DNA of 64,000 nt from Bacillota bacterium (GTDB lineage Bacteria; Bacillota; TC1): the NCBI GenBank assembly GCA_024635925.1, contig JAGXHY010000016.1, positions 1 to 64,000 of the forward strand. The letters run 5' to 3'. A program made the translations under genes and the position numbers. Positions 1-64,000 of this stretch are shown piece by piece. Every line of letters starts with the position of its first letter. Position 1 is the stretch's first letter. The notes below the pieces were generated by a model, which was not told where the DNA came from, made no database searches, and saw nothing but the letters and a program-made list of their open reading frames with translations.

Positions 1-83
1 AACTTAAAGAAAAAAATATAGATGATGTAAGTGCTGCTTATAAGTTAAGTCATAAATCGAAAATTCAAGAGGAAAATAAATAA
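1..83 (+). CDS. 3' end of an unidentified gene (partial)
   Basis: An open frame enters from the left edge and stops with TAA at 81-83. The visible tail is about 26 residues, lysine-rich and hydrophilic, ending SHKSKIQEENK. No family can be recognised from it. The base-paired hairpin at 331-369 could be its distal terminator. That it is real coding sequence is an inference from the open frame at the window edge. Confidence 0.4.
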   Translation, partial: LKEKNIDDVSAAYKLSHKSKIQEENK

Positions 84-330
84 ATGAAAAATAATGAATC
101 ACCTGGAATATTGCTCAGATCAAAATCTTTATTTTTTGACTTCTTGGGGCAAAAGAAAGCAAGATTGAAAGTTGTCTACAAAGACAAGCTATAAGCGGAG
201 TTAATAGACACCTAACAGAGATTTTGTCTGGAAGCAAAGTAGTTAATAATTATTAATATAAAAAAATAATGTTAAGATAAGGTTCATATGATTAATCTGA
301 CCCAAATAATTGGAAATATTAAGTTGCTGT

Positions 331-369
331 TAAGGATTGAGTTCTATATTGGATAGGGCTCAGTCCTTA
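331..369 (+). terminator. 17-bp hairpin, terminator-like
   Basis: Arms 331-347 and 353-369 pair along 17 positions around a 5-nt loop. The three non-Watson-Crick pairs are all G-U when read as + strand RNA and would be A-C on the other strand, so the structure suits a + strand transcript. The downstream U-tract is poor (TATTTAAT), so termination would be weak or the hairpin has another role. Confidence 0.5.
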
Positions 370-405
370 ATATTTAATCCACAACTGTTGCTTTGCATTT
401 CTGCA

Positions 406-414
406 TGTTATAAT
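406..414 (+). promoter_or_regulatory. Extended -10 promoter for yihY
   Basis: TGTTATAAT is a perfect TATAAT with the TGn extension. No good -35 hexamer lies at 17 bp, which is tolerated by extended -10 promoters. It would give a leader of about 180 nt to the YihY-family gene at 605. Confidence 0.45.
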
Positions 415-604
415 CGTGTTAAGACAATGTTTAGAATAAATAATATTGAAGCAGATAAATTTTTGATGGAAAAAGCTGAATTGACCAAAGGGTAGATTAT
501 AAATATCAGAACTGATATTTAATAGAAATCAGTAAAAAAATAAGGCTGGAGTAATTCTTGAATAAGTTTAATAACAAGCGTATAGAAATGGGAGGACCTG
601 TGGG

Positions 605-1507
605 ATGGAATATTTAAAAAATAAAATAAAATCGATAATTGTTATGATTAAGGAAAATCCTGTAGTAAGTTTTTTATTTTCATTGATTAATAGAATAGTT
701 AAACACAGATTAACAGTTCAATCTGCTAATATGACTTACTATCTTCTTCTTGCACTATTCCCCTTTTTAATTTTTCTTTTGGGAATATTTTCATATACAG
801 CACTATCGATTGATAATATCTCTGAGGCACTAAAAACAATATTGCCGATGCAAACATCTGAATTGATTCTAGGAACAGTGGAAGAAGTATTAAATGATAA
901 TAATACTACGCTTTTTTCTTTCGCGATGATAGGAGCAATCTTGAGCTCGATAAATGGAGCTAGGGCACTTATTATAGGTGTTAATCGTGCATATGGGGTT
1001 ACTGAGAATCGACATTTTCTGATTCAGATTGGTATCAATATGTTTATCATCGTCAGTATTCCACTATTTGCAATAATGAGTTTTTTGCTAATAGCTATGG
1101 GGAATATTCTGTTAGATTTGTTTACAGTTTGGTTTAACTTGACGATGGACTTCCAGTCGTTAATTTCTATTTCACGATATGTTGTACCAATGTTCATGTT
1201 GATTTTTTACTTTACACTATTTTATAAATTTGTTCCTAATTTGCGTCTTCCTTTTCGAAAGGTTATTGTTGGCGCATTGTTTACCACCTTTGGATGGATA
1301 GGGACATCTATGCTGTTTTCTCTATATATTAATAATTTTGCTAACTATACCAGAGTATATGGTAGTTTAGGTAGTATAATTGGTCTACTTTTATGGATTA
1401 ATTTGAGTAGTATGATTATCTTAATAGGGGCTGAAATAATTGTTCTTATTAATGGGGGTAATAAAGGTGTTTCGCAAAATCAATCTAAGAAAGCAAAATT
1501 AAATTAG
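605..1507 (+). CDS. YihY/BrkB-family inner membrane protein
   Basis: A 300-residue polytopic membrane protein of the YihY (virulence factor BrkB, formerly RNase BN) family. Features seen are the N-terminal segment with LTVQSANMTYYLLLALFPFL, which is the family hallmark (helix 1 with A-x-x-x-T-Y-Y), about six hydrophobic segments, and the conserved YTRVYGSLGSIIGLLLW near the C-terminus, followed by a lysine-rich tail. The length is normal. The start is fixed by GGGAGG at 590-595. The family's function is unsettled: the RNase annotation is wrong, and transport or envelope roles have been proposed. It stands alone, closed by the hairpin at 1661-1694. Confidence 0.9.
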   Translation: MEYLKNKIKSIIVMIKENPVVSFLFSLINRIVKHRLTVQSANMTYYLLLALFPFLIFLLGIFSYTALSIDNISEALKTILPMQTSELILGTVEEVLNDNNTTLFSFAMIGAILSSINGARALIIGVNRAYGVTENRHFLIQIGINMFIIVSIPLFAIMSFLLIAMGNILLDLFTVWFNLTMDFQSLISISRYVVPMFMLIFYFTLFYKFVPNLRLPFRKVIVGALFTTFGWIGTSMLFSLYINNFANYTRVYGSLGSIIGLLLWINLSSMIILIGAEIIVLINGGNKGVSQNQSKKAKLN

Positions 1508-1660
1508 AACAGCTATATTTGCTGGGATTTGAAAGCATAGAACATTTTCAGAAAGACTTCTATATATTCAAATATGAACTAGATACTAGAACAAGGTGCA
1601 ACGGTAATTCCTAATCTTTTCCAGGAACATTTATTTTTAATTATATAATAGATGGTAAAT

Positions 1661-1694
1661 AAAAAGCCCTGTTTAAAAATTAAACAGGGCTTTT
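1661..1694. terminator. Bidirectional rho-independent terminator
   Basis: AAAAAGCCCTGTTTA and TAAACAGGGCTTTT form a perfect stem with A-tract before and T-tract after, between the + strand YihY gene and the - strand DUF948 gene, so it can end both. Confidence 0.9.
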
Positions 1695-1735
1695 AGAGTT
1701 TCTCAATTAAGTTTGTATAATTACTTTATAAAATA

Positions 1736-2095
1736 TCAATCACTATTCTTTTTTGAGAAAAGGTTTAGCACTAGGTTAGTGATAGTCTCAACAATGGTGA
1801 TGATAGTAGTCATAAAATCAGTTGTAGGTTTTGTATCAAAGAAAGTATCATTAACTCCATCTAATGTATCATTAACACTTGTTACAGTCTTGTCAAGGTT
1901 ATCAGCAAGCTGTGGTAGTTTTTTTACTGTTTTTCCGATATTTTCTGCATTATCATCCATTAGCTTATTGATTTTGCTCATTGTTTTAATCAAACGTAAT
2001 AGAATTATAACTGATAGTGCCAAAATCACAATTCCTAAAAAAACGCTAATAAATATGGCTAAGAAAATCAGTATATCATTAAAATTAATAAACAT
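1736..2095 (-). CDS. DUF948-type membrane-anchored protein
   Basis: A 119-residue protein with one N-terminal membrane helix (about residues 8-32). It is followed by a long amphipathic region rich in N, K, T and V with heptad-like spacing (NIGKTVKKLPQLADNLDKTV), and a hydrophobic C-terminal stretch. This is the layout of DUF948 proteins, which accompany YtxH proteins in Firmicutes and are linked to general stress. It lies 33 bp downstream of ytxH on the same strand, with GAAAGGG as ribosome site, so the two form an operon ended by the 1661-1694 hairpin. Molecular function is not known. Confidence 0.75.
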   Translation of the reverse strand: MFINFNDILIFLAIFISVFLGIVILALSVIILLRLIKTMSKINKLMDDNAENIGKTVKKLPQLADNLDKTVTSVNDTLDGVNDTFFDTKPTTDFMTTIITIVETITNLVLNLFSKKNSD

Positions 2096-2128
2096 ATGTG
2101 ATCCCTTTCATAATTTGTTTTGAAATGC

Positions 2129-2458
2129 TTATTTCTTCACATCCATTTTTATTTCTTTTGCTTTATCTTCCACAGCCTCAGCTGCATCGACAACCTTTGA
2201 TCTAGACTTCTCTTTGGCATCTTCTGTTGCTTTTGTCATCTCATCCATTGTCTTATTCATAGTATCTTTCACTTTTTCCACAGTTTTTTCTGCATTTTTA
2301 GCGATATCTTCACGAGTTTCTTTGCCAGATTTAGGAGCAAGCAATATACCTGCTGCTACACCTGCCACAATGCCAACACCTGCTACAATAGCAGCTTTTT
2401 TGGCTACTCTAAGCTTTTCTCTACGTTTTTTTTCTTCTATCAATTCTTTAATAAACAT
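2129..2458 (-). CDS. YtxH-domain protein
   Basis: About 109 residues. After a short basic N-terminus comes the YtxH signature: a small-residue membrane helix AAIVAGVGIVAGVAAGILLAP followed by KSGKETREDI. The rest is a long charged, predicted coiled-coil/LEA-like tail rich in K, E, A and T. The start at 2458 (MFIKELIEE) is chosen because AAGGAGGT sits 8 nt upstream; the frame is open further back to 2509 but that start lacks good spacing. YtxH proteins are small stress-related membrane proteins of unclear mechanism. First gene of the operon with the DUF948 gene. Confidence 0.85.
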   Translation of the reverse strand: MFIKELIEEKKRREKLRVAKKAAIVAGVGIVAGVAAGILLAPKSGKETREDIAKNAEKTVEKVKDTMNKTMDEMTKATEDAKEKSRSKVVDAAEAVEDKAKEIKMDVKK

Positions 2459-2469
2459 AAAATAGACCT

Positions 2470-2543
2470 CCTTATTTTTATTAATAGATACTTCTATCTT
2501 GTCTTTCATTATATACCTTATTTTTATTAATGTACACTTCTAT
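2470..2543. repeat. 28-bp direct repeat in the ytxH leader
   Basis: 2470-2497 and 2516-2543 match at 25 of 28 positions (CCTTATTTTTATTAAT then four variable bases, then ACTTCTAT), 46 bp apart. One copy ends in the ytxH ribosome site. Its upstream copy creates a second AAGG followed by an in-frame ATG at 2509. Confidence 0.75.
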
Positions 2544-2750
2544 AAAAGCTATAAATAATAAATTACATCTAATTTATTAGAAATAATGTGGTGAGAAATC
2601 TATCAGAGAAGATAACTATTATAACAATTTTAGTTTACATTTAAATGCAATTCACGATAAAATAGATATACCTGATTAAATAATTTGATTAAGACATTTA
2701 TAATATTAAAGTTTACATAAAATTATTGACAGACTATATGGAGAATGTTC

Positions 2751-3338
2751 ATGAAGGTAGACAATAAAACTATTTCTATTATATCTTTTACAATATTTTT
2801 ACTTGTATCCTTTGGACTACCCTTCTATAGCTTTGAAGGATATTCCATTATAAGTAACACAACTAGCCATTTAGCCGCACAAGGATCACCCTTTGCTTGG
2901 CTAATGGATATTGTATTTGTGATGCTTGGAATTATGGCAATTATTGTAACCTATAATACTAAAGTACTATATTATCAAATAATCGGAGGACTTTTTGGCT
3001 TAAGTTTAGTGATGACAGCTTTTTTTCCACATGCTCCTTTAGTAGGAAATATCCAAGCAAATGTATTACAGGATCAAATACACTCTATATTTGCTAGTAT
3101 ATCTGGGTTTAGCTTTACACTACTTGCTTTTGGACATAGTATAATGAATAAAGGTAGACAAAGATTTTGGGGTATCATAATAGTTATAATAGCTATATTT
3201 ATCTCACTTGCAATGATGATATTACCAACCTTTATGGGAATTCTTCAACGTTTTATGTTTATCAGTGCTTTTGGTTGGTTATTCTTTTATATGGAATCAC
3301 CAAAAAAATATAAAATTGGAGGTATAAATGAATCGTAA
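2751..3338 (+). CDS. DUF998-family membrane protein
   Basis: A protein of about 195 residues with six predicted membrane helices. It carries the DUF998 features YSIISNTTSHLAAQGSP (conserved S-x-L/H-x-A-x-G-S-P loop after helix 1) and FPHAPL after the third helix. Function is unknown for the family. GGAG at 2740-2743 favours the ATG at 2751 over the one two codons earlier. Its end overlaps the next gene by 11 bp, so the two are translationally coupled. Confidence 0.7.
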   Translation: MKVDNKTISIISFTIFLLVSFGLPFYSFEGYSIISNTTSHLAAQGSPFAWLMDIVFVMLGIMAIIVTYNTKVLYYQIIGGLFGLSLVMTAFFPHAPLVGNIQANVLQDQIHSIFASISGFSFTLLAFGHSIMNKGRQRFWGIIIVIIAIFISLAMMILPTFMGILQRFMFISAFGWLFFYMESPKKYKIGGINES

Positions 3339-4071
3339 AAACGTAATACACAATCTAATAATATGTAGCGTATTAATACTAATATCATTTGGAGTCTATT
3401 TTTTTCAAATAATATACTTTAATGATATTGATCAAACACTATTTCTTCTATTTCAAGACCTTGCATTTTTACCAATATCTGTTATTCTGATTTCATATAT
3501 TTTAGAAAAATATATGAATAACAAAGAAAAAGAAGAGAATTTTCAGAAATTACAAATTGTAGTTAGTGCTTTCTATTCAGAAATAGGTACTTCACTAATA
3601 AAGAAAATCTCTGAATTTGATAGAAATCTGGTAGCATTTAAGGATAATTTTAACTTTGAAGAAGCTTTAAACAAAAATGATAGAAAAAACATCTTAAAGA
3701 AACTAAAGAGTTTTGATTACGATATTGATAGCTCCTTAGGAGATCTAATTGATTTAAAAGAATTTTTACTTTCTAAAAAGACATATATTGCTAGAATGTT
3801 TGAAAATCCTAATCTATTACAACACAGTCGTTTTACTGATATGATCTGGGCAGTTTATCATGTACTTGATGAATTAGAAAACAGAGAAAAAATTGGAAAC
3901 TTACCAATAAATGATATGAAACATTTATCAATAGATTTACAACGAGCATATTTAATGCTGATTTATGAATGGTTTGCATATATGGCATATTTAAATAAGG
4001 AGTATCCTTACTTATTCTCACTCGCAATTAGAAAAAGCCCTTTTGAAGAAAATGAGATTATCTTTTTATAG
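3328..4071 (+). CDS. Unrecognised membrane-anchored protein
   Basis: 247 residues of no family I recognise. Two hydrophobic segments lie at the N-terminus (about 9-29 and 40-63), followed by a soluble, helical, K/E-rich cytoplasmic domain of about 180 residues containing NDRKNILKKLKSFDYDID and a tryptophan/tyrosine-rich C-terminal third. There are no catalytic motifs. The two-helix anchor plus cytoplasmic helical domain could suit a regulatory or scaffolding role, but this is a guess. It overlaps the DUF998 gene by 11 bp. Confidence 0.7.
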   Translation: MNRKNVIHNLIICSVLILISFGVYFFQIIYFNDIDQTLFLLFQDLAFLPISVILISYILEKYMNNKEKEENFQKLQIVVSAFYSEIGTSLIKKISEFDRNLVAFKDNFNFEEALNKNDRKNILKKLKSFDYDIDSSLGDLIDLKEFLLSKKTYIARMFENPNLLQHSRFTDMIWAVYHVLDELENREKIGNLPINDMKHLSIDLQRAYLMLIYEWFAYMAYLNKEYPYLFSLAIRKSPFEENEIIFL

Positions 4072-4100
4072 TTATACTTTAACATGTTTAGGGGGAAATA

Positions 4101-4664
4101 ATGAAAATAACAGCAGTTTTAGGTAGCCCGATTAGAAATGGAAATTCAGAAAAAATGGTTGATTTGTTTTTATCTGGTTTTTCAAATGATGACATTTGTA
4201 TTTTCAATATTAATGAATTAAATTGTAAAGGATGTCAGGCCTGTGATGAGTGTGAAAAAAGTGATAGTGTTATATGTGCTCTACATGATGACTTACAACC
4301 TGTACTTGATAGAGTAGCAGTATCAGATTTACTAATTTTAGCTAGCCCAATCTATATGGATCAGGTAACAGCTCAAATGAGAATATTTCAAGACAGATTA
4401 AATGTCTTCTTAAGAAAAGACTTTAGCTCTAAACTTAAAAATATACCAACAGTTTTAATATATAGTCAAGCTATAGAAGATACTAAAATATATGCAGACT
4501 ATTTTAATACCTTGAAAAAGGTCTATAAAAAGTTTAATATGGACGTAATTGATACAATTATATTAACTAATGCTGGTGCTCATAATGAGTTAAAAGATGA
4601 CTTATATATTAAAAATTATCTAAAAGATTGGAAGGAGAATAAGTATGCCACACATTTCAGTTAA
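4101..4664 (+). CDS. Flavodoxin-fold NAD(P)H-dependent FMN oxidoreductase
   Basis: 187 residues. The N-terminal GSPIRNGNSEKMVDLFL is the flavodoxin-fold phosphate-binding loop of NADPH-dependent FMN reductases. The segment CKGCQACDECEKSDSVIC (about residues 36-53) is the cysteine-rich loop common in the clostridial flavodoxin-family oxidoreductases, and ASPIYMDQVTAQMRIFQDR is the second flavin-contact motif. It probably reduces quinones, nitro compounds or metals, or passes electrons via FMN. Its last 20 bp overlap the tautomerase gene, so they are one operon, and a shared substrate is likely. Confidence 0.85.
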   Translation: MKITAVLGSPIRNGNSEKMVDLFLSGFSNDDICIFNINELNCKGCQACDECEKSDSVICALHDDLQPVLDRVAVSDLLILASPIYMDQVTAQMRIFQDRLNVFLRKDFSSKLKNIPTVLIYSQAIEDTKIYADYFNTLKKVYKKFNMDVIDTIILTNAGAHNELKDDLYIKNYLKDWKENKYATHFS

Positions 4665-4884
4665 ACTTTGGCCAGGAAAAGACGAGTCTAAAAAACAACA
4701 ATTAGCGGAAGCTATTAAGGAACTAACAGTTAGGATTTTAGAAGTACCAGAAACTAGTATCTCAGTTGCCATAGAAGATGTTGCTAAAGAAGACTGGCTT
4801 TTAAAAGTTAAAAAACCTGATATTATAGATAATGATAATAATGTATATATTTATCCAGGCTTCATAACAAAAGAGCCTAAATAA
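4645..4884 (+). CDS. Tautomerase-family protein (4-oxalocrotonate type)
   Basis: 79 residues beginning MPHISVKLWPGKDESKK. Cleavage of Met would leave the catalytic Pro1 of the tautomerase superfamily. The following KQQLAEAIKELTVRILEVPETSISVAIEDVAKEDW matches the beta-alpha-beta layout, including the conserved I-x-E at the second strand, and resembles PptA-type tautomerases. The physiological substrate cannot be told. GGAG upstream (within the previous gene) and the 20-bp overlap tie it to the flavoprotein. Confidence 0.85.
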   Translation: MPHISVKLWPGKDESKKQQLAEAIKELTVRILEVPETSISVAIEDVAKEDWLLKVKKPDIIDNDNNVYIYPGFITKEPK

Positions 4885-4896
4885 GAAAGGGACATT

Positions 4897-5922
4897 ATGA
4901 CCAAAAAGGACACAATAACCATATTGGAAATAGCTAAGATGTCTGGAGTTAACCCATCAACTGTATCAAGAGTCATAAATCATCCAGAAATGGTAAATGT
5001 AAAAACAAGAGAAAGAGTACAAAGATTCATCAATGAATGTAACTATCAACCAAACCCCTTTGCGAGAGGCTTACAAACAAAAAAAAGCAAGATAGTAGCT
5101 CTTGTAGTACCAAACTTTACAACACTATCCTTTGCCAAGTTGGCAAGAGGAATTCAAGAAAGACTAATGGAATCAGACTATTCTATGGTTATCTTTAGTT
5201 CTCATGAAGATGAAGTTTTAGAGAAGAAAATATGTAAAAAAATATCAGAATTACACATTGACGGAGTAATATTTGCCTCGTCTATGATGCCTAACTATGA
5301 CGAACTGGCCTACAGTGTTGCTAAAGTATTTATAGATAGAGATGGCTCAAAAGATGGGATAGATACTTTCATCCTAGATGTAGAAACAGCCTTCGATAAA
5401 CTTATAAAATATCTTGTAGGAAAGGGACACACCAAAATAGGCTTTGTTGTTGGAGGAGAAGAATCCTATTCAGGTTTAAAAAAAATAGCAGCCTTTAAAA
5501 AAGCCATGAATAAATACGAGTTGACTATTGATGATAATAAAATAGTAGGAGCATTTTGGTCATCAAAAGAAGGCTGGAATGCAACCATAAAGATCTTAGA
5601 AGATAGTGAGCTTCCAACCGTTATCATAGCAGGCTCAGATACTTTAGGAGTTGGTGTTCTTGGTGCAATTAACTTTAAAGGCTTTAAAGTACCTGAGGAA
5701 ATATCAGTAGTAGGTTTTAATAACGAACCTGGTAGTGAATCTATGAATCCACCACTTACCACAATGGAATATGATGATTATGGTATGGGTAAAGAAGTAG
5801 CCGAGGCAATAATAAGAAGAATAAATAAACCAGAAACTGAAAGCATAACAAAAATATATACTATGAATATCATAGAAAGAAGCACTGTAAAGGGTATAAT
5901 TGACAAAGAAAATGATATATGA
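4897..5922 (+). CDS. LacI-family transcriptional regulator
   Basis: 341 residues. The N-terminal helix-turn-helix ITILEIAKMSGVNPSTVSRV and hinge helix NPFARGLQTKKS are typical of LacI/GalR proteins. They are followed by a periplasmic-binding-protein-like sensor domain (about 62-335). The gene sits 12 bp after the tautomerase gene and 103 bp before the acyl-CoA dehydrogenase. A perfect LacI-type palindrome at 5985-6004 lies in that gap, so it most likely regulates the acyl-CoA dehydrogenase/ETF operon, and perhaps itself. The ligand is unknown; LacI regulators usually sense sugars or nucleobases, so control of an acyl-CoA operon is unusual. Confidence 0.92.
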   Translation: MTKKDTITILEIAKMSGVNPSTVSRVINHPEMVNVKTRERVQRFINECNYQPNPFARGLQTKKSKIVALVVPNFTTLSFAKLARGIQERLMESDYSMVIFSSHEDEVLEKKICKKISELHIDGVIFASSMMPNYDELAYSVAKVFIDRDGSKDGIDTFILDVETAFDKLIKYLVGKGHTKIGFVVGGEESYSGLKKIAAFKKAMNKYELTIDDNKIVGAFWSSKEGWNATIKILEDSELPTVIIAGSDTLGVGVLGAINFKGFKVPEEISVVGFNNEPGSESMNPPLTTMEYDDYGMGKEVAEAIIRRINKPETESITKIYTMNIIERSTVKGIIDKENDI

Positions 5923-5984
5923 TTAAATAAGAAGAAATAAAGAAATACTATAAAAATTCCCAAACAAATATTTTTTTTAGAATA

Positions 5985-6004
5985 TTTTGCAAACGTTTGC
6001 AAAA
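5985..6004. promoter_or_regulatory. LacI-type operator
   Basis: TTTTGCAAACGTTTGCAAAA is a perfect 20-bp palindrome with the central CG characteristic of LacI/GalR-family sites. It lies between the LacI-family gene and the acyl-CoA dehydrogenase gene, 21 bp before the latter's start. The position downstream of any -10 would suit repression by roadblock or occlusion. Confidence 0.85.
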
Positions 6005-6025
6005 GTATATAAGAAGGAGTAAAAA

Positions 6026-7165
6026 ATGAATTTTAATCTCACGAGCACCCAAAAATTACTTCAAGATTTTTATCAAAGATTTGCAGAAAAAGAAATAAAA
6101 CCATTAGCGAAGAAAATGGATGAAGAAGAAAGATATGATCTAGAGTTATTAGAAAAAATGCAAAAGTGTGGTTTTTTTGGAATACCCTACTCTAAAGAAT
6201 ATGGAGGTGCAGGAGCAGATACAATGGCATATGTTCTTTGCATGGAAGAAGTTTCAAAAGTTGATGCAAGCTCAGGCATTACAATATCTGTACATACTTC
6301 ACTTTGTTGTTCTTGTATTAGTGATTTTGGGACAGAAGATCAAAAACAAAAATATCTAAGACCATTAGTAGATGGCTCTAAAATAGGTTGTTTTTCCTTA
6401 ACAGAACCAAATGCAGGTTCTGATGCAGGAGGACAACAAACAAGTGCAGTCCTTGAAGGTGATTACTATATATTAAATGGATCAAAAGTATTTACAACAA
6501 ATTCTGGCTTTGCTGATACTTTTATAATATTTGCAGTTACAGATAAAGCCTCAGGTACTGATGGAATATCTGCATTCATAGTCGAAGGGGATAGTCCAGG
6601 ACTTACTGTAGGAGCTAATATGCCAAGAATGGGCATAAGAGCTTCCTCGAATTGTGAAGTTGCTATCAATAATCTGAAAGTACCAAAAGAAAATATGCTA
6701 AGAAGAGAAGGAGAAGGTTTTGAAATAGCCCTAAAAGCTTTAGATGGTGGAAGGATAGGCATTGGAGCCCAATCAGTTGGTATAGCCCAGGGTGCTTTAA
6801 ATGAAGCTATGCAATATGTAAGAGAAAGAAAACAATTTGGTAAACCAATAGCAGCCTTCCAAAATACTAAGTTCAAAATAGCTGAAATGCAAACAAAAAT
6901 AGATGGAGCTAGACTATTAGTTTGGAGAGCAGCCTTAGCCAAAGATGATAAGAAAGAATATAGTGACTTAGCAGCTATGTGTAAACTATTTGGCTCCGAA
7001 GTTGCCAATGAAGTTACAAGAGTTTGTGTACAACTGCTTGGAGGTTATGGCTACTCAAGAGAATATCCAGTAGAAAGAATGATGCGTGATGCTAAAATCA
7101 CTGAAATATATGAAGGAACCTCTGAAGTTATGAAAATGGTTATAGCTGGTTCCTTAAAAATATAG
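6026..7165 (+). CDS. Acyl-CoA dehydrogenase, butyryl-CoA dehydrogenase type
   Basis: 379 residues, the normal length. Motifs include CFSLTEPNAGSDAG (FAD contact, signature 1), RKQFGKPIAAFQ and the C-terminal GGYGYSREYPVERMMRD. The likely catalytic base is Glu363 in ITEIYEGTSE. It is a flavoprotein that oxidises or reduces the C2-C3 bond of acyl-CoA using ETF. With etfB and etfA directly downstream it resembles the clostridial Bcd-EtfAB complex, which couples crotonyl-CoA reduction by NADH to ferredoxin reduction. That coupling, and the exact acyl chain (butyryl, caffeyl, acryloyl), are inferred from context only. The ribosome site is AGAAGGAG. Confidence 0.93.
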   Translation: MNFNLTSTQKLLQDFYQRFAEKEIKPLAKKMDEEERYDLELLEKMQKCGFFGIPYSKEYGGAGADTMAYVLCMEEVSKVDASSGITISVHTSLCCSCISDFGTEDQKQKYLRPLVDGSKIGCFSLTEPNAGSDAGGQQTSAVLEGDYYILNGSKVFTTNSGFADTFIIFAVTDKASGTDGISAFIVEGDSPGLTVGANMPRMGIRASSNCEVAINNLKVPKENMLRREGEGFEIALKALDGGRIGIGAQSVGIAQGALNEAMQYVRERKQFGKPIAAFQNTKFKIAEMQTKIDGARLLVWRAALAKDDKKEYSDLAAMCKLFGSEVANEVTRVCVQLLGGYGYSREYPVERMMRDAKITEIYEGTSEVMKMVIAGSLKI

Positions 7166-7181
7166 GAAAGAGGATAAGATA

Positions 7182-7973
7182 TTGAAAATATTAGTTTGTG
7201 TTAAACAAGTACCAGATACTAGTGAAGTTACCCTTGATCCAATAACTAATACATTAATAAGAAAAGGCATAAAAAGTATTATAAACCCGGATGATAAAGC
7301 AGGTATTGAAGCAGCTCTAAAATTAAAAGATCAGGTTGAGGGAAGTCAAATAACTGTAATTTCAATGGGGCCAAAACAAGCTGAGATTGCCTTGCGGGAA
7401 GCTTTAGCTATGGGTTGTGATGAAGGTTATCTTGTATCTGACCGGAAATTTGGAGGTTCGGATACTTTGGCCACTTCTACAATATTAGCGGCAGCCTTAA
7501 AGAAAATAGGATTTGATGTAATAATTACAGGTAGACAAGCCATAGATGGAGATACGGCTCAAGTAGGGCCACAAATAGCAGAACATCTAAAAATACCTCA
7601 TGTTAGTTATGTTGAAGAGTTTGAGGTTGACGGAGATGCTTTGATTGTCTTAAGACAATTTGAAGATAGATATCATAAAATTAGAATAAAATTTCCATGT
7701 CTATTAACTGCAATCAGTGGTTTTGGGGAGATAAAATATTTAACTGTAGCTGGAGTTATAGAAGCTGAAAAGAAAGAACTTAAATATCTTAACTACGAAG
7801 ATTTAAAGGATTTACTTGATGAGGGATGTATTGGTCTTAAGGGTTCTCCAACTAAAGTTGTGAAATCCTATACAAAAGAACAAAAATCACAAGGAACTCT
7901 GCTTAAGGGACTAACTACAAATGAAGCAGTTGATGCTATTATGGCAAGATTAAAAGAAGGGCATATCTTATAG
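7182..7973 (+). CDS. etfB: Electron transfer flavoprotein, beta subunit
   Basis: 263 residues starting at TTG (AGGAAAGAGGA upstream). MKILVCVKQVPDTSEV, the IINPDDKAGIEAALKLK segment and the nucleotide-binding VIITGRQAIDGDTAQVGPQ are characteristic of EtfB. It forms a heterodimer with EtfA, carrying the FAD/AMP site, and passes electrons to or from the acyl-CoA dehydrogenase encoded 16 bp upstream. The IINPDD form is common in EtfB from anaerobic bifurcating complexes, but bifurcation cannot be proved from sequence by eye. Confidence 0.94.
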   Translation: MKILVCVKQVPDTSEVTLDPITNTLIRKGIKSIINPDDKAGIEAALKLKDQVEGSQITVISMGPKQAEIALREALAMGCDEGYLVSDRKFGGSDTLATSTILAAALKKIGFDVIITGRQAIDGDTAQVGPQIAEHLKIPHVSYVEEFEVDGDALIVLRQFEDRYHKIRIKFPCLLTAISGFGEIKYLTVAGVIEAEKKELKYLNYEDLKDLLDEGCIGLKGSPTKVVKSYTKEQKSQGTLLKGLTTNEAVDAIMARLKEGHIL

Positions 7974-7979
7974 GGGTGT

Positions 7980-9800
7980 ATGAAATTGAGTAAAGATATA
8001 TATGTTTTTATAGAACAAAGAGATGGAATAATTCAAAATGTTAGTTATGAACTTTTAGGAGAAGCTAATTCTTTAGCTGAAGATATTGGTCAAAAAGTAG
8101 TAGGGATAATACTCGGAAGTGAAATAGAAGTTATGGCAAAGAACTTAATTATGTATGGAGCTGATGAAGTTATAGTAGTGGATCATCCAATCTTAAAAGA
8201 ATATATGACAGAATCTTATACTAAAGCTATGACAGAGTTAATTAAGAGTAATGAACCAGAAATAGTTCTATTTGGAGCAACTTCAATTGGTAGAGATTTA
8301 GGACCTCGTATTTCTGCAAGAATTAGAACAGGATTAACAGCTGATTGCACCTCTTTGTGCATAGATCCAAAAAATAAGGGGTTACATATGACTAGACCAG
8401 CCTTTGGTGGTAATCTAATGGCTGTTATAAAGTGTGAAAACCATAGACCTCAAATGGCTACAATACGACCAGGAGTTATGCAAGCTATGGAAAAAGATGA
8501 AAATAGAAAAGGTATAGTAAGAAATGTAGCTATAGATTTTTCAAATATTGGTAATGAAGTGGAAATTTTAGAAATAATTAAGAAAAATAAGAAAGTTACT
8601 GATATTGCTAAATCAAAATATATAGTAGGTGGTGGTCGTGGCGTTGGAAATACTAAGAATTTTGAAATGTTAAACAAATTAGCTTCTACTTTAGGTGGTG
8701 AGGTTGCAGGATCTAGAGCTGCTGTTGAAGCTGGTTGGATTGATGCTGATAGACAAGTTGGACAAACAGGTAAAAATGTTAAACCAGATTTATATATTGC
8801 ATGTGGGATAAGTGGAGCAATCCAACATGTGGCGGGTATGGAGAATTCTGGTATGATAATAGCTATTAATAAAAATGAAACAGCACCAATCTTTGATGTA
8901 GCAGATTTAGGAGTTGTAGGTGATATTACAACTATTATACCTCCACTAATAGAGGCTATAAAAAAAGCCAAAGCTGAAGGTATGGATTATATTGCACCTT
9001 CTTCATTAAAATATATGGGTATGGAGAATATTCTTTTTAATAAAAAAGATGGAATTGCCTACCTGACTATAAATAGACCTAGATTTTTAAATGCTTTAAA
9101 TAGAAAAACTTTATTAGAAATTGGTGCAGTTGTAGATTTATTAGAAAATGATGAATCTACTCTAGTAGTAATTGTTCGAGGTGCTGGTGGAAGAGCTTTT
9201 GTAGCTGGAGCTGATATTTCTAAAATGCAAGATATGAATGTAGAAGAAGGAGAGGAAATCTCAACTCTTGCTCAGACAGTCTTTTCTAAATTGAAAAAAT
9301 TACCTCAAGTTGTTATTGGGGCTATTAATGGTTATGCTTTAGGTGGTGGGAATGAATTGGCTATGGCTTGTGATATTCGTATAGCTAGTAGTAGAGCAAA
9401 ATTTGGACAACCAGAAGTAAAACTTGGTCTTATTCCCGGTTTTGGGGGAACACAACGTCTTCAAAGAATTGTAGGACAAGGTTATTCTAAGGAGTTAATT
9501 TTTACTGGAGAAATGATTAGTGCAGAGGAAGCTTATAGAATTGGGTTAGTTAATCGTGTTGTTCCTCCAGAAGCTCTTAATCGAGTAGTTAATGATTTAG
9601 CTCTAAAGATTATAAGTAATGGTAGTAAGGCTGTTAAATTGGCTAAGAAGTCTATTAATGAAGGTGGTAATGTTGATTTAGAGAGTGGCTTAGCTATAGA
9701 GAATAGAGATTGGACTAATTGTTTTACAAATGAAGAATCAAAAGAAGGTATGAAGGCTTTTGTCGAAAAACGTAAGGCAAATTTTAAAGACTTTAAGTAG
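7980..9800 (+). CDS. EtfA fused to enoyl-CoA hydratase (crotonase)
   Basis: 606 residues in one uninterrupted frame. Residues 1 to about 335 are ETF alpha: N-terminal domain with IVLFGATSIGRDLGPRISAR, then the FAD-binding domain with GGGRGVG, GEVAGSRAAVEAGW, DRQVGQTGKNVKPDLYIACG and GISGAIQHVAGM. From about residue 348 a complete crotonase follows: INRPRFLNALN, the oxyanion-hole segment GADISKM, and both catalytic glutamates in ALGGGNELAMACD and GQPEVKLGLIPG. There is no stop and no ribosome site between the halves. The product would place hydratase and ETF activities on one chain beside acyl-CoA dehydrogenase, consistent with channelling 3-hydroxyacyl-CoA to acyl-CoA. Thiolase and 3-hydroxyacyl-CoA dehydrogenase are not in the window. 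Confidence 0.93.
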   Translation: MKLSKDIYVFIEQRDGIIQNVSYELLGEANSLAEDIGQKVVGIILGSEIEVMAKNLIMYGADEVIVVDHPILKEYMTESYTKAMTELIKSNEPEIVLFGATSIGRDLGPRISARIRTGLTADCTSLCIDPKNKGLHMTRPAFGGNLMAVIKCENHRPQMATIRPGVMQAMEKDENRKGIVRNVAIDFSNIGNEVEILEIIKKNKKVTDIAKSKYIVGGGRGVGNTKNFEMLNKLASTLGGEVAGSRAAVEAGWIDADRQVGQTGKNVKPDLYIACGISGAIQHVAGMENSGMIIAINKNETAPIFDVADLGVVGDITTIIPPLIEAIKKAKAEGMDYIAPSSLKYMGMENILFNKKDGIAYLTINRPRFLNALNRKTLLEIGAVVDLLENDESTLVVIVRGAGGRAFVAGADISKMQDMNVEEGEEISTLAQTVFSKLKKLPQVVIGAINGYALGGGNELAMACDIRIASSRAKFGQPEVKLGLIPGFGGTQRLQRIVGQGYSKELIFTGEMISAEEAYRIGLVNRVVPPEALNRVVNDLALKIISNGSKAVKLAKKSINEGGNVDLESGLAIENRDWTNCFTNEESKEGMKAFVEKRKANFKDFK

Positions 9801-9810
9801 GAGGTAAAAA

Positions 9811-10353
9811 ATGGATTTTTTAGAATGTGTGAAAGGTAGAAGAAGTGTCAGAAAATTTAAAGATACTAAGATAGGTCATGATGTTTTATTGAGGGTAGTT
9901 GAGTATTCATCATTTTCTCCATCTTGGAAGAATTCTCAGACAGCAAGGTATATTGTAGTTGAAGATAGAGATATATTAGATAAAATTGCCGATGATTGTC
10001 TTAATGGTTTCGTATTTAATGCAAATACAATAAAGCAAGCCCCAGCTCTTGTATTAGTCACTTATGTCACTGGAAGAAGTGGCTATGAAAAGGATGGGTC
10101 TTTTTCTACTAGTAAGGGTGATCGTTGGGAAATGTTTGATGCTGGTATTGCATCACAAACTTTTTCATTAGCTGCTTTTAATGAAGGGCTTGGTTGTGTT
10201 ATTTTTGGTATATTTAACGAAGAAAAGGTAAGTGAGGTTGTTGGTATTCCTAAAGATCAAAAGTTAGCTACTATGATAGCTATAGGGTATCCTGATGAGG
10301 AACCTGCCATGCCAAAACGTAAGAGTGTTGAGGAATTGGTTGAATTTAGATAA
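9811..10353 (+). CDS. Nitroreductase-family FMN oxidoreductase
   Basis: 180 residues. RRSVRKFKDTKI is the FMN-phosphate motif of the nitroreductase fold. Other motifs are PSWKNSQTARYIVV, the DAGIASQTFSLAAFNEGLGCV helix and a C-terminal IAIGYPDEEPAMPKRK, all typical of small clostridial nitroreductases. It begins 10 bp after the EtfA-crotonase gene with AGGAGGT, so it is the last gene of the acyl-CoA operon. Its substrate is unknown; an electron-transfer or enoate-reducing role linked to the operon is possible. Confidence 0.88.
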   Translation: MDFLECVKGRRSVRKFKDTKIGHDVLLRVVEYSSFSPSWKNSQTARYIVVEDRDILDKIADDCLNGFVFNANTIKQAPALVLVTYVTGRSGYEKDGSFSTSKGDRWEMFDAGIASQTFSLAAFNEGLGCVIFGIFNEEKVSEVVGIPKDQKLATMIAIGYPDEEPAMPKRKSVEELVEFR

Positions 10354-10370
10354 GTTTTGTATGATGAGTT

Positions 10371-10416
10371 AAGGTTTATAACAAGTAATTTTTTGTTTTA
10401 AACCTTGGCTTTTTTA
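10371..10416 (+). terminator. Rho-independent terminator of the acyl-CoA operon
   Basis: AAGGTTTA-T-AACAA pairs with TTGTT-T-TAAACCTT (one T-T mismatch) and is followed by GGCTTTTTTATT. Confidence 0.8.
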
Positions 10417-10423
10417 TTATTGA

Positions 10424-10452
10424 TTGACATGTTATGGAATAGTTTATAGAAT
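10424..10452 (+). promoter_or_regulatory. Sigma-A-type promoter for the DUF1538 operon
   Basis: TTGACA, 17-bp spacer, TAGAAT, placed just after the preceding terminator and about 48 bp before the DUF1538 start. Confidence 0.7.
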
Positions 10453-10499
10453 AATAATTAATATGGAAATAGACTATTAGGGAAAGGAAGTGAGGCCTT

Positions 10500-11978
10500 T
10501 TGAATATACTAAGCAGTAAGTTTCGCGAAGTTTTTTTTGCTGTACTACCTGTTACTTTGATAGTTGTTATTCTTAACTTCACGCTAGTACCAATTCCTAA
10601 TAATCTAATGTGGCAATTTATAATAGGATTTATATTAGTAACCATTGGTCTGACATTGTTTCTAGTTGGGGTAGATTTAGGTATAACGCCACTAGGTATG
10701 CTTCTTGGACCAATAATAACCAAGTGGAACAAGCTTTGGTTAGTTCTGATAGCTGCTTTCTTCCTGGGCTTTATAATTTCCTTTGCCGAACCGGATTTAA
10801 TTATCCTAGGTAATCAAATTGAATATATAACTTCAGGAGGCATTGCTAGTATAACAATTATTTCAGTTGTATCTCTTGGTATTGCTGTTTTGATGATACT
10901 GGGTTTCTTGAGAATAATCTATAACATTCCATTATTTATAATACTAAATATCCTTTATGCTATTATCCTAATTTTAGCCATATTTACCCAACCTGAATTT
11001 CTTGCAATTGCATTTGATACCTCGGGCGCAACAACTGGAGCACTGGCAGTTCCTTTCATCCTATCTCTATCCATGGGTCTTACATCAATAAAGAAGGATA
11101 GAAAGGCATCGGAAAAAGATAGTTTCGGCTTGGTTTCAATAGTATCAGCAGGAGCAATTATTTCTGTTATGATTTTAAATCTAGTAACAAAAAAACAGGA
11201 GTATTCTGAAATCTTAAAGGACAATAGTAAAGAATCCTTGTCTGTAGCTATGGCATTTATTAGTAATATAACAGAAGGACTCATAGATAGCCTTTTTGCC
11301 TTTTTACCTTTGTTTTTGATTTTTATATTTTTAATAATTTTTACTAAGTCAATTAATAAGGCAGAAATCAAGCGCATTACCTTTGGCTTTGTTTATTCTA
11401 TGGTAGGGCTTGGAATATTCTTTATTGGAATCCATACTGGTTTTATGGATGTTGGTGGTACTATTGGAGGATACTTGGTTTCACTGGATTCTTATGTTTT
11501 TTTAATAGGCATAGGATTCCTCCTTGGTGTTTTTACCATAATCGCCGAACCTGCAGTTCATGTACTTACACAGCAGATTGAAGAAGTAACCGCAGGTTTT
11601 GTCAAAAAAAGTTCTGTGCTAATTGCCTTATCTATTGGAGTTGGGTTTGCAATTGCCTTATCGGTACTTAGGATAGTTGTAAGTGGAATAGAATTGTGGC
11701 ATTATCTACTTCCAGGATACCTTATAGCCTTGGGATTAACTTTTGTTGTGCCTAAGTTATTTGTTGGTATAGCTTTTGATGCCGGTGGTGTAGCAACTGG
11801 TCCTATAACGGCCACTTTCATATTGGCTTTTATCAATGGAGCTGCTTATGAGCATAGTAATGCAAGTATTCTGATTGATGGCTTTGGGATGATAGCCTTG
11901 GTAGCTTTAATGCCGATAATTACTCTTCAAATATTAGGTTTGTTATATAGAATTAAGTCTTCTAAGAAGGAGGTATGA
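10500..11978 (+). CDS. DUF1538 tandem-repeat integral membrane protein
   Basis: 492 residues, TTG start after GGAAAGGAAG. It has about twelve or more hydrophobic segments and a clear internal duplication. FAEPDLIILGNQIEYITSGG (from about residue 95) recurs as IAEPAVHVLTQQIEEVTAG, and AFDTSGATTGALAVPFIL (171 on) recurs as AFDAGGVATGPITATFIL (425 on). This is the two-copy DUF1538 layout. The repeats with conserved acidic, polar and glycine residues inside membrane segments look like a transporter or channel, but no substrate is known. The next gene, 3 bp downstream, encodes a PII-like protein, which suggests gating by a nucleotide-sensing regulator as AmtB is by GlnK. That comparison is inference. 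Confidence 0.88.
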   Translation: MNILSSKFREVFFAVLPVTLIVVILNFTLVPIPNNLMWQFIIGFILVTIGLTLFLVGVDLGITPLGMLLGPIITKWNKLWLVLIAAFFLGFIISFAEPDLIILGNQIEYITSGGIASITIISVVSLGIAVLMILGFLRIIYNIPLFIILNILYAIILILAIFTQPEFLAIAFDTSGATTGALAVPFILSLSMGLTSIKKDRKASEKDSFGLVSIVSAGAIISVMILNLVTKKQEYSEILKDNSKESLSVAMAFISNITEGLIDSLFAFLPLFLIFIFLIIFTKSINKAEIKRITFGFVYSMVGLGIFFIGIHTGFMDVGGTIGGYLVSLDSYVFLIGIGFLLGVFTIIAEPAVHVLTQQIEEVTAGFVKKSSVLIALSIGVGFAIALSVLRIVVSGIELWHYLLPGYLIALGLTFVVPKLFVGIAFDAGGVATGPITATFILAFINGAAYEHSNASILIDGFGMIALVALMPIITLQILGLLYRIKSSKKEV

Positions 11979-11981
11979 TTT

Positions 11982-12653
11982 GTGAGTATTGATAATAGTT
12001 TGTTTTCCTTTGACTTGAATGTGGTAATTGTAAAACATGGGTTTGGGAGCAGAGTTATATCCTTAGCTAAGGCTTGTGGGATTTCTGGTGGTACTATAGT
12101 CTTTGGTAAGGGTATATCTAGAAATTCTCTACTTCGGCTTTTGGAGATAGCGGATAGTAGTAATGAAGTGGTACTAATATTATCCGACAAGGTAAAAGGT
12201 GATGATTTTATACAAAGGGCTTTATTGGAGTTTAGATTGGAAAAACCTAATAGAGGGATAGCCTTTAAAATGCCTGTTTGCAATATATTATGCACCCGTT
12301 GTCATTGTAGTATTGATGAGGAACACACAGAAAGTGAGGTTGGTAAAATGAGTTCATACAGTTCAATTTTTGTTATTGTTGATAAGGGTGTAGCTGGCTT
12401 GGTAGTTAAAGCTGGTAGGGCAGGTGGAGCTCGTGGAGCTACTATTATTGATGGGCGAGGAGCGGGTATTCATGAGACTAGCAAACTCTTTGCCATGGAG
12501 ATTGAACCTGAGAAAGAGATAGTCCTCCTTATTGTACCGAGTGACCTTACTAAGTCTGTTAGTGATATGATAAGAGAAAAAGTTGGAATGGACGAAGCAG
12601 GTAAGGGAATTATATTTGTTCAAGAAGTTAGTGAAGTCTATGGATTGAATTAG
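11982..12653 (+). CDS. Tandem PII-like regulatory protein with cysteine cluster
   Basis: 223 residues, GTG start with AAGGAGGT. Two PII-like halves are seen. Residues 10-95 contain LNVVIVKHGFGSRVISLAKACGI and GISGGTIVFGKG. Residues 128-223 contain IFVIVDKGVAGLVVKAGRAGGARGATIIDGRGAG, the typical PII beta-strand plus G-x-x-G-x-T-I-x-x-G-R-G T-loop base. Between them lies a cysteine cluster, Cys100, Cys104, Cys107 and Cys109 (CNILCTRCHC), that could bind a metal or iron-sulfur cluster. It belongs to the P-II superfamily that accompanies DUF1538 membrane proteins, and likely senses a nucleotide or metabolite and acts on the upstream membrane protein. Confidence 0.85.
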   Translation: MSIDNSLFSFDLNVVIVKHGFGSRVISLAKACGISGGTIVFGKGISRNSLLRLLEIADSSNEVVLILSDKVKGDDFIQRALLEFRLEKPNRGIAFKMPVCNILCTRCHCSIDEEHTESEVGKMSSYSSIFVIVDKGVAGLVVKAGRAGGARGATIIDGRGAGIHETSKLFAMEIEPEKEIVLLIVPSDLTKSVSDMIREKVGMDEAGKGIIFVQEVSEVYGLN

Positions 12654-12657
12654 TAAC

Positions 12658-12686
12658 TTGCCAACATGTCGATAAAGTAGTATTAT
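12658..12686 (+). promoter_or_regulatory. Promoter for the rubredoxin-like gene
   Basis: TTGCCA, 17-bp spacer, TATTAT, starting 5 bp after the PII-like gene's stop. Confidence 0.6.
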
Positions 12687-12729
12687 CAAATATGCATAGA
12701 AAAATATGTTTTGAAAGGAGATATTTATT

Positions 12730-13059
12730 ATGTTATGGAAATGTTCAAATTGTGGATTTTTACACGAAGGTGATGAGGCCCCTGATATTTGCCCAAAATG
12801 TGGTGTAAGTAAGGATAAATATGTTGCTTTATCTGAAGAGGATGGAGAAAAAGTTTATACTTCCGATCGTACAAATGATATTCATATGGAAATTATAGAC
12901 TTATCAATGAGAATTTGTGAACTTGCTTTAGAAGGGGTTGAGATTAATCTTGATCCAGCTTGTGTTTCAGTTTTTGAAAAGGCCTGTGATGAAGCTTGGA
13001 TTATTAAACAAAGAAGTAAAGCAGAGATTGCAAGTCATATGACAAAAGGTAAATGGTAA
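12730..13059 (+). CDS. Rubredoxin-domain protein
   Basis: 109 residues. The N-terminal 35 residues form a rubredoxin-like zinc/iron knuckle: CSNCGFLHEGDEAPDICPKCG, the C-x2-C...C-x2-C arrangement seen at the end of rubrerythrins. The C-terminal 65 residues are helical and acidic, with two further cysteines and no ferritin-like EExxH motif, so this is not a complete rubrerythrin. It could be an electron carrier for oxygen or peroxide defence. Strong AAAGGAG ribosome site, own promoter and terminator, so monocistronic. Confidence 0.85.
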   Translation: MLWKCSNCGFLHEGDEAPDICPKCGVSKDKYVALSEEDGEKVYTSDRTNDIHMEIIDLSMRICELALEGVEINLDPACVSVFEKACDEAWIIKQRSKAEIASHMTKGKW

Positions 13060-13077
13060 AAAATTATAAATAATATT

Positions 13078-13113
13078 AAAGGGTATACACTATTTTGTGT
13101 ATACTCTTTTTTA
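13078..13113 (+). terminator. Rho-independent terminator
   Basis: GGGTATACAC-TATTTT-GTGTATACTC followed by a run of T. Confidence 0.92.
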
Positions 13114-13121
13114 TTAAACCC

Positions 13122-13150
13122 TTGTTAGTATTGAATCAATAAGGTAATAT
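13122..13150 (+). promoter_or_regulatory. Promoter for the nitroreductase-MsrA fusion
   Basis: TTGTTA, 17-bp spacer, TAATAT, immediately after the preceding terminator. Confidence 0.55.
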
Positions 13151-13196
13151 CAATATAAAGAGGTAATTATTTCAATGTATATAATAGGAGGTAGCC

Positions 13197-14552
13197 ATGA
13201 ATGATATAGTAAAAATAGTAATTCAAAGAAAATCTATAAGGACCTACACTGATGAGCCACTAAGTAATGAGGTTAGAAGTCAGATAGAAGAGTATTTTAC
13301 TAAACTTGATAATCCTTGGGGGGTAAAAATAAACTATACTTTGATCGATACTAAGGGTGAAAATACTAATGGAAAATTAGGTACTTATGGTGTTATTAGA
13401 AATGCTAGTAGCTTTATTGCAGCAACACTATTTGATGAAGAATTTGCTTTAGAAGCACTAGGTTTTGAATTAGAAGTATTAATTCTTTATCTTACTAGTT
13501 TGGGAATTGGAACTTGTTGGCTAGGAGGAACATTCAACAGAGGAGAATTCGCCAAAGAAGCTAAGTTAACGGAAGGACAAATAATACCGATTATTACACC
13601 AATTGGTTATCCTGCAAAAAAAACTTCATTAACTGACAAATTAATGAGAAAAATGTCTAAAGGAGATTCAAGAAAAGAATGGAATGAATTATTCTTCCTC
13701 CAAGATTTTAGTAATATACTAACAAAGAAAGAAGCAGGTATTTATAGGGAAGCTTTAGAAATGGTTAGACTTGCACCTTCAGCTTCAAATAAACAACCTT
13801 GGAGAATCATAAAAGAAACTAATATCTACCATTTTTTCGAATATTCTACACCAGGTTATAGTAAAGCTTTTAATTATGATATACAAAGAATAGATATGGG
13901 AATTGCTGCTGCACATTTTCAGCTAACAATAAAAGAGAAAAAGATAAAAGGTGAATTTGCTGTACTAGAACAACAAATTTCAGCACCAGAAAATACATAT
14001 TATAGGTTTAGCTGGATAGGAGAAAGATCAGAAGAATTAGTTATGGGAGAATTAAAGGAAATTTATCTTGCCGGTGGATGTTTTTGGGGAACACAAAAAT
14101 ATCTTTCATTAATTAATGGTGTTATAAGCTCAGAAGTAGGGTATGCAAATGGTAATACAAGCAATCCTAGTTATCAGGATGTGTGTTACCGTAATACTGG
14201 ACATACAGAAACTGTTAAATTAGTTTATGATTCTAATATTATTCCATTAGCATCAGTTCTTAAACTTTTTTATGATGTTATTAATCCTGTTTCTGTAAAT
14301 AAACAAGGAAATGATGTTGGAAGCCAATATCGTTCAGGAATATACTATGTTGATGAAAAAGATAAAGATGTGATACTTGAATCCATAGCAGAATTACAAG
14401 AACAATATACTGAAAAAATAGCTATAGAAGTATTGGCCTTAGAAAACTATACAAAAGCTGAAGAGGCTCACCAAGATTACTTGAATAAAAATCCAGGAGG
14501 TTATTGCCATATTGGACCAGATAGTTTTGAAAAAGTAAGAAAAATGAATTAG
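13197..14552 (+). CDS. Nitroreductase domain fused to peptide-methionine (S)-S-oxide reductase MsrA
   Basis: 451 residues in one frame. Residues 1 to about 275 are a TM1586-type nitroreductase-like domain: QRKSIRTYTDEPLS, GIGTCWLGGTFNRGEF and LAPSASNKQPWRII. From about residue 284 comes a complete MsrA: catalytic GGCFWG, EVGYANGNTSNPSYQDVCY, GHTETVKLVYD, GSQYRSGIYY and EEAHQDYLNKNPGGYCHI. MsrA reduces methionine-S-sulfoxide in proteins, normally recycled by thioredoxin. The flavin-type N-terminal domain might supply electrons or act independently. MsrB is absent here. The linker still carries a GGAG-like sequence, as if two genes had merged. AGGAGGT ribosome site. Confidence 0.93.
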   Translation: MNDIVKIVIQRKSIRTYTDEPLSNEVRSQIEEYFTKLDNPWGVKINYTLIDTKGENTNGKLGTYGVIRNASSFIAATLFDEEFALEALGFELEVLILYLTSLGIGTCWLGGTFNRGEFAKEAKLTEGQIIPIITPIGYPAKKTSLTDKLMRKMSKGDSRKEWNELFFLQDFSNILTKKEAGIYREALEMVRLAPSASNKQPWRIIKETNIYHFFEYSTPGYSKAFNYDIQRIDMGIAAAHFQLTIKEKKIKGEFAVLEQQISAPENTYYRFSWIGERSEELVMGELKEIYLAGGCFWGTQKYLSLINGVISSEVGYANGNTSNPSYQDVCYRNTGHTETVKLVYDSNIIPLASVLKLFYDVINPVSVNKQGNDVGSQYRSGIYYVDEKDKDVILESIAELQEQYTEKIAIEVLALENYTKAEEAHQDYLNKNPGGYCHIGPDSFEKVRKMN

Positions 14553-14572
14553 TAATAATCATCAAGAGTCAT

Positions 14573-14600
14573 TTGCATATATTTTATGGTATAGTATAAA
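14573..14600 (+). promoter_or_regulatory. Promoter for the glycosyltransferase/acyltransferase pair
   Basis: TTGCAT, 16-bp spacer, TATAAA, about 29 bp before the chosen start. Confidence 0.55.
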
Positions 14601-14628
14601 TTAATGATATAAATATATGAGGTGGAAT

Positions 14629-15744
14629 ATGCAAATAATAAGCTATGTAACAATAAGTATTGGGATTTTAGCCACATTTTTATTGTTTTTTAATCTTCCT
14701 AGGATTAAAAAAGAAAAAGATGAAAAAGACTGTTATGAAAGTCCTACAATATCTGTAATAATACCTGCTAGAAATGAAGAAAATAATCTACCCAATATTT
14801 TAAATGATCTATTAAAACAAACCTATCCAATAAAGGAAATAATTTGTGTGGATGATGGTTCAACAGATGGAACTCCAGAAATTATTAGGAATTATTCAAA
14901 TAACAAAAAGGTGGAATTAAAGTCAGTAGAAGTTAAAAGTCTACCAATTGGTTGGAAAGGAAAAACTTGGGCCTGTCAAAATGGAGCAAGTTTAGCTAAA
15001 GGTGAGTTATTACTATTTTTAGACTCAGATATTAGATTATCAAACAGTAGTATAGAAATATTAGTTGATCGGTATTTGAAAAATAGACAACCTATATCAA
15101 TTCAGCCCTATCACTGTATGAAGAAGAACTATGAATATCTATCACTTTTTTTTAATATGATACAAACCTGTGCTACAGGTCTTAGTGTTTTTGGAAAAAA
15201 GAAAAAGAAAGGTTTTTATGGACCTCTATTATTTATAGAAAGAGATATTTTTAATAAATTTGGTGGTTATGAAAAGGTCAAAAATAAAGTCGTTGAGGAT
15301 TTTGATTTAGGTAAATACCTTAGAAGTAAAGGTATATATATTGAACTACTCCTTGGTGGAGATGAAATATCTTATAGAATGTATCCTAAGTCAGTCAAAG
15401 ATTTATTTGAAGGATGGTCTAAGAATTTTGCTTTGGCATCACTTTCAATGGATTGGTGGCTATTTATCTTTATTATTATCTGGATAGGTTTCTTAACTGT
15501 ATTACCAATAGAAATATTTAAATCTATTTTATTTGGGGAAACTAGTTCATTATTAATTCTTATTGGTATATACGGATATTGTATATTATCAATTTACCGG
15601 ATTGGAAGGGCTATAGGTTCATTTCCTATATATACTTATGTTTTTTATCCTGTATACTTATTGGTCTTTCATTTAACCTATCTTTATTCAATAATAGGGA
15701 CATATATATTAAAATCAACAACCTGGAAGGGTAGAAAGTTGTAG
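14629..15744 (+). CDS. GT2 glycosyltransferase, CrtQ-like
   Basis: About 371 residues. An N-terminal membrane helix is followed by a GT2 domain: ISVIIPARNEENNLPNIL, CVDDGSTDGT (nucleotide-binding aspartates), FLDSDIRL (DxD-type metal motif) and VVEDFDLGKYLRSKGI (ED acceptor motif). Three or four C-terminal membrane helices complete it. The layout and the acyltransferase next door match 4,4'-diaponeurosporenoate glycosyltransferase (CrtQ) of Staphylococcus. No carotenoid synthase or desaturase gene is present, so the real acceptor may be another lipid. GAGGTGG at 14619-14625 serves the ATG at 14629 rather than the in-frame ATG at 14617, which contains it. Confidence 0.85.
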   Translation: MQIISYVTISIGILATFLLFFNLPRIKKEKDEKDCYESPTISVIIPARNEENNLPNILNDLLKQTYPIKEIICVDDGSTDGTPEIIRNYSNNKKVELKSVEVKSLPIGWKGKTWACQNGASLAKGELLLFLDSDIRLSNSSIEILVDRYLKNRQPISIQPYHCMKKNYEYLSLFFNMIQTCATGLSVFGKKKKKGFYGPLLFIERDIFNKFGGYEKVKNKVVEDFDLGKYLRSKGIYIELLLGGDEISYRMYPKSVKDLFEGWSKNFALASLSMDWWLFIFIIIWIGFLTVLPIEIFKSILFGETSSLLILIGIYGYCILSIYRIGRAIGSFPIYTYVFYPVYLLVFHLTYLYSIIGTYILKSTTWKGRKL

Positions 15745-15752
15745 GTGAGTTA

Positions 15753-16937
15753 ATGCAAATATTTTTCATATCAGATTGGTTGATGATTATATCATATTTT
15801 GTTGGATGGTCAATTATACAATTATTAGTTGCATTAAGCATTAATAAACTAGATGATAAATACTTTAATCCAGATAATTTTTGGTTAAAAACTAGAAAAG
15901 GGGAACTAACCTTTTATAGAGATGTATTGAAAATAAAAAAGTGGAAGCATTATCTGCCAGATGGAGCAAGGGCTTCTAAAAAAGGCTTTAGAAAAAAAAA
16001 TCTATCCAGTTTTCAAACAGATTATTTAGAAACTTTTATTTTTGAAACTGGTAAAGCAGAAATAATGCATTGGTTACAAATAGTTCCATTTTTTATTTTT
16101 GGACTTTGGAGTCCTCCATTTGTAGTTTGGATAATGCTAGCTTATGCATTAATAGTAAATTTGCCATGCATTATAACTCAAAGGTATAATAGACCTAGAT
16201 TGGTGAAGATATATAAGGCTAAGGGTAAGCAGAGTTTTAAAGGAAGTATTTCAAAGAGTGAAGAAAAAAAATGCAAAATCAAAATAATAAAAAATGGACC
16301 ATATATTGTGAGTGGTAATATTCCCCTTACAGAGAAGATAATAACGCCTAAGGATAACGGATATGTATATACCCAAGGTGAGGAATATGAAGATAAGGAA
16401 ACTTATTCTTTATGTAGATGTGGTAAAACTAAAACCCCACCTTATTGTGATGGATCTCATGTGGAAGCGCATTTTAATGGTGTGGAAAGAGCTTCTGAAG
16501 AAAAATATCATAAGAGAGCTGCAGTGCTTGAGGGTCCTGATTTGGATCTATTAGATGATGATAGATGTGCTTATGCTAGATTTTGTCACAGAGATGCTGG
16601 GAACGTATGGGAACTAACACTAATGTCAGATAATCCTGAGCTAAAGAAAGAAGCTATTATAGGTGCTTATCAATGTCCAACGGGCAGATTAATAGCCAGA
16701 GAAAAAGATGGATTTGAAATTGATCCAGTACATCCACCAAGTATAGAAATATTACAAGACCCAGAAAAAAATGTTAGTTGTGGAATTTTTGTAAAAGGTG
16801 GAATTGCTTTAGAGGGAAGTGATGGTTTTATTTATGAAACTAGAAACAGATATACATTATGTAGGTGTGGAGAGTCAATAATTAAGCCTTTTTGTGATGC
16901 TAGTCACATAAATTATAGATTTAGAGATGATAAATAA
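15753..16937 (+). CDS. CrtO-like acyltransferase fused to a double CDGSH iron-sulfur protein
   Basis: 394 residues in one frame. Residues 1 to about 155 resemble glycosyl-4,4'-diaponeurosporenoate acyltransferase (CrtO): the KKWKHYLPDGARASKKGF segment, AEIMHWLQIVPFF, and QRYNRPRLVKI closing the membrane domain. Residues 170-394 form a soluble iron-sulfur protein. It has one CDGSH knuckle (CRCGKTKTPPYCDGSH), a central Fer4_19-like segment with CAYARFC and CPTGRL, and a second knuckle with Ala for Gly (CRCGESIIKPFCDASH). Each half is normally a separate protein. The fusion would tether 2Fe-2S clusters to the membrane face where the lipid is acylated, a combination whose purpose is unknown. It follows the glycosyltransferase by 8 bp. 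Confidence 0.85.
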   Translation: MQIFFISDWLMIISYFVGWSIIQLLVALSINKLDDKYFNPDNFWLKTRKGELTFYRDVLKIKKWKHYLPDGARASKKGFRKKNLSSFQTDYLETFIFETGKAEIMHWLQIVPFFIFGLWSPPFVVWIMLAYALIVNLPCIITQRYNRPRLVKIYKAKGKQSFKGSISKSEEKKCKIKIIKNGPYIVSGNIPLTEKIITPKDNGYVYTQGEEYEDKETYSLCRCGKTKTPPYCDGSHVEAHFNGVERASEEKYHKRAAVLEGPDLDLLDDDRCAYARFCHRDAGNVWELTLMSDNPELKKEAIIGAYQCPTGRLIAREKDGFEIDPVHPPSIEILQDPEKNVSCGIFVKGGIALEGSDGFIYETRNRYTLCRCGESIIKPFCDASHINYRFRDDK

Positions 16938-16964
16938 ATAAAACTGTAGCAGATGTTAATAAAC

Positions 16965-16992
16965 AAAAGGGAGCCCAAAAGGCTCCCTTTTT
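16965..16992. terminator. Bidirectional terminator
   Basis: AAAAGGGAGCC-CAAAA-GGCTCCCTTTTT between convergent genes. Confidence 0.93.
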
Positions 16993-17018
16993 GATATCGT
17001 ATAAATATTTGATATAAA

Positions 17019-17573
17019 TTAAACACTTTTATTAAAATTAATGTGTTGTTTTATTTTTGATAAGATAATTAATATTATTAAAACTATTATTGCTAGAAAA
17101 GAACTCAAAATAGTTAACCATTTTATAAAAGTCATAAATGGGGTTATATTTGCAATTACACCAGATTTTAGAGGATACCTGGCCATTACTATTGTAGTTC
17201 CTATATTCTCCATAAAATCAAAAAACATTGAGATTATTGGAAGTAAAAAAATATATTTTAACAACTTTTTTCCTGGTAAATATTCTAGAAGTTTAATAAT
17301 CCATGTAACAAGAAATATTGTATAAACAAATGGCCAAATTACATCAAAAGTCCACCTTAGGTTAATGTATATATTTCTTCCTAATTCTCCATAACTTTCA
17401 GCTAGATCATATAAATCTGATCCTGAATAAATTAATGAGGTATCTGGTGATTTTAATTCTCCTATCATTTTATCTGAGTATTTAGATATTTGAGGAAGTA
17501 CAAAAATTATAAACAAAAGGAAGATTATAGACACTAGTATAACCCATTTCCAATGAATTCTAGTTCTTATCAT
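17019..17573 (-). CDS. Unrecognised four-helix membrane protein
   Basis: About 184 residues with four hydrophobic segments. A signal-anchor-like helix (about 9-29) is followed by an extracytoplasmic loop with SDLYDLAESYGELGRNIYI. Helices two and three flank a short loop with FDFMENIGTTIVMARYP, and a fourth lies near the C-terminus. I do not recognise the family. The start at 17573 is preferred because GAGGAG lies 7 nt upstream; a GTG five codons earlier is inside that site. It is 35 bp downstream of the GntR gene on the same strand, so it is probably the regulator's target or partner. Confidence 0.75.
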   Translation of the reverse strand: MIRTRIHWKWVILVSIIFLLFIIFVLPQISKYSDKMIGELKSPDTSLIYSGSDLYDLAESYGELGRNIYINLRWTFDVIWPFVYTIFLVTWIIKLLEYLPGKKLLKYIFLLPIISMFFDFMENIGTTIVMARYPLKSGVIANITPFMTFIKWLTILSSFLAIIVLIILIILSKIKQHINFNKSV

Positions 17574-17608
17574 ACATTTTCTCCTCACTTTAGTTATACT
17601 AAATTTAT

Positions 17609-18328
17609 CTATGATATTTTAAAATCTTTACGAACCATTTTTAATTTAAAGATATTTGGATTGAAACGGATTTTTGTTATACAAATTAGTCTATCCTCTT
17701 GATCGTGAATGTATTCCTCCCAGGTGTTGATAGGAGTGTTAGGTTCTATAGAGAACAAATCTGCAGTTGTATCATTAACTATTTCAGGAATAAACTCAAC
17801 AATTGAATGAAGACTATATACACCATAAGTAGCCAAGAAATCAAATAAATCCTTATCAAGTTCCATATTTAGATTAAAGTCAGATGGAAATAATCTTACT
17901 GGTATATAGATATTATGTAAAGAAGCTGTTTTATCATCAGCCTTAACAATTTCATCATAAACATAATAATCTTCTTCTGGACAATTCGGGAAAATGGCAC
18001 TTTCCAAGTGTAAATTAGTAAATTCAGTACTTGTTTTATAACCAGCTTGTTTTAAAATTTTTAAAAAATTCATATTAGCATCAATTCTAAAATTAGTATT
18101 AACAACACTATTTAGAATAACATTACCATGCCCATGACGTCTGCTTATATAAGAAAGAGAAGATAATTCAGCTAAGGCTTCTCTTATAGTATGCTTACTA
18201 GTACCTAATAGTTCAGATAAGCTTTCTTCAGAGGGAAGGGTAGGTGAATTAAAAGCTCTTTTTTGAATTTTATCTAAGATTGCTCCTGCAACTTTTTTAT
18301 ATAATGGTGGATTTTTTAAAATTTTCAT
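17609..18328 (-). CDS. GntR-family regulator, HutC/UTRA type
   Basis: 239 residues. The N-terminal winged helix-turn-helix has LPSEESLSELLGTSKHTIREAL and LSYISRRHGHGNVI, diagnostic of GntR. The C-terminal domain (about 85-239) fits the UTRA effector-binding fold. Such proteins usually sense small metabolites (sugar phosphates, amino acids). It is transcribed away from the sensor gene at 18564 and toward the small membrane protein, which is its likely co-transcribed gene. The effector is unknown. Confidence 0.88.
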   Translation of the reverse strand: MKILKNPPLYKKVAGAILDKIQKRAFNSPTLPSEESLSELLGTSKHTIREALAELSSLSYISRRHGHGNVILNSVVNTNFRIDANMNFLKILKQAGYKTSTEFTNLHLESAIFPNCPEEDYYVYDEIVKADDKTASLHNIYIPVRLFPSDFNLNMELDKDLFDFLATYGVYSLHSIVEFIPEIVNDTTADLFSIEPNTPINTWEEYIHDQEDRLICITKIRFNPNIFKLKMVRKDFKIS

Positions 18329-18467
18329 AAATATCTCCTATTTTTAATTATTTATATATAAGACCTAATATCACATAATATACCACAACCAGTAGGAAAA
18401 AACTATAAAATACATTGACTAAATACTTATATTGATCAGAGTCATTTTAATAATTTGAATATAATAA

Positions 18468-18496
18468 TTGGAATTTTTTTAATTTGTCTGTATACT
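18468..18496 (+). promoter_or_regulatory. Promoter for the GGDEF/HD-GYP gene
   Basis: TTGGAA, 17-bp spacer, TATACT, about 67 bp before the start codon. Confidence 0.5.
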
Positions 18497-18563
18497 GATT
18501 ATAATATATAGAAGTAAGTTGTAAATTTATTGATTATATATATTATAGGGGGAATAAAAGAAT

Positions 18564-20858
18564 ATGGACTACACTTTTTTTCTTGAAAAGCGGATAATTA
18601 TAGGTTTATTTATAGCTTTGTTAATTATATTATTCATAATTGTTTTATTTATCTTTCAAGCTAAAGGTAAGGGAAAAGATATTAAGTTAAATTATAAAAA
18701 CCTATTTGATCATATGAACGAAGGGTTTGCTTTACATAAAATAATTTGTGATGAGTCAGGGAAGCCAATAGACTACGTATTTTTAGAAGTTAACCAAGCT
18801 TTTGAAAAAATTACTGGTTTAAAAAAGGAAAATATAATAGGCAAATGTGTAACTGAGGTATTGCCTGCAACAGAAGAGTATTGGATAGAAACTTTTGGTA
18901 AAGTTGCTTGTGAAGGGACATCTATTGCTTATTCCAATTATGCTAAGAACTTAGATAAACATTTTCAGGTTAGTGCTTTTAGTCCTAAAGTTATGGAATT
19001 TGCTACTATATTTACTGATATTAGTTCAGAAGTAAAAGCAACCGAAAAGTTTAAACTAGAAAAAAACTTACTAGTGACTATTCTTGATGGAGTTAAGGCT
19101 GGTTACTGGGATAAAAATTTTAAAGAAAAAATATCTTCTTATAGTACATCCTATAAAAAAATGTTTGGTTATGAAGAAAATGAGCTTGAAAACTCTCCAG
19201 CTTTATGGAAAGAACTTATTCATGAAGATGATCTACAGAAGTCTATTACAATATTTAAAAAACATGTTGAAAGTTTGGGTGAAATACCTTTTTATCATGA
19301 AGCAAGATATAAACATAAGAATGGCTCAATTGTTTGGGTTATAAAATCTGGTCGTGTAGTTGAATGGGATGAGAACAACCAACCTGTCAGGTTTGTTGGT
19401 TGTAATATCAATATAACTGAAATAAAAAACTTGGAAAGTATTATCAGAAATGAAAGAAATCTTTTACAAACTATTTTGCATTCAATTATTGATGGTGTGA
19501 TATCAATAGATTTAGTTGGAAAAATACAATTTGCAAATAGCGCAGTAGAAGATTTGACTGGGTACAAAGAGTCTGAGGTGGTAGGAAAAAATATTCTTGA
19601 TATTCTTGAGATAATTGATGAGAAGAATGGTGAGCGGATCATTTGTTTTATTGATGATTTTCTTGAGCCAACGAATTTTAATAGGGATGATCTTTCAGTG
19701 ATAATTAAGTCTGGAGAAATTATACCTATTGATTATACTATTGCGCCTATTGTAGATCATAATGGTAAGGTTGAAGGTGCTGTTATGGTTTTCCGTGATA
19801 TAAGAGAGAAGAAGGAAAGATTAGAACGAATTAAGTATTTAAGTTATCATGATCAATTAACTGGATTATATAATCGCTACTATTTTGAGGAACAGTTAAT
19901 AAAGTTTAATTCAGAGGAGTATTTGCCTTTAACTTTAGCAATTATTGATGTAAATGGTCTTAAGCTTACAAATGATGCGTTTGGTCATGCTGTTGGTGAT
20001 AGTATGTTGAAGGTAATTAGTAACACATTAAATAAGAATAGTAGGAAAAGTGATGTTGTGTTTAGAGTTGGTGGTGACGAGTTTGTTATACTTATGCCAA
20101 ATACAGAAAATGATGATGCAGAAATATTGGTTAAGAATATTCATAGGAATTTAGAAAAAATAGAGTTTAACAATATTATTATATCTGTTTCTGTAGGTTG
20201 GGCTACTAGAAAGTTTAAAGAAGAGAATATGGATGCTATTTATAAGAAGGCAGAGGAGTATATGTATCGAAATAAACTAGCTGAGAGTCAGAGCATGAGG
20301 AATAGGACAGTTCAGGTTATTTTGAATACTCTTAATGAGAAGAATAAAAGGGAACGAATACATTCTCAAAATGTAAGTAAGATTTCTAGGAAGATTGCTG
20401 AGCTAATGAATTTGGAGCCTGAGGTTGTTAAGGAGGCTGAAGTGGCTGGTCTTCTTCATGATATTGGGAAGATTGTTATTGATGAGAATATTCTAAATAA
20501 GAAAGGCGCTTTGACAGAGGCTGACTTTGAACAGATTAAGAGGCATCCTGAAAGTGGCTATCAGATAATGAGGTCTGTAGATGCTTATACTAAGATTGCT
20601 GATTATATATTATATCATCATGAGAGATGGGATGGTAAGGGTTATCCAAGAGGTCTAGCTGGGGATAATATTCCACTTATTGCTAGGATAATTAATGTTG
20701 CTGATGCCTATGAGGCGATGACTGCTATTAGGACTTATAGAGAGGCTGTAAGTCATGAGGAGGCACTTGAAGAATTAAAAAATTGTGCAGGAACTCAATT
20801 TGATCCTTATATTGTTGCTAAGTTTAGGAATTACTATATACACAATGATTTGTGGTAG
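18564..20858 (+). CDS. Membrane-anchored PAS-GGDEF-HD-GYP cyclic-di-GMP protein
   Basis: 764 residues. Parts in order: one membrane helix (about 11-33), three PAS domains (about 45-155, 165-290, 295-415; the second with W-VIKSGRVVEWDENN PAC features), a GGDEF domain (about 420-580) with HDQLTGLYNR and an intact RVGGDEF active site, and an HD-GYP domain (about 590-764) with HDIGK, HPESGYQIM and HHERWDGKGYP. Both the cyclase and the phosphodiesterase motifs look complete, so it could both make and degrade c-di-GMP, the balance set by PAS signals. Unlinked to other signalling genes. Ends at a strong terminator. Confidence 0.93.
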   Translation: MDYTFFLEKRIIIGLFIALLIILFIIVLFIFQAKGKGKDIKLNYKNLFDHMNEGFALHKIICDESGKPIDYVFLEVNQAFEKITGLKKENIIGKCVTEVLPATEEYWIETFGKVACEGTSIAYSNYAKNLDKHFQVSAFSPKVMEFATIFTDISSEVKATEKFKLEKNLLVTILDGVKAGYWDKNFKEKISSYSTSYKKMFGYEENELENSPALWKELIHEDDLQKSITIFKKHVESLGEIPFYHEARYKHKNGSIVWVIKSGRVVEWDENNQPVRFVGCNINITEIKNLESIIRNERNLLQTILHSIIDGVISIDLVGKIQFANSAVEDLTGYKESEVVGKNILDILEIIDEKNGERIICFIDDFLEPTNFNRDDLSVIIKSGEIIPIDYTIAPIVDHNGKVEGAVMVFRDIREKKERLERIKYLSYHDQLTGLYNRYYFEEQLIKFNSEEYLPLTLAIIDVNGLKLTNDAFGHAVGDSMLKVISNTLNKNSRKSDVVFRVGGDEFVILMPNTENDDAEILVKNIHRNLEKIEFNNIIISVSVGWATRKFKEENMDAIYKKAEEYMYRNKLAESQSMRNRTVQVILNTLNEKNKRERIHSQNVSKISRKIAELMNLEPEVVKEAEVAGLLHDIGKIVIDENILNKKGALTEADFEQIKRHPESGYQIMRSVDAYTKIADYILYHHERWDGKGYPRGLAGDNIPLIARIINVADAYEAMTAIRTYREAVSHEEALEELKNCAGTQFDPYIVAKFRNYYIHNDLW

Positions 20859-20895
20859 ATGTTATTTTCTGATTAATACAACTTAATAATTAGAA

Positions 20896-20928
20896 AAAAA
20901 CGAAGGAATATTTTATTCCTTCGTTTTT
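20896..20928. terminator. Bidirectional terminator
   Basis: AAAAACGAAGGAATA-TTT-TATTCCTTCGTTTTT between convergent genes. Confidence 0.93.
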
Positions 20929-20933
20929 CATAT

Positions 20934-21449
20934 TTAATCTTGTTTATTTCTTAATGCAGCACTTTCTTCTAGTATTTCATCCATAGGTTGATATTTACCA
21001 AAACGATAAGAATAGACTTTCAGACCTTCTTCTTCAAGTATAGGCCCAATCATTTCCATTTCAACTCCCATTAACTTAAGTACAGCCGGGTAGTCAACTA
21101 GTGGGGATTTGAAGGGTTGAATTAACTTAAAATTTATCTGTGAAACACTATATACAATTTTTTTTATTCCAAGTGATCCTATTGCCATAAGACACTTAAC
21201 ACAAGGGTAGGTACTAGTATAAACAATGCACTCAGATAAAAAGTCATTTGTATAATTACCCACACATTTATGGATTAAGTTAAATTCTGCATGCCCAAAG
21301 GTTTCTTTAGTAATACCTTCTGTATTTTCTCCTTCTTCTAGAATATTACCATTATGGACAAGTATTGCACCAAAGGTATTATAACCTTTCTTACCTGATA
21401 TAATGGCTAGTTCAATACAACGCTTAATTAAAATTTCATCTTGAGTCAT
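20934..21449 (-). CDS. Cytidine/deoxycytidylate deaminase-fold protein
   Basis: 171 residues with the zinc-dependent deaminase signature: HAEFNLIHKC (H-A-E, zinc ligand plus proton shuttle) and STYPCVKCLMAIGSLGIKKIVY (P-C-x2-C zinc ligands). These resemble guanine deaminase, TadA and MafB19-like deaminases. The substrate is uncertain. Its neighbour upstream on the same strand is a RibD-reductase-like protein, so a pyrimidine or riboflavin-type intermediate is conceivable. Ribosome site AGGAGG close before the ATG. Confidence 0.87.
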   Translation of the reverse strand: MTQDEILIKRCIELAIISGKKGYNTFGAILVHNGNILEEGENTEGITKETFGHAEFNLIHKCVGNYTNDFLSECIVYTSTYPCVKCLMAIGSLGIKKIVYSVSQINFKLIQPFKSPLVDYPAVLKLMGVEMEMIGPILEEEGLKVYSYRFGKYQPMDEILEESAALRNKQD

Positions 21450-21552
21450 TTAATTCCTCCTTAATACTAATTAGCTATTATACATATTTTATTACTTTAA
21501 TATGAAAATATCTACTTAAAGTTAAAGATTCCTGTATAAAGGTTATGCTACT

Positions 21553-22566
21553 CTACTTAACTAACTTACCAGTAATCATATGAATAGCATTATCATTTGT
21601 TAAACCATAAATCATACGCTGTCTTGTAGCAATAAAATTCACATTATGTAAAGAAATCTGTACAAAATCAGAATGAGGATGATCATTAACACCAAAATCT
21701 AAGAAGGCTCCAAAACCAATTTTACCAGCAGCAAAAACAGAAGAATAATTCATAAACATCTCATCCATAGACTCAATACTCATCAAATATGTCATATAAG
21801 AAGGAGACTCGATTAATAATCTCTCTATACCAAGTAATTTAAGAATATACATTAGTAATGGACCATCAGTTTTAGAACCAGTACCAGTACCAATTAGTAG
21901 GCGCTGTTTTGATTTTGCTTCAAACAAGCCCTTTAATTCCTCAACATCAACCTCTTCTTTAGACTTATAAGGGCCAATTATCTTAAAATCAATATCACTA
22001 TTTTTCTTAACATACTCAACCCCAGCAGGAGAAGTCCCAATTGCCAATGGAGCATCAATATCAAAAACAGAATGCTTTAAAGGAATATCAGTACCATCAA
22101 AAGAAACTAGAATATGAGCTGGACAGTAGTGTTTCTTCTTTAAATAATCAAGTCTTAAATCGGCAAGATCTTTATCAAAGCAATTTGCATTCATTATTTC
22201 ATTATCAATCAAAGTTTTAGCACCAATAATTATACCATCAGAATAAAACCGTAAAATATTTAAAATCCAATAATCACCAAGTCCTCCATCAGGATCTCTA
22301 AAATTATTCCCAGCAATTAGATCACCATGACTATCATCAGGAAATGAGATTTTACCATCAACAGAAACTACAATTGAAGCAAAAGTGTAAGGTCTGTCAT
22401 TTGGTGCTGGAGGAAATTGAACCTCTCCATAACCTTCAAGAATTTTATCTGGTGTAGCTGGATCTGAAGAAGTTTCTTTTACCTCTTTGAAATAGTCTTC
22501 ATTTCTCATTAATGTTTTAAATTTGACCTTCTCAACAGGAAAGTCTAGTAAAGTAAAATTGTTCAT
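21553..22566 (-). CDS. RibD C-terminal/dihydrofolate reductase-like protein
   Basis: 337 residues, longer than the usual RibD_C domain of about 220. PPAPNDRPYTFASIVVSVDGKISFP is the entry to the reductase fold. It is followed by DGIIIGAKTL (NADPH-binding region) and RLLIGTGTGS plus LGIERLLIESPSYMTYLM, which correspond to the late strands of the RibD reductase (usual G-G-x-x-L...E-G-G). An N-terminal extension of about 45 residues is unassigned. It is 103 bp upstream of the deaminase gene on the same strand, so deaminase and reductase, fused in RibD, here appear as two genes. Whether they act in flavin, folate or nucleotide chemistry cannot be said. Confidence 0.8.
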   Translation of the reverse strand: MNNFTLLDFPVEKVKFKTLMRNEDYFKEVKETSSDPATPDKILEGYGEVQFPPAPNDRPYTFASIVVSVDGKISFPDDSHGDLIAGNNFRDPDGGLGDYWILNILRFYSDGIIIGAKTLIDNEIMNANCFDKDLADLRLDYLKKKHYCPAHILVSFDGTDIPLKHSVFDIDAPLAIGTSPAGVEYVKKNSDIDFKIIGPYKSKEEVDVEELKGLFEAKSKQRLLIGTGTGSKTDGPLLMYILKLLGIERLLIESPSYMTYLMSIESMDEMFMNYSSVFAAGKIGFGAFLDFGVNDHPHSDFVQISLHNVNFIATRQRMIYGLTNDNAIHMITGKLVK

Positions 22567-22778
22567 TTAAGAACCTCCTAAAATATATTGACTGTTATGA
22601 AAATACATATATCAGTTACTAAATTATACTCCTCAAGTCATCCAATGTCTATAGAAGGGATTGATTTCACCCTAATTTATAAATACCATAGACTATAGTT
22701 AATAACTGATGGTAAAATAAAAGAACAAGAGAAAATAAGGTAATTATAGTTTATGCCTTAAAGAATGGAGACAATAGT

Positions 22779-23513
22779 ATGAAGCTTAAAAATAAAGTTG
22801 CAATAGTAACTGGTGGGACTTTAGGTATTGGAGAAGCAATAGCCAAAGAATATGCTAAAGAAGGAGCCAAGGTGATTATTCTTGGTAGAAATAATGAGAG
22901 AGGTAATTGTATTTGTAAAGATATAAATACTACAAGTTGTATAAATGCTGAATACTTTCAGGTAGATTTTAATGATTCACAAGCAATAACTAAGACAATG
23001 GAAGCAATAAATAAAAAATATCCTAAGATTGATATCTTAGTAAATAATGCTGGAATAGCAACAGTTGGTACTGTTGAGAGTCTAGAAGAAGAACAATGGG
23101 ATAATATATTTAGAATTAATGTTAAGGCAGTTTATCTCATGTGTAAACAAATAATACCAATAATGAGAAAAAATGGTAGTGGAAGCATTATTAATATAGC
23201 ATCATCAGCAGGAATAGTTGGGGCTTGGGGGCTACATGCATATAGTGCAACAAAAGGGGCTGTAATCCAACTAACTAAAAGTATGGCAGCAGAATATGCT
23301 AAAGAGAATATTAGAGTAAATGCTCTTTGTCCAGGGGCAACAGCAACTCCTTTAATGGATAATATAGATCAAGAATTTATAAAAATGATCCCAATGAAAA
23401 GAATGGCTAAACCAATAGAGATTGCAAAGGGCGCAGTATTTTTAGCTAGTGAAGATTCAAGTTTTATAACTGGCTCTAATTTAGTAATTGATGGTGGTTT
23501 TACTGCTATATAA
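22779..23513 (+). CDS. Short-chain dehydrogenase/reductase
   Basis: 244 residues, classical SDR. The cofactor loop is TGGTLGIG near the N-terminus, then NNAGIA, the catalytic Ser in SSAGIVG, and YSATKGA (Y-x3-K), ending with SSFITGSNLVIDGGFTAI. FabG-like proteins of this length reduce 3-oxoacyl-ACP or act on sugars and alcohols; the context gives no pathway. GGAG is well placed before the ATG. Confidence 0.92.
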   Translation: MKLKNKVAIVTGGTLGIGEAIAKEYAKEGAKVIILGRNNERGNCICKDINTTSCINAEYFQVDFNDSQAITKTMEAINKKYPKIDILVNNAGIATVGTVESLEEEQWDNIFRINVKAVYLMCKQIIPIMRKNGSGSIINIASSAGIVGAWGLHAYSATKGAVIQLTKSMAAEYAKENIRVNALCPGATATPLMDNIDQEFIKMIPMKRMAKPIEIAKGAVFLASEDSSFITGSNLVIDGGFTAI

Positions 23514-23531
23514 TAAGTGATGGAGGTAAAG

Positions 23532-23792
23532 ATGAGTTTATTTGAAGTGCTAATGCTTTTATGTTTTGGTGCAGCATGGCCATTTTCTATCTATAAATCT
23601 ATTAAATCTAAGTCTAACAGTGGTAAAAGTATCATATTTTTATTTGTAGTAATGATAGGATATTTATCAGGAATATTTCATAAGTTATTTTATAGCTATG
23701 ATCTTGTAATATATCTTTATGCTTTAAACTTTATTATGGTAAGTGTAGATGCATTTTTATGGTTTAAAAATAATAAACAAAAAATTTATTAA
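23532..23792 (+). CDS. Small three-helix membrane protein, PQ-loop-like
   Basis: 86 residues with three hydrophobic segments. The first contains FGAAWPFSIYKSIKSKSNSGKS, reminiscent of the PQ-loop/SemiSWEET half (proline in a helix followed by a basic loop and S-x-K-S), but the PQ dipeptide is absent. The start at 23532 is preferred: GGAGGT at 23522-23527 serves it, whereas the open frame back to a GTG at 23517 contains that site. It follows the SDR gene by 18 bp, so they are probably co-transcribed. Function unknown. Confidence 0.7.
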   Translation: MSLFEVLMLLCFGAAWPFSIYKSIKSKSNSGKSIIFLFVVMIGYLSGIFHKLFYSYDLVIYLYALNFIMVSVDAFLWFKNNKQKIY

Positions 23793-23829
23793 TTTGATAA
23801 TTAAAGAAGGATAGAGGAGAACTAATATT

Positions 23830-24309
23830 ATGTTATATGGATATAAATTTCAAACTATTATTGGTGAATTTGGTTTATTAGAATCTAATGGTAAATTAAT
23901 TAGAGTACTACTTCCAGGTGAAACTATACCTCAAAATATAATTATTAAAGAAACTAAATTGCTTTTAGAAGGAAAACGTCAGATTGAAGAATATCTTGAT
24001 GGAGAACGAAAAGAATTCGACCTACCTATTTTTTATGAAGGAACTGACTTTATGACAAGTGTCTGGTCATCATTAAGAAATATTGCCTATGGTACAACTA
24101 ATAGCTATAAGGATGTAGCTATTAGTATAGGTAATCCAAAAGCAGCTAGAGCTGTAGGTCAGGCCAATAACCGTAATCCTTTACCAATTATTATTCCTTG
24201 TCATAGGGTAATAAGTAATAGTGGTAAATTAATTGGCTATAGAGGTGGTTTGAATATTAAAAAACAACTTTTAGAACTAGAAAGAATAGTGAGGGAAAAT
24301 GAAAAATAG
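23830..24309 (+). CDS. ogt: Methylated-DNA-protein cysteine methyltransferase
   Basis: 159 residues. The C-terminal domain has the alkyl-acceptor motif IIPCHRVI and the helix-turn-helix-type RNIAYGTTNSYKDVAISIGNPKAARAVGQANNRN (arginine finger and base-flipping region) of MGMT/Ogt. It removes alkyl groups from O6-alkylguanine by suicide transfer to the cysteine. The last 11 bp overlap the start of the hydrolase gene, indicating coupled translation. Confidence 0.93.
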   Translation: MLYGYKFQTIIGEFGLLESNGKLIRVLLPGETIPQNIIIKETKLLLEGKRQIEEYLDGERKEFDLPIFYEGTDFMTSVWSSLRNIAYGTTNSYKDVAISIGNPKAARAVGQANNRNPLPIIIPCHRVISNSGKLIGYRGGLNIKKQLLELERIVRENEK

Positions 24310-25021
24310 TAGTAAATTATGGAAGATATTAAGAAGAATAGCTATTGGTATAGTTGTTACATTATTAGTTGTACTTAGTGCCTTCTTTATTTATACTTTA
24401 GATTATTACAGAGCAGATAGTATTGCAGAAAATACAAGTATTAGTCAAACTACAGATGATTATTATATTTTTAAACCTGAAACTTCTCTTGACAGTAATG
24501 TTGGTTTTATCTTTTACCCAGGTGGTAAGGTCGAAGCTTTAGCCTATGCACCTTTAATGAAAAAAATAGCTGATGAAGGGATCACAGTTGTATTGGTAGA
24601 AATGCCCTTTAATTTGGCTGTTTTTAATAGTGATGCTGCTGAACGGATTGTTAGTGGAGCTAATGGAATTAGTGGTGTGAATAATATTAATAAGTGGTAT
24701 ATTGGAGGTCATTCCTTAGGAGGGGCTATGGCTAGTAGTTATGTATCTGATACTGAAAACAAGTTTGATGGTCTAGTCCTATTAGGAGCCTATCCTTTAA
24801 ATGATTTTGATATACCGGTTTTAACTATAGTAGGTAGTAGAGATAAAATAGTTAATCGTGAAAAACTAAAAGACCTAAAAGATCTTCTGATCATTCAAGG
24901 TGGTAATCATGGAAATTATGGTAATTATGGTAATCAAAAAGGTGATGGGGAAAGTTTAATAAGTAGAGAAGAACAACAGAGAATTACTGTTGAAGCAATA
25001 TTTGATTTTATAATAAAATAG
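24299..25021 (+). CDS. Membrane-anchored alpha/beta hydrolase
   Basis: 240 residues. An N-terminal signal-anchor helix (about 12-34) precedes an alpha/beta-hydrolase domain with GFIFYPGGKV (oxyanion region), nucleophile elbow GGHSLGGA, an aspartate in VGSRDKIV, and a histidine in IQGGNHGNYGNYGNQ. The catalytic triad Ser-Asp-His is therefore likely complete. The NYGNYGN tripeptide repeat next to the histidine is conspicuous. It is extracytoplasmic, probably a carboxylic-ester or dienelactone-type hydrolase; the substrate is unknown. In one operon with ogt and yaaA. Confidence 0.85.
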   Translation: MKNSSKLWKILRRIAIGIVVTLLVVLSAFFIYTLDYYRADSIAENTSISQTTDDYYIFKPETSLDSNVGFIFYPGGKVEALAYAPLMKKIADEGITVVLVEMPFNLAVFNSDAAERIVSGANGISGVNNINKWYIGGHSLGGAMASSYVSDTENKFDGLVLLGAYPLNDFDIPVLTIVGSRDKIVNREKLKDLKDLLIIQGGNHGNYGNYGNQKGDGESLISREEQQRITVEAIFDFIIK

Positions 25022-25037
25022 AATGGAGTTGAAATTC

Positions 25038-25757
25038 ATGAAAATTATCTTATCCCCTAGTAAAACTCAGAGTGTAAAATGTCCTACTAAACAAGAGAGT
25101 AAAAAACTTTTGAATGAAGATAAAAGTCTTTATTTGATGAAGCTATTAAAAGAGATGAGCAAGTCGGATTTAGGTCATACTTTTAAGATAAAAGATAAAT
25201 TGTTGGAGGAAACTTTTGATCTGTATCAAAATGAGGATTTCAAAGAGATGAAATATGATCCTATTAACTGCTATAGTGGAGTTGTCTTTGATGCAATTAG
25301 TAGTCGAGAATATAGCGGTCAAAAAAGACAGTATCTTGATGAGCATTTAGTTATTTTATCAGCAATGTTTGGTGTAATAGAACCAGGACAAAGTATTTGG
25401 TCATATCGTCTTGATTTTAAAACTAAACTTAATAATTTGGATCTATATGAATATTGGCAAGATGATATTATAGAATATTTTAAAGATGAAAAAGTTATTA
25501 TTAATTTGGCTTCAATAGAATTTAGCTCCCTTTTAAAACCAATTGCAGAAAAATTAATAAATATTCATTTTAGAGAAGCTGATGGTAGGGTTATTAGTTA
25601 TAGAGCCAAGAAGGCAAGAGGGACTATGGCAGATGCTATTATTGGTAATATGGTAGAAAATGTAGAAGATTTAAAAGATTTTATTATAGATGATTATTGG
25701 TTTGATGAATTAATGTCTGATGATAAAAACTATTTCTATATAAAAGGAGAAAAATAA
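25038..25757 (+). CDS. yaaA: YaaA-family peroxide stress protein
   Basis: About 239 residues beginning MKIILSPSKTQ, the family's invariant N-terminus (SPAK/SPSKT). Other conserved blocks seen are YSGVVFDAI, LSAMFGVIEPGQSIWSYRLDF and NLASIEFSSLL, and the ending segment DGRVISYRAKKARGTMADAII. E. coli YaaA lowers free iron and DNA damage during peroxide stress and binds DNA. The start at 25038 is chosen by homology and by the upstream GGAG; the frame extends to 25023 but that ATG overlaps the ribosome site. Downstream of the DNA-repair gene ogt, which fits damage defence. Confidence 0.93.
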   Translation: MKIILSPSKTQSVKCPTKQESKKLLNEDKSLYLMKLLKEMSKSDLGHTFKIKDKLLEETFDLYQNEDFKEMKYDPINCYSGVVFDAISSREYSGQKRQYLDEHLVILSAMFGVIEPGQSIWSYRLDFKTKLNNLDLYEYWQDDIIEYFKDEKVIINLASIEFSSLLKPIAEKLINIHFREADGRVISYRAKKARGTMADAIIGNMVENVEDLKDFIIDDYWFDELMSDDKNYFYIKGEK

Positions 25758-25759
25758 TA

Positions 25760-26614
25760 ATGAAGAAAATAAGCTTAATTTTATTAACAATTGTATTTCT
25801 ATTTATCCTTGTTGGTTGTGGTATTAATAGTAGAGAAAATGGTGAAAACACATTTAATAGTGAAACTATTGGAGTAACTGATGAAGTTACTAAAGATGAA
25901 AATGATAGTAATTTAGTTCCTAAGGCAGATGGGGATTTTGCAATTGATAAAATTATAAAAAATGGCAGAATTGAACTCTACACTGAAAACTATTTGAAAA
26001 CTTTAGAAAAGATTAATATGTATGTTAATGGAATTGGTGGTTTTGTTCAATCTTCAAATGATATATTTGGAGAGAGTAGTATTAGTGGTTATATGATTAT
26101 ACGAGTGCCAGCAACTGAATTTAGTGCCTCAATGAAGGAATTAAAGTCTTATGGAAGAGTTGTAGGTACAAGTACTAATAGTGAAAATATTAATGAGTAT
26201 TATCAAGATATAAGTAGTGAATTGAAAAGTTTAAAAATTCAAGAACAGAGATTATTGGAATATTTGACTAAAGCTGATAAGGTTGAAGACCTGTTAAATA
26301 TTGAAATAGAACTTAATAGAGTTAGAACTATTATAAATGCTAAAACATCAATATTAAATAACTATGATAAACAAGTTGCCTATTCTACAATAACAATTAA
26401 CTTGACTGAAAGTAAGTCTGCAACAGGTAATATAGAATCTCCATTTTCTGATTTAGGATTAAAGATAAGTAGTGGTTTTGCTTCATCTATAAATTTATTG
26501 ATGTTAATGGTAAGTGGAATTATTGTTTTATTTTTCAGATTATTACCATTTTTAGTAATAATTGGAGTAGTTTTAATTATAGTCTGGTTAGTACGGAAAA
26601 AAATAAAGAAATAG
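25760..26614 (+). CDS. DUF4349 lipoprotein
   Basis: 284 residues. A lipoprotein signal peptide ends with the lipobox ILVGCG (Cys at about residue 20). The extracellular part has a low-complexity acidic linker, then the DUF4349 domain with a central coiled coil (YYQDISSELKSLKIQEQRLLEYL) and VAYSTITINLTE. One C-terminal membrane helix and a basic tail follow. Two membrane attachments bracket the domain. Function unknown. It follows yaaA by 2 bp. Confidence 0.88.
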   Translation: MKKISLILLTIVFLFILVGCGINSRENGENTFNSETIGVTDEVTKDENDSNLVPKADGDFAIDKIIKNGRIELYTENYLKTLEKINMYVNGIGGFVQSSNDIFGESSISGYMIIRVPATEFSASMKELKSYGRVVGTSTNSENINEYYQDISSELKSLKIQEQRLLEYLTKADKVEDLLNIEIELNRVRTIINAKTSILNNYDKQVAYSTITINLTESKSATGNIESPFSDLGLKISSGFASSINLLMLMVSGIIVLFFRLLPFLVIIGVVLIIVWLVRKKIKK

Positions 26615-26629
26615 AAAAGAGATGCTAAA

Positions 26630-26920
26630 ATGTATGGAGTTAAGATAACAGTTGAATCAGTTTTAGGGGCAGTTCCTTGTGGAGCTGGACTTCAGGTAGG
26701 AGATAATTGGACTATTAATGCAAAAAATGGTAATTTGGTAATGGATGATTTTAATGGTTGTTGTCCTGAATTATTAAATTCTGTTCTGCCTCATTGTCTT
26801 GTAATGTCCTTAGATGGTAAAATGTCTTGGGAAATAGAAGGGAAGGCAACTAGTTGTTGTCCTGATCCTAATAGTTTAGTGGTTGTTAGCATGGTGCGTA
26901 TACCTGAGGTATTAGAATAA
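26630..26920 (+). CDS. Small cysteine-rich protein, TIGR04076-like
   Basis: 96 residues with MYGVKITVESVLGAVPCGAGLQVGD, a C-C pair in FNGCCPELLNSVLPHC and another in TSCCPDPN. The pattern (short KITV start, C-C-P and a C-x-D ending) matches the small TIGR04076 family of unknown function common in Clostridia. The paired cysteines could bind a metal. Last gene of the ogt-yaaA group, as a new promoter starts 14 bp downstream. Confidence 0.7.
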   Translation: MYGVKITVESVLGAVPCGAGLQVGDNWTINAKNGNLVMDDFNGCCPELLNSVLPHCLVMSLDGKMSWEIEGKATSCCPDPNSLVVVSMVRIPEVLE

Positions 26921-26933
26921 GTATATAAAATAC

Positions 26934-26961
26934 TTGCAAAATAATTAGATAAAGGTATAAT
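26934..26961 (+). promoter_or_regulatory. Promoter for the exported protein gene
   Basis: TTGCAA, 16-bp spacer, TATAAT, 48 bp before the start. Confidence 0.7.
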
Positions 26962-27009
26962 TAAAAAAACAATATTTATATTTTTTATTTAGGCTCTGGA
27001 GGTATGGGA

Positions 27010-27423
27010 ATGTTTAAAAAAATTATTTTGATAGTTGTGATAATAGTTGCTATTTCAGGTGGGACTGTAGTTGGCTTGGACAAGTTTAATTCTGCACAAT
27101 TAGCTGAACAGGCTAAGAAAGTTGAAATTGAAAAAGAAGAGTACAAGAAATTTGTTGAAGCAACAGAGGAACAAATCAAGAACAAGGATAAAAAAGATAA
27201 TGATACTACTGTTGAAATAAACAATCCATCTAATCCAAATGAGGTTAAAAAAGAATGGAGAGGACAAGATGGCCTTACTTATAGAGTTGATGCAATAAAA
27301 AATGAAAATGGGACCTATACAGGTGAGGTTGTCGGATTCAATATGTATGATAATTTTATTGAATTTAATTTTAAATTTACAGAAATAACAAAAAGAGGTT
27401 TTGAAGATTTATTGAAGAAATAG
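27010..27423 (+). CDS. Exported or membrane-anchored protein of unknown function
   Basis: About 137 residues. An N-terminal hydrophobic signal-anchor (KKIILIVVIIVAISGGTVVG) is followed by a K/E-rich segment that could form a coiled coil (AEQAKKVEIEKEEYKKF), a short D/N/K linker and a small beta-rich C-terminal domain (GLTYRVDAIKNENGTYTGEV). No family is recognised. The ATG at 27010 has GGAGGT 6 nt upstream and is preferred to the ATG at 27004, which directly abuts the site. Monocistronic, with its own promoter and a perfect terminator. Confidence 0.75.
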   Translation: MFKKIILIVVIIVAISGGTVVGLDKFNSAQLAEQAKKVEIEKEEYKKFVEATEEQIKNKDKKDNDTTVEINNPSNPNEVKKEWRGQDGLTYRVDAIKNENGTYTGEVVGFNMYDNFIEFNFKFTEITKRGFEDLLKK

Positions 27424-27424
27424 T

Positions 27425-27457
27425 AAAGAAGGTTGTCAGCTGACAACCTTCTTTTTT
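27425..27457. terminator. Terminator, perfect palindrome
   Basis: AAAGAAGGTTGTCAGC and its exact complement GCTGACAACCTTCTTT overlap at the centre, followed by a T run. Between convergent genes, able to act both ways. Confidence 0.92.
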
Positions 27458-27478
27458 TTGTTTGTATTTTTAATTTAT

Positions 27479-28240
27479 TTATCGATTAGCAAATTTACCA
27501 ATAAAGTCTTTTAAGCGTACATTATCAGTACTAAATATTTCCTTAGGACTTCCTTCAACTTGAATAATACCATCATCAATAAATATTATTCTATCTGATA
27601 ATTCCTTGGCGAATTGCATTTCATGGGTAACTATTACCATAGTCATTTTTTCTTTAGCTAATTCTTTAATTACCTTTAAAACTTCACCAGTCAATTCTGG
27701 ATCTAAAGCAGAAGTAGGTTCATCAAAAAATAATAATTTTGGCTGTAGAGCTAAGGCCCTAGCTATAGAAACACGTTGTTGCTGACCACCTGATAATTGA
27801 TATGGAAAAGCAGAACTCTTATTTGCCAAACCAAGCTTATCCAATAGGGACTTAGCTCTATCTTCAGCTTCCTTTTTACTTATTCCATCAACTAAGATGG
27901 GTGCTTCCGTAATATTCTTTAGCACATTATAATGAGGAAATAAGTTGAAGTTTTGAAATACTAAGCCAAATGTTTTTTTTATTCTTTTTAAATCATCTTT
28001 AGATGAATAAATACTATTGCCACCATTTATGCTTTTAGCAGCAAATTCATTTAAATATAGAAGATCTCCTTCATCCATATTGTCCAACATAGTTGCACAA
28101 CGAAGAAGAGTAGACTTACCAGAACCTGAAGGGCCAATGATAGATAAAACCTCACCTTCATTTACAGATAATGAAATACCCTTAAGAACTTCTAAATCAC
28201 CAAATGACTTTTTCATATTTCTAATTTCTAATACCTTCAT
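27479..28240 (-). CDS. Polar amino-acid ABC transporter, ATP-binding protein
   Basis: 253 residues, GlnQ/ArtM type. Walker A is GPSGSGKST, the Q-loop is in VFQNFNLFPHYNVLKNI, the signature is LSGGQQQR, Walker B is LLFFDEPTSALDPE, and the H-loop is VTHEM. All ATPase motifs are intact. Third gene of the binding protein-permease-ATPase operon, 11 bp after the permease. It energises uptake of a polar amino acid, whose identity is not clear. Confidence 0.94.
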   Translation of the reverse strand: MKVLEIRNMKKSFGDLEVLKGISLSVNEGEVLSIIGPSGSGKSTLLRCATMLDNMDEGDLLYLNEFAAKSINGGNSIYSSKDDLKRIKKTFGLVFQNFNLFPHYNVLKNITEAPILVDGISKKEAEDRAKSLLDKLGLANKSSAFPYQLSGGQQQRVSIARALALQPKLLFFDEPTSALDPELTGEVLKVIKELAKEKMTMVIVTHEMQFAKELSDRIIFIDDGIIQVEGSPKEIFSTDNVRLKDFIGKFANR

Positions 28241-28251
28241 AATAATAATCC

Positions 28252-28902
28252 TTATCTATAGTAATTCAATCTATTTTCCATACGTTCCATACTTAAAGCA
28301 ACAATTAAATTAAAGATGTAGTAGAAGACTCCAGCTATCATCAAAGGTAACATTGTAGTTTCTGATGCTGCTATCTGCTTTGCTGTAGTAAACATTTCCA
28401 CTACAGAAAGAACAAAAGCTAAAGATGTATCTTTAACTAAAGTTATAGTCTCATTTGTAAGAGGAGGTAAAACTCTTTTAAATACCTGTGGCAAAATAAT
28501 TCTGATAAAAGTCTGGGACTTTGATAAACCAAGAACTTTACAAGCTTCATATTGACCAATAGGCATTGATTCAATTCCACCTCTATATATTTCAGCAAAA
28601 TAGGCTGCATAATTTAAAACAAAAGCAATAATTACTGCAGTAAAACGAAAAGAACTACCCATTTGTAATCCAAAAACATAATAAGGAGCAAAAAATACTA
28701 CTATTAATTGTAGCATCAATGGAGTACCTCTCATGATAGATATATATAATTTGCTAATAGTTCGAATTATAAATATTTTAGACATTCTACCAAAGGATAC
28801 GACTAAACCTAGGGGTAAGGAAAATAATAAAGTTAAAATAAATATTAAAATAGTAGTAAGAAATCCCTGCCCAAGTTGAGTTAAAATAAAGTATATACTC
28901 AT
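28252..28902 (-). CDS. Polar amino-acid ABC transporter, permease
   Basis: 216 residues with five predicted membrane helices, HisM/GlnP family. SIMRGTPLMLQL near the N-terminus and the EAA loop YEACKVLGLSKSQTFIRIILPQVFKRVLPPLTNE (E-A-x3-G...I-L-P) fit the family. A single permease is encoded, so the channel is probably a homodimer. Second gene of the operon. Confidence 0.94.
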   Translation of the reverse strand: MSIYFILTQLGQGFLTTILIFILTLLFSLPLGLVVSFGRMSKIFIIRTISKLYISIMRGTPLMLQLIVVFFAPYYVFGLQMGSSFRFTAVIIAFVLNYAAYFAEIYRGGIESMPIGQYEACKVLGLSKSQTFIRIILPQVFKRVLPPLTNETITLVKDTSLAFVLSVVEMFTTAKQIAASETTMLPLMIAGVFYYIFNLIVALSMERMENRLNYYR

Positions 28903-28924
28903 CTTTATCCTCCTGTTTTAATAA

Positions 28925-28949
28925 AGAGAGCAGATTTTATCTGCTCTCT
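28925..28949 (-). terminator. Intercistronic hairpin between binding protein and permease
   Basis: AGAGAGCAGAT-TTT-ATCTGCTCTCT is a perfect 11-bp stem right after the binding-protein stop. Read on the - strand the following tract is only CTTTATTAA, so it should terminate partially or protect the 3' end, raising binding protein over permease and ATPase. Confidence 0.7.
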
Positions 28950-28951
28950 AT

Positions 28952-29740
28952 TTATTTTTCGCCTAAAGCAATACTATCTTGTAAGTCCCATTTTTGTGCT
29001 ATTTCTAAGAAGGTGCCATCCTCTAACATCTCCATTAGTGTAGCTTCAACTTTATCTCTTAATTCTTCATTACCTAGAAGAAAACCTACTCCATATTTTT
29101 CACTAGATAGATAATCTGGTAGAATTTGGAAGCCGGTATTATTTCGTGATTCCATTTGAACCTTTGCAACACCTATATCCATGGCGATAGCATCAACTGT
29201 TCCCATTTCTAATTCTAAAAATGCAGTATTATAGTCACCAAACTCAATAACTTTTTTAAAGGATTTTTTTAAAGCATTATTTTCTTTATTATTTATTGCA
29301 GCTAAAGCAGAAGAATCTTTTTGTACAGCAACTACTTTATCTGCAAGTCCTGCTTGATTGTTAATTTTTGAAGCTGTACCAACTACAAAAACTTGACTAT
29401 TATTAATATAAGGAGAAGACCAAGCATAATCATCTTCTCGACCATTGATTGTAAAACCGTTCCAGATACAATCAATATTTCCTGATTTTAACTCCATATC
29501 TTTAGCATCCCAATCTATTGGTTGTTTTACAAGTTCTAAACCATTACGGTCAGCCACTTCTTGTGCTAAATCTAAATCAAAACCAACATATTCACCCGTA
29601 TCATCTTTAAAACCATAAGGTGGAAATTCAGCATCAAAACCAACAACGAATTTATTGCTATCTTTGGCATTATTGCCGCAAGCAAAAAGAAAAACAGTAC
29701 CTAATATTAACATAATTAATAGAGTGAATTTTTTTATCAT
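28952..29740 (-). CDS. Amino-acid ABC transporter substrate-binding lipoprotein
   Basis: About 262 residues. A signal peptide with lipobox LFACG (Cys at about residue 21) is followed by a type II solute-binding domain: FVVGFDAEFPPYGFKDDTGEYVGFDLDLAQEVADRNG is the family entry motif, with WNGFTINGREDDYAWSSPYINNSQVF next. It is anchored outside the membrane and captures a polar amino acid. The start at 29740 is chosen for its GGAGGT; the ATG at 29752 contains that site. Confidence 0.94.
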   Translation of the reverse strand: MIKKFTLLIMLILGTVFLFACGNNAKDSNKFVVGFDAEFPPYGFKDDTGEYVGFDLDLAQEVADRNGLELVKQPIDWDAKDMELKSGNIDCIWNGFTINGREDDYAWSSPYINNSQVFVVGTASKINNQAGLADKVVAVQKDSSALAAINNKENNALKKSFKKVIEFGDYNTAFLELEMGTVDAIAMDIGVAKVQMESRNNTGFQILPDYLSSEKYGVGFLLGNEELRDKVEATLMEMLEDGTFLEIAQKWDLQDSIALGEK

Positions 29741-29771
29741 AATAACCTCCATACATGTATTTGCTTAATGT

Positions 29772-29801
29772 ATCATACCATAGTAATTTAGAACTAGTCA
29801 A
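29772..29801 (-). promoter_or_regulatory. Promoter of the amino-acid transporter operon
   Basis: Reading leftward: TTGACT, 18-bp spacer, TATGAT, about 32 bp before the start codon. Confidence 0.65.
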
Positions 29802-29841
29802 TAAAAAAACCTTGTTCAAAATAGCAAATAAGTTTTATAAA

Positions 29842-32800
29842 TTATAAGAAATATTTAACACCACTAGTAAAAATATCCATCTTTTTTTCACCAGGTACAT
29901 TTTTATATGAATCTAGTGAAAATCTTTCACTATGAGCCATTCTTCCAAAAATTCGTCCGTCAGGTGAGATTAAACCTTCAATAGCACCAATAGAGCCATT
30001 TGGATTAAAAGGGAAATCACTTGTTTGATTATTCTTATCATCAACATAAATTGTAGAAATTTGGCCCTTTTTATTTAAGTCATTTATCAAATTATCACTA
30101 GCAATAAAGCGTCCTTCACCATGGGATATAGCTACAGTAAAAGAATCACCAGGGTGAAAGTCAGATAACCAAGGAGATTTATTTGAAACTACCATAGTCT
30201 TAATCAAACTTGATTGATGTTTACCTGATAAATTAATTGCTAAAGTTGGAGATGTTTCGTTTTGTTCTCTTATTTCTCCATAGGGTACTAAACCAAGTTT
30301 TAATAAGGCTTGGAATCCATTACAAATACCACACATCAAGCCATCTTTTTTATATAGAAGTTCCATTAAAGCAGATTCTAATCTTGGATTTCTAAAGAAT
30401 GCAGCAATTAGTTTAGCAGAACCATCAGGTTCATCTCCACCACTAAAACCTCCTGGAAGCACAAGCATTTGAGATTCTAATATTTTTTTTTCTAAAACTA
30501 ATAAAGATTCTTTAAGAGAACTTGGAGAGAGATTTTTAAGGATAAAAATCTCAGGCTCAGCTCCTGCATCATTTAAAGCTTTAGCAGTGTCATATTCACA
30601 ATTAGTTCCAGGAAAAACTGGAATCAAAGCTTTAGGTCTTACAATATTAGTTATGCTTTTTAAAATTGTTCTATTATTATACCTATTGATAGGTAGCATT
30701 ATTTCTGCAGATTTATGATTAGTAGGAAAGATAGGATTTAAAGTTTCACTCCAGGCTAATTCAATTTCTGTAAGAGATATAGTTTCATCTCCGTTTTTGA
30801 TTATATATTCTAAAGTCGTTTCTCCTATTAAATCACCTATGGTTTCTGCTATTCCATGATAATCTTTACTGACTTCAATTAGAAAACTGCCATAGTCACT
30901 GGAGAAGAGTTGAGATTCACTCATTTTTTTATTAAAACTAAAACCAATACCATTTCCAAAAGCCATCTTAGCAATAGCCTCAGACAAACCACCCTTACCT
31001 ATAGCATAGATTGATTTAGCAATACCCCTATCTCTAATATCTTCAATATATTTAAAAGTTGTTTTAAGACTTTCTTCCTCAAATAGTCCATCGTCATTTT
31101 TTTCAGGTGTAATATAGATAATATTATTTCCAATTTCTTTAAACTCTGGAGATAATATATCATTATATAAACCAACTGATGCAGCAAAGGATATTAAGGT
31201 AGGAGGCACATCTATATCTTCATAACTTCCAGACATTGAATCTTTCCCGCCTATTGCACCAATTTCTAATGCTAATTGAGCCTCTAAAGCGCCTAATAAA
31301 GAAGCCATAGGTAGACCCCATCTTTTAGGATCATCTCCTAATTTAGGAAAATATTCTTGAAAAGAAAGCCAACAGTTATCAATATGTCCACCAGTAGCTA
31401 CTATTTTAGCTACTGAATGAATAACACTTGTATATGCTCCCATATATGGATTTGCAGAACTTAAATAAGGATCAAAAGAATAGGCAAAAACTGAACAGGT
31501 ATTAGTATTACCTTTTAACACAGGAAATCTTGCTACCATGGCTTGTATAGGGGTTAATTGTCTTTTACCACCATAAGGCATTAAAACAGTTCCAGCACCA
31601 ATAGTACTATCAAATTGTTCACCAAGACCTTTTTTAGAACAAATATTCAAATCTGACATTTGGGTTATCCAGCTATTTTTATATTTTACAGTTCCAGCAA
31701 ATTTAGGTATTCTAACTTCTATATATTTACTTGCTCCATTAGAATCAAGAAAGTCTCTTTTTAAAGTTGCTATTTCTTTATTTTGCCAAAACATTCTTAA
31801 ATAACCATCATTAGTTACTTTAGCAATTTCTGTAGCTTCTACATTTTCATCATTTGCAAGTTTAAGAATAAGTGATAAGGAGTCAGGGGCAATTACTACT
31901 GCCATTCTCTCCTGTGACTCACTAATGGCTAATTCTATTCCATTAAGACCAGCATATTTTTTTGGAATAGTATCTAGATCTATGCTTAGGGAAGGTGCAA
32001 GTTCACCAACAGCGACAGAGACACCACCTGCTCCAAAATCATTGCAACGTTTAATAAGCGTTGTAAAATCAGGATTTCTAAAAAGTCTTTGTAGTTTTCT
32101 TTCTTCAAGGGGATTTCCCTTTTGGACTTCAGCACTACAAGATGATAGAGAATTTTTACTATGGGACTTTGATGAACCTGTAGCACCTCCACAACCATCT
32201 CTACCAGTTCTTCCACCAATTAAAACTACAATATCGCCTTCTACTGGTTCATATCGCTTTACATTAGATTTAGGCGTAGCACCAAGAACTGCTCCAACCT
32301 CCATACGTTTAGCCACATAACCAGGATGATATAGTTCTTCAACTAAGCCTGTAGCTAAGCCTATTTGATTTCCATAAGAACTAAAACCTTGAGCTCCATT
32401 AGTTGTAATTTTATGTTGTGGTAATTTACCTAGAAGAGTAGGAGAGAAGGGATCACCACTACCTGTAACTCTCATTGACTGATAAACATAACTTCTACCA
32501 GATAAAGGATCTCTAATGGCACCCCCTAGACAAGTTGCAGCCCCACCAAAAGGTTCAATTTCTGTTGGATGATTATGAGTTTCATTTTTAAACATAAATA
32601 AATAGTCCTCTAGTTTACCATCAATATCCACCTTAACATTTACAGAACAGGCATTTATTTCTTCTGATTCATCAAGATCGGCTAACTTACCTATGCTTTT
32701 CAAATATTTGGCACCAATAGTAGCTAAATCCATTAATGTTTTTGGCTTTATCTTATCTTGATATAGTTTATCTCTTAGTTTAAGATATTTTCTATAACTT

Positions 32801-33528
32801 TTTTCTATTAAGGGATCTTCAATTCCTACTTTAATAAGGTTAGTTGAAAATGTAGTATGACGACAATGGTCAGACCAATAGGTATCTAGAATTCTAAGTT
32901 CTGCCAAATTAGGGTCTCTACCTAACTCCTTAAAGTGTTTTTGACAAACTTGAAGATCTAGCCTATCCATTGCTATAGAATAGGTTTCTCTAAAATCTTC
33001 TAAATCGGTAATATCAATATTAAGAAAATTAGTTAGAGAAGGGATATCTTCTATTAAACTATAAGCTGTTTTTAGGGTATTTGGAATTTCTAAAGAGGCA
33101 AGTCTTGATTCTATTGGATTGATAAGGTAGTTGGTTAATAATTCTTTATCAAGTGAAGATAAGTTACCTTTAAAAAGGTAGAGTGTTGCAGTTTTGACAA
33201 CAGGTCTTTTTCCTTGATGATAAAGTTGGAAACACTGAGCAGCAGAATCACCTCGCTGGTCATATTGACCTGGTAAATATTCAATAGCTAATAAAAAATC
33301 ATCTGTTTTTGGTAAATCATAGTAAATATTGTCGACTGGAGGTTCTGAAAAGATATGAGTAACAGAAGATTTGAACTTATCTTCTGTAGTACCCTCAATA
33401 TCATATCTGTTGATGATTCTCACATTATCAATATTTAAATTAAGTACTTGATGAAGGTCTATTTTTAGATGATCAGACTTAATAGCAAATTCAGGTTTTT
33501 TTTCTACATAAACTCTAAATATGCTCAT
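29842..33528 (-). CDS. purL: Phosphoribosylformylglycinamidine synthase, single-chain
   Basis: About 1228 residues, the long single-polypeptide form found in Clostridia. The middle has two AIR-synthetase-like halves (HNHPTEIEPFGGAATCLGGAIRD for the first, QLALEIGAIGGKDSMSGSYED for the second). The C-terminal glutaminase domain has ALIPVFPGTNCEYDTA, nucleophile Cys in MCGICNGFQALLKLGL, and SHGEGRF. It converts FGAR plus glutamine to FGAM. The start is placed at 33528 (MSIFRVYVEKKPEFA); the frame runs on upstream into purD, but that part shows no homology. It overlaps purD by 14 bp. Last gene of the operon. Confidence 0.95.
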   Translation of the reverse strand: MSIFRVYVEKKPEFAIKSDHLKIDLHQVLNLNIDNVRIINRYDIEGTTEDKFKSSVTHIFSEPPVDNIYYDLPKTDDFLLAIEYLPGQYDQRGDSAAQCFQLYHQGKRPVVKTATLYLFKGNLSSLDKELLTNYLINPIESRLASLEIPNTLKTAYSLIEDIPSLTNFLNIDITDLEDFRETYSIAMDRLDLQVCQKHFKELGRDPNLAELRILDTYWSDHCRHTTFSTNLIKVGIEDPLIEKSYRKYLKLRDKLYQDKIKPKTLMDLATIGAKYLKSIGKLADLDESEEINACSVNVKVDIDGKLEDYLFMFKNETHNHPTEIEPFGGAATCLGGAIRDPLSGRSYVYQSMRVTGSGDPFSPTLLGKLPQHKITTNGAQGFSSYGNQIGLATGLVEELYHPGYVAKRMEVGAVLGATPKSNVKRYEPVEGDIVVLIGGRTGRDGCGGATGSSKSHSKNSLSSCSAEVQKGNPLEERKLQRLFRNPDFTTLIKRCNDFGAGGVSVAVGELAPSLSIDLDTIPKKYAGLNGIELAISESQERMAVVIAPDSLSLILKLANDENVEATEIAKVTNDGYLRMFWQNKEIATLKRDFLDSNGASKYIEVRIPKFAGTVKYKNSWITQMSDLNICSKKGLGEQFDSTIGAGTVLMPYGGKRQLTPIQAMVARFPVLKGNTNTCSVFAYSFDPYLSSANPYMGAYTSVIHSVAKIVATGGHIDNCWLSFQEYFPKLGDDPKRWGLPMASLLGALEAQLALEIGAIGGKDSMSGSYEDIDVPPTLISFAASVGLYNDILSPEFKEIGNNIIYITPEKNDDGLFEEESLKTTFKYIEDIRDRGIAKSIYAIGKGGLSEAIAKMAFGNGIGFSFNKKMSESQLFSSDYGSFLIEVSKDYHGIAETIGDLIGETTLEYIIKNGDETISLTEIELAWSETLNPIFPTNHKSAEIMLPINRYNNRTILKSITNIVRPKALIPVFPGTNCEYDTAKALNDAGAEPEIFILKNLSPSSLKESLLVLEKKILESQMLVLPGGFSGGDEPDGSAKLIAAFFRNPRLESALMELLYKKDGLMCGICNGFQALLKLGLVPYGEIREQNETSPTLAINLSGKHQSSLIKTMVVSNKSPWLSDFHPGDSFTVAISHGEGRFIASDNLINDLNKKGQISTIYVDDKNNQTSDFPFNPNGSIGAIEGLISPDGRIFGRMAHSERFSLDSYKNVPGEKKMDIFTSGVKYFL

Positions 33529-34807
33529 TAGTAACACCTGTTTTTCTTCCAATATCACTACGATAAACTCCATCTTTAAAACTAATGACTTTAACACCTT
33601 GATAGGCTTTTTTAATTGCATCATTTAAGGTGGTGGCATAGGCTGTCACACCAAGAACTCTACCACCTGAAGTTAGGAATTGAGACATATCTTTATCAAA
33701 GATGGTTCCTGCATGATAGATGGTTAAGTCAGGAATTGTTTTAGCTTGTTCCAAACCATGTATAGGATAACCTTTTTGATAGGTAATTGGATAACCACCT
33801 GAAGCCATAATTACACAAGCTGTTGAACCAGCTTTTTGTTTAACCTCAACTTTAGCTAGTTTACCATCACAAACTGCAAGGATAAGCTCAAGTAAATCAT
33901 TATCTAATAAGGGTAGAACTACTTGTGTTTCAGGGTCACCAAATCTACAGTTATATTCAATAACATACGGACCATTTATTGTTAACATTATTCCAAAGTA
34001 TAAGATACCTTTAAAGAGTCTATCTTCTTTAAGCATACCTTTTATTGTAGGCTTAAAAATTTTCTCATTACATTCTTTAGCTAGAGACTTTGTATAAAGT
34101 GGATGGGGGGCTATGGCTCCCATTCCTCCAGTGTTTGGTCCAAGATCATTATCATAAATTCTTTTATGATCCATAGCAGAAGTTAGTGTGCGGATGATTT
34201 TACCATCAGTTATTGCCATTACAGAAATTTCTATACCTTCTAAGAATTCTTCTATAATAATTTTACTTCCACTTTTACCAAAACATCTGTCTAACATTAT
34301 GTTTTTAATAGTTTCTAAAGCTGTAGTTTTATCTTGGGCAATAATAACACCTTTACCAAAAGCTAGGCCATCAGCTTTAATGACAAGGGGGTATTTTGTT
34401 TGTTGTTTAAGGTATTCTTTAGCCTCATAATAACTTGTGAAATCCTTGTATCTAGCAGTAGGAATGTTATGTCTTTTCATAAATGCCTTAGCATAAGATT
34501 TACTACCTTCAAGTACAGCTGCAACACTTCTAGGCCCAAAAGCTTTAATTCCTTTAGATTCTAAAGCATCTACCATGCCAATAACAAGAGGATCATCTGG
34601 AGTAACAATTACTAAATCAATGTTATTATTAACTGCAAAATTAACCATTTCATCAATATTAGTTTCTTTTATATTAATACATTTAGCTATTTGCCCAATT
34701 CCTCCATTTCCTGGAGCTACAAAAATTTCAGTTTCTTGTTTGCTTTCTTTTAATTTTTGGACGATAGCATGTTCTCTACCTCCACCACCAATTACTAGAA
34801 TCTTCAT
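33515..34807 (-). CDS. purD: Phosphoribosylamine-glycine ligase
   Basis: 430 residues with GGGGREHAIVQKL at the N-terminus, the ATP-grasp segments LVIKADGLAFGKGVIIA and LEGIEISVMAITDG, and YVIEYNCRFGDPETQVVLPLL. It makes GAR from phosphoribosylamine and glycine. It overlaps purL and begins directly after purN. Confidence 0.97.
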   Translation of the reverse strand: MKILVIGGGGREHAIVQKLKESKQETEIFVAPGNGGIGQIAKCINIKETNIDEMVNFAVNNNIDLVIVTPDDPLVIGMVDALESKGIKAFGPRSVAAVLEGSKSYAKAFMKRHNIPTARYKDFTSYYEAKEYLKQQTKYPLVIKADGLAFGKGVIIAQDKTTALETIKNIMLDRCFGKSGSKIIIEEFLEGIEISVMAITDGKIIRTLTSAMDHKRIYDNDLGPNTGGMGAIAPHPLYTKSLAKECNEKIFKPTIKGMLKEDRLFKGILYFGIMLTINGPYVIEYNCRFGDPETQVVLPLLDNDLLELILAVCDGKLAKVEVKQKAGSTACVIMASGGYPITYQKGYPIHGLEQAKTIPDLTIYHAGTIFDKDMSQFLTSGGRVLGVTAYATTLNDAIKKAYQGVKVISFKDGVYRSDIGRKTGVTNEHI

Positions 34808-35371
34808 TTAATTGCTCCTTTCTGTTAGAGCTTTTACTACCCTAGGTAATAATATTTTTTCACCTTGTTCCATAACTCTTAATTGTAGGGAAATAGGGGT
34901 ATCATCAGATAAAACTGGAACTTTTATCTGATCAAGGATTTTTCCACCATCAGGTTTATCAGTTACTATATGGACAGTTGCTCCACTTACTTTTTTACCA
35001 TCTGCTATTACTGCTGAATGGACCTTTAAGCCATACATGCCTAATCCTCCATATTCAGGTAGAAGGGAAGGGTGGATATTGATAATAGTACCTTTAAAGT
35101 TGTCAATAAAATATGGGCTTAAAATATTTAAATAACCTGCTAGTACTATTAAACCTATATCCTTATCTTCTAAACTTTTTAATAAATCTCTTTCATTATC
35201 ATTTTTTTTAAATATTATTATATCAATTTTATGCTTTCTAGCTCTTTCTAGAGCATAAGTTTTAGCACTTGAGGAGACAACTATTGAAATAGGACCATTA
35301 GGTAAATCAGTATCAATAAGGTTTTGAAGATTAGTTCCCCCACCTGAGACAAATACGGCAATATTTAACAT
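34808..35371 (-). CDS. purN: Phosphoribosylglycinamide formyltransferase
   Basis: 187 residues, folate-dependent GART. It has the N-terminal FVSGGGTNLQNLID, the catalytic IINIHPSLLPEYGGLGMYG (Asn and His) and HIVTDKPDGGKILDQ with the catalytic Asp region. It transfers formyl from 10-formyl-THF to GAR. It overlaps purM by 7 bp. Confidence 0.97.
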   Translation of the reverse strand: MLNIAVFVSGGGTNLQNLIDTDLPNGPISIVVSSSAKTYALERARKHKIDIIIFKKNDNERDLLKSLEDKDIGLIVLAGYLNILSPYFIDNFKGTIINIHPSLLPEYGGLGMYGLKVHSAVIADGKKVSGATVHIVTDKPDGGKILDQIKVPVLSDDTPISLQLRVMEQGEKILLPRVVKALTERSN

Positions 35372-36393
35372 ATTTCTACTCCAATAATGGCTGGGTCCAC
35401 TTTGCCTAATTCAAAAGCTTTAACACCACATTCATTTAATATTTTTATGGCTTTGTTTACTTCTTCAGGTCCAACAATAGCACACATACCTAAGCCCATA
35501 TTGAAAGTATTATACATATCACGTTCTGGGATATTACCTTGTTCTTGAAGTATTTTAAATATGAGTTGACTTGGTATGGCACTTTTATTTATTTTAGCTC
35601 CAAGTCCTTCAGGTAAAGCACGAGGTATGTTTTCATAAAGACCTCCACCAGTAATATGGCAAAGGGATTTTAAAGAGATTTCTTTTTGTAGATTTAGAAT
35701 TTCTTTAACATATATTTTAGTTGGGGTTAATAATATTTCACCAAGTGAAGACCCTAAGTCTTTCCTAAACTCAAGTAAATCTTCATTTTCAAATATTTTT
35801 CTAACTAATGAAAATCCATTTGAATGTAGACCACTTGAAGGAAGTCCAATTAAAATATCGCCTACTTTAACTGAAGTAGGATCAAGGATTTTTTTCTTAT
35901 CTACCATACCCACAGCAAAACCTGCCAAGTCATATTCATTTTCAGGATAAAAACCAGGCATTTCAGCAGTTTCTCCACCAATTAGAGCACAACCTGCTTG
36001 TCTGCAACCTTCGGAAATACCTGCAACAATTTGTTCAATTCTTGTTGGAATATTTTTACCAACAGCAATATAGTCAAGGAAGAAAAGAGGTTTTGCACCA
36101 CAACAAATTATGTCATTTACACACATGGCAACACAATCAATACCAACAGTATTATGTTTATCTAAAGTAAAGGCTAATTTAAGTTTAGTTCCTACTCCAT
36201 CAGTTCCAGAAACTAAAACTGGTTCTTCTAAATCTATTAGATCAGGTTGGAAAAGACCTGCAAAGCTACCTAAAGTGGATAAAACTCCAGGTATTTTAGT
36301 TTTCTCTACATGGGCTTTAATTAGTTCTACACCTTCATATCCTGCTGTAACATCTACACCTGCAGCTTTATAGCTATCACTAAAACTCTTCAT
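35365..36393 (-). CDS. purM: Phosphoribosylformylglycinamidine cyclo-ligase
   Basis: 342 residues: YKAAGVDVTAGYEGVELIK, SGTDGVGTKLKLAF, ALIGGETAEMPGFY and the late CHITGGGLYENIPRALP are all AIR synthetase motifs. It closes the imidazole ring, FGAM to AIR. It overlaps purF by 14 bp. Confidence 0.97.
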   Translation of the reverse strand: MKSFSDSYKAAGVDVTAGYEGVELIKAHVEKTKIPGVLSTLGSFAGLFQPDLIDLEEPVLVSGTDGVGTKLKLAFTLDKHNTVGIDCVAMCVNDIICCGAKPLFFLDYIAVGKNIPTRIEQIVAGISEGCRQAGCALIGGETAEMPGFYPENEYDLAGFAVGMVDKKKILDPTSVKVGDILIGLPSSGLHSNGFSLVRKIFENEDLLEFRKDLGSSLGEILLTPTKIYVKEILNLQKEISLKSLCHITGGGLYENIPRALPEGLGAKINKSAIPSQLIFKILQEQGNIPERDMYNTFNMGLGMCAIVGPEEVNKAIKILNECGVKAFELGKVDPAIIGVEIC

Positions 36394-37852
36394 TTATCTC
36401 CACCTCCTTGTCATACTCATATTCAGATGTTTTTTCTGCACCTAGGGGTATTTCGCATATATGTTTTTGACTTTTGTCTGGGACATACATTGGATATTTT
36501 CCTGTAAAACAACCAACACAATAGTCACAATTAGAATTTATTGCTATTTTCTTTACATCTTCAACACTTAAATATCCTAATGAATCAACTCCAATTTCTT
36601 TGGCAATTTCATCTATGGAAAGATGCCAAGCTATCAAATTTTCTTGAGTATCAACATCAGTTCCAAAATAGCAAGGATATTTGAAGGGAGGAGCAGAAAT
36701 TCTAATATGAACTTCTTTAGCACCAGCATCTCTTATCAATTGGACTATTCTTTTACTAGTAGTTCCTCTAACTATTGAATCGTCTACAAGAACTACTCTT
36801 TTATCCTTTAGTGTTGAGGCTATTGGATTAAGTTTAATTCTTACTGTTTTTTCCCTTAAGAGCTGATTAGGTTGGATAAAGGTTCTACCAACATATTTGT
36901 TTTTAAGTAAACCTACTCCATAAGGTATTCCAGATTGTTTTGAAAAACCAAGTGCTGCATCAAGACCCGAATCTGGAACACCTATCACAACATCGGCTTG
37001 AACTGGATGTTCTAAAGCTAAATATGAGCCAGCTCTTTGTCTAGCTGTTTGGACGCAGGAGCCTTCTATTACAGAATCAGGTCTAGCAAAATAGACAAAC
37101 TCAAAAACGCAGAGATGAGATTTCTCTTTACAGTGTGTTTTAATACTTTTAAGTCCATTTTCATCAATTATAATTATTTCACCTGGTAGGACGTCTCTGA
37201 CAAAAGTTGCACCATTACTTTCTAAGGCACATGTTTCTGAGGCAATCATATAACTTTCCCCAAGTTTCCCTATACATAATGGCCTTATACCGTAGGGGTC
37301 TCTTGCAGCTATTAGTTTTTTAGGTGACATTATTAGTAAGCAATAGGCTCCTTTAATAATTTCCATAGTTTTTGAAACTGCTTCTTCGATTGAAGAGGAG
37401 GTAAGTCTTTGTTTAGTTATTATATAAGCGATTACTTCAGTATCACTTGTGGCTTGAAATATAGCACCACCAAGTTCAAGTTCTCTTCTTAGTTTAGCTG
37501 CATTTGTTAGATTACCATTATGGGCTAATGCCATAGAGCCTTTTAGGTGATTAATAGTTAGTGGTTGAGCATTGCTTCGCATTCCTTGTCCACAGGTTGC
37601 ATAGCGACAATGTCCGATAGCCATTTTTCCCTGACCAAGACTATTTAATACTTTTTGATTAAAAACTTCATTTACAAGTCCTAAATCTTTATATCCTCTA
37701 ATAATTCCATCTCTATTTATGGCAATACCACAGCTTTCCTGACCTCTATGTTGAAGAGCATAAAGTGCATAGTAGGTAATACTTGCAACATCATGTTCTT
37801 CATTGTTATAGACTCCGAAAACTCCACATTCTTCATTTAATTTATTGAACAT
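36380..37852 (-). CDS. purF: Amidophosphoribosyltransferase
   Basis: About 490 residues. The N-terminus MFNKLNEE-CGVFGVYN indicates cleavage before the nucleophile Cys9, as in the Bacillus enzyme. The phosphoribosyl-binding loop is VVLVDDSIVRGTTSKRI. Cysteines in HLCVFEFVYFARPDS, KYPCYFG and YCVGCFTGKYP match the four ligands of the regulatory 4Fe-4S cluster of B. subtilis PurF, so an oxygen-sensitive cluster is expected. The start at 37852 lies 1 nt after the purC stop, with GGAAGAG in the end of purC. It commits PRPP to purine synthesis. Confidence 0.97.
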   Translation of the reverse strand: MFNKLNEECGVFGVYNNEEHDVASITYYALYALQHRGQESCGIAINRDGIIRGYKDLGLVNEVFNQKVLNSLGQGKMAIGHCRYATCGQGMRSNAQPLTINHLKGSMALAHNGNLTNAAKLRRELELGGAIFQATSDTEVIAYIITKQRLTSSSIEEAVSKTMEIIKGAYCLLIMSPKKLIAARDPYGIRPLCIGKLGESYMIASETCALESNGATFVRDVLPGEIIIIDENGLKSIKTHCKEKSHLCVFEFVYFARPDSVIEGSCVQTARQRAGSYLALEHPVQADVVIGVPDSGLDAALGFSKQSGIPYGVGLLKNKYVGRTFIQPNQLLREKTVRIKLNPIASTLKDKRVVLVDDSIVRGTTSKRIVQLIRDAGAKEVHIRISAPPFKYPCYFGTDVDTQENLIAWHLSIDEIAKEIGVDSLGYLSVEDVKKIAINSNCDYCVGCFTGKYPMYVPDKSQKHICEIPLGAEKTSEYEYDKEVEINEEF

Positions 37853-37853
37853 T

Positions 37854-38567
37854 TTAATCTCTTCCAAGCAATCTTTTTAAAATTTCTTGATATGCACCTT
37901 CAACACCGTCCAAATCTCTTCTAAAACGGTCTTTGTCTAATTTTTCTTTTGTTATACTATCCCAAAAGCGACAAGTATCAGGAGATATTTCATCTGCTAG
38001 GATGATGGTTTTGTCAGAGGTTCTGCCAAACTCTAATTTAAAATCTATTAATTCAATATTTAAATCTTTTAAATATTCTCCAAGAATATCATTTATTTTG
38101 AAAGCATAGTTGGCCATTATAACTAATTCCTCTGGGGTAGCAAGATTTAAGGCAGCTATATGATATTCATTAATCATAGGGTCACCGAGTTTATCATCTT
38201 TATAGGAATGTTCTAGTACTGTTTTACTTAATTTAAAACCTTCTTTAAGACCGAGTCTTTTTGATAGGGAACCAGCTGCAATGTTTCTAACAATAACTTC
38301 TATAGGAATTATTTCAACCTTTTTTACAACAGTTTCTCTATCATTTAATTGTTCTACAAAGTGAGTTTTAATACCACTATCTTCTAACATTTTCATTAGA
38401 TGGTTTGTTACTAGATTGTTAACTACACCTTTGTTATTTATTGTTCCTTTTTTTTCTCCATTAAATGCTGTTGCATCATCTTTGTAGGAGACAATATAGT
38501 AATTAGGGTTACTTGTCTTATAGACTTTTTTAGCCTTTCCCTCATATAGTTGTTCTAATTTTTCCAT
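37854..38567 (-). CDS. purC: SAICAR synthetase
   Basis: 237 residues beginning [18 protein letters not shown]. It has [34 protein letters not shown] and [10 protein letters not shown], with [12 protein letters not shown] near the end, all family motifs. It condenses CAIR with aspartate. It overlaps purE by 13 bp. Confidence 0.97.
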
Positions 38568-39058
38568 AATTTGACCTCCTCTTGTAATCTATTATCTTTT
38601 GCTATAACTTTTTGAGCCATTTGTTCTTTAAAGTCTTTTAGCTTTTGAGATAAATCAGAATTGCTCACTGCTAAAATTTGTACTGCTAGAATTGCTGCAT
38701 TTTCTGCACTATCAATTCCAACTGTTGCTACAGGTATGCCAGGTGGCATTTGAACTGTAGCTAGCAGAGCATCGAGGCCGTCAAGGCTAGATTTAATAGG
38801 TAATCCAATTACTGGTAAACTAGTGTGTGCGGCCATTGCACCAGCTAGATGAGCAGCCATACCAGCGGCTGCAATAATTACACCAAAGTTACTTGCTTCA
38901 GCCTTTTGGGCAAATTCGCAGGCAATCTTTGGTGTTCTGTGAGCAGACATTACGTGTATTTCATAGTCTACTCCAAATTCCGTTAATTTTTCTGTGGCTT
39001 TTTTTACGATTTTTAGATCGCTGTCACTTCCCATTACAATTGCAATTTTTTTGTTCAT
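38555..39058 (-). CDS. purE: N5-CAIR mutase
   Basis: 167 residues, class I Pur[24 protein letters not shown] (catalytic His) and [25 protein letters not shown]. First gene of purECFMNDL. No purK is beside it; the partner may be elsewhere. Confidence 0.97.
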
Positions 39059-39157
39059 TCTTCACTCCTTAATCAAAAATTCTTTAAAATGAATACGTTT
39101 ACATTGTACAACGGAATGATGTTTTTGATAAGGGGTAAATATATGTTTTTACTATTT

Positions 39158-39191
39158 TTTCACTTATATTATGTGAAAGTTTTTATCACAA
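39158..39191 (-). promoter_or_regulatory. pur operon promoter with overlapping inverted repeat
   Basis: Leftward promoter: TTGTGA (39186-39191), 17-bp spacer, TATAAG (39163-39168). The inverted repeat TTTCAC-9-GTGAAA (39158-39178) covers the -10 region, so it may be an operator. I find no convincing PurBox or purine riboswitch. Confidence 0.5.
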
Positions 39192-39200
39192 TGGGTTTAG

Positions 39201-39229
39201 TTTACTAATAGATTTATCTATGTTATAAT
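39201..39229 (+). promoter_or_regulatory. guaB promoter
   Basis: TTTACT, 17-bp spacer, perfect TATAAT, 30 bp before the guaB start. It sits back to back with the purE promoter. Confidence 0.75.
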
Positions 39230-39238
39230 TCAAGATAA

Positions 39239-40720
<1,482 letters not shown>

Positions 40721-40734
40721 TAAAGGTAAAAATG

Positions 40735-40768
40735 AAGGCACATGCTGTAAGCAGAGTGCCTTTTATTT
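40735..40768 (+). terminator. guaB terminator
   Basis: AAGGCAC and GTGCCTT flank a small inner TGC/GCA stem, then TTATTTTA. Confidence 0.8.
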
Positions 40769-40783
40769 TAAGGAGGCAAAGTT

Positions 40784-42154
40784 ATGTTTAAGGAAATTTT
40801 TGATGATCAAAGAAGCTATTTTAAAGAGGGACATCTCCAAAGTTTAGCTAGTCGTAAGGCTGTATTACTTGAGATTAAGAAAATGATAATTGAAGAAGAA
40901 GAAAGAATTCTTGAAGCTTTAAAAGATGATTTAAATAAAAGCCCACAGGAAGCCTATATTACAGAAATATTATCAGTCATGACTGAACTTGATTATGCCT
41001 TAAAAAATCTTAAAAAATGGACAAGGGAGAAAAGACGAAAAGGTGTTATATTTTCTCCATTGACTTCATATAAAACTAAAGCTGAGCCTAAAGGTCAGGT
41101 ATTAATTATTTCTCCTTTTAATTATCCATTTCAGTTAAGCTTAGTTCCAGTAATTTCAGCTATTGCAGCTGGAAACACAGTGATACTTAAAGTTTCTGAG
41201 CTTAGTATTAATGTGGGTAAATTATTAGTTGAGTTATTTAATAGTAGATTTGATTCTAACTTAATATACTGTACTGATGTTGATCCAGATAATTTTGCAG
41301 ATTTATTTGATTTAGATTATGATCATATCTTCTTTACTGGAAGTACTAAAATAGGTAAGAAGATTTATAGTCTTGGTGCAAAAAATTTGGCTTCAATAAC
41401 TTTAGAACTAGGTGGAAAGAGTCCAACTGTTGTTCATCGTTCTGCTAATTTAAAACTTGCTGCTAGAAAAATTGCTTGGGGTAAGTTTTTAAATGCTGGT
41501 CAAACTTGTATTGCTCCAGATTATTTATTATTAGATAGAGTTGTGGGTGATGAATTTTTAGGCTATTTGGTGGAAGAAATTAAGCTTCAATATGATAAGG
41601 TCTTAGTTGATGATACTTATGTTAAAATCATTAATCAAAAGCATTTTGATAGGTTGGTAGAATTAATTGAAGGCATGAATATATATTATGGAGGAGCTTA
41701 CGATAGGAAGAGTTTGAAGTTCGAACCTACTGTTATTATAGAACCTACTAACGATTCTTTATTGATGGATGAAGAAATATTTGGTCCGATTTTACCTATT
41801 TTATATTTTGATAATAAGGAAGAGATTGTAAAGGTGATAGAAAAGAATCCAGATCCTCTTGCTTTATATATTTTTACTGAAGATAGTTCTTTTGAGGAGT
41901 TTTTAATTAGTAAGGTTCCAGCTGGTGGATGTTGTATTAATGATGTACTAGTGCAATTAATGAGTAACGATGTTCCTTTTGGTGGTCGTGGTAATTCTGG
42001 TCTTGGATACTATCATGGAGTTTATGGCTTTGAAACTTTTAGTCATGAGAAGTGTATTTGTAGAAGTCCTGGCTGGTTTAACTTAAATTTAAGACATGTT
42101 AGAGGCAATATATCAAAATCTATTAAATGTCTAAAACGTTTTAAAGGCTGGTAG
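40784..42154 (+). CDS. Aldehyde dehydrogenase, class 3-like
   Basis: 456 residues, the short ALDH form typical of class 3/YwdH-like enzymes. PFNYPFQLSLVPVISAIAAGNTVILK binds the cofactor. TLELGGKSP holds the general-base Glu and GQTCIAPDY the nucleophile Cys242. PFGGRGNSGLGYYHGVYGFETFSHEK is the C-terminal signature. It oxidises medium or long-chain aldehydes with NAD(P). AAGGAGG ribosome site. The next gene follows by 8 bp. Confidence 0.93.
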   Translation: MFKEIFDDQRSYFKEGHLQSLASRKAVLLEIKKMIIEEEERILEALKDDLNKSPQEAYITEILSVMTELDYALKNLKKWTREKRRKGVIFSPLTSYKTKAEPKGQVLIISPFNYPFQLSLVPVISAIAAGNTVILKVSELSINVGKLLVELFNSRFDSNLIYCTDVDPDNFADLFDLDYDHIFFTGSTKIGKKIYSLGAKNLASITLELGGKSPTVVHRSANLKLAARKIAWGKFLNAGQTCIAPDYLLLDRVVGDEFLGYLVEEIKLQYDKVLVDDTYVKIINQKHFDRLVELIEGMNIYYGGAYDRKSLKFEPTVIIEPTNDSLLMDEEIFGPILPILYFDNKEEIVKVIEKNPDPLALYIFTEDSSFEEFLISKVPAGGCCINDVLVQLMSNDVPFGGRGNSGLGYYHGVYGFETFSHEKCICRSPGWFNLNLRHVRGNISKSIKCLKRFKGW

Positions 42155-42162
42155 GTGAGTAT

Positions 42163-42966
42163 ATGTTAGGTGCTATAATTGGTGATGTTATAGGTTCTGT
42201 GTACGAGTGGAATAATATTAAAAGAAAAGATTTTTCTTTGTTTGTTGATAAGTCTCATTTTACTGATGATAGTGTTATGACTGTTGCAATAGCTGATGCT
42301 TTATTATCTATTAGTGATAAGGATTTGGGAGAGGATAATATTGTAAGAGAAGTGATTAAAGAAGCTTTGGTAGATTATGGTAGGCGTTATCCTAATGCTG
42401 GTTATGGATCTAGATTTAAGGAGTGGATTGTTTCTGATGAACATCTTCCTTATAATAGTTATGGTAATGGTTCAGCAATGAGGGTCTCTTCTGTTTCTTA
42501 TTTTGCTTTGGATTTAAATGATGCTTTGCGACTTGCTCGTTTATCTGCTGAGGTTACTCACAATCACCTTGAAGGGATAAGGGGTGCTGAGGCTGTTGCT
42601 GGTTGTATATATTTAGCTAGGAGTGGAAAAAGCAAGGAGTTTATTAAGTCTTTTGTTGAGAAGGGTTATTATAGATTAGATTTTTCATTGGATGATATTC
42701 GTCCTTCTTATAGTTTTGATGTAACTTGCCAAGGTAGTGTTCCTGTAGCAATTCGTGCATTTTTAGAAGGGGATTCTTTTGAGGAGGTTATTAGGTTAGC
42801 AATTTCTGTTGGTGGTGATAGTGATACTATTGCTGCTATTGCTGGTAGTATAGGGGAGGCTTTTTTTTGTGTTCCTTTAGCTTTGCAAATTGAAGGTATT
42901 TCAAGATTGGATGAACGGTTGAGTTATGTGGTTGAAAGATTTTATAAAAGGTTTGGTTTTAATTGA
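42163..42966 (+). CDS. ADP-ribosylglycohydrolase family protein
   Basis: 267 residues. MLGAIIGDVIGSVYEW opens it, TDDSVMTVAIADALL and GGDSDTIAAIAGSIGEAF supply the two magnesium-binding acidic clusters, and SYGNGSAMRVS is also conserved. These are the DraG/ARH motifs. It removes ADP-ribose from proteins or hydrolyses O-acetyl-ADP-ribose or related compounds; no ADP-ribosyltransferase gene is near. No dinitrogenase context. Co-transcribed with the aldehyde dehydrogenase. Confidence 0.92.
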   Translation: MLGAIIGDVIGSVYEWNNIKRKDFSLFVDKSHFTDDSVMTVAIADALLSISDKDLGEDNIVREVIKEALVDYGRRYPNAGYGSRFKEWIVSDEHLPYNSYGNGSAMRVSSVSYFALDLNDALRLARLSAEVTHNHLEGIRGAEAVAGCIYLARSGKSKEFIKSFVEKGYYRLDFSLDDIRPSYSFDVTCQGSVPVAIRAFLEGDSFEEVIRLAISVGGDSDTIAAIAGSIGEAFFCVPLALQIEGISRLDERLSYVVERFYKRFGFN

Positions 42967-42991
42967 CATTTGTTAAATATATTGTTATTTT
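42963..42991 (+). promoter_or_regulatory. Promoter for the DUF2892 gene
   Basis: TTGACA (overlapping the previous stop codon), 17-bp spacer, TATTTT. Confidence 0.5.
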
Positions 42992-43026
42992 TAATGTAGA
43001 AACTAATAATAAAGGGGGTATATATT

Positions 43027-43239
43027 ATGACAAAAAATGAAAATAATATTGAAAGACTAATTAGGGCAATTGCGGGGCTTATATTATTGATACTTACAAT
43101 CTACACTGCAGGTGCTGTACAGATAATATTAGCTGTTATTGGTGCTATATTATTAGCTACAGGTTTAGTTGGTTTTTGTCCTATATACAAGGTATTTAAA
43201 ATTAATACTAGAAACAAAAAGGATGAATCTGGAAAATAG
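43027..43239 (+). CDS. DUF2892 (YgaP transmembrane-like) protein
   Basis: 70 residues: NIERLIRAIAGLILLILTIYT, then a second helix ILAVIGAILLATGLVGFCPIYKVFKI with the conserved G-F-C-P-x-Y. The family's two-helix hairpin is often joined to rhodanese domains; here it stands alone. It forms an oligomeric membrane helix pair of unknown role. A truncated second copy lies at 53644-53766, on the far side of polysaccharide block A. Confidence 0.9.
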   Translation: MTKNENNIERLIRAIAGLILLILTIYTAGAVQIILAVIGAILLATGLVGFCPIYKVFKINTRNKKDESGK

Positions 43240-43297
43240 GAATTCATATTTAATATTTTATTATCGGTACAATTTATTATGAAATTACCATAGAAGT

Positions 43298-43366
43298 TAT
43301 TAGAGGAATAAGTTTGGAATTAGTCCTATAATTTATAGAACTAATTCCAAACTTATTCCTCTAATA
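43298..43366. repeat. 69-nt near-perfect palindrome
   Basis: Arms 43298-43324 and 43340-43366 are exact 27-bp complements. The loop itself pairs further, leaving a single C/A mismatch (43325/43339) and an unpaired centre at 43332. No T-tract follows on either strand, which argues against an ordinary terminator. Read as - strand RNA the mismatch becomes a G-U pair. Confidence 0.95.
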
Positions 43367-43569
43367 TGTACAATTTTCCTATTGTAGGTTATAATGTTAA
43401 GGTCTAAAACAATACTATTTATCTGTATGATTAATTAGTATTAGATGTGTTTAGAATATTGAATATTATTAGAGAAAGTTTGTGCTAGTTGTTCTCATTA
43501 TAAATATTTTGTAGAAATTAACTTGCAACTATAAGAGAGGAAAGATATTAAGAAGAAGAATTTATTAAA

Positions 43570-43599
43570 TTGACAATATTAGGTTTCTGACCGTATACG
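43570..43599 (+). promoter_or_regulatory. Possible promoter of the polysaccharide operon
   Basis: TTGACA, 18-bp spacer, TATACG, about 150 bp before the first glycosyltransferase. Confidence 0.45.
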
Positions 43600-43749
43600 T
43601 TTATACTTATTAGTTAATCAGAGATAAAGTGAAAACCTCTAAATAATTCTTCAATATATAAATTACATAAAATTAGAGAAGCATATTAATATAGATGAAG
43701 TTTATCTAATTTAGTTTATTAATAATAATATAGATAGGAGCATATGCTA

Positions 43750-44526
43750 ATGGAAAAAATTGATTTAAGCATAGCAATTGTGACTTATAATAATTCGAGT
43801 ATAATAGAAAATACTGTGAGAAGTATAGTAGAAAACATTCCAAATAATTACTCTTATAAGTTATATATAATAGACAATAATTCAATAGATAATACACTTG
43901 ATATTATAAAGAAAATAGATGGGAATATTGAAGTAATTAAGCTTGGAGTTAACAAAGGATTTGGATATGGACACAATGAGATTCTTGATGTTATAAATTC
44001 AAGATATCATTTTGTAGTTAATCCTGATATTAAAATTGAAAATCCAGATCAAATAGAAAAGATGATTACATATCTTTATAAGAACAAAGATGTGGGAATG
44101 TTATCTCCTTTAATACTGAGTCCAGATTTTTCAATTCAATATTTATGTAAAACTAATCCAACTGTTTTTGATATGTTGATTAGAAGAATATCACCGAATA
44201 TTTTTAGAAAAAGACAAAATAAATATACTATGAAAGAAACTGGTTACAATAAAATTTTTAAGCTTGAATATGCAACTGGATCATTTATGGTATTTAGAAC
44301 TGACATTTATAAAAAATTAAAAGGTTTTGATGATGCCTTTTTTATGTATTTAGAAGATGCAGATATTACAAGAAGAGTGAACAAAATTTCTAAAGCTATA
44401 TTTTATCCTGAAGCAAGAGTTATTCATATTTGGGAGAGAAGTGCTCACAAGAGTTATAAGTTTGCAAAAATAACTGTACAATCAATGATTATATATTTTA
44501 ATAAATGGGGATGGAAATTTATTTAA
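43750..44526 (+). CDS. GT2 glycosyltransferase
   Basis: About 258 residues. DLSIAIVTYNNSSIIENTV, LYIIDNNSIDNT, NKGFGYGHNEIL and FVVNPDIKIENPD (donor/metal aspartate) are WbbL/rhamnosyltransferase-type GT2 motifs. GSFMVFRTDIYKKLKGFDDAFFMYLEDADITRRV is the acceptor-side ED-x-D-x2-R block. It would add one sugar, possibly rhamnose, to the lipid-linked repeat unit. An ATG at 43744 is also possible; 43750 has the better spacing from AGGAG. Confidence 0.9.
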   Translation: MEKIDLSIAIVTYNNSSIIENTVRSIVENIPNNYSYKLYIIDNNSIDNTLDIIKKIDGNIEVIKLGVNKGFGYGHNEILDVINSRYHFVVNPDIKIENPDQIEKMITYLYKNKDVGMLSPLILSPDFSIQYLCKTNPTVFDMLIRRISPNIFRKRQNKYTMKETGYNKIFKLEYATGSFMVFRTDIYKKLKGFDDAFFMYLEDADITRRVNKISKAIFYPEARVIHIWERSAHKSYKFAKITVQSMIIYFNKWGWKFI

Positions 44527-44541
44527 TTTGGAGGAATAAGA

Positions 44542-45840
44542 ATGAGTTTTAAAGATATAAAGATAGCTGTAGTTGGACTTGGCTATGTAGGGTTACCTTT
44601 AGCAGTAGAATTTGCAAAAAAATATGAAAATGTAATAGGATATGATGTTAATTCAAAAAAATTAAAAAAATATATGGATGGAATTGACATTACTAATGAA
44701 GTTGGCAATGAAGCACTAAGTAATTCTAATTGTAAATTTACTGATGATGCGAATAAATTATTTGAGTGTAATTTTATCGTTGTTGCAGTTCCGACACCAA
44801 TAAATAGTGATAAAACACCTGATTTAACTCCGATAATAAATTCCAGTAAATCAGTTGGTAGGCATATGAAATCTGGATCAATAGTTGTCTATGAATCAAC
44901 TGTTTATCCTGGCACCACAGAAGAGATTTGTATTCCTATTTTAGAAAAGGAGTCAGGCCTTAAATTTGGAATAGATTTTACTGTGGGGTATTCACCTGAA
45001 AGAATCAACCCTGGCGATAAAATAAATACACTAACAAAAATAGTTAAGGTCGTTTCTGGTTCTGATGGAGCAACACTAGAAAAAATTGCTGAAGTATATG
45101 AATCAGTTATAGAAGCAGGGGTCCATAGAGCTGAGACCATAAAAGTTGCGGAAGCCTCAAAGGTTATTGAAAACTCACAAAGAGATATTAATATCGCCTT
45201 TATGAATGAGTTATCTATGGTATTTAATATTATGGGAATTAATACCAATGCTGTTTTAGAAGCAGCTGGAACAAAATGGAATTTTTTGAAATTTAAGCCA
45301 GGACTCGTTGGAGGACACTGCATAGGAGTTGACCCGTATTATTTTATATACAAAGCTGAGCAACTAGGATATCACTCTCAAATTATTTATTCAGGGAGAA
45401 AAATTAATGATGGCATGGGAAAATATATAGCAGAAAACATTATTAAAGAAATGATAAAATCAGATAAGAAAATTAAAGGCTCAAGAGTAGCTATTTTCGG
45501 AATGACTTTTAAAGAAAATTGTGCCGATGTGAGAAATACTAAAGTTATTGATATTGTTAAAGAGTTAAAAGAATATGGAGTTAATTTATTAGTTTATGAC
45601 CCTATAGCTGATTTTGATGATGTAATAAATGAATATGGAATAGAATTATCTGAAAAAGAAGATATGAATAATCTTGATGCTATAGTAATTGCAGTAGCGC
45701 ATGATGTTTTTAAAAGCAGAAAATTTAAATTAGAGCTTTCTAAGCTATATAGAGACTCTAATATGTTATTATTTGATATTAAAAGTATATATAATAGCAA
45801 AAAACTTATTGAAGATGGCTATTCATACTGGAGTTTATAA
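44542..45840 (+). CDS. Nucleotide-sugar dehydrogenase, TviB/VipA type
   Basis: 432 residues of the UDP-glucose/GDP-mannose dehydrogenase family: VVGLGYVGLPLAVEFAKKY (NAD site), VVAVPTPINSDKTPDLTP, ESTVYPGTTEEICIPILE, GYSPERINPGD, and Cys260 nucleophile in GGHCIGVDPYYF. The sequence around it resembles TviB, which oxidises UDP-GlcNAc or UDP-GalNAc at C6 to the uronic acid. It thus supplies an acidic 2-acetamido sugar to the polysaccharide. The partner 4-epimerase (TviC) is not seen nearby. Confidence 0.9.
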   Translation: MSFKDIKIAVVGLGYVGLPLAVEFAKKYENVIGYDVNSKKLKKYMDGIDITNEVGNEALSNSNCKFTDDANKLFECNFIVVAVPTPINSDKTPDLTPIINSSKSVGRHMKSGSIVVYESTVYPGTTEEICIPILEKESGLKFGIDFTVGYSPERINPGDKINTLTKIVKVVSGSDGATLEKIAEVYESVIEAGVHRAETIKVAEASKVIENSQRDINIAFMNELSMVFNIMGINTNAVLEAAGTKWNFLKFKPGLVGGHCIGVDPYYFIYKAEQLGYHSQIIYSGRKINDGMGKYIAENIIKEMIKSDKKIKGSRVAIFGMTFKENCADVRNTKVIDIVKELKEYGVNLLVYDPIADFDDVINEYGIELSEKEDMNNLDAIVIAVAHDVFKSRKFKLELSKLYRDSNMLLFDIKSIYNSKKLIEDGYSYWSL

Positions 45841-45843
45841 ATA

Positions 45844-46716
45844 ATGAATGATACAATACTAGTTTTTATAATATTGCATTATAAAAACATTAAAGACACT
45901 CTTGAATGTATTGAGTCAATTAGAAATCTAAATTTATCAAATTCTAAAATAGTTGTTGTTGAAAATGGTTCTAATGATTCGAGTACAGAAGAATTGAATC
46001 AGTTAAATTCAACAATAGATATAATAATTAATGATGAAAACTATGGTTTTGCTAAGGGAAACAATATAGGTATAAGTTTTGCAAAAGAAAAATACAAACC
46101 CAAATATTACGTCGTAATAAACAATGATATAATAATAAATGACAGTAATATTTTAGATGAAATAACAAAAACATATTATGAATATAATTTTGATGTGTTG
46201 GGATCTAAAATAATCGCAAAGAATGGAATCAATCAAAACCCTAACTTTTTAGTACTAACAACATTGCAAAGTATTAGCCGACATTTATTACACCTACATT
46301 TAATCAGTTTTCTTAATATGGTTGGACTATATGAATATTTTAGAAAACTGAAAAGAAGTAAGATTTCCAAAGGTGAACCGGAAAGTATTGATGTTTTTTT
46401 AGAGGGAGTTCCACTACATGGTTCAGCTCTGATTTTTTCAGAAAAATACATTAATAAATATCAAATGCCCTTTCATGAAGATACATTTCTTTATGGTGAA
46501 GAGGAATTTTTATATTATCGGAAAATCAGAGATAACTTGAAGTTTATATATTCTCCCAATATTACCGTATATCATAAAGAAGATGCATCATTAAATAATA
46601 TTTATAATAATAACAAACAAAAACTTGAATTTATCGTTAAGCATAGTAAAAAATCATTGTTAAAACTAATTTTCCTGATAATTTCTAATAAAATGGGTGG
46701 GCGAAAAAATGAATGA
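45844..46716 (+). CDS. GT2 glycosyltransferase
   Basis: 290 residues: LVFIILHYKNIKDTLECIESI, VVVENGSNDSSTEEL, NYGFAKGNNIGI, VVINNDIII and a later FHEDTFLYGEEEFLYYRK (acid-rich acceptor block). It is similar in plan to the 43750 protein but diverged. The last 8 bp overlap the next glycosyltransferase start. Confidence 0.88.
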   Translation: MNDTILVFIILHYKNIKDTLECIESIRNLNLSNSKIVVVENGSNDSSTEELNQLNSTIDIIINDENYGFAKGNNIGISFAKEKYKPKYYVVINNDIIINDSNILDEITKTYYEYNFDVLGSKIIAKNGINQNPNFLVLTTLQSISRHLLHLHLISFLNMVGLYEYFRKLKRSKISKGEPESIDVFLEGVPLHGSALIFSEKYINKYQMPFHEDTFLYGEEEFLYYRKIRDNLKFIYSPNITVYHKEDASLNNIYNNNKQKLEFIVKHSKKSLLKLIFLIISNKMGGRKNE

Positions 46717-47614
46717 TTTAGTTAGTATAATAATTCCAACATACAATAGAGCTTTATATATTGATAGAGCTATTGAAAGTATTTTGAATCAATCATATAA
46801 GAATATCGAAATAATTATTGTTGATGATAACGGTTTAGGTTCTGAAAATCAGAAGAACACTGAGAAATCACTTGAGAAATATGCTGAAAATCCTAAAATT
46901 AAGCTTATTATAAATAGTGAAAATATTGGAGGTGCAGAATCAAGGAATAATGGTTTCAAGCACTCCACTGGAAAATTTATTTCTTTTCTAGATGATGATG
47001 ACACTTATGATAAAAATAAAATCATGGAGCAAATAAAACTTATTGAAAATGATCAAACTATTGACGTTTGTTACTGTGGAATGTCATATTTAGATATCAG
47101 TGGTAAAAAAGTGGGTAAGAGAAATCACTATTTAGAAGGATCAACTGACCTAATTAATAGGCATATTTATAGACCAATTACTGGAACTCCTACATTATTA
47201 ATGAAAAGAAATGTGTTTAATAGTATCGATGGATTTGATAGTTTAAAAAGGTATCAAGACGCAAACATAATATTTAAATTACTAGCTAATGGTTTTATTT
47301 TCAAATGTGTTGAAGAAGAATTAGTTAACGTATATTTGCATCAGGAAGATAGGATAACTAATCCGAAAACAAGAATTAAATTTGAATATGAGTATATAAA
47401 GAATTGTTTTATGTATTTGGATAAACTATCTTACAAAAGTTCTAAATTATTGCTGGATAAATATCATATGTTGAAAATACTGTCTAAGAAACAAAAAGGA
47501 TCGAAAAAAATTTTAACTATAGTTATAACGCTTAGATTAAGACTTTTGAATTGGATGAATTTTTTGGGATTAGCAAATTATATAAAAATAACTTTATATA
47601 GTAACGATAATTAA
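46709..47614 (+). CDS. GT2 glycosyltransferase
   Basis: About 301 residues with classical GT2 motifs VSIIIPTYNRALYIDRAIESILNQSYKNIEIIIVDDNG, GGAESRNNGFKHSTGKFISFLDDDDTYDKNK (DDD metal motif) and FDSLKRYQDANIIFKLL. The start at 46709 follows GGTGGG by 7 nt. It belongs to the EpsE/EpsH-like capsular glycosyltransferases. Confidence 0.9.
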   Translation: MNDLVSIIIPTYNRALYIDRAIESILNQSYKNIEIIIVDDNGLGSENQKNTEKSLEKYAENPKIKLIINSENIGGAESRNNGFKHSTGKFISFLDDDDTYDKNKIMEQIKLIENDQTIDVCYCGMSYLDISGKKVGKRNHYLEGSTDLINRHIYRPITGTPTLLMKRNVFNSIDGFDSLKRYQDANIIFKLLANGFIFKCVEEELVNVYLHQEDRITNPKTRIKFEYEYIKNCFMYLDKLSYKSSKLLLDKYHMLKILSKKQKGSKKILTIVITLRLRLLNWMNFLGLANYIKITLYSNDN

Positions 47615-47628
47615 AAGGAGGAGGGTAT

Positions 47629-48696
47629 TTGATTTATGCATTAACAATTTTCACTCTGCTTTATGCAATATATGCAATTGCACAGAAAAGAAAAGCTTAC
47701 TTGTTATTATTGGTGACGATGTTAATTATATCTATGGGGAACTTTTTTAATGCCGATTATTCAACGTATGAAAGGATGTACAATAATATTGAATACTCTA
47801 GGCTAGAACCTGGTTATTCTCTTTTAATGTCTTTAGGAAAGTCACTAGGACTATCATATAATTTTTTTGTAGCAATAATCATACTATTAGGATTTTTGCT
47901 CATTCTTAGATCATTTCATAGCATAAAAACAATCAATTATATATTAGTAGCGTATTTGTTTTATCCTTTTCTTTTAGATGTTACTCAATTAAGATTTTTT
48001 TTGAGTGTTGCAATATTTATTTATTTTACTAAATATCTATTAAATACTGATAGAGCAAGCACAATAAAATATATATTAGGCATATTGATATCTGCATCAA
48101 TTCACGTAACAGGTCTTTTTTACCTCGTATTTCTGGTCCTTAAAATGAAAAACTATTCATTAAAGAAATTAATTCAACTTATTATCATTATTTTAGCAGT
48201 TTCTTCGGTATTGATTATTATAGTTAATAATAATCAAATACCTTTTATACTCAGAATTTTGGAATCTTTAAATAAAGAAATATATTATGTGTATTTTGAA
48301 ACAAAAGTCAATTTAGGATTTTTTATTCCGATTTTCTATTATTTAACTAGTATTTATTTATTAAAAAAGTCAGCATTAATTTTAAGAAAAAATGAAAATT
48401 TACAAGAAGCTAAATTTGCGGACTTAGTTTTAGGAATGCATATTGTTAGCGTGATATTATTCCCATTATTTTTAATTAGCTTGCAATTTGTTCGCTTCTA
48501 TCGTAGTTTAGCTTTATTAAAATATGCTGTTTTCTCAATTACTGATTCAAAACTTAGAAAAAAAACTAAATCAAGGTATGTTTATAATTTTCAAGTAATA
48601 ATTTTTATAATAATAAATTTTATTTTTGAAATCCTGTTACAGGACAGGTTTATGCGGGTATTCTTACCTATTTTTGAAAATAATATATTTTTTTAA
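47629..48696 (+). CDS. O-antigen/exopolysaccharide polymerase (Wzy, EpsG-like)
   Basis: 355 residues, TTG start after AAGGAGGAGGG. It has about ten hydrophobic segments. EPGYSLLMSLGKSLGLSYNFFVAIII and the later DVTQLRFFLSVAIFIYF are the EpsG-family (E-P-G-Y, Q-x-R-F) features. It joins lipid-linked repeat units outside the membrane. Sequence identity in this family is low, so the call rests on layout, these motifs and context. Confidence 0.82.
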   Translation: MIYALTIFTLLYAIYAIAQKRKAYLLLLVTMLIISMGNFFNADYSTYERMYNNIEYSRLEPGYSLLMSLGKSLGLSYNFFVAIIILLGFLLILRSFHSIKTINYILVAYLFYPFLLDVTQLRFFLSVAIFIYFTKYLLNTDRASTIKYILGILISASIHVTGLFYLVFLVLKMKNYSLKKLIQLIIIILAVSSVLIIIVNNNQIPFILRILESLNKEIYYVYFETKVNLGFFIPIFYYLTSIYLLKKSALILRKNENLQEAKFADLVLGMHIVSVILFPLFLISLQFVRFYRSLALLKYAVFSITDSKLRKKTKSRYVYNFQVIIFIIINFIFEILLQDRFMRVFLPIFENNIFF

Positions 48697-48779
48697 TTAA
48701 GTTAGATAGTACTTAATCTATATACATAAATATATTTACAAATGCAATAAATAAAAATTATATTAGGAGGTTTACAAAT

Positions 48780-49664
48780 ATGAAAGGAATTATTTTAGCA
48801 GGAGGATCTGGATCAAGACTTTATCCATTAACCATGGTAACTAGTAAACAACTATTGCCAGTATATGATAAACCTATGATTTACTATCCCCTTTCAGTTT
48901 TAATGTTAGCTGAAATAAAGGATATACTGATTATATCAACACCAACTGATTTACCAAATTTTAAGAAATTATTAGGTGATGGTAGTGAGTTTGGTATAAA
49001 TTTATCTTATGCTGAACAACCTTCACCAGATGGATTAGCACAAGCATTTATTATTGGTGAAGAATTTATAGGTGATGATAATGTAGCTATGATATTAGGG
49101 GATAACATTTATTATGGAAATGGGTTTACATCTATTTTAAAGGAAGCAGTTAACAATGCAGAAAATGGGAAAGCAACTATATTTGGATATTATGTCCATG
49201 ATCCAGAAAGATTTGGGATAGTTGAATTTGATGATGATGGAAAAGTGATTTCAGTAGAAGAAAAGCCGGAAAATCCTAAATCAAATTATTGTATAACAGG
49301 ACTTTATTTTTATGATAATAGAGTAGTAGAATTAGCTAAAAAAGTTAAGCCATCCCACAGAGGTGAGTTAGAAATAACTGATTTAAATCGACTATATTTA
49401 GAAAATGAAACACTTAACGTTAAGTTACTTGGTAGAGGATTTGCATGGCTTGATACAGGTACAATGGATAGCTTAGTAGAAGCAGCAGAGTTTGTTCAAA
49501 TAGTTGAAAAAAGACAAAGTATAAAAATCTCAGCTCTTGAAGAAATTGCATATCATAATAAATGGATTAATAAAGAAAAGTTATTATTATCAGCTAAAAA
49601 ATATGGAAAATCACCTTATGGTGATCATTTAAAAAAAGTGGCTGAAGAAGATATAAGATATTAA
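48780..49664 (+). CDS. rfbA: Glucose-1-phosphate thymidylyltransferase
   Basis: 294 residues: [39 protein letters not shown] is the RfbA/RmlA nucleotide-binding N-terminus. LGDNIYYG, the [21 protein letters not shown] segment and [12 protein letters not shown] follow. First enzyme of dTDP-L-rhamnose synthesis. Strong AGGAGG site. Confidence 0.97.
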
Positions 49665-49678
49665 GTGAGGGATATATT

Positions 49679-51067
49679 ATGACTATTACCAAAACTGAAA
49701 TTGAAGATGTTTTAATAATTGAACCAAAAGTTTTTGGGGACAATAGGGGCTGGTTTACAGAGTCCTACTCTAAAGTAAAATTACAAGAATTTGGGTTGGA
49801 TATTGAATTTATTCAAGACAACCATTCAATGTCATCTCAAAAAGGTACACTTAGAGGTCTTCATTTTCAAACTAATCCTAAAGCACAAACAAAATTAGTT
49901 AGATGTACTATAGGGAGGATTTTAGATGTGGCAGTTGATCTTAGAAAAGGATCATCTACATATAAAAAATGGGTAGCTGTAGAATTATCTGCAGATAATA
50001 AAAAAGAGCTTCTTGTTCCTAAAGGGTTTGCACATGGATTTGTTACTTTAACTGATAATGCTGAAGTACAATATAAAGTTGATGAATATTATTCACCTCA
50101 ATGTGACAGAAGTATTAGATTTGATGATCCAAATATTGGTGTGGATTGGAATTTTATTAATCCGGTTTTATCTGAAAAAGACTCTAAAGCACCTTTTTTA
50201 AAAGATTGTGATATTAATTTTTCTGTTAAAGTTTTAGTTACAGGTGCTAATGGTCAACTCGGCTATGATATGCTAAAAAAACTTAATGAAGTAGGGATAG
50301 AAACTATAGCTTCTACTAGAGAAGACTTTGACCTTACCGATTATGATAGTACAAATGCTTATATAAAAAGTTGTAAACCAGATATCATAATCCACTGTGC
50401 TGCATATACGGCGGTTGATAAAGCTGAGGATGAGAAAGAAAAATGTTATAAAGTTAATGTGGAAGGAACTAGAAATATCGCTTTGGCAGCAAAAGATATT
50501 GATTCAAAGGTGGTTTATATTAGTACTGATTATGTTTTTGATGGAAAGGATGAAGCCCCTTACAAAGAAGATGAGTCTACAAATCCGGTTAATTATTATG
50601 GTTATACAAAAGCGCAAGGTGAAAAAATTATTCAAGACTTATTAGAAAAATACTATATTGTAAGAACATCATGGGTTTTTGGTGCGAATGGTAATAATTT
50701 TGTTAAAACTATGCTTAGATTATCTGAATCAAGAGATGAATTAAGTGTAGTATCTGATCAGATTGGATCCCCAACATACACAAAAGATTTAGCTGATTTT
50801 ATTTTTGATTTAATTCAAACTGATAATTATGGGATTTATCATGGAGTGAATGAAGGATATTGTAATTGGAGTGAATTTGCGGAAGAAATATTTAGTATAG
50901 CTGGGAAAAAAGTAAAGGTGCATCCAATTAAATCTATTGAATATCCTACTAAGGCGAGTAGACCTTATAATTCTAGGCTTTCAAAAAAAAGGATGGATTC
51001 AGCTGGTCTTAAAAGGTTACCTGATTGGAAGGATGCATTAAATAGGTTTTTAAGTGAAATAATATAG
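49679..51067 (+). CDS. dTDP-4-keto-rhamnose 3,5-epimerase fused to the reductase (RfbC-RfbD)
   Basis: 462 residues. Residues 1 to about 180 are RfbC: GDNRGWFTESYS, QDNHSMSSQKGTLRGLHFQ (catalytic His) and VPKGFAHGFVTL. From about residue 184 RfbD follows: VLVTGANGQLGYDM, STDYVFDG, YYGYTKAQGE (Y-x3-K) and RTSWVFG. The two consecutive steps of dTDP-L-rhamnose synthesis are on one chain. Such fusions are known in some Firmicutes, so this one is not novel by itself. Confidence 0.95.
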   Translation: MTITKTEIEDVLIIEPKVFGDNRGWFTESYSKVKLQEFGLDIEFIQDNHSMSSQKGTLRGLHFQTNPKAQTKLVRCTIGRILDVAVDLRKGSSTYKKWVAVELSADNKKELLVPKGFAHGFVTLTDNAEVQYKVDEYYSPQCDRSIRFDDPNIGVDWNFINPVLSEKDSKAPFLKDCDINFSVKVLVTGANGQLGYDMLKKLNEVGIETIASTREDFDLTDYDSTNAYIKSCKPDIIIHCAAYTAVDKAEDEKEKCYKVNVEGTRNIALAAKDIDSKVVYISTDYVFDGKDEAPYKEDESTNPVNYYGYTKAQGEKIIQDLLEKYYIVRTSWVFGANGNNFVKTMLRLSESRDELSVVSDQIGSPTYTKDLADFIFDLIQTDNYGIYHGVNEGYCNWSEFAEEIFSIAGKKVKVHPIKSIEYPTKASRPYNSRLSKKRMDSAGLKRLPDWKDALNRFLSEII

Positions 51068-51084
51068 CAAATGAGGTTGATATT

Positions 51085-52503
51085 TTGAACAATAAGACAA
51101 TTAGTTTTATGAAAAATATGTCCTATACATTTACATCAAATTTAATAGCTTTAATAGTATCAACTTTGGTCATATTGATAATACCTAAATTAATTGGTAT
51201 TGAAGAATATGGTTATTTGCAACTATATATGTTCTATTCTGCTTATGTTGGATTTATGCATTTTGGGTGGAATGATGGAATTTATTTAAGATATGGTGGG
51301 GACAATTATAAAGATTTAGATAAAAAATTATTTTTTTCTCAGTTTATTATGCTTTTAATAAGTCAGATTAGTATTGCTTTAATAATATTGTTTGTTTCTA
51401 ATTTGTTTATTATTAATGTTGACAGAAGTTTTATTATTAGAATGGTGGCTATTTCACTTATTATTGTTAATATGAGAATAATGTTACTGTTTATTTTGCA
51501 ATCAACAAATCGTATTAGAGAATATGCAAAAATAACTATGGCAGATAGGGTTATATATATTACTCTAATTATTACTTTTCTATTATTTGGTATAAGAGAC
51601 TATAAAATACTTATTGTTGCAGACCTAATAGGTAAAGGGTTATCATTAACATTTGCAATAATAAGTTGTAAGGAAATTGTACTTAATAAATTAAGAGATT
51701 TTCATTTAAATTTTAAAGAGATGTTTACAAATATAAATGTCGGAATTAAATTGATGATAGCCAATATTGGAAGTATGCTAATCATTGGTATTGTTAGATT
51801 TGGAATTGAAAGAAATTGGGATGTGGCAACATTTGGTAAAATATCATTAACTTTAAGCATATCAAACATGACAATGATATTTATAAATGCAGTTGGAATA
51901 ATTTTGTTTCCATTACTTCGAAGAACAAATAAAGATAAGTTATCTTATATTTATTTTGTAATGAGGGATTTCTTGTTGGTATTATTGCTAGGATTTTTAA
52001 TAACATATTATCCATTAAAAGTTTTGCTTTCTGTTTGGTTACCACAGTATTCTGGAAGTTTTATATATATGGCCTTACTTTTTCCGATAGTAGTATTTGA
52101 AGGTAAAATGGCATTATTAATAAATACATATCTTAAAACCCTTAGGGAAGAAAAAACTATGTTATGGATAAATGTTTTGTCTATGTTCCTTAGTCTTGTA
52201 TTAACTTTTGTAACTACTCAGTTATTTAATAATCTTGATTTGACAGTAATTAGTATAGTAGTATTATTAGCGATAAGATCTGTAGTGGCAGAGGTATTTT
52301 TAGCGAAGAAAATGAAAATTAATATAAAAAAAGATATTATATATGAGCTTGTCATAGTTACAATATTCATGTCATCAGGATGGTTTATTAATTCAATATA
52401 TTCAATGTTAGTATATAGCATAGCTTATATTGTTTATATTTTATTAAAACGTAGAGATATTAAACGATCATTTGAGTCAATGAAAAAATTAATTAAATCA
52501 TAA
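51085..52503 (+). CDS. Polysaccharide flippase (Wzx)
   Basis: 472 residues with about 12-14 hydrophobic segments, TTG start. The N-terminus NMSYTFTSNLIALIVSTLVILIIPKLIGIEEYGYLQL is typical of the MATE/MOP polysaccharide flippases. It moves the lipid-linked repeat across the membrane. Its 3' end (52372-52419) is identical over 48 bases to a stray fragment at 54944-54991. Confidence 0.92.
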   Translation: MNNKTISFMKNMSYTFTSNLIALIVSTLVILIIPKLIGIEEYGYLQLYMFYSAYVGFMHFGWNDGIYLRYGGDNYKDLDKKLFFSQFIMLLISQISIALIILFVSNLFIINVDRSFIIRMVAISLIIVNMRIMLLFILQSTNRIREYAKITMADRVIYITLIITFLLFGIRDYKILIVADLIGKGLSLTFAIISCKEIVLNKLRDFHLNFKEMFTNINVGIKLMIANIGSMLIIGIVRFGIERNWDVATFGKISLTLSISNMTMIFINAVGIILFPLLRRTNKDKLSYIYFVMRDFLLVLLLGFLITYYPLKVLLSVWLPQYSGSFIYMALLFPIVVFEGKMALLINTYLKTLREEKTMLWINVLSMFLSLVLTFVTTQLFNNLDLTVISIVVLLAIRSVVAEVFLAKKMKINIKKDIIYELVIVTIFMSSGWFINSIYSMLVYSIAYIVYILLKRRDIKRSFESMKKLIKS

Positions 52504-52518
52504 AGGAGGATAAATAAA

Positions 52519-53568
52519 ATGAAAACAATTTTAGTAACTGGTGGTGCAGGATTTATAGGGAGCAACTTTGTTAAGCTAATGCTTAATAAACATCCTGATT
52601 ACAAAATAATAAATGTTGATGCATTAACTTATGCAGGAAACCTTGAGAACCTTGTAGACATTAAAGATAATAAAAACTATGAGTTTATTAAAGCAGATAT
52701 TAGAGATAGAGCAAAAATAGAAGAAATATTTGCTGAAAATGATATTATGTTTGTTGTAAATTTTGCTGCTGAATCTCATGTAGATAGAAGTATTGAAGAA
52801 CCTGAAGTTTTTTTAACAACAAATATTCTTGGAACTCAAGTTCTTTTAGATACAGCAAAGAAATATTGGAAAATCAATCCAACTGATAAGTATTGTAAAA
52901 AATACAAAGAAGGGGTTAAATTCCTTCAAGTTTCTACAGATGAAGTTTATGGAGCTCTTGGAGATACTGGAATGTTTGTTGAAACTATGCCTCTTAAACC
53001 AAACAGTCCATATTCAGCATCAAAAGCTAGTGCTGATTTAATAGTAAGAGCATACAACGAAACATTTTGCTTGCCTGTTAATATTACTAGATGTAGTAAT
53101 AACTATGGGCCATATCAATTCCCGGAAAAATTAATACCTTTAATGATAAATAATTGTACAAATGAAAAAGATTTGCCAGTTTATGGGGATGGAATGCAAA
53201 TAAGAGATTGGTTACATGTGTCTGATCACTGTAATGCAATTGATGTTGTTCTACAAAAAGGTAAAGATGGTGAAGTATATAATATAGGTGGAAATAATGA
53301 AAAAGCAAATATTGAAATAGTAAATCTATTAATTAAGTCACTTGGAAAATCAACAGATTTAATTAAGTATGTAAAAGATAGGCCTGGACATGATAGAAGG
53401 TATGCAATTGATAATACAAAAATTACAACTGAATTAGGTTGGGAACCAGCATATACTTTTGAGGAAGGTATGGCTGAAACAATAGAGTGGTATATAGCTA
53501 ATAAAGAATGGATGGAAAATGTTTTATCAGGAGAATATTCGTCATATTATGAAAAAATGTATTTATAA
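52519..53568 (+). CDS. rfbB: dTDP-glucose 4,6-dehydratase
   Basis: 349 residues: ILVTGGAGFIGSNFV, NVDALTYAGNLENL, FAAESHVDRSIEEP, the catalytic STDEVYG region, SPYSASKASADL (Y-x3-K) and RCSNNYGPYQFPEKLIP. Second enzyme of dTDP-L-rhamnose synthesis, completing the set with rfbA and rfbC-D. Last intact gene of block A. Confidence 0.97.
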   Translation: MKTILVTGGAGFIGSNFVKLMLNKHPDYKIINVDALTYAGNLENLVDIKDNKNYEFIKADIRDRAKIEEIFAENDIMFVVNFAAESHVDRSIEEPEVFLTTNILGTQVLLDTAKKYWKINPTDKYCKKYKEGVKFLQVSTDEVYGALGDTGMFVETMPLKPNSPYSASKASADLIVRAYNETFCLPVNITRCSNNYGPYQFPEKLIPLMINNCTNEKDLPVYGDGMQIRDWLHVSDHCNAIDVVLQKGKDGEVYNIGGNNEKANIEIVNLLIKSLGKSTDLIKYVKDRPGHDRRYAIDNTKITTELGWEPAYTFEEGMAETIEWYIANKEWMENVLSGEYSSYYEKMYL

Positions 53569-53643
53569 GATTAGCTAATTAATACTTTAAAATATTTAGT
53601 TGATTATTAGTGTTTACATATAATTAGCCATTTTTAAAAGACG

Positions 53644-53766
53644 GTACAAATAATATTAGCAGTTTTAGGTGCAATATTGTTAGCTACAGGTTTAGTTGGA
53701 TTTTGTCCTTTATACAAGATTTTAAAAATAAATACTAGAAACAAAAAGAATGATTCTATTAAATAG
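53644..53766 (+). pseudogene. Truncated second copy of the DUF2892 gene
   Basis: 41 codons that align with the C-terminal part of the 43027-43239 gene: VQIILAVLGAILLATGLVGF, then FCPLYKILKINTRNKKND, stop. The two differ at roughly one in five bases, so this is an old or imported paralogue. The first membrane helix and the start codon are missing; homology ends abruptly at about 53641, next to rfbB. The remnant keeps its own downstream terminator. Confidence 0.9.
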
Positions 53767-53822
53767 GAATATCTATTAATAAGTGTTTTTAAAAGTCTAA
53801 CAAAATTTAATAAGTACATTGT

Positions 53823-53860
53823 GGAATGGGTTATGTATAACAGAACTCATTTCCCTTTTT
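53823..53860 (+). terminator. Rho-independent terminator after the DUF2892 remnant
   Basis: GGAATGGGTT pairs with AACTCATTTCC (one bulged base, one G-U), then CTTTTTATTTT. Confidence 0.8.
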
Positions 53861-53926
53861 ATTTTGGATTTATACTATATAATGTCTTATTAAACGTAAT
53901 GTAAAAAGATAATAATTTTACTAATG

Positions 53927-53954
53927 TTAATAATTAATAATTAATAATTAATGA
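53927..53954. repeat. 7-bp tandem repeat (TTAATAA)
   Basis: Three exact TTAATAA units (53927-53947) followed by TTAATGA, in the leader of the truncated capD copy. Confidence 0.85.
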
Positions 53955-53987
53955 TTTCAATAAGGTATATTTGAGGGGTAATATATT

Positions 53988-54983
53988 ATGAATTTTATGA
54001 AAAATTCTCGCAAAGTAATAATGGTTTTAGTTGATTTAATATTAATAGGGGTTTCTTTTTTGAACGCTGATATTCTCATTTATAATTTTTATTCGCCAAT
54101 GACGGCTTTGTTAAATTTTGTCAGTTTTTCAAGTTTAGCTCTTTTGTCATATATCGTGGTTTTTTATTTAATGGATTTGTATAATAAGGTTTGGTTATAT
54201 GCTGGGTTGGAAGAGATCTCGAAGATTTTTTTTGCTAATCTTGTATCTATATTCGTGGTTATTCCAATATCTATGATTATTGGTGACCCATATCCTGTCA
54301 ATGTTTATATTGTTGCAGGTGTTTTGATGTTTTTGTTTTCTGGGTCTTTTAGGTTTTCTTTTAGGTTGATTAGTTGGTATAGTCGGATTGGCATGTTAAG
54401 GAAGCCTTATAAAGATGGCATGAAGAGGGTTCTTGTTATCGGTGCTGGTGCTGCTGGATCAATTTTAGTTAAGGATATGAAGTTTAATCGTAGTATAAAT
54501 TATTTGCCTGTTGGTTTTATTGATGATGATTATACTAAAATTGGTAATTATATTTCTAATATTAAGGTGGTTGGTGATAGGTATAGTGTTCCTTTTTTTG
54601 TTAAAACGCTTAGGGTTGATGTTATATTGATTGCTATTGCTACTATTGATGGTGAGAATAAGCGGGCTATTTTGGATATTTGTAAGAATACTGCTTGTGA
54701 GATTATGATACTCCCTAATTTAATGAGTATATTTAAGGAAAAGGTCAGTCTTGAAAATTTGAGGAAGATTAATATTGAGGATTTATTGGGTAGGGAGTCT
54801 GTTTTTTTGGATAAGTCTAGTATCTTGAAATATATTACTGATAAGGTTGTTTTAGTTAGTGGTGGAGCTGGTTCTATAGGCTATCAGCTTTGTAGGAATA
54901 TTTTGAAGTTTAATCCTAAGGAGTTGGTAGTTATTGATTCATATCATCAGGATGGTTTATTAATTCAATATATTCAATGTTAG
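53988..54983 (+). pseudogene. Truncated capD/flaA1-like nucleotide-sugar dehydratase
   Basis: The open frame has 331 codons. The first 318 or so align with the N-terminal half of the intact 55446-57305 protein: four membrane helices, the RVLVIGAGAAGSILVKDM CoA-binding-like domain and the opening GGAGSIGYQLCR of the catalytic domain. Homology stops at about 54943, within the first beta-alpha unit. The last dozen residues are read out of frame from a flippase gene tail. The catalytic Tyr/Lys region is absent, so no dehydratase activity is expected; the membrane/CoA-binding half could still be made, since its start has GAGGGG upstream. Confidence 0.9.
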
Positions 54984-55075
54984 TATATAGCTTAGCCTAC
55001 GTAGGTTATCTTTTATTAAAAAGAGAAGATATTAAACAAACATTTGAATCAATGAAAAAATTAATGAAAGCATAA
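54944..55075 (+). pseudogene. 3' fragment of a second wzx flippase gene
   Basis: Encodes SGWFINSIYSMLVYSLAY, then VGYLLLKREDIKQTFESMKK, matching the last 43 residues of the 51085-52503 flippase. Bases 54944-54991 are identical to 52372-52419; thereafter identity falls to about 80%. It lacks any start and is fused behind truncated capD. Confidence 0.92.
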
Positions 55076-55146
55076 GCTATATAATAATAAAAGAAATTAT
55101 AATTATAATACAATTAACGATAATTTAACATAAGCATGCTTTAGTT

Positions 55147-55155
55147 TGATATAAT
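55147..55155 (+). promoter_or_regulatory. Extended -10 promoter
   Basis: TGATATAAT (TGn plus perfect TATAAT), with TTAACA 19 bp upstream. It precedes the wzz remnant and probably now drives capD and block B. Confidence 0.5.
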
Positions 55156-55196
55156 GGAAAAGAAACTTTTGTATACTATAAGGAGAAGGAGTATTT

Positions 55197-55280
55197 ATGG
55201 AAGAGGTATCGGAGTTTGATTTACATGAATTATTGTACAGATTAAGAAAAAGATGGGTAATGATTTTAATTACACATTGA
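55197..55280 (+). pseudogene. 5' stub of a Wzz/YveK-type chain-length regulator
   Basis: ATG after AAGGAGAAGGAG, then MEEVSEFDLHELLYRLRKRW and VMILITH, stop. The start, acidic-to-basic switch and R-K-R-W entering the first membrane helix are the N-terminus of Wzz-type proteins. The rest is deleted. Confidence 0.75.
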
Positions 55281-55377
55281 ATTAAGTGATTATTTCCACT
55301 TTCATAGGTTTTCCGATTTTTTAGGTTCTGATGCTCATAGTTGTGAGGGTAGAATTCCTAGGTTGAGGAAAGGGTAA
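55270..55377 (+). pseudogene. 3' stub of a CpsB/Wzh-type tyrosine phosphatase
   Basis: In a different frame from the wzz stub: HIELSDYFHFHRFSDFLGSD, then AHSCEGRIPRLRKG, stop. F-x-G/A-S-D-A-H followed by R-x-P is the C-terminal motif of PHP-type phosphotyrosine phosphatases (CpsB, YwqE). The canonical order wzd-wze-wzh suggests one deletion removed most of three genes between 55270 and 55280. Confidence 0.6.
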
Positions 55378-55445
55378 GGTTTGTTAAGAAGGGTTTTATG
55401 GTTTAGTTTGGATTTTTATTATTATTAAGGAGAATGAACATTTTT

Positions 55446-57305
55446 ATGAAGAATTTTATGAATTTCAGAAAATTAGTTATGATATTAGTTGATTTGGTGT
55501 TGCTTGGTGTTTCTTATTTGAATGCTGATATCTTGATTAATAATTTTAATTCGCCAGGGATGGCTTTTTTTAATATGGCTAATTTTTCTAGTTTGATTCT
55601 TTTAGTATATATTGTGGTTTTTTATTTGATGGATTTGTATTCTAAAATTTGGTTGTACGCGAGTCTTGAGGATATTTCGAAGATTTTTTTTGCTAATATT
55701 TTGTCTCTTTTTATAATTATTCCTTTATCTATTATTTTCAATAGTCCTTATTCTGTGAATATGTATATTGTTGCTGGTGTATTTATGTTTCTGTTTTCTG
55801 GTTCCTTTAGGTTTTCGTTTAGGATGATTAGTAGGTATGTTAGGACTAAGGGTGCGAGTAAAGATGATATGAAAAGGGTTCTAATTATTGGTGCAGGTAG
55901 TGTTGGGGCTATTTTGGTTAGGGAAATGAAGTCGAATAATCGTATTAATTATTTGCCTGTTGCTTTTGTTGATGATGATCATTCTAAAATAGGTAATAAT
56001 ATTTCTAATATTAAGGTAGTTAGTGATAGGTATGGTATTCCGTCTTTTGTTAAGGAACTGAGTATTGATGTTATTGTGCTTGCTATTAATCATATTGATG
56101 GTGATAATAAGCGGGCTATTTTGGATATATGTAAGGATACTGATTGTGATATTTTGGTTATGCCTAATTTTTTGGGAGTGTTTACGGATAGGATTAATCT
56201 TGAGAATTTGAGGAAGGTTAATATTGAGGATCTTTTAGGTAGGGATTGTGTTTCTTTGGATAAGTCTAGGATTGGTGAATATATTGCAGGAAAGGTTGTT
56301 ATGGTTACTGGTGGTGCTGGTTCTATAGGGTCTCAGCTTTGTAGGGATATTTTGGAATTTAGGCCTAAGGAATTGGTGGTTCTTGATACATATGAAAATG
56401 GCATTTTTACTGTAGGGCATGAGTTTAGTAGGTTGAAACCAGGTATTAAAATTTCTTATGCTGTTGCTTCTATTAGGGATAAGTTGAAGTTGGATCTGGT
56501 TTTTAAGAAGTATAGACCTGAGGTTGTTTTTCATGCTGCTGCGCTTAAGCATGTTCCTTTGATGGAACATAATCCTGGTGAGGCTATTAAGACTAATGTT
56601 TTTGGTACTATTAACTTGGCTAAGGTTGCTGATAAGTATGATGTTAAGAAGTTTGTGATGATTAGTACGGATAAGGCTGTTAATCCTGTTAATATAATGG
56701 GGGCTACAAAGAGGATTTGTGAGATTTATTTGGAAGCTTTTAATGATTTGAGTAGTACTGAGTTTGTTGCTGTACGTTTTGGTAATGTTTTGGGTAGTGC
56801 TGGTTCTGTTGTACCTTTGTTTACTGATCAGATTAAGGCTGGTTTGCCTATTACTGTTACGCACAGGGATATTACTAGGTATTTTATGACTATTCCTGAA
56901 GCAAGTGAGTTGGTTCTTCAGGCTGCTGCTTATGCTAATGGTGGTGAGATTTTTGTTCTTGATATGGGTAGTCCGGTTAGGATTTATGATTTGGCTATTG
57001 ATTTGATTAGGTTATCTGGTCTTCGTCCTCATCAGGATGTTGAGATTGTTATTACTGGACTTCGTCCTGGTGAGAAGTTATATGAGGAGCTTTTACGTGG
57101 TGATGAGGATCTTTTGGAGACTCAGCACGAGAAGATTTTTGTTTCTCGTCCTTTCCATTATGATTTTGATGTGTTATGTAATAAGATTGAGGCTTTTATA
57201 CCATTGTTGGTTGATGAGGATAAGGAGTCTTTGGTAAGGCAGATTGAGTTATTGGTTGCATCTTATGTAAGATTTGAGGATATTGATTATGATGTTGGTA
57301 ACTAA
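55446..57305 (+). CDS. Polysaccharide 4,6-dehydratase, CapD/PglF/WbpM type
   Basis: About 619 residues. Four N-terminal membrane helices are followed by a CoA-binding-like Rossmann domain (about 140-260, VLIIGAGSVGAILVREM) and a catalytic SDR domain (about 280-600) with GGAGSIGSQLCRDI, HAAALKHVPLMEHNP, and STDKAVNPVNIMGATKR, where Met and Lys replace the usual Tyr/Lys pair as in FlaA1/WbpM. It converts UDP-GlcNAc to the UDP-4-keto-6-deoxy sugar. ATGs at 55434 and 55446 are both possible. Its T/G-ending codons (GTT, TTG, AGG) differ from flanking genes. Confidence 0.93.
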   Translation: MKNFMNFRKLVMILVDLVLLGVSYLNADILINNFNSPGMAFFNMANFSSLILLVYIVVFYLMDLYSKIWLYASLEDISKIFFANILSLFIIIPLSIIFNSPYSVNMYIVAGVFMFLFSGSFRFSFRMISRYVRTKGASKDDMKRVLIIGAGSVGAILVREMKSNNRINYLPVAFVDDDHSKIGNNISNIKVVSDRYGIPSFVKELSIDVIVLAINHIDGDNKRAILDICKDTDCDILVMPNFLGVFTDRINLENLRKVNIEDLLGRDCVSLDKSRIGEYIAGKVVMVTGGAGSIGSQLCRDILEFRPKELVVLDTYENGIFTVGHEFSRLKPGIKISYAVASIRDKLKLDLVFKKYRPEVVFHAAALKHVPLMEHNPGEAIKTNVFGTINLAKVADKYDVKKFVMISTDKAVNPVNIMGATKRICEIYLEAFNDLSSTEFVAVRFGNVLGSAGSVVPLFTDQIKAGLPITVTHRDITRYFMTIPEASELVLQAAAYANGGEIFVLDMGSPVRIYDLAIDLIRLSGLRPHQDVEIVITGLRPGEKLYEELLRGDEDLLETQHEKIFVSRPFHYDFDVLCNKIEAFIPLLVDEDKESLVRQIELLVASYVRFEDIDYDVGN

Positions 57306-57353
57306 GTTATTCATTTGATTTTAAATTTATTTAAAGATAAAGAGGAGGCTATA

Positions 57354-58559
57354 TTGAGAAAAATACCATTTTCACCACCAGATATATCTCAAGAAGAAAT
57401 TGATGAAGTAATAGATACATTAAAGTCAGGGTGGATTACAACTGGACCAAAAACTAAATCTTTTGAAAAATCAATTGCTAGTTATTGTAATACTTCAATG
57501 GCAGTTTGTTTGAATTCTGCTACGGCAGCGATGGAAATGACATTAAGATTGCTTGGAATTGGACCTGGAGATGAAGTTATTACTAGTGCATATACTTATT
57601 CGGCATCTGCAAGTGTTATACAGCATGTTGGTGCGAAAATTGTCTTAGTGGATTCAGGGAAAGATTCCTTTCACATAGATTATAATGCTATAGCAGAAGT
57701 GATAACTGAAAAAACTAAAGCAATTATTCCTGTAGATATTGCTGGAGTAATGTGTGATTACGATAAAATTTTTGAAATTCTTGAGAGAAAAAAATATTTA
57801 TTTGAACCATCAAATGAACTACAAAAATCAATAGGTAGAGTTATGGTTCTTGCCGATGCGGCGCATTCAATTGGAGCAAAATACAAAGGACAGATGAGTG
57901 GTGAGGTTGCAGATTTTACAGCGTTCTCATTTCATGCAGTCAAGAATATTACTACTGCAGAAGGTGGTGCGGTGACTTGGAAGGATATTGAAGGTTTAGA
58001 TAATGAATTAATTTATAATAAATATATGCTTCTTTCTCTTCATGGACAATCAAAAGATGCTTTTGCTAAAACTAAATTAGGCGCATGGGAGTATGACATA
58101 GTGGAGCCAAATTATAAATGCAATATGACAGATATAACATCCTCTTTGGGGATCGTTCAATTAAAAAGATATCCTGAAATATTAAAAAAAAGAAGAGAAA
58201 TCATAGAAAAGTATAATGATTTAATGGTTGTTCTTAATGTAACACCTCTTGTTCATTTTGATAATGACTATACATCTAGTGGTCATCTTTATTTGGTACG
58301 ACTTAATGGTAAGAAAGAAAGTTATAGGAATGATATTATTGAGAAGATGGCTAACTATGGTATATCAACAAATGTTCACTATAAACCATTGCCTATGCAC
58401 ACTGCATATAAGAATTTGGGATTTGATATAAAAAATTATCCTAATGCTTTTGATATGTATAAAAATGAAATAACTTTACCGCTTCATACTTTATTGAGTG
58501 AAGAGGATTTGTATTATATTATAGATAATTTTAAAAAAATAATAAATGAATTAGATTAA
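57354..58559 (+). CDS. DegT/DnrJ/EryC1-family sugar aminotransferase (PglE-like)
   Basis: About 401 residues, TTG start 5 nt after AGGAGG; the frame extends to 57315 without a site. KSGWITTGPKTKSFEKS, CLNSATAAMEMTLRLLGIGPGDEVITSAYTY, DAAHSIGAKYKG and SFHAVKNITTAEGG, holding the PLP lysine, are the family motifs. It aminates the 4-keto sugar made by the upstream dehydratase, giving a 4-amino-4,6-dideoxy sugar. Confidence 0.94.
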   Translation: MRKIPFSPPDISQEEIDEVIDTLKSGWITTGPKTKSFEKSIASYCNTSMAVCLNSATAAMEMTLRLLGIGPGDEVITSAYTYSASASVIQHVGAKIVLVDSGKDSFHIDYNAIAEVITEKTKAIIPVDIAGVMCDYDKIFEILERKKYLFEPSNELQKSIGRVMVLADAAHSIGAKYKGQMSGEVADFTAFSFHAVKNITTAEGGAVTWKDIEGLDNELIYNKYMLLSLHGQSKDAFAKTKLGAWEYDIVEPNYKCNMTDITSSLGIVQLKRYPEILKKRREIIEKYNDLMVVLNVTPLVHFDNDYTSSGHLYLVRLNGKKESYRNDIIEKMANYGISTNVHYKPLPMHTAYKNLGFDIKNYPNAFDMYKNEITLPLHTLLSEEDLYYIIDNFKKIINELD

Positions 58560-58563
58560 TGGG

Positions 58564-59199
58564 GTGAAAGTTATATATAGCAATTTTTTTAAAAGAGTAA
58601 TTGATTTAGTATTATCATTATTAGGACTACCTTTTATGATAATAATTTTGATGTTTATAGGACCATTAATTTATTTCCAGGATAAAGGAACAATATTTCA
58701 TAATGCCCCACGTTTAGGAAAAGACGGTAAAGTATTCAAAATGTATAAATTACGATCAATGAAGCTGAATTCACCTGATTTAAGAAATACGGATGGTTCA
58801 ACTTTTAATGCTAAAGATGATCCTAGGCTTACCAATATCGGCAAATTTATTAGAAAGACAAGTCTTGATGAAACCCCTCAAATTCTTAATATATTGAAAA
58901 ATGAAATGTCTATAATTGGTCCAAGACCAGATCTTCCTGAACATATGGAACTTTATGAAGGTAATGAAATCAGAAAATTAGAAGTAAATCCTGGGATTAC
59001 AGGATTTAATCAGGCGTATTACAGAAATACGATTCCTTGGAAAGAAAGAATTAAAAATGATATCTATTATATTGATAACTTAACATTGTGTCTGGATTTT
59101 AAAATATTCTGTAAAACCGTAATATCTGTTATTAAGGGGAAGGATATTTTTGCAGAACAAAAATTAGAGAAGAAGAATTGTGAGGAAGATAATGTCTGA
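58564..59199 (+). CDS. Initiating phosphoglycosyltransferase (PglC-like)
   Basis: 211 residues. The single N-terminal re-entrant membrane helix (KRVIDLVLSLLGLPFMIIIL) is followed by the monotopic PGT domain: PRLGKDGKVFKMYKLRSM, KTSLDETPQ (catalytic Asp-Glu), IIGPRPDLPEHMELY and NPGITGFNQAYYRN. It transfers a phospho-sugar to undecaprenyl phosphate, starting the repeat unit. The small size fits PglC/EpsL rather than WcaJ. GTG start. Probable substrate: the UDP-diamino sugar made by its neighbours. Confidence 0.94.
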   Translation: MKVIYSNFFKRVIDLVLSLLGLPFMIIILMFIGPLIYFQDKGTIFHNAPRLGKDGKVFKMYKLRSMKLNSPDLRNTDGSTFNAKDDPRLTNIGKFIRKTSLDETPQILNILKNEMSIIGPRPDLPEHMELYEGNEIRKLEVNPGITGFNQAYYRNTIPWKERIKNDIYYIDNLTLCLDFKIFCKTVISVIKGKDIFAEQKLEKKNCEEDNV

Positions 59200-59917
59200 T
59201 TTGAATTATGAATGTATACCACTTAAGTGGGATACAGATTATTTTGGAATAAATTCTGCTAGAGTTAATTTAGATGGAATTATAGACGAGAGTGGACAAA
59301 ATGAAATTATTGATTTTTGTAAGATGTATGATTTTGTTACAATTGCAAATCTAAATAATTTAAAAGAGAATAATTATTGGATTGGTAATAGGACAAATGC
59401 TTTTTTAGCTGATATGAACATACAGTTTGTTAAGGTTATGGTTGATAAAACATATTATAAAGATGAGAATACTTATGTTATAAATAACTTATTGAGAAAA
59501 GATAGAATTGTTGATATTGCAAGAAATTCATTTAAATATTCAAGATTCTTTAATGATCCAAATCTTCACCCGAATCAAGCAAATAATATTTATTTACAAT
59601 GGACAGAATGCTCTTTTGGAAAGAAAAATAAATATTTTGTTGTTTCTGAAAGAGAAGGTGAAATAGCAGGATATCTTCTATTTTCAATCAATGAAGATAA
59701 TAGCATTATTGAACTTATTGCTGTTGATAATAAATATCAAGGCCAAAAAGTTGGTAAATCAATGATTCTGACTATGGAATCCTTTGTTTTAGATAAAGGA
59801 ATTAATAATATAAAAGTAGGTACTCAAGTGAATAACATAGAAGCTACTCAGTTTTATTCAACGATGGGTTATAAATACGTTAGTTGTAATGGTGTTTATC
59901 ATTTATGGAGAATTTAG
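59192..59917 (+). CDS. GNAT acetyltransferase, WecD-like
   Basis: About 241 residues. The N-terminal CIPLKWDTDYFGINSARVNLD resembles the PLxWDxxFFGxNSA start of WecD (dTDP-fucosamine acetyltransferase). The C-terminal GNAT domain has IELIAVDNKYQGQKVGKSMI (acetyl-CoA loop) and NNIEATQFYSTMGYKYV. It should N-acetylate the 4-amino group produced by the aminotransferase, replacing the left-handed beta-helix PglD of Campylobacter. The start at 59192 has GAGGAAG upstream and overlaps the previous gene by 8 bp. Confidence 0.88.
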   Translation: MSDLNYECIPLKWDTDYFGINSARVNLDGIIDESGQNEIIDFCKMYDFVTIANLNNLKENNYWIGNRTNAFLADMNIQFVKVMVDKTYYKDENTYVINNLLRKDRIVDIARNSFKYSRFFNDPNLHPNQANNIYLQWTECSFGKKNKYFVVSEREGEIAGYLLFSINEDNSIIELIAVDNKYQGQKVGKSMILTMESFVLDKGINNIKVGTQVNNIEATQFYSTMGYKYVSCNGVYHLWRI

Positions 59918-59918
59918 T

Positions 59919-61142
59919 ATGAGGATTTTATATATTGCAACTTCATTTCCTACACCCGATAAGGGATCAACGATATATACTGATTTAGCAGAGGCTTTAT
60001 ATAATTCTGGCCATGAGATAACTGTTGCAGTAGCTGAACAATCAAAGAATATTAGAAGAACTATTATGAATATAGAAAGAGGCTTTAAAGTTCTTAGAAT
60101 AGTTACAGGAAATTATTATGATGTTGGTCTTCTAGAAAAAGGATTTACTACTTTAAGAATACCTTCAATTATGAAAAAAGGAATAACAAAATATCTAATA
60201 AATAACAAATTTGATTTTATTTTATATGAAGCTCCTCCAGTTACAAATGCTAATCTTGTAATTTGGGCTAAGAAAAAATTTGGTTGTACATCATATTTAA
60301 TGTTGAAAGATATTTTTCCTCAAAATGCAGTTGATCTTGGTATTTTTAAAAAAAATGGTTTACTACATAAATTTTTTTTAAGGAAAGAAAAACGTCTTTA
60401 TGATTCTACTAATATTATTGGTTGTATGTCAGATGCTAATAGAAAATATATACTAGAACATAATAAATCAATAAAAGCAGAAAAGTTGGAGATTTTTCCG
60501 AATACAAAAAAAATATCAAAACTTTATTCAAAAGAAAAATTGATTATTAGAGAAAAATATTCCATTCCGAAAGAAGCGTGTGTATTTCTTTTTGGTGGGA
60601 ACATGGGTAAACCTCAATATATCGACTTATTATGTAAAGCAATAAATTATTTTAGGACTGATAATAAAGTTTTCTTTTTATTTGTTGGTAGGGGTACAGA
60701 ACGTCATAAAATAGAAAAAACTATAATAAGTAAAGAGATAAAAAATGCCATTCTTATTGAAAATCTACACAGAGATGAATTTGAACAAATTATAAAAGAG
60801 TGTGATATTGGGTTAATAATTTTGGATCCACGTTTTACCATTCCTAATTATCCATCAAGAATATTAACCTATATGGAATATGCTAAGCCTGTTCTTGCAG
60901 CAACAGACAAAGCAACAGATTTAAAAAATTTAGTAGAAGAATCAAAGTGTGGAGAATGGGTTTGGTCAGGTGATGAGAATGCTTTTATTGAGAAAATAAA
61001 GGAAATGTCGAAGAATAAATTTTTAGTTAAAATGGGAGAAAATGGAAGGAAATACATTGAAAAAAATTTCAACTTAAGTATTTCCGTGAAATTATTAGAA
61101 AAGTACTACAATGATGAAAAAATGATGAAAAGAGGGAAGTAA
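59919..61142 (+). CDS. GT4 glycosyltransferase, WbuB-like
   Basis: About 407 residues. MRILYIATSFPTPDKGSTIYTDLAEALYNSGHEITV is the acceptor-domain start; APPVTNAN, LMLKDIFPQNAVDLGIF and FPNTKK resemble WbuB, the L-FucNAc transferase of E. coli O26. FGGNMGKPQY, LFVGRGTERH and the acid-rich NYPSRILTYMEYAKPVLA form the GT-B donor site. The start is 1 nt after the acetyltransferase stop. With capEFG directly downstream, transfer of L-FucNAc is the natural guess. Confidence 0.92.
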   Translation: MRILYIATSFPTPDKGSTIYTDLAEALYNSGHEITVAVAEQSKNIRRTIMNIERGFKVLRIVTGNYYDVGLLEKGFTTLRIPSIMKKGITKYLINNKFDFILYEAPPVTNANLVIWAKKKFGCTSYLMLKDIFPQNAVDLGIFKKNGLLHKFFLRKEKRLYDSTNIIGCMSDANRKYILEHNKSIKAEKLEIFPNTKKISKLYSKEKLIIREKYSIPKEACVFLFGGNMGKPQYIDLLCKAINYFRTDNKVFFLFVGRGTERHKIEKTIISKEIKNAILIENLHRDEFEQIIKECDIGLIILDPRFTIPNYPSRILTYMEYAKPVLAATDKATDLKNLVEESKCGEWVWSGDENAFIEKIKEMSKNKFLVKMGENGRKYIEKNFNLSISVKLLEKYYNDEKMMKRGK

Positions 61143-62161
61143 TGTTTAAAGACAAAACTTTATTAATATCAGGTGGGACAGGATCTTTTGGAAATGCAGT
61201 TATGAAAAGATTTCTAGATACTGATGTTAAAGAAATTCGTATCTTTTCTCGTGATGAGAAAAAACAAGATGATATGAGAACTCTATATAAAAATGATAAG
61301 TTGAAGTTTTATATTGGAGACGTTAGAGATAAAGATAGCGTAAAAAATGCAATGCATGGTGTGGATTATATTTTTCATGCAGCGGCTCTTAAACAAGTGC
61401 CATCATGTGAATTCTTTCCACTTGAAGCTGTTAAAACAAATATATTAGGAACAGATAATGTGCTTTCAGGGGCTATTGAAATGGGAGTTAAAAAGGTTAT
61501 TTGCTTATCTACAGATAAAGCAGCATATCCAATTAATGCTATGGGTATTTCTAAAGCTATGATGGAAAAGGTATTTGTTGCCAAGTCCAAGATTGTTGAT
61601 GCTGATGAGACTTTGATTTGTGGTACTAGGTATGGAAACGTTATGGCTTCTAGAGGATCTGTTATTCCATTGTTTATTGAACAGATAAAGAGTGGTCAGC
61701 CACTTACTATAACCAATCCTGATATGACTCGTTTCTTAATGAGTTTGGAGGATGCTGTGGAGTTGGTAGTTTTTGCATTTAAGAATGCTGAGGCTGGAGA
61801 TATTATGGTGCAAAAGGCACCTGCTTCAACTATTGGTGATTTAGCATTAGCCGTTAAAGAATTATTTAAAGCTGATAATGAGATTAGGATTATTGGCACT
61901 CGTCATGGGGAGAAACTTTGTGAAACATTACTCACAAAGGAAGAACATGTTGTTGCTCAAGATATGGGAGGTTTTTATAGGGTTCCTGCTGATAAGAGAG
62001 ATTTAAATTACAATAAATACTACGTTGAAGGTGATCAAAAACTTACTGGAGAAGAAGACTATAATTCTCATAATACAAAGAGACTTAAGGTGGAACAAAT
62101 TAAGGAAATACTTTTAAAACTTGATTATGTTAAAGAACAATTGAAAAGTTGGAATAGATAA
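61142..62161 (+). CDS. capE: UDP-GlcNAc 4,6-dehydratase/5-epimerase
   Basis: 339 residues, overlapping the previous stop by one base. GGTGSFGNAVMKRFL, FHAAALKQVPSCEFFPLEAVKTNILG, STDKAAYPINAMGISKAMMEK (Met/Lys catalytic pair) and RYGNVMASRGSVIPLF identify the soluble CapE/FnlA family. It makes UDP-2-acetamido-2,6-dideoxy-L-arabino-hexos-4-ulose, the first step to UDP-L-FucNAc. Confidence 0.95.
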   Translation: MFKDKTLLISGGTGSFGNAVMKRFLDTDVKEIRIFSRDEKKQDDMRTLYKNDKLKFYIGDVRDKDSVKNAMHGVDYIFHAAALKQVPSCEFFPLEAVKTNILGTDNVLSGAIEMGVKKVICLSTDKAAYPINAMGISKAMMEKVFVAKSKIVDADETLICGTRYGNVMASRGSVIPLFIEQIKSGQPLTITNPDMTRFLMSLEDAVELVVFAFKNAEAGDIMVQKAPASTIGDLALAVKELFKADNEIRIIGTRHGEKLCETLLTKEEHVVAQDMGGFYRVPADKRDLNYNKYYVEGDQKLTGEEDYNSHNTKRLKVEQIKEILLKLDYVKEQLKSWNR

Positions 62162-63270
62162 TGAAGATATTAGTGACTGGTGCAAAAGGCTTTATTGGAA
62201 AGAATCTTATTTTTGAACTTAAGAACAGGAAATATGATGATATTCTAGAGTTCGATAAGGATAATGATTTAGGTCAACTTGATGAGTTTTGTAAAGATGC
62301 AGATTTTGTATTTCATTTGGCTGGTGTTAATAGACCAAAGGATCAATCTGAATTCATGGAAGGTAATTTCGGATTAACTTCTATACTTTTGGATTATTTA
62401 AAAAAACAAGGAAATACTTGTCCTGTTATGATATCATCTTCTACTCAAGCTAAGCTTGATAATGCTTATGGTGAAAGCAAAAAGGCTGGTGAAGATCTTT
62501 TATTTTCTTACGGTGAAGAAACTGGAGCAAAGGTTTTAGTTTATAGATTTCCTAATGTATTTGGGAAGTGGTGTAGACCAAACTATAATAGTGCAGTAGC
62601 AACTTTTTGTTATAATGTAGCTAATGGATTGGATATTCAGGTTAATGATCCAAGTGTTGTTATGAATCTTGTGTATATTGATGATGTAGTTAATGAGTTA
62701 ATTGGTGCTTTAGAAGGTAATGCTAATATTACTGGAGCTTTTTGTGAAGTTCCGGTTGTGCATACTATTACTTTGGGTGAAATTGTTGATTTAATTTATT
62801 CCTTTAAGAAGAGTAGAGAAGACAGATCAGTTCCCAAGATATCTGATGGATTTACAAAGAAACTTTATAGTACATATTTAAGTTATTTACCTAATGATAA
62901 ATTCAATTATGATTTAAAAATGAATGTGGATCAGAGAGGCTCTTTTACTGAGTTTATAAAAACACCTGATCGAGGTCAGGTTTCAGTAAATATTTCAAAA
63001 CCAGGAATTACAAAAGGAAACCATTGGCATCATACTAAAAATGAGAAGTTTTTAGTGGTAAGTGGTAAAGGTGTTATTCGTTTTAGAATGTTAAATTCAG
63101 ATGAAGTCTTAGAGTATTTTGTGAGTGGAGATAAGATGGAAGTTGTTGATATCCCACCTGGTTATACTCATAATATTGAAAACTTGGGTGAAGTTGATAT
63201 GGTAACTATTATGTGGGTTAATGAATCATTTGATTCCGAAAAACCTGATACTTATTTTTTGGAGGTATAA
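62161..63270 (+). CDS. capF: UDP-2-acetamido-2,6-dideoxy-hexulose reductase (cupin fused)
   Basis: 369 residues. The N-terminal SDR (about 1-245) has ILVTGAKGFIGKNL, FHLAGVNRP, STQAKLDNAYGESKKAGE and YRFPNVFGKWCRPNYNS. The C-terminal cupin (about 255-369) has VNISKPGITKGNHWHHTKNEKFLVVSGKG with zinc-binding histidines. This two-domain plan is exactly CapF/FnlB. It overlaps capE by one base. Second step to UDP-L-FucNAc. Confidence 0.95.
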   Translation: MKILVTGAKGFIGKNLIFELKNRKYDDILEFDKDNDLGQLDEFCKDADFVFHLAGVNRPKDQSEFMEGNFGLTSILLDYLKKQGNTCPVMISSSTQAKLDNAYGESKKAGEDLLFSYGEETGAKVLVYRFPNVFGKWCRPNYNSAVATFCYNVANGLDIQVNDPSVVMNLVYIDDVVNELIGALEGNANITGAFCEVPVVHTITLGEIVDLIYSFKKSREDRSVPKISDGFTKKLYSTYLSYLPNDKFNYDLKMNVDQRGSFTEFIKTPDRGQVSVNISKPGITKGNHWHHTKNEKFLVVSGKGVIRFRMLNSDEVLEYFVSGDKMEVVDIPPGYTHNIENLGEVDMVTIMWVNESFDSEKPDTYFLEV

Positions 63271-63273
63271 CTG

Positions 63274-64000
63274 ATGAAGAAATTAAAAGTTATGACTGTT
63301 GTTGGTACTAGACCAGAGATTATTAGACTGTCAGCTGTTATTAATAAATTAAATAAATCAGAAGCTATTGAACATATTCTTGTTCATACTGGACAGAATT
63401 ATGATTATGAGCTTAATGAAGTTTTTTTTAAAGACTTCAATCTTAAAAAACCGAATTTTTTCCTTAATGCTGCAACAGGGACTGCTGTAGAAACTATTGG
63501 AAACATATTAATAAAAATTGATCCAATACTTGAAGAGGTTAAACCTGATGCATTTCTTGTATTAGGGGATACTAATAGTTGTTTGTGTGCAATTGCTGCT
63601 AAGAGAAGACATATTCCTATTTTCCATATGGAAGCAGGTAATAGATGCTTTGATCAGAGAGTTCCTGAAGAGACTAATAGGAAGATTGTAGACCATACTG
63701 CAGATATTAATATGACTTATAGTGATATTGCTAGAGAGTATCTTTTAAGAGAAGGTTTGCCTGCTGATAGGATAATCAAGACTGGTAGTCCTATGTTTGA
63801 GGTGCTTTCTTCTAAAAAAAATGATATATTTAAATCTGATATATTAAAAAGACTAGAACTTGAAGAAGGAAAGTATTTTGTTGTTTCAGCACATAGGGAA
63901 GAAAATATTAGTTCTGAGCAAAACTTTATGGATTTAGTAGATAGTATAAATACTCTTTCTGAGAAGTATCAGTTGCCTATAATTATAAGCACTCATCCTA
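63274..64000 (+). CDS. capG: UDP-N-acetyl-L-fucosamine synthase, 2-epimerase type (partial)
   Basis: 242 codons before the window ends. [67 protein letters not shown] and [11 protein letters not shown] are non-hydrolysing UDP-GlcNAc 2-epimerase motifs. The [11 protein letters not shown] form and its position after capE and capF fit CapG/FnlC, the last step to UDP-L-FucNAc. TTGGAGG lies upstream of the ATG. The C-terminus is beyond the window. Confidence 0.93.

Follow-up and report, generated by a model that had tools for sequence, protein, structure and literature searches.

A tandem PII protein encoded next to a two-repeat DUF1538 membrane protein: a candidate PII-gated cation/proton antiporter

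In the window (the whole 64,000-nucleotide stretch of Bacillota DNA analysed in this study), a gene for a duplicated membrane protein of the DUF1538 family is directly followed by a gene for a protein with two PII-like halves. This arrangement raises the question of whether the pair represents a transporter with its own dedicated regulator and, if so, which substrate is moved and which signal is read. The answer depends on the anatomy of the two genes, on the residues retained by each protein, and on how consistently the two families occur together in other genomes.

Organization of the gene pair

A check of the open reading frames (ORFs) confirmed the coordinates, the tandem gene order and the 3-bp gap reported in the preliminary description of this DNA. 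The fused two-repeat DUF1538 protein (492 aa), a homologue of UmpAB-type antiporters, is encoded at positions 10500-11978 (+) and starts with TTG, while the tandem PII-superfamily protein (223 aa; PF00543, with AlphaFold2 and Foldseek similarity to GlnK) is encoded at 11982-12653 (+) and starts with GTG. A strong ribosome-binding site of the PII gene, AAGGAGG, was read in the sequence at 11968-11974 (+), within the end of the DUF1538 gene. The best promoter-like site upstream of the pair, TTGACA-17-TAGAAT (10424-10452, +; 11/12), is a consensus match only. The two genes probably constitute an operon that encodes a regulated secondary transporter.

Clustering of neighbouring ORFs from 197 loci revealed no third gene specifically common to the neighbourhoods; the largest cluster resembles generic ABC ATPases by sequence. 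Directly 3' of the PII gene, the window encodes a small protein with a rubredoxin-like N-terminal domain (PF21349; 12730-13059, +), which was not seen as a conserved neighbour of the pair. Several other ORFs in the vicinity combine domains. Downstream of acyl-CoA dehydrogenase-like and EtfB-like genes, a 606-aa ORF (7980-9800, +) encodes the alpha subunit of an electron-transfer flavoprotein (PF01012, PF00766) in one chain with an enoyl-CoA hydratase (PF00378), which is an uncommon arrangement in a module of the beta-oxidation or butyrate type. A 451-aa ORF (13197-14552, +) links a nitroreductase-like domain (PF14512) to MsrA, peptide methionine sulfoxide reductase (PF01625), and at 15753-16937 (+) a CrtO-like acyltransferase domain (PF18927) is joined to two CDGSH iron-sulfur motifs (PF09360).

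The DUF1538 protein

The membrane protein passed the Pfam gathering score for DUF1538 (PF07556) with two domains (E 1.8e-126; 420 bits vs 22.6). Repeat 1 is encoded at 10551-11183 (+) and repeat 2 at 11313-11945 (+), both being PF07556 matches. The duplicated motifs noticed in the preliminary description are present in both repeats, as AEPDLIILGNQIEYITSG / AEPAVHVLTQQIEEVTAG and AFDTSGATTG / AFDAGGVATG. In essentially all 468 aligned repeats, two positions per repeat are acidic: E97/E350 of the AEP motif and D173/D427 of AFDxxGxxTG.

An AlphaFold2 model calculated with an alignment of relatives (pLDDT 86, pTM 0.86) resolves each repeat into approximately seven helical segments, of which two are broken. 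The conserved motifs lie at the helix breaks, with E97 at the AEP break and D173 at the AFDxxGxTTG break of repeat 1, and their counterparts E350 and D427 in repeat 2. The helix number in the earlier assignment to a "12-helix class" is approximate. In the predicted fold, the buried acids E97/D173 and E350/D427 are likely to form the site for the ion and the proton. No solved structure resembling this fold was found by sequence, nor by Foldseek at E <= 0.001.

The sole named NCBIfam relatives of the protein are UmpA and UmpB. The cut-offs of the two equivalog models (NF041627 and NF041628) were not reached (166.4/490 and 143.9/500 bits), and for this reason the protein is described as UmpAB-like rather than filed as UmpAB, and its substrate could differ. 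DUF1538 was also among the Pfam families tied to growth pH in a machine-learning study of 2026.

Fold and ligand residues of the tandem PII protein

The two PII-like halves proposed earlier are supported both by the predicted fold and by structural matches to GlnK. Half 1 (residues ~9-100; 12006-12281, +) has a degenerate T-loop region and the B-loop KPNRGIAF, and half 2 (residues ~126-223; 12357-12650, +) has a conserved, shortened T-loop and the B-loop GKGIIFV. Half 1 diverges more than half 2, and only the C half reaches the Pfam P-II family (PF00543) when searched alone (E 3.6e-9, 37.3 bits vs a gathering score of 25). P-II was matched by 68 of 68 aligned relatives. In a profile search against solved structures both halves hit PII proteins, half 1 matching 9p1x chain H (whole-sequence E 4.4e-8) and half 2 several GlnB/GlnK structures. 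The AlphaFold2 model, again built with an alignment of relatives (pLDDT 86, pTM 0.82), shows two PII-like beta-alpha-beta units, and its best Foldseek matches are GlnK structures (probability 1.00; target-normalised TM-score ~0.6-0.7).

In GlnB, residues K90, R101, R103 and Q39 bind the ATP phosphates and position 2-oxoglutarate, and Tyr51 is the site of uridylylation. Half 2 of 166 tandem PIIs was aligned with E. coli GlnB (MG1655 record). T29, G35, G37, G87 and G89, which include the B-loop glycines, are retained, while Q39 occurs in only five of these C halves, K90 in one, R101 in none and R103 in 19. Tyr51 is deleted in 166/166, and the T-loop span corresponding to GlnB residues 37-62 comprises 20 residues instead of 26 in 157/166. 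The shortened loop is itself strongly conserved, with the family consensus RGxGxHExxKLFGxxIEPEKE. The loss of K90, R101, Q39 and Tyr51, together with the shortening of the T-loop, makes ordinary sensing of ATP and 2-oxoglutarate doubtful, judging from the aligned residues; another ligand is possible. The built-in nucleotide sensor envisaged in the preliminary description is not supported in its classical form, given the replacement of K90, R101 and Q39 in nearly all 166 relatives and of R103 in most. By its fold and ancestry the DUF1538-linked subfamily belongs to PII, but not to GlnB/GlnK.

No other PF00543 protein was found in the genome from which the window derives (assembly ~95% complete). 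Another PII was present in 13 of 14 control genomes.

The cysteines of the linker

The two halves are joined by a linker with the motif C-x3-C-x2-C-x-C (C100, C104, C107 and C109; 12279-12308, +), just as reported earlier, where it had been taken as the mark of a possible metal/redox sensor. Conservation among relatives, the measure set in that description itself, refutes this role: the exact four-cysteine motif occurs in 1/166 tandem PIIs, namely the window protein itself, and half of the 166 linkers have no cysteine at all. A relative from the same genus (L098) has a single linker cysteine. Cysteine content is 2.4% in linkers vs 0.85% elsewhere, a ~2.8-fold enrichment (Fisher p ~3e-18, uncorrected for kinship), and CxC or CxxC pairs appear sporadically, in a minority of tandem PII linkers. 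The linker is hypervariable and was modelled by AlphaFold2 with low confidence. On the evidence of these 166 tandem relatives, the cysteine cluster was ruled out as a conserved metal site, and a cysteine sensor as a general feature of tandem PIIs is rejected at the level of the alignment. A lineage-specific metal or disulfide role of the window cysteines is possible, outside the conserved mechanism.

Linkage of DUF1538 and PII across genomes

Among 399 Bacillota genomes, DUF1538 was found in 138 and the PII subfamily in 138, with both present in 136 (the overlap of the two genome lists was compared by eye). The exceptions were two genomes with DUF1538 alone (G056 and G304, the G304 locus stopping at a contig edge) and two with PII alone (G049 and G367). 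Gene neighbourhoods were then read in 120 regions of the Bacillota set, in 80 loci retrieved from GTDB genomes by searching for DUF1538, and around DUF1538 matches in Actinomycetota, Chloroflexota and Spirochaetota. Removal of duplicates and truncated groups left 240 intact DUF1538 gene groups, of which 235 have PII next to DUF1538 or fused to it. In the sets picked by DUF1538 alone, it was adjacent or fused in 72/74 and 56/58. This pairing is far beyond chance. The proposal that the transporter has a dedicated PII-type regulator is supported by this near-universal linkage in the phyla sampled and by the existence of fusions.

The pair occurs in six phyla: Bacillota, Actinomycetota, Chloroflexota, Spirochaetota, Thermotogota and, on plasmids, Pseudomonadota. 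The same gene order was found on three plasmids, two of them alphaproteobacterial and one clostridial, where the NCBI labels are "DUF1538 domain-containing protein" and "P-II family nitrogen regulator". Distances between DUF1538 proteins correlate with those between their PII partners across 133 operons (r = 0.87, inflated by the shared species history of the hosts; 0.00 for shuffled partners). Since the two genes are found together in at least six phyla, the pair probably represents an ion exchanger with a built-in switch. Within Spirochaetota, loci L357-L363 encode longer DUF1538 chains (~630-735 aa) and PII partners of ~365-390 aa with extra sequence; at one of these loci (L361) a recognisable PII was absent from the stretch examined.

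The architecture of the two partners is also matched. DUF1538 repeats fused in one chain go with a tandem PII in 146/152 groups, and repeats encoded by separate genes go with a single PII in 67/83 (odds ratio ~102, Fisher p ~8e-36). Twelve groups consist of one single DUF1538 and one single PII. Six loci (L110, L111, L239, L260, L262 and L321) encode DUF1538-DUF1538-PII fusions in a single chain, and in all of these except L321 a tandem PII gene lies just upstream of the fusion. These five operons encode three PII domains per two transporter repeats, a ratio that may be relevant to how many copies of each partner the complex contains. The operon of Clostridium sp. MAG28 (L185) has two tandem PII genes, the second of which, at 7345-8001, comes after the first.

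Proposed mechanism and alternative explanations

We consider it probable that the pair encodes a PII-gated monovalent cation/proton antiporter, in an operon with a dedicated tandem PII regulator. The DUF1538 protein, with its two fused repeats, would correspond to an UmpA/UmpB heterodimer in one chain, and we infer that it most likely moves the monovalent cations Na+, Li+ and K+ across the cytoplasmic membrane in exchange for protons. The tandem PII would act as its dedicated cytoplasmic regulator. The regulation would involve physical contact, with PII docking on the cytoplasmic face of the transporter via the conserved shortened T-loop of half 2. A small molecule bound between the PII domains may switch transport, comparable to the action of GlnK on AmtB or of SbtB on SbtA. 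This ligand is probably not read through the missing phosphate-binding residues of GlnB; it is likely to be some other nucleotide or metabolite. A broader version of the proposal, which we regard as evenly balanced, is that these proteins form a distinct class of PII with a non-classical ligand site, directly gating a monovalent cation/proton antiporter of unsolved fold, and that the tandem form evolved to match the two-repeat transporter.

The substrate is open to another interpretation. A PII-gated transporter might move something other than a monovalent cation, the UmpAB activity being that of one branch or a side activity. The UmpA and UmpB models match the window protein only remotely (166 and 144 bits vs 490 and 500), Foldseek finds no solved transporter with the DUF1538 fold, and the other PII partners named in the relevant passages of a 2023 review move ammonium, nitrate, urea or bicarbonate (PMC10710835). 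We nevertheless judge this unlikely, given that the acids conserved in every repeat and the association with growth pH fit cation/proton exchange, and that UmpAB is the only characterised relative found.

The identity of the signal could also be sought in the linker, whose cysteines would make the PII a metal or redox sensor steering the transporter. C-x3-C-x2-C-x-C is plausible as a metal site, the linkers are enriched in cysteine with occasional CxC or CxxC pairs, and a rubredoxin-like gene adjoins the PII gene; yet the restriction of the full motif to one sequence, the many cysteine-free linkers and the variability and low modelling confidence of this segment render such a sensor very unlikely. 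Finally, the PII might be a nitrogen or carbon regulator of general scope whose gene lies next to the transporter gene by coincidence, as the NCBI name of its relatives and its status as the only PII found in this genome could imply. This is scarcely credible for a subfamily that essentially never occurs without DUF1538, is matched to the transporter in architecture, and lacks Tyr51, Gln39, Lys90 and Arg101. A generic nitrogen PII was ruled out by this near-exclusive linkage and these residue losses.

Under the broader version, a PII signal would be linked with pH and ion homeostasis in no fewer than six phyla. If the antiporter reading is correct, PII control would reach past nutrient uptake, to the homeostasis of sodium, potassium and pH. 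In many genomes, proteins that carry the label "nitrogen regulator" probably act as transporter switches, which need not concern nitrogen. The fused transporter, the fused PII and the transporter-PII fusions provide ready single-chain constructs for structural work on this unsolved transporter fold.

Comparison with known PII-transporter systems

The description of the window protein as an uncharacterised transporter has to be corrected at the family level, since a 2017 study of the founding DUF1538 pair, the two-component system UmpAB of Halomonas zhaodongensis, demonstrated Na+(Li+,K+)/H+ antiport that was optimal at pH 9.0 (PMC5484666). UmpAB and the window protein share the Pfam family (PF07556), two homologous repeats and conserved acidic residues. 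They differ in that UmpA and UmpB are separate chains, whereas the window protein is a single chain scoring below the equivalog cut-offs, and in that a PII gene lies beside the window DUF1538 gene, while the 2017 paper mentions no PII (PMC5484666). Antiport in E. coli was obtained from a cloned fragment for which four genes are listed, ORF4 (umpB) being the last, with no PII described (PMC5484666). Activity therefore probably does not depend on PII, at least in UmpAB.

As in the GlnK-AmtB system, a PII-fold protein is encoded beside a membrane transporter. GlnK, however, is a single PII with a long T-loop, Tyr51 and an ATP/2-oxoglutarate site, and AmtB is an ammonium channel of an unrelated membrane family. 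SbtB, which is weakly related to the tandem PII by sequence, is likewise a PII-like protein dedicated to one Na+-coupled transporter, and its ligand repertoire differs from that of GlnB; its partner SbtA is a bicarbonate/Na+ symporter, and SbtB has a single PII domain. YitT/DUF2179 proteins, e.g. BB0017, combine a membrane domain with a short-loop PII-like domain without the usual ligand residues; here the membrane domain is a different one, the PII-like domain is fused, and the function of these proteins is itself unknown (PMC6516651). DUF2179 matches the tandem PII set weakly.

In its list of PII-controlled transporters, the 2023 review names AmtB, Amt1, Nrt, Urt and SbtA, and no cation/proton antiporter appears in that list (PMC10710835). 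A passage of this review restricts PII control to transporters able to act as trimers, which counts against the gating reading (PMC10710835). The nearest precedent for a PII with an antiporter is PII-NG, a PF00543 protein encoded next to the proton/cation antiporter CzcABC in Geobacter and other Proteobacteria; it has a single PII domain, and its partner is a heavy-metal RND pump instead of DUF1538 (PMC7726332). No RND pump (CzcABC/CusA) was found among the ORFs at 6026-16937, and the PII partner there is DUF1538, so the pair does not qualify as a PII-NG system. No paper linking DUF1538 with PII was found in the open-licence literature. The DUF1538-PII pair is a variant of the PII-transporter theme that is new to this literature.
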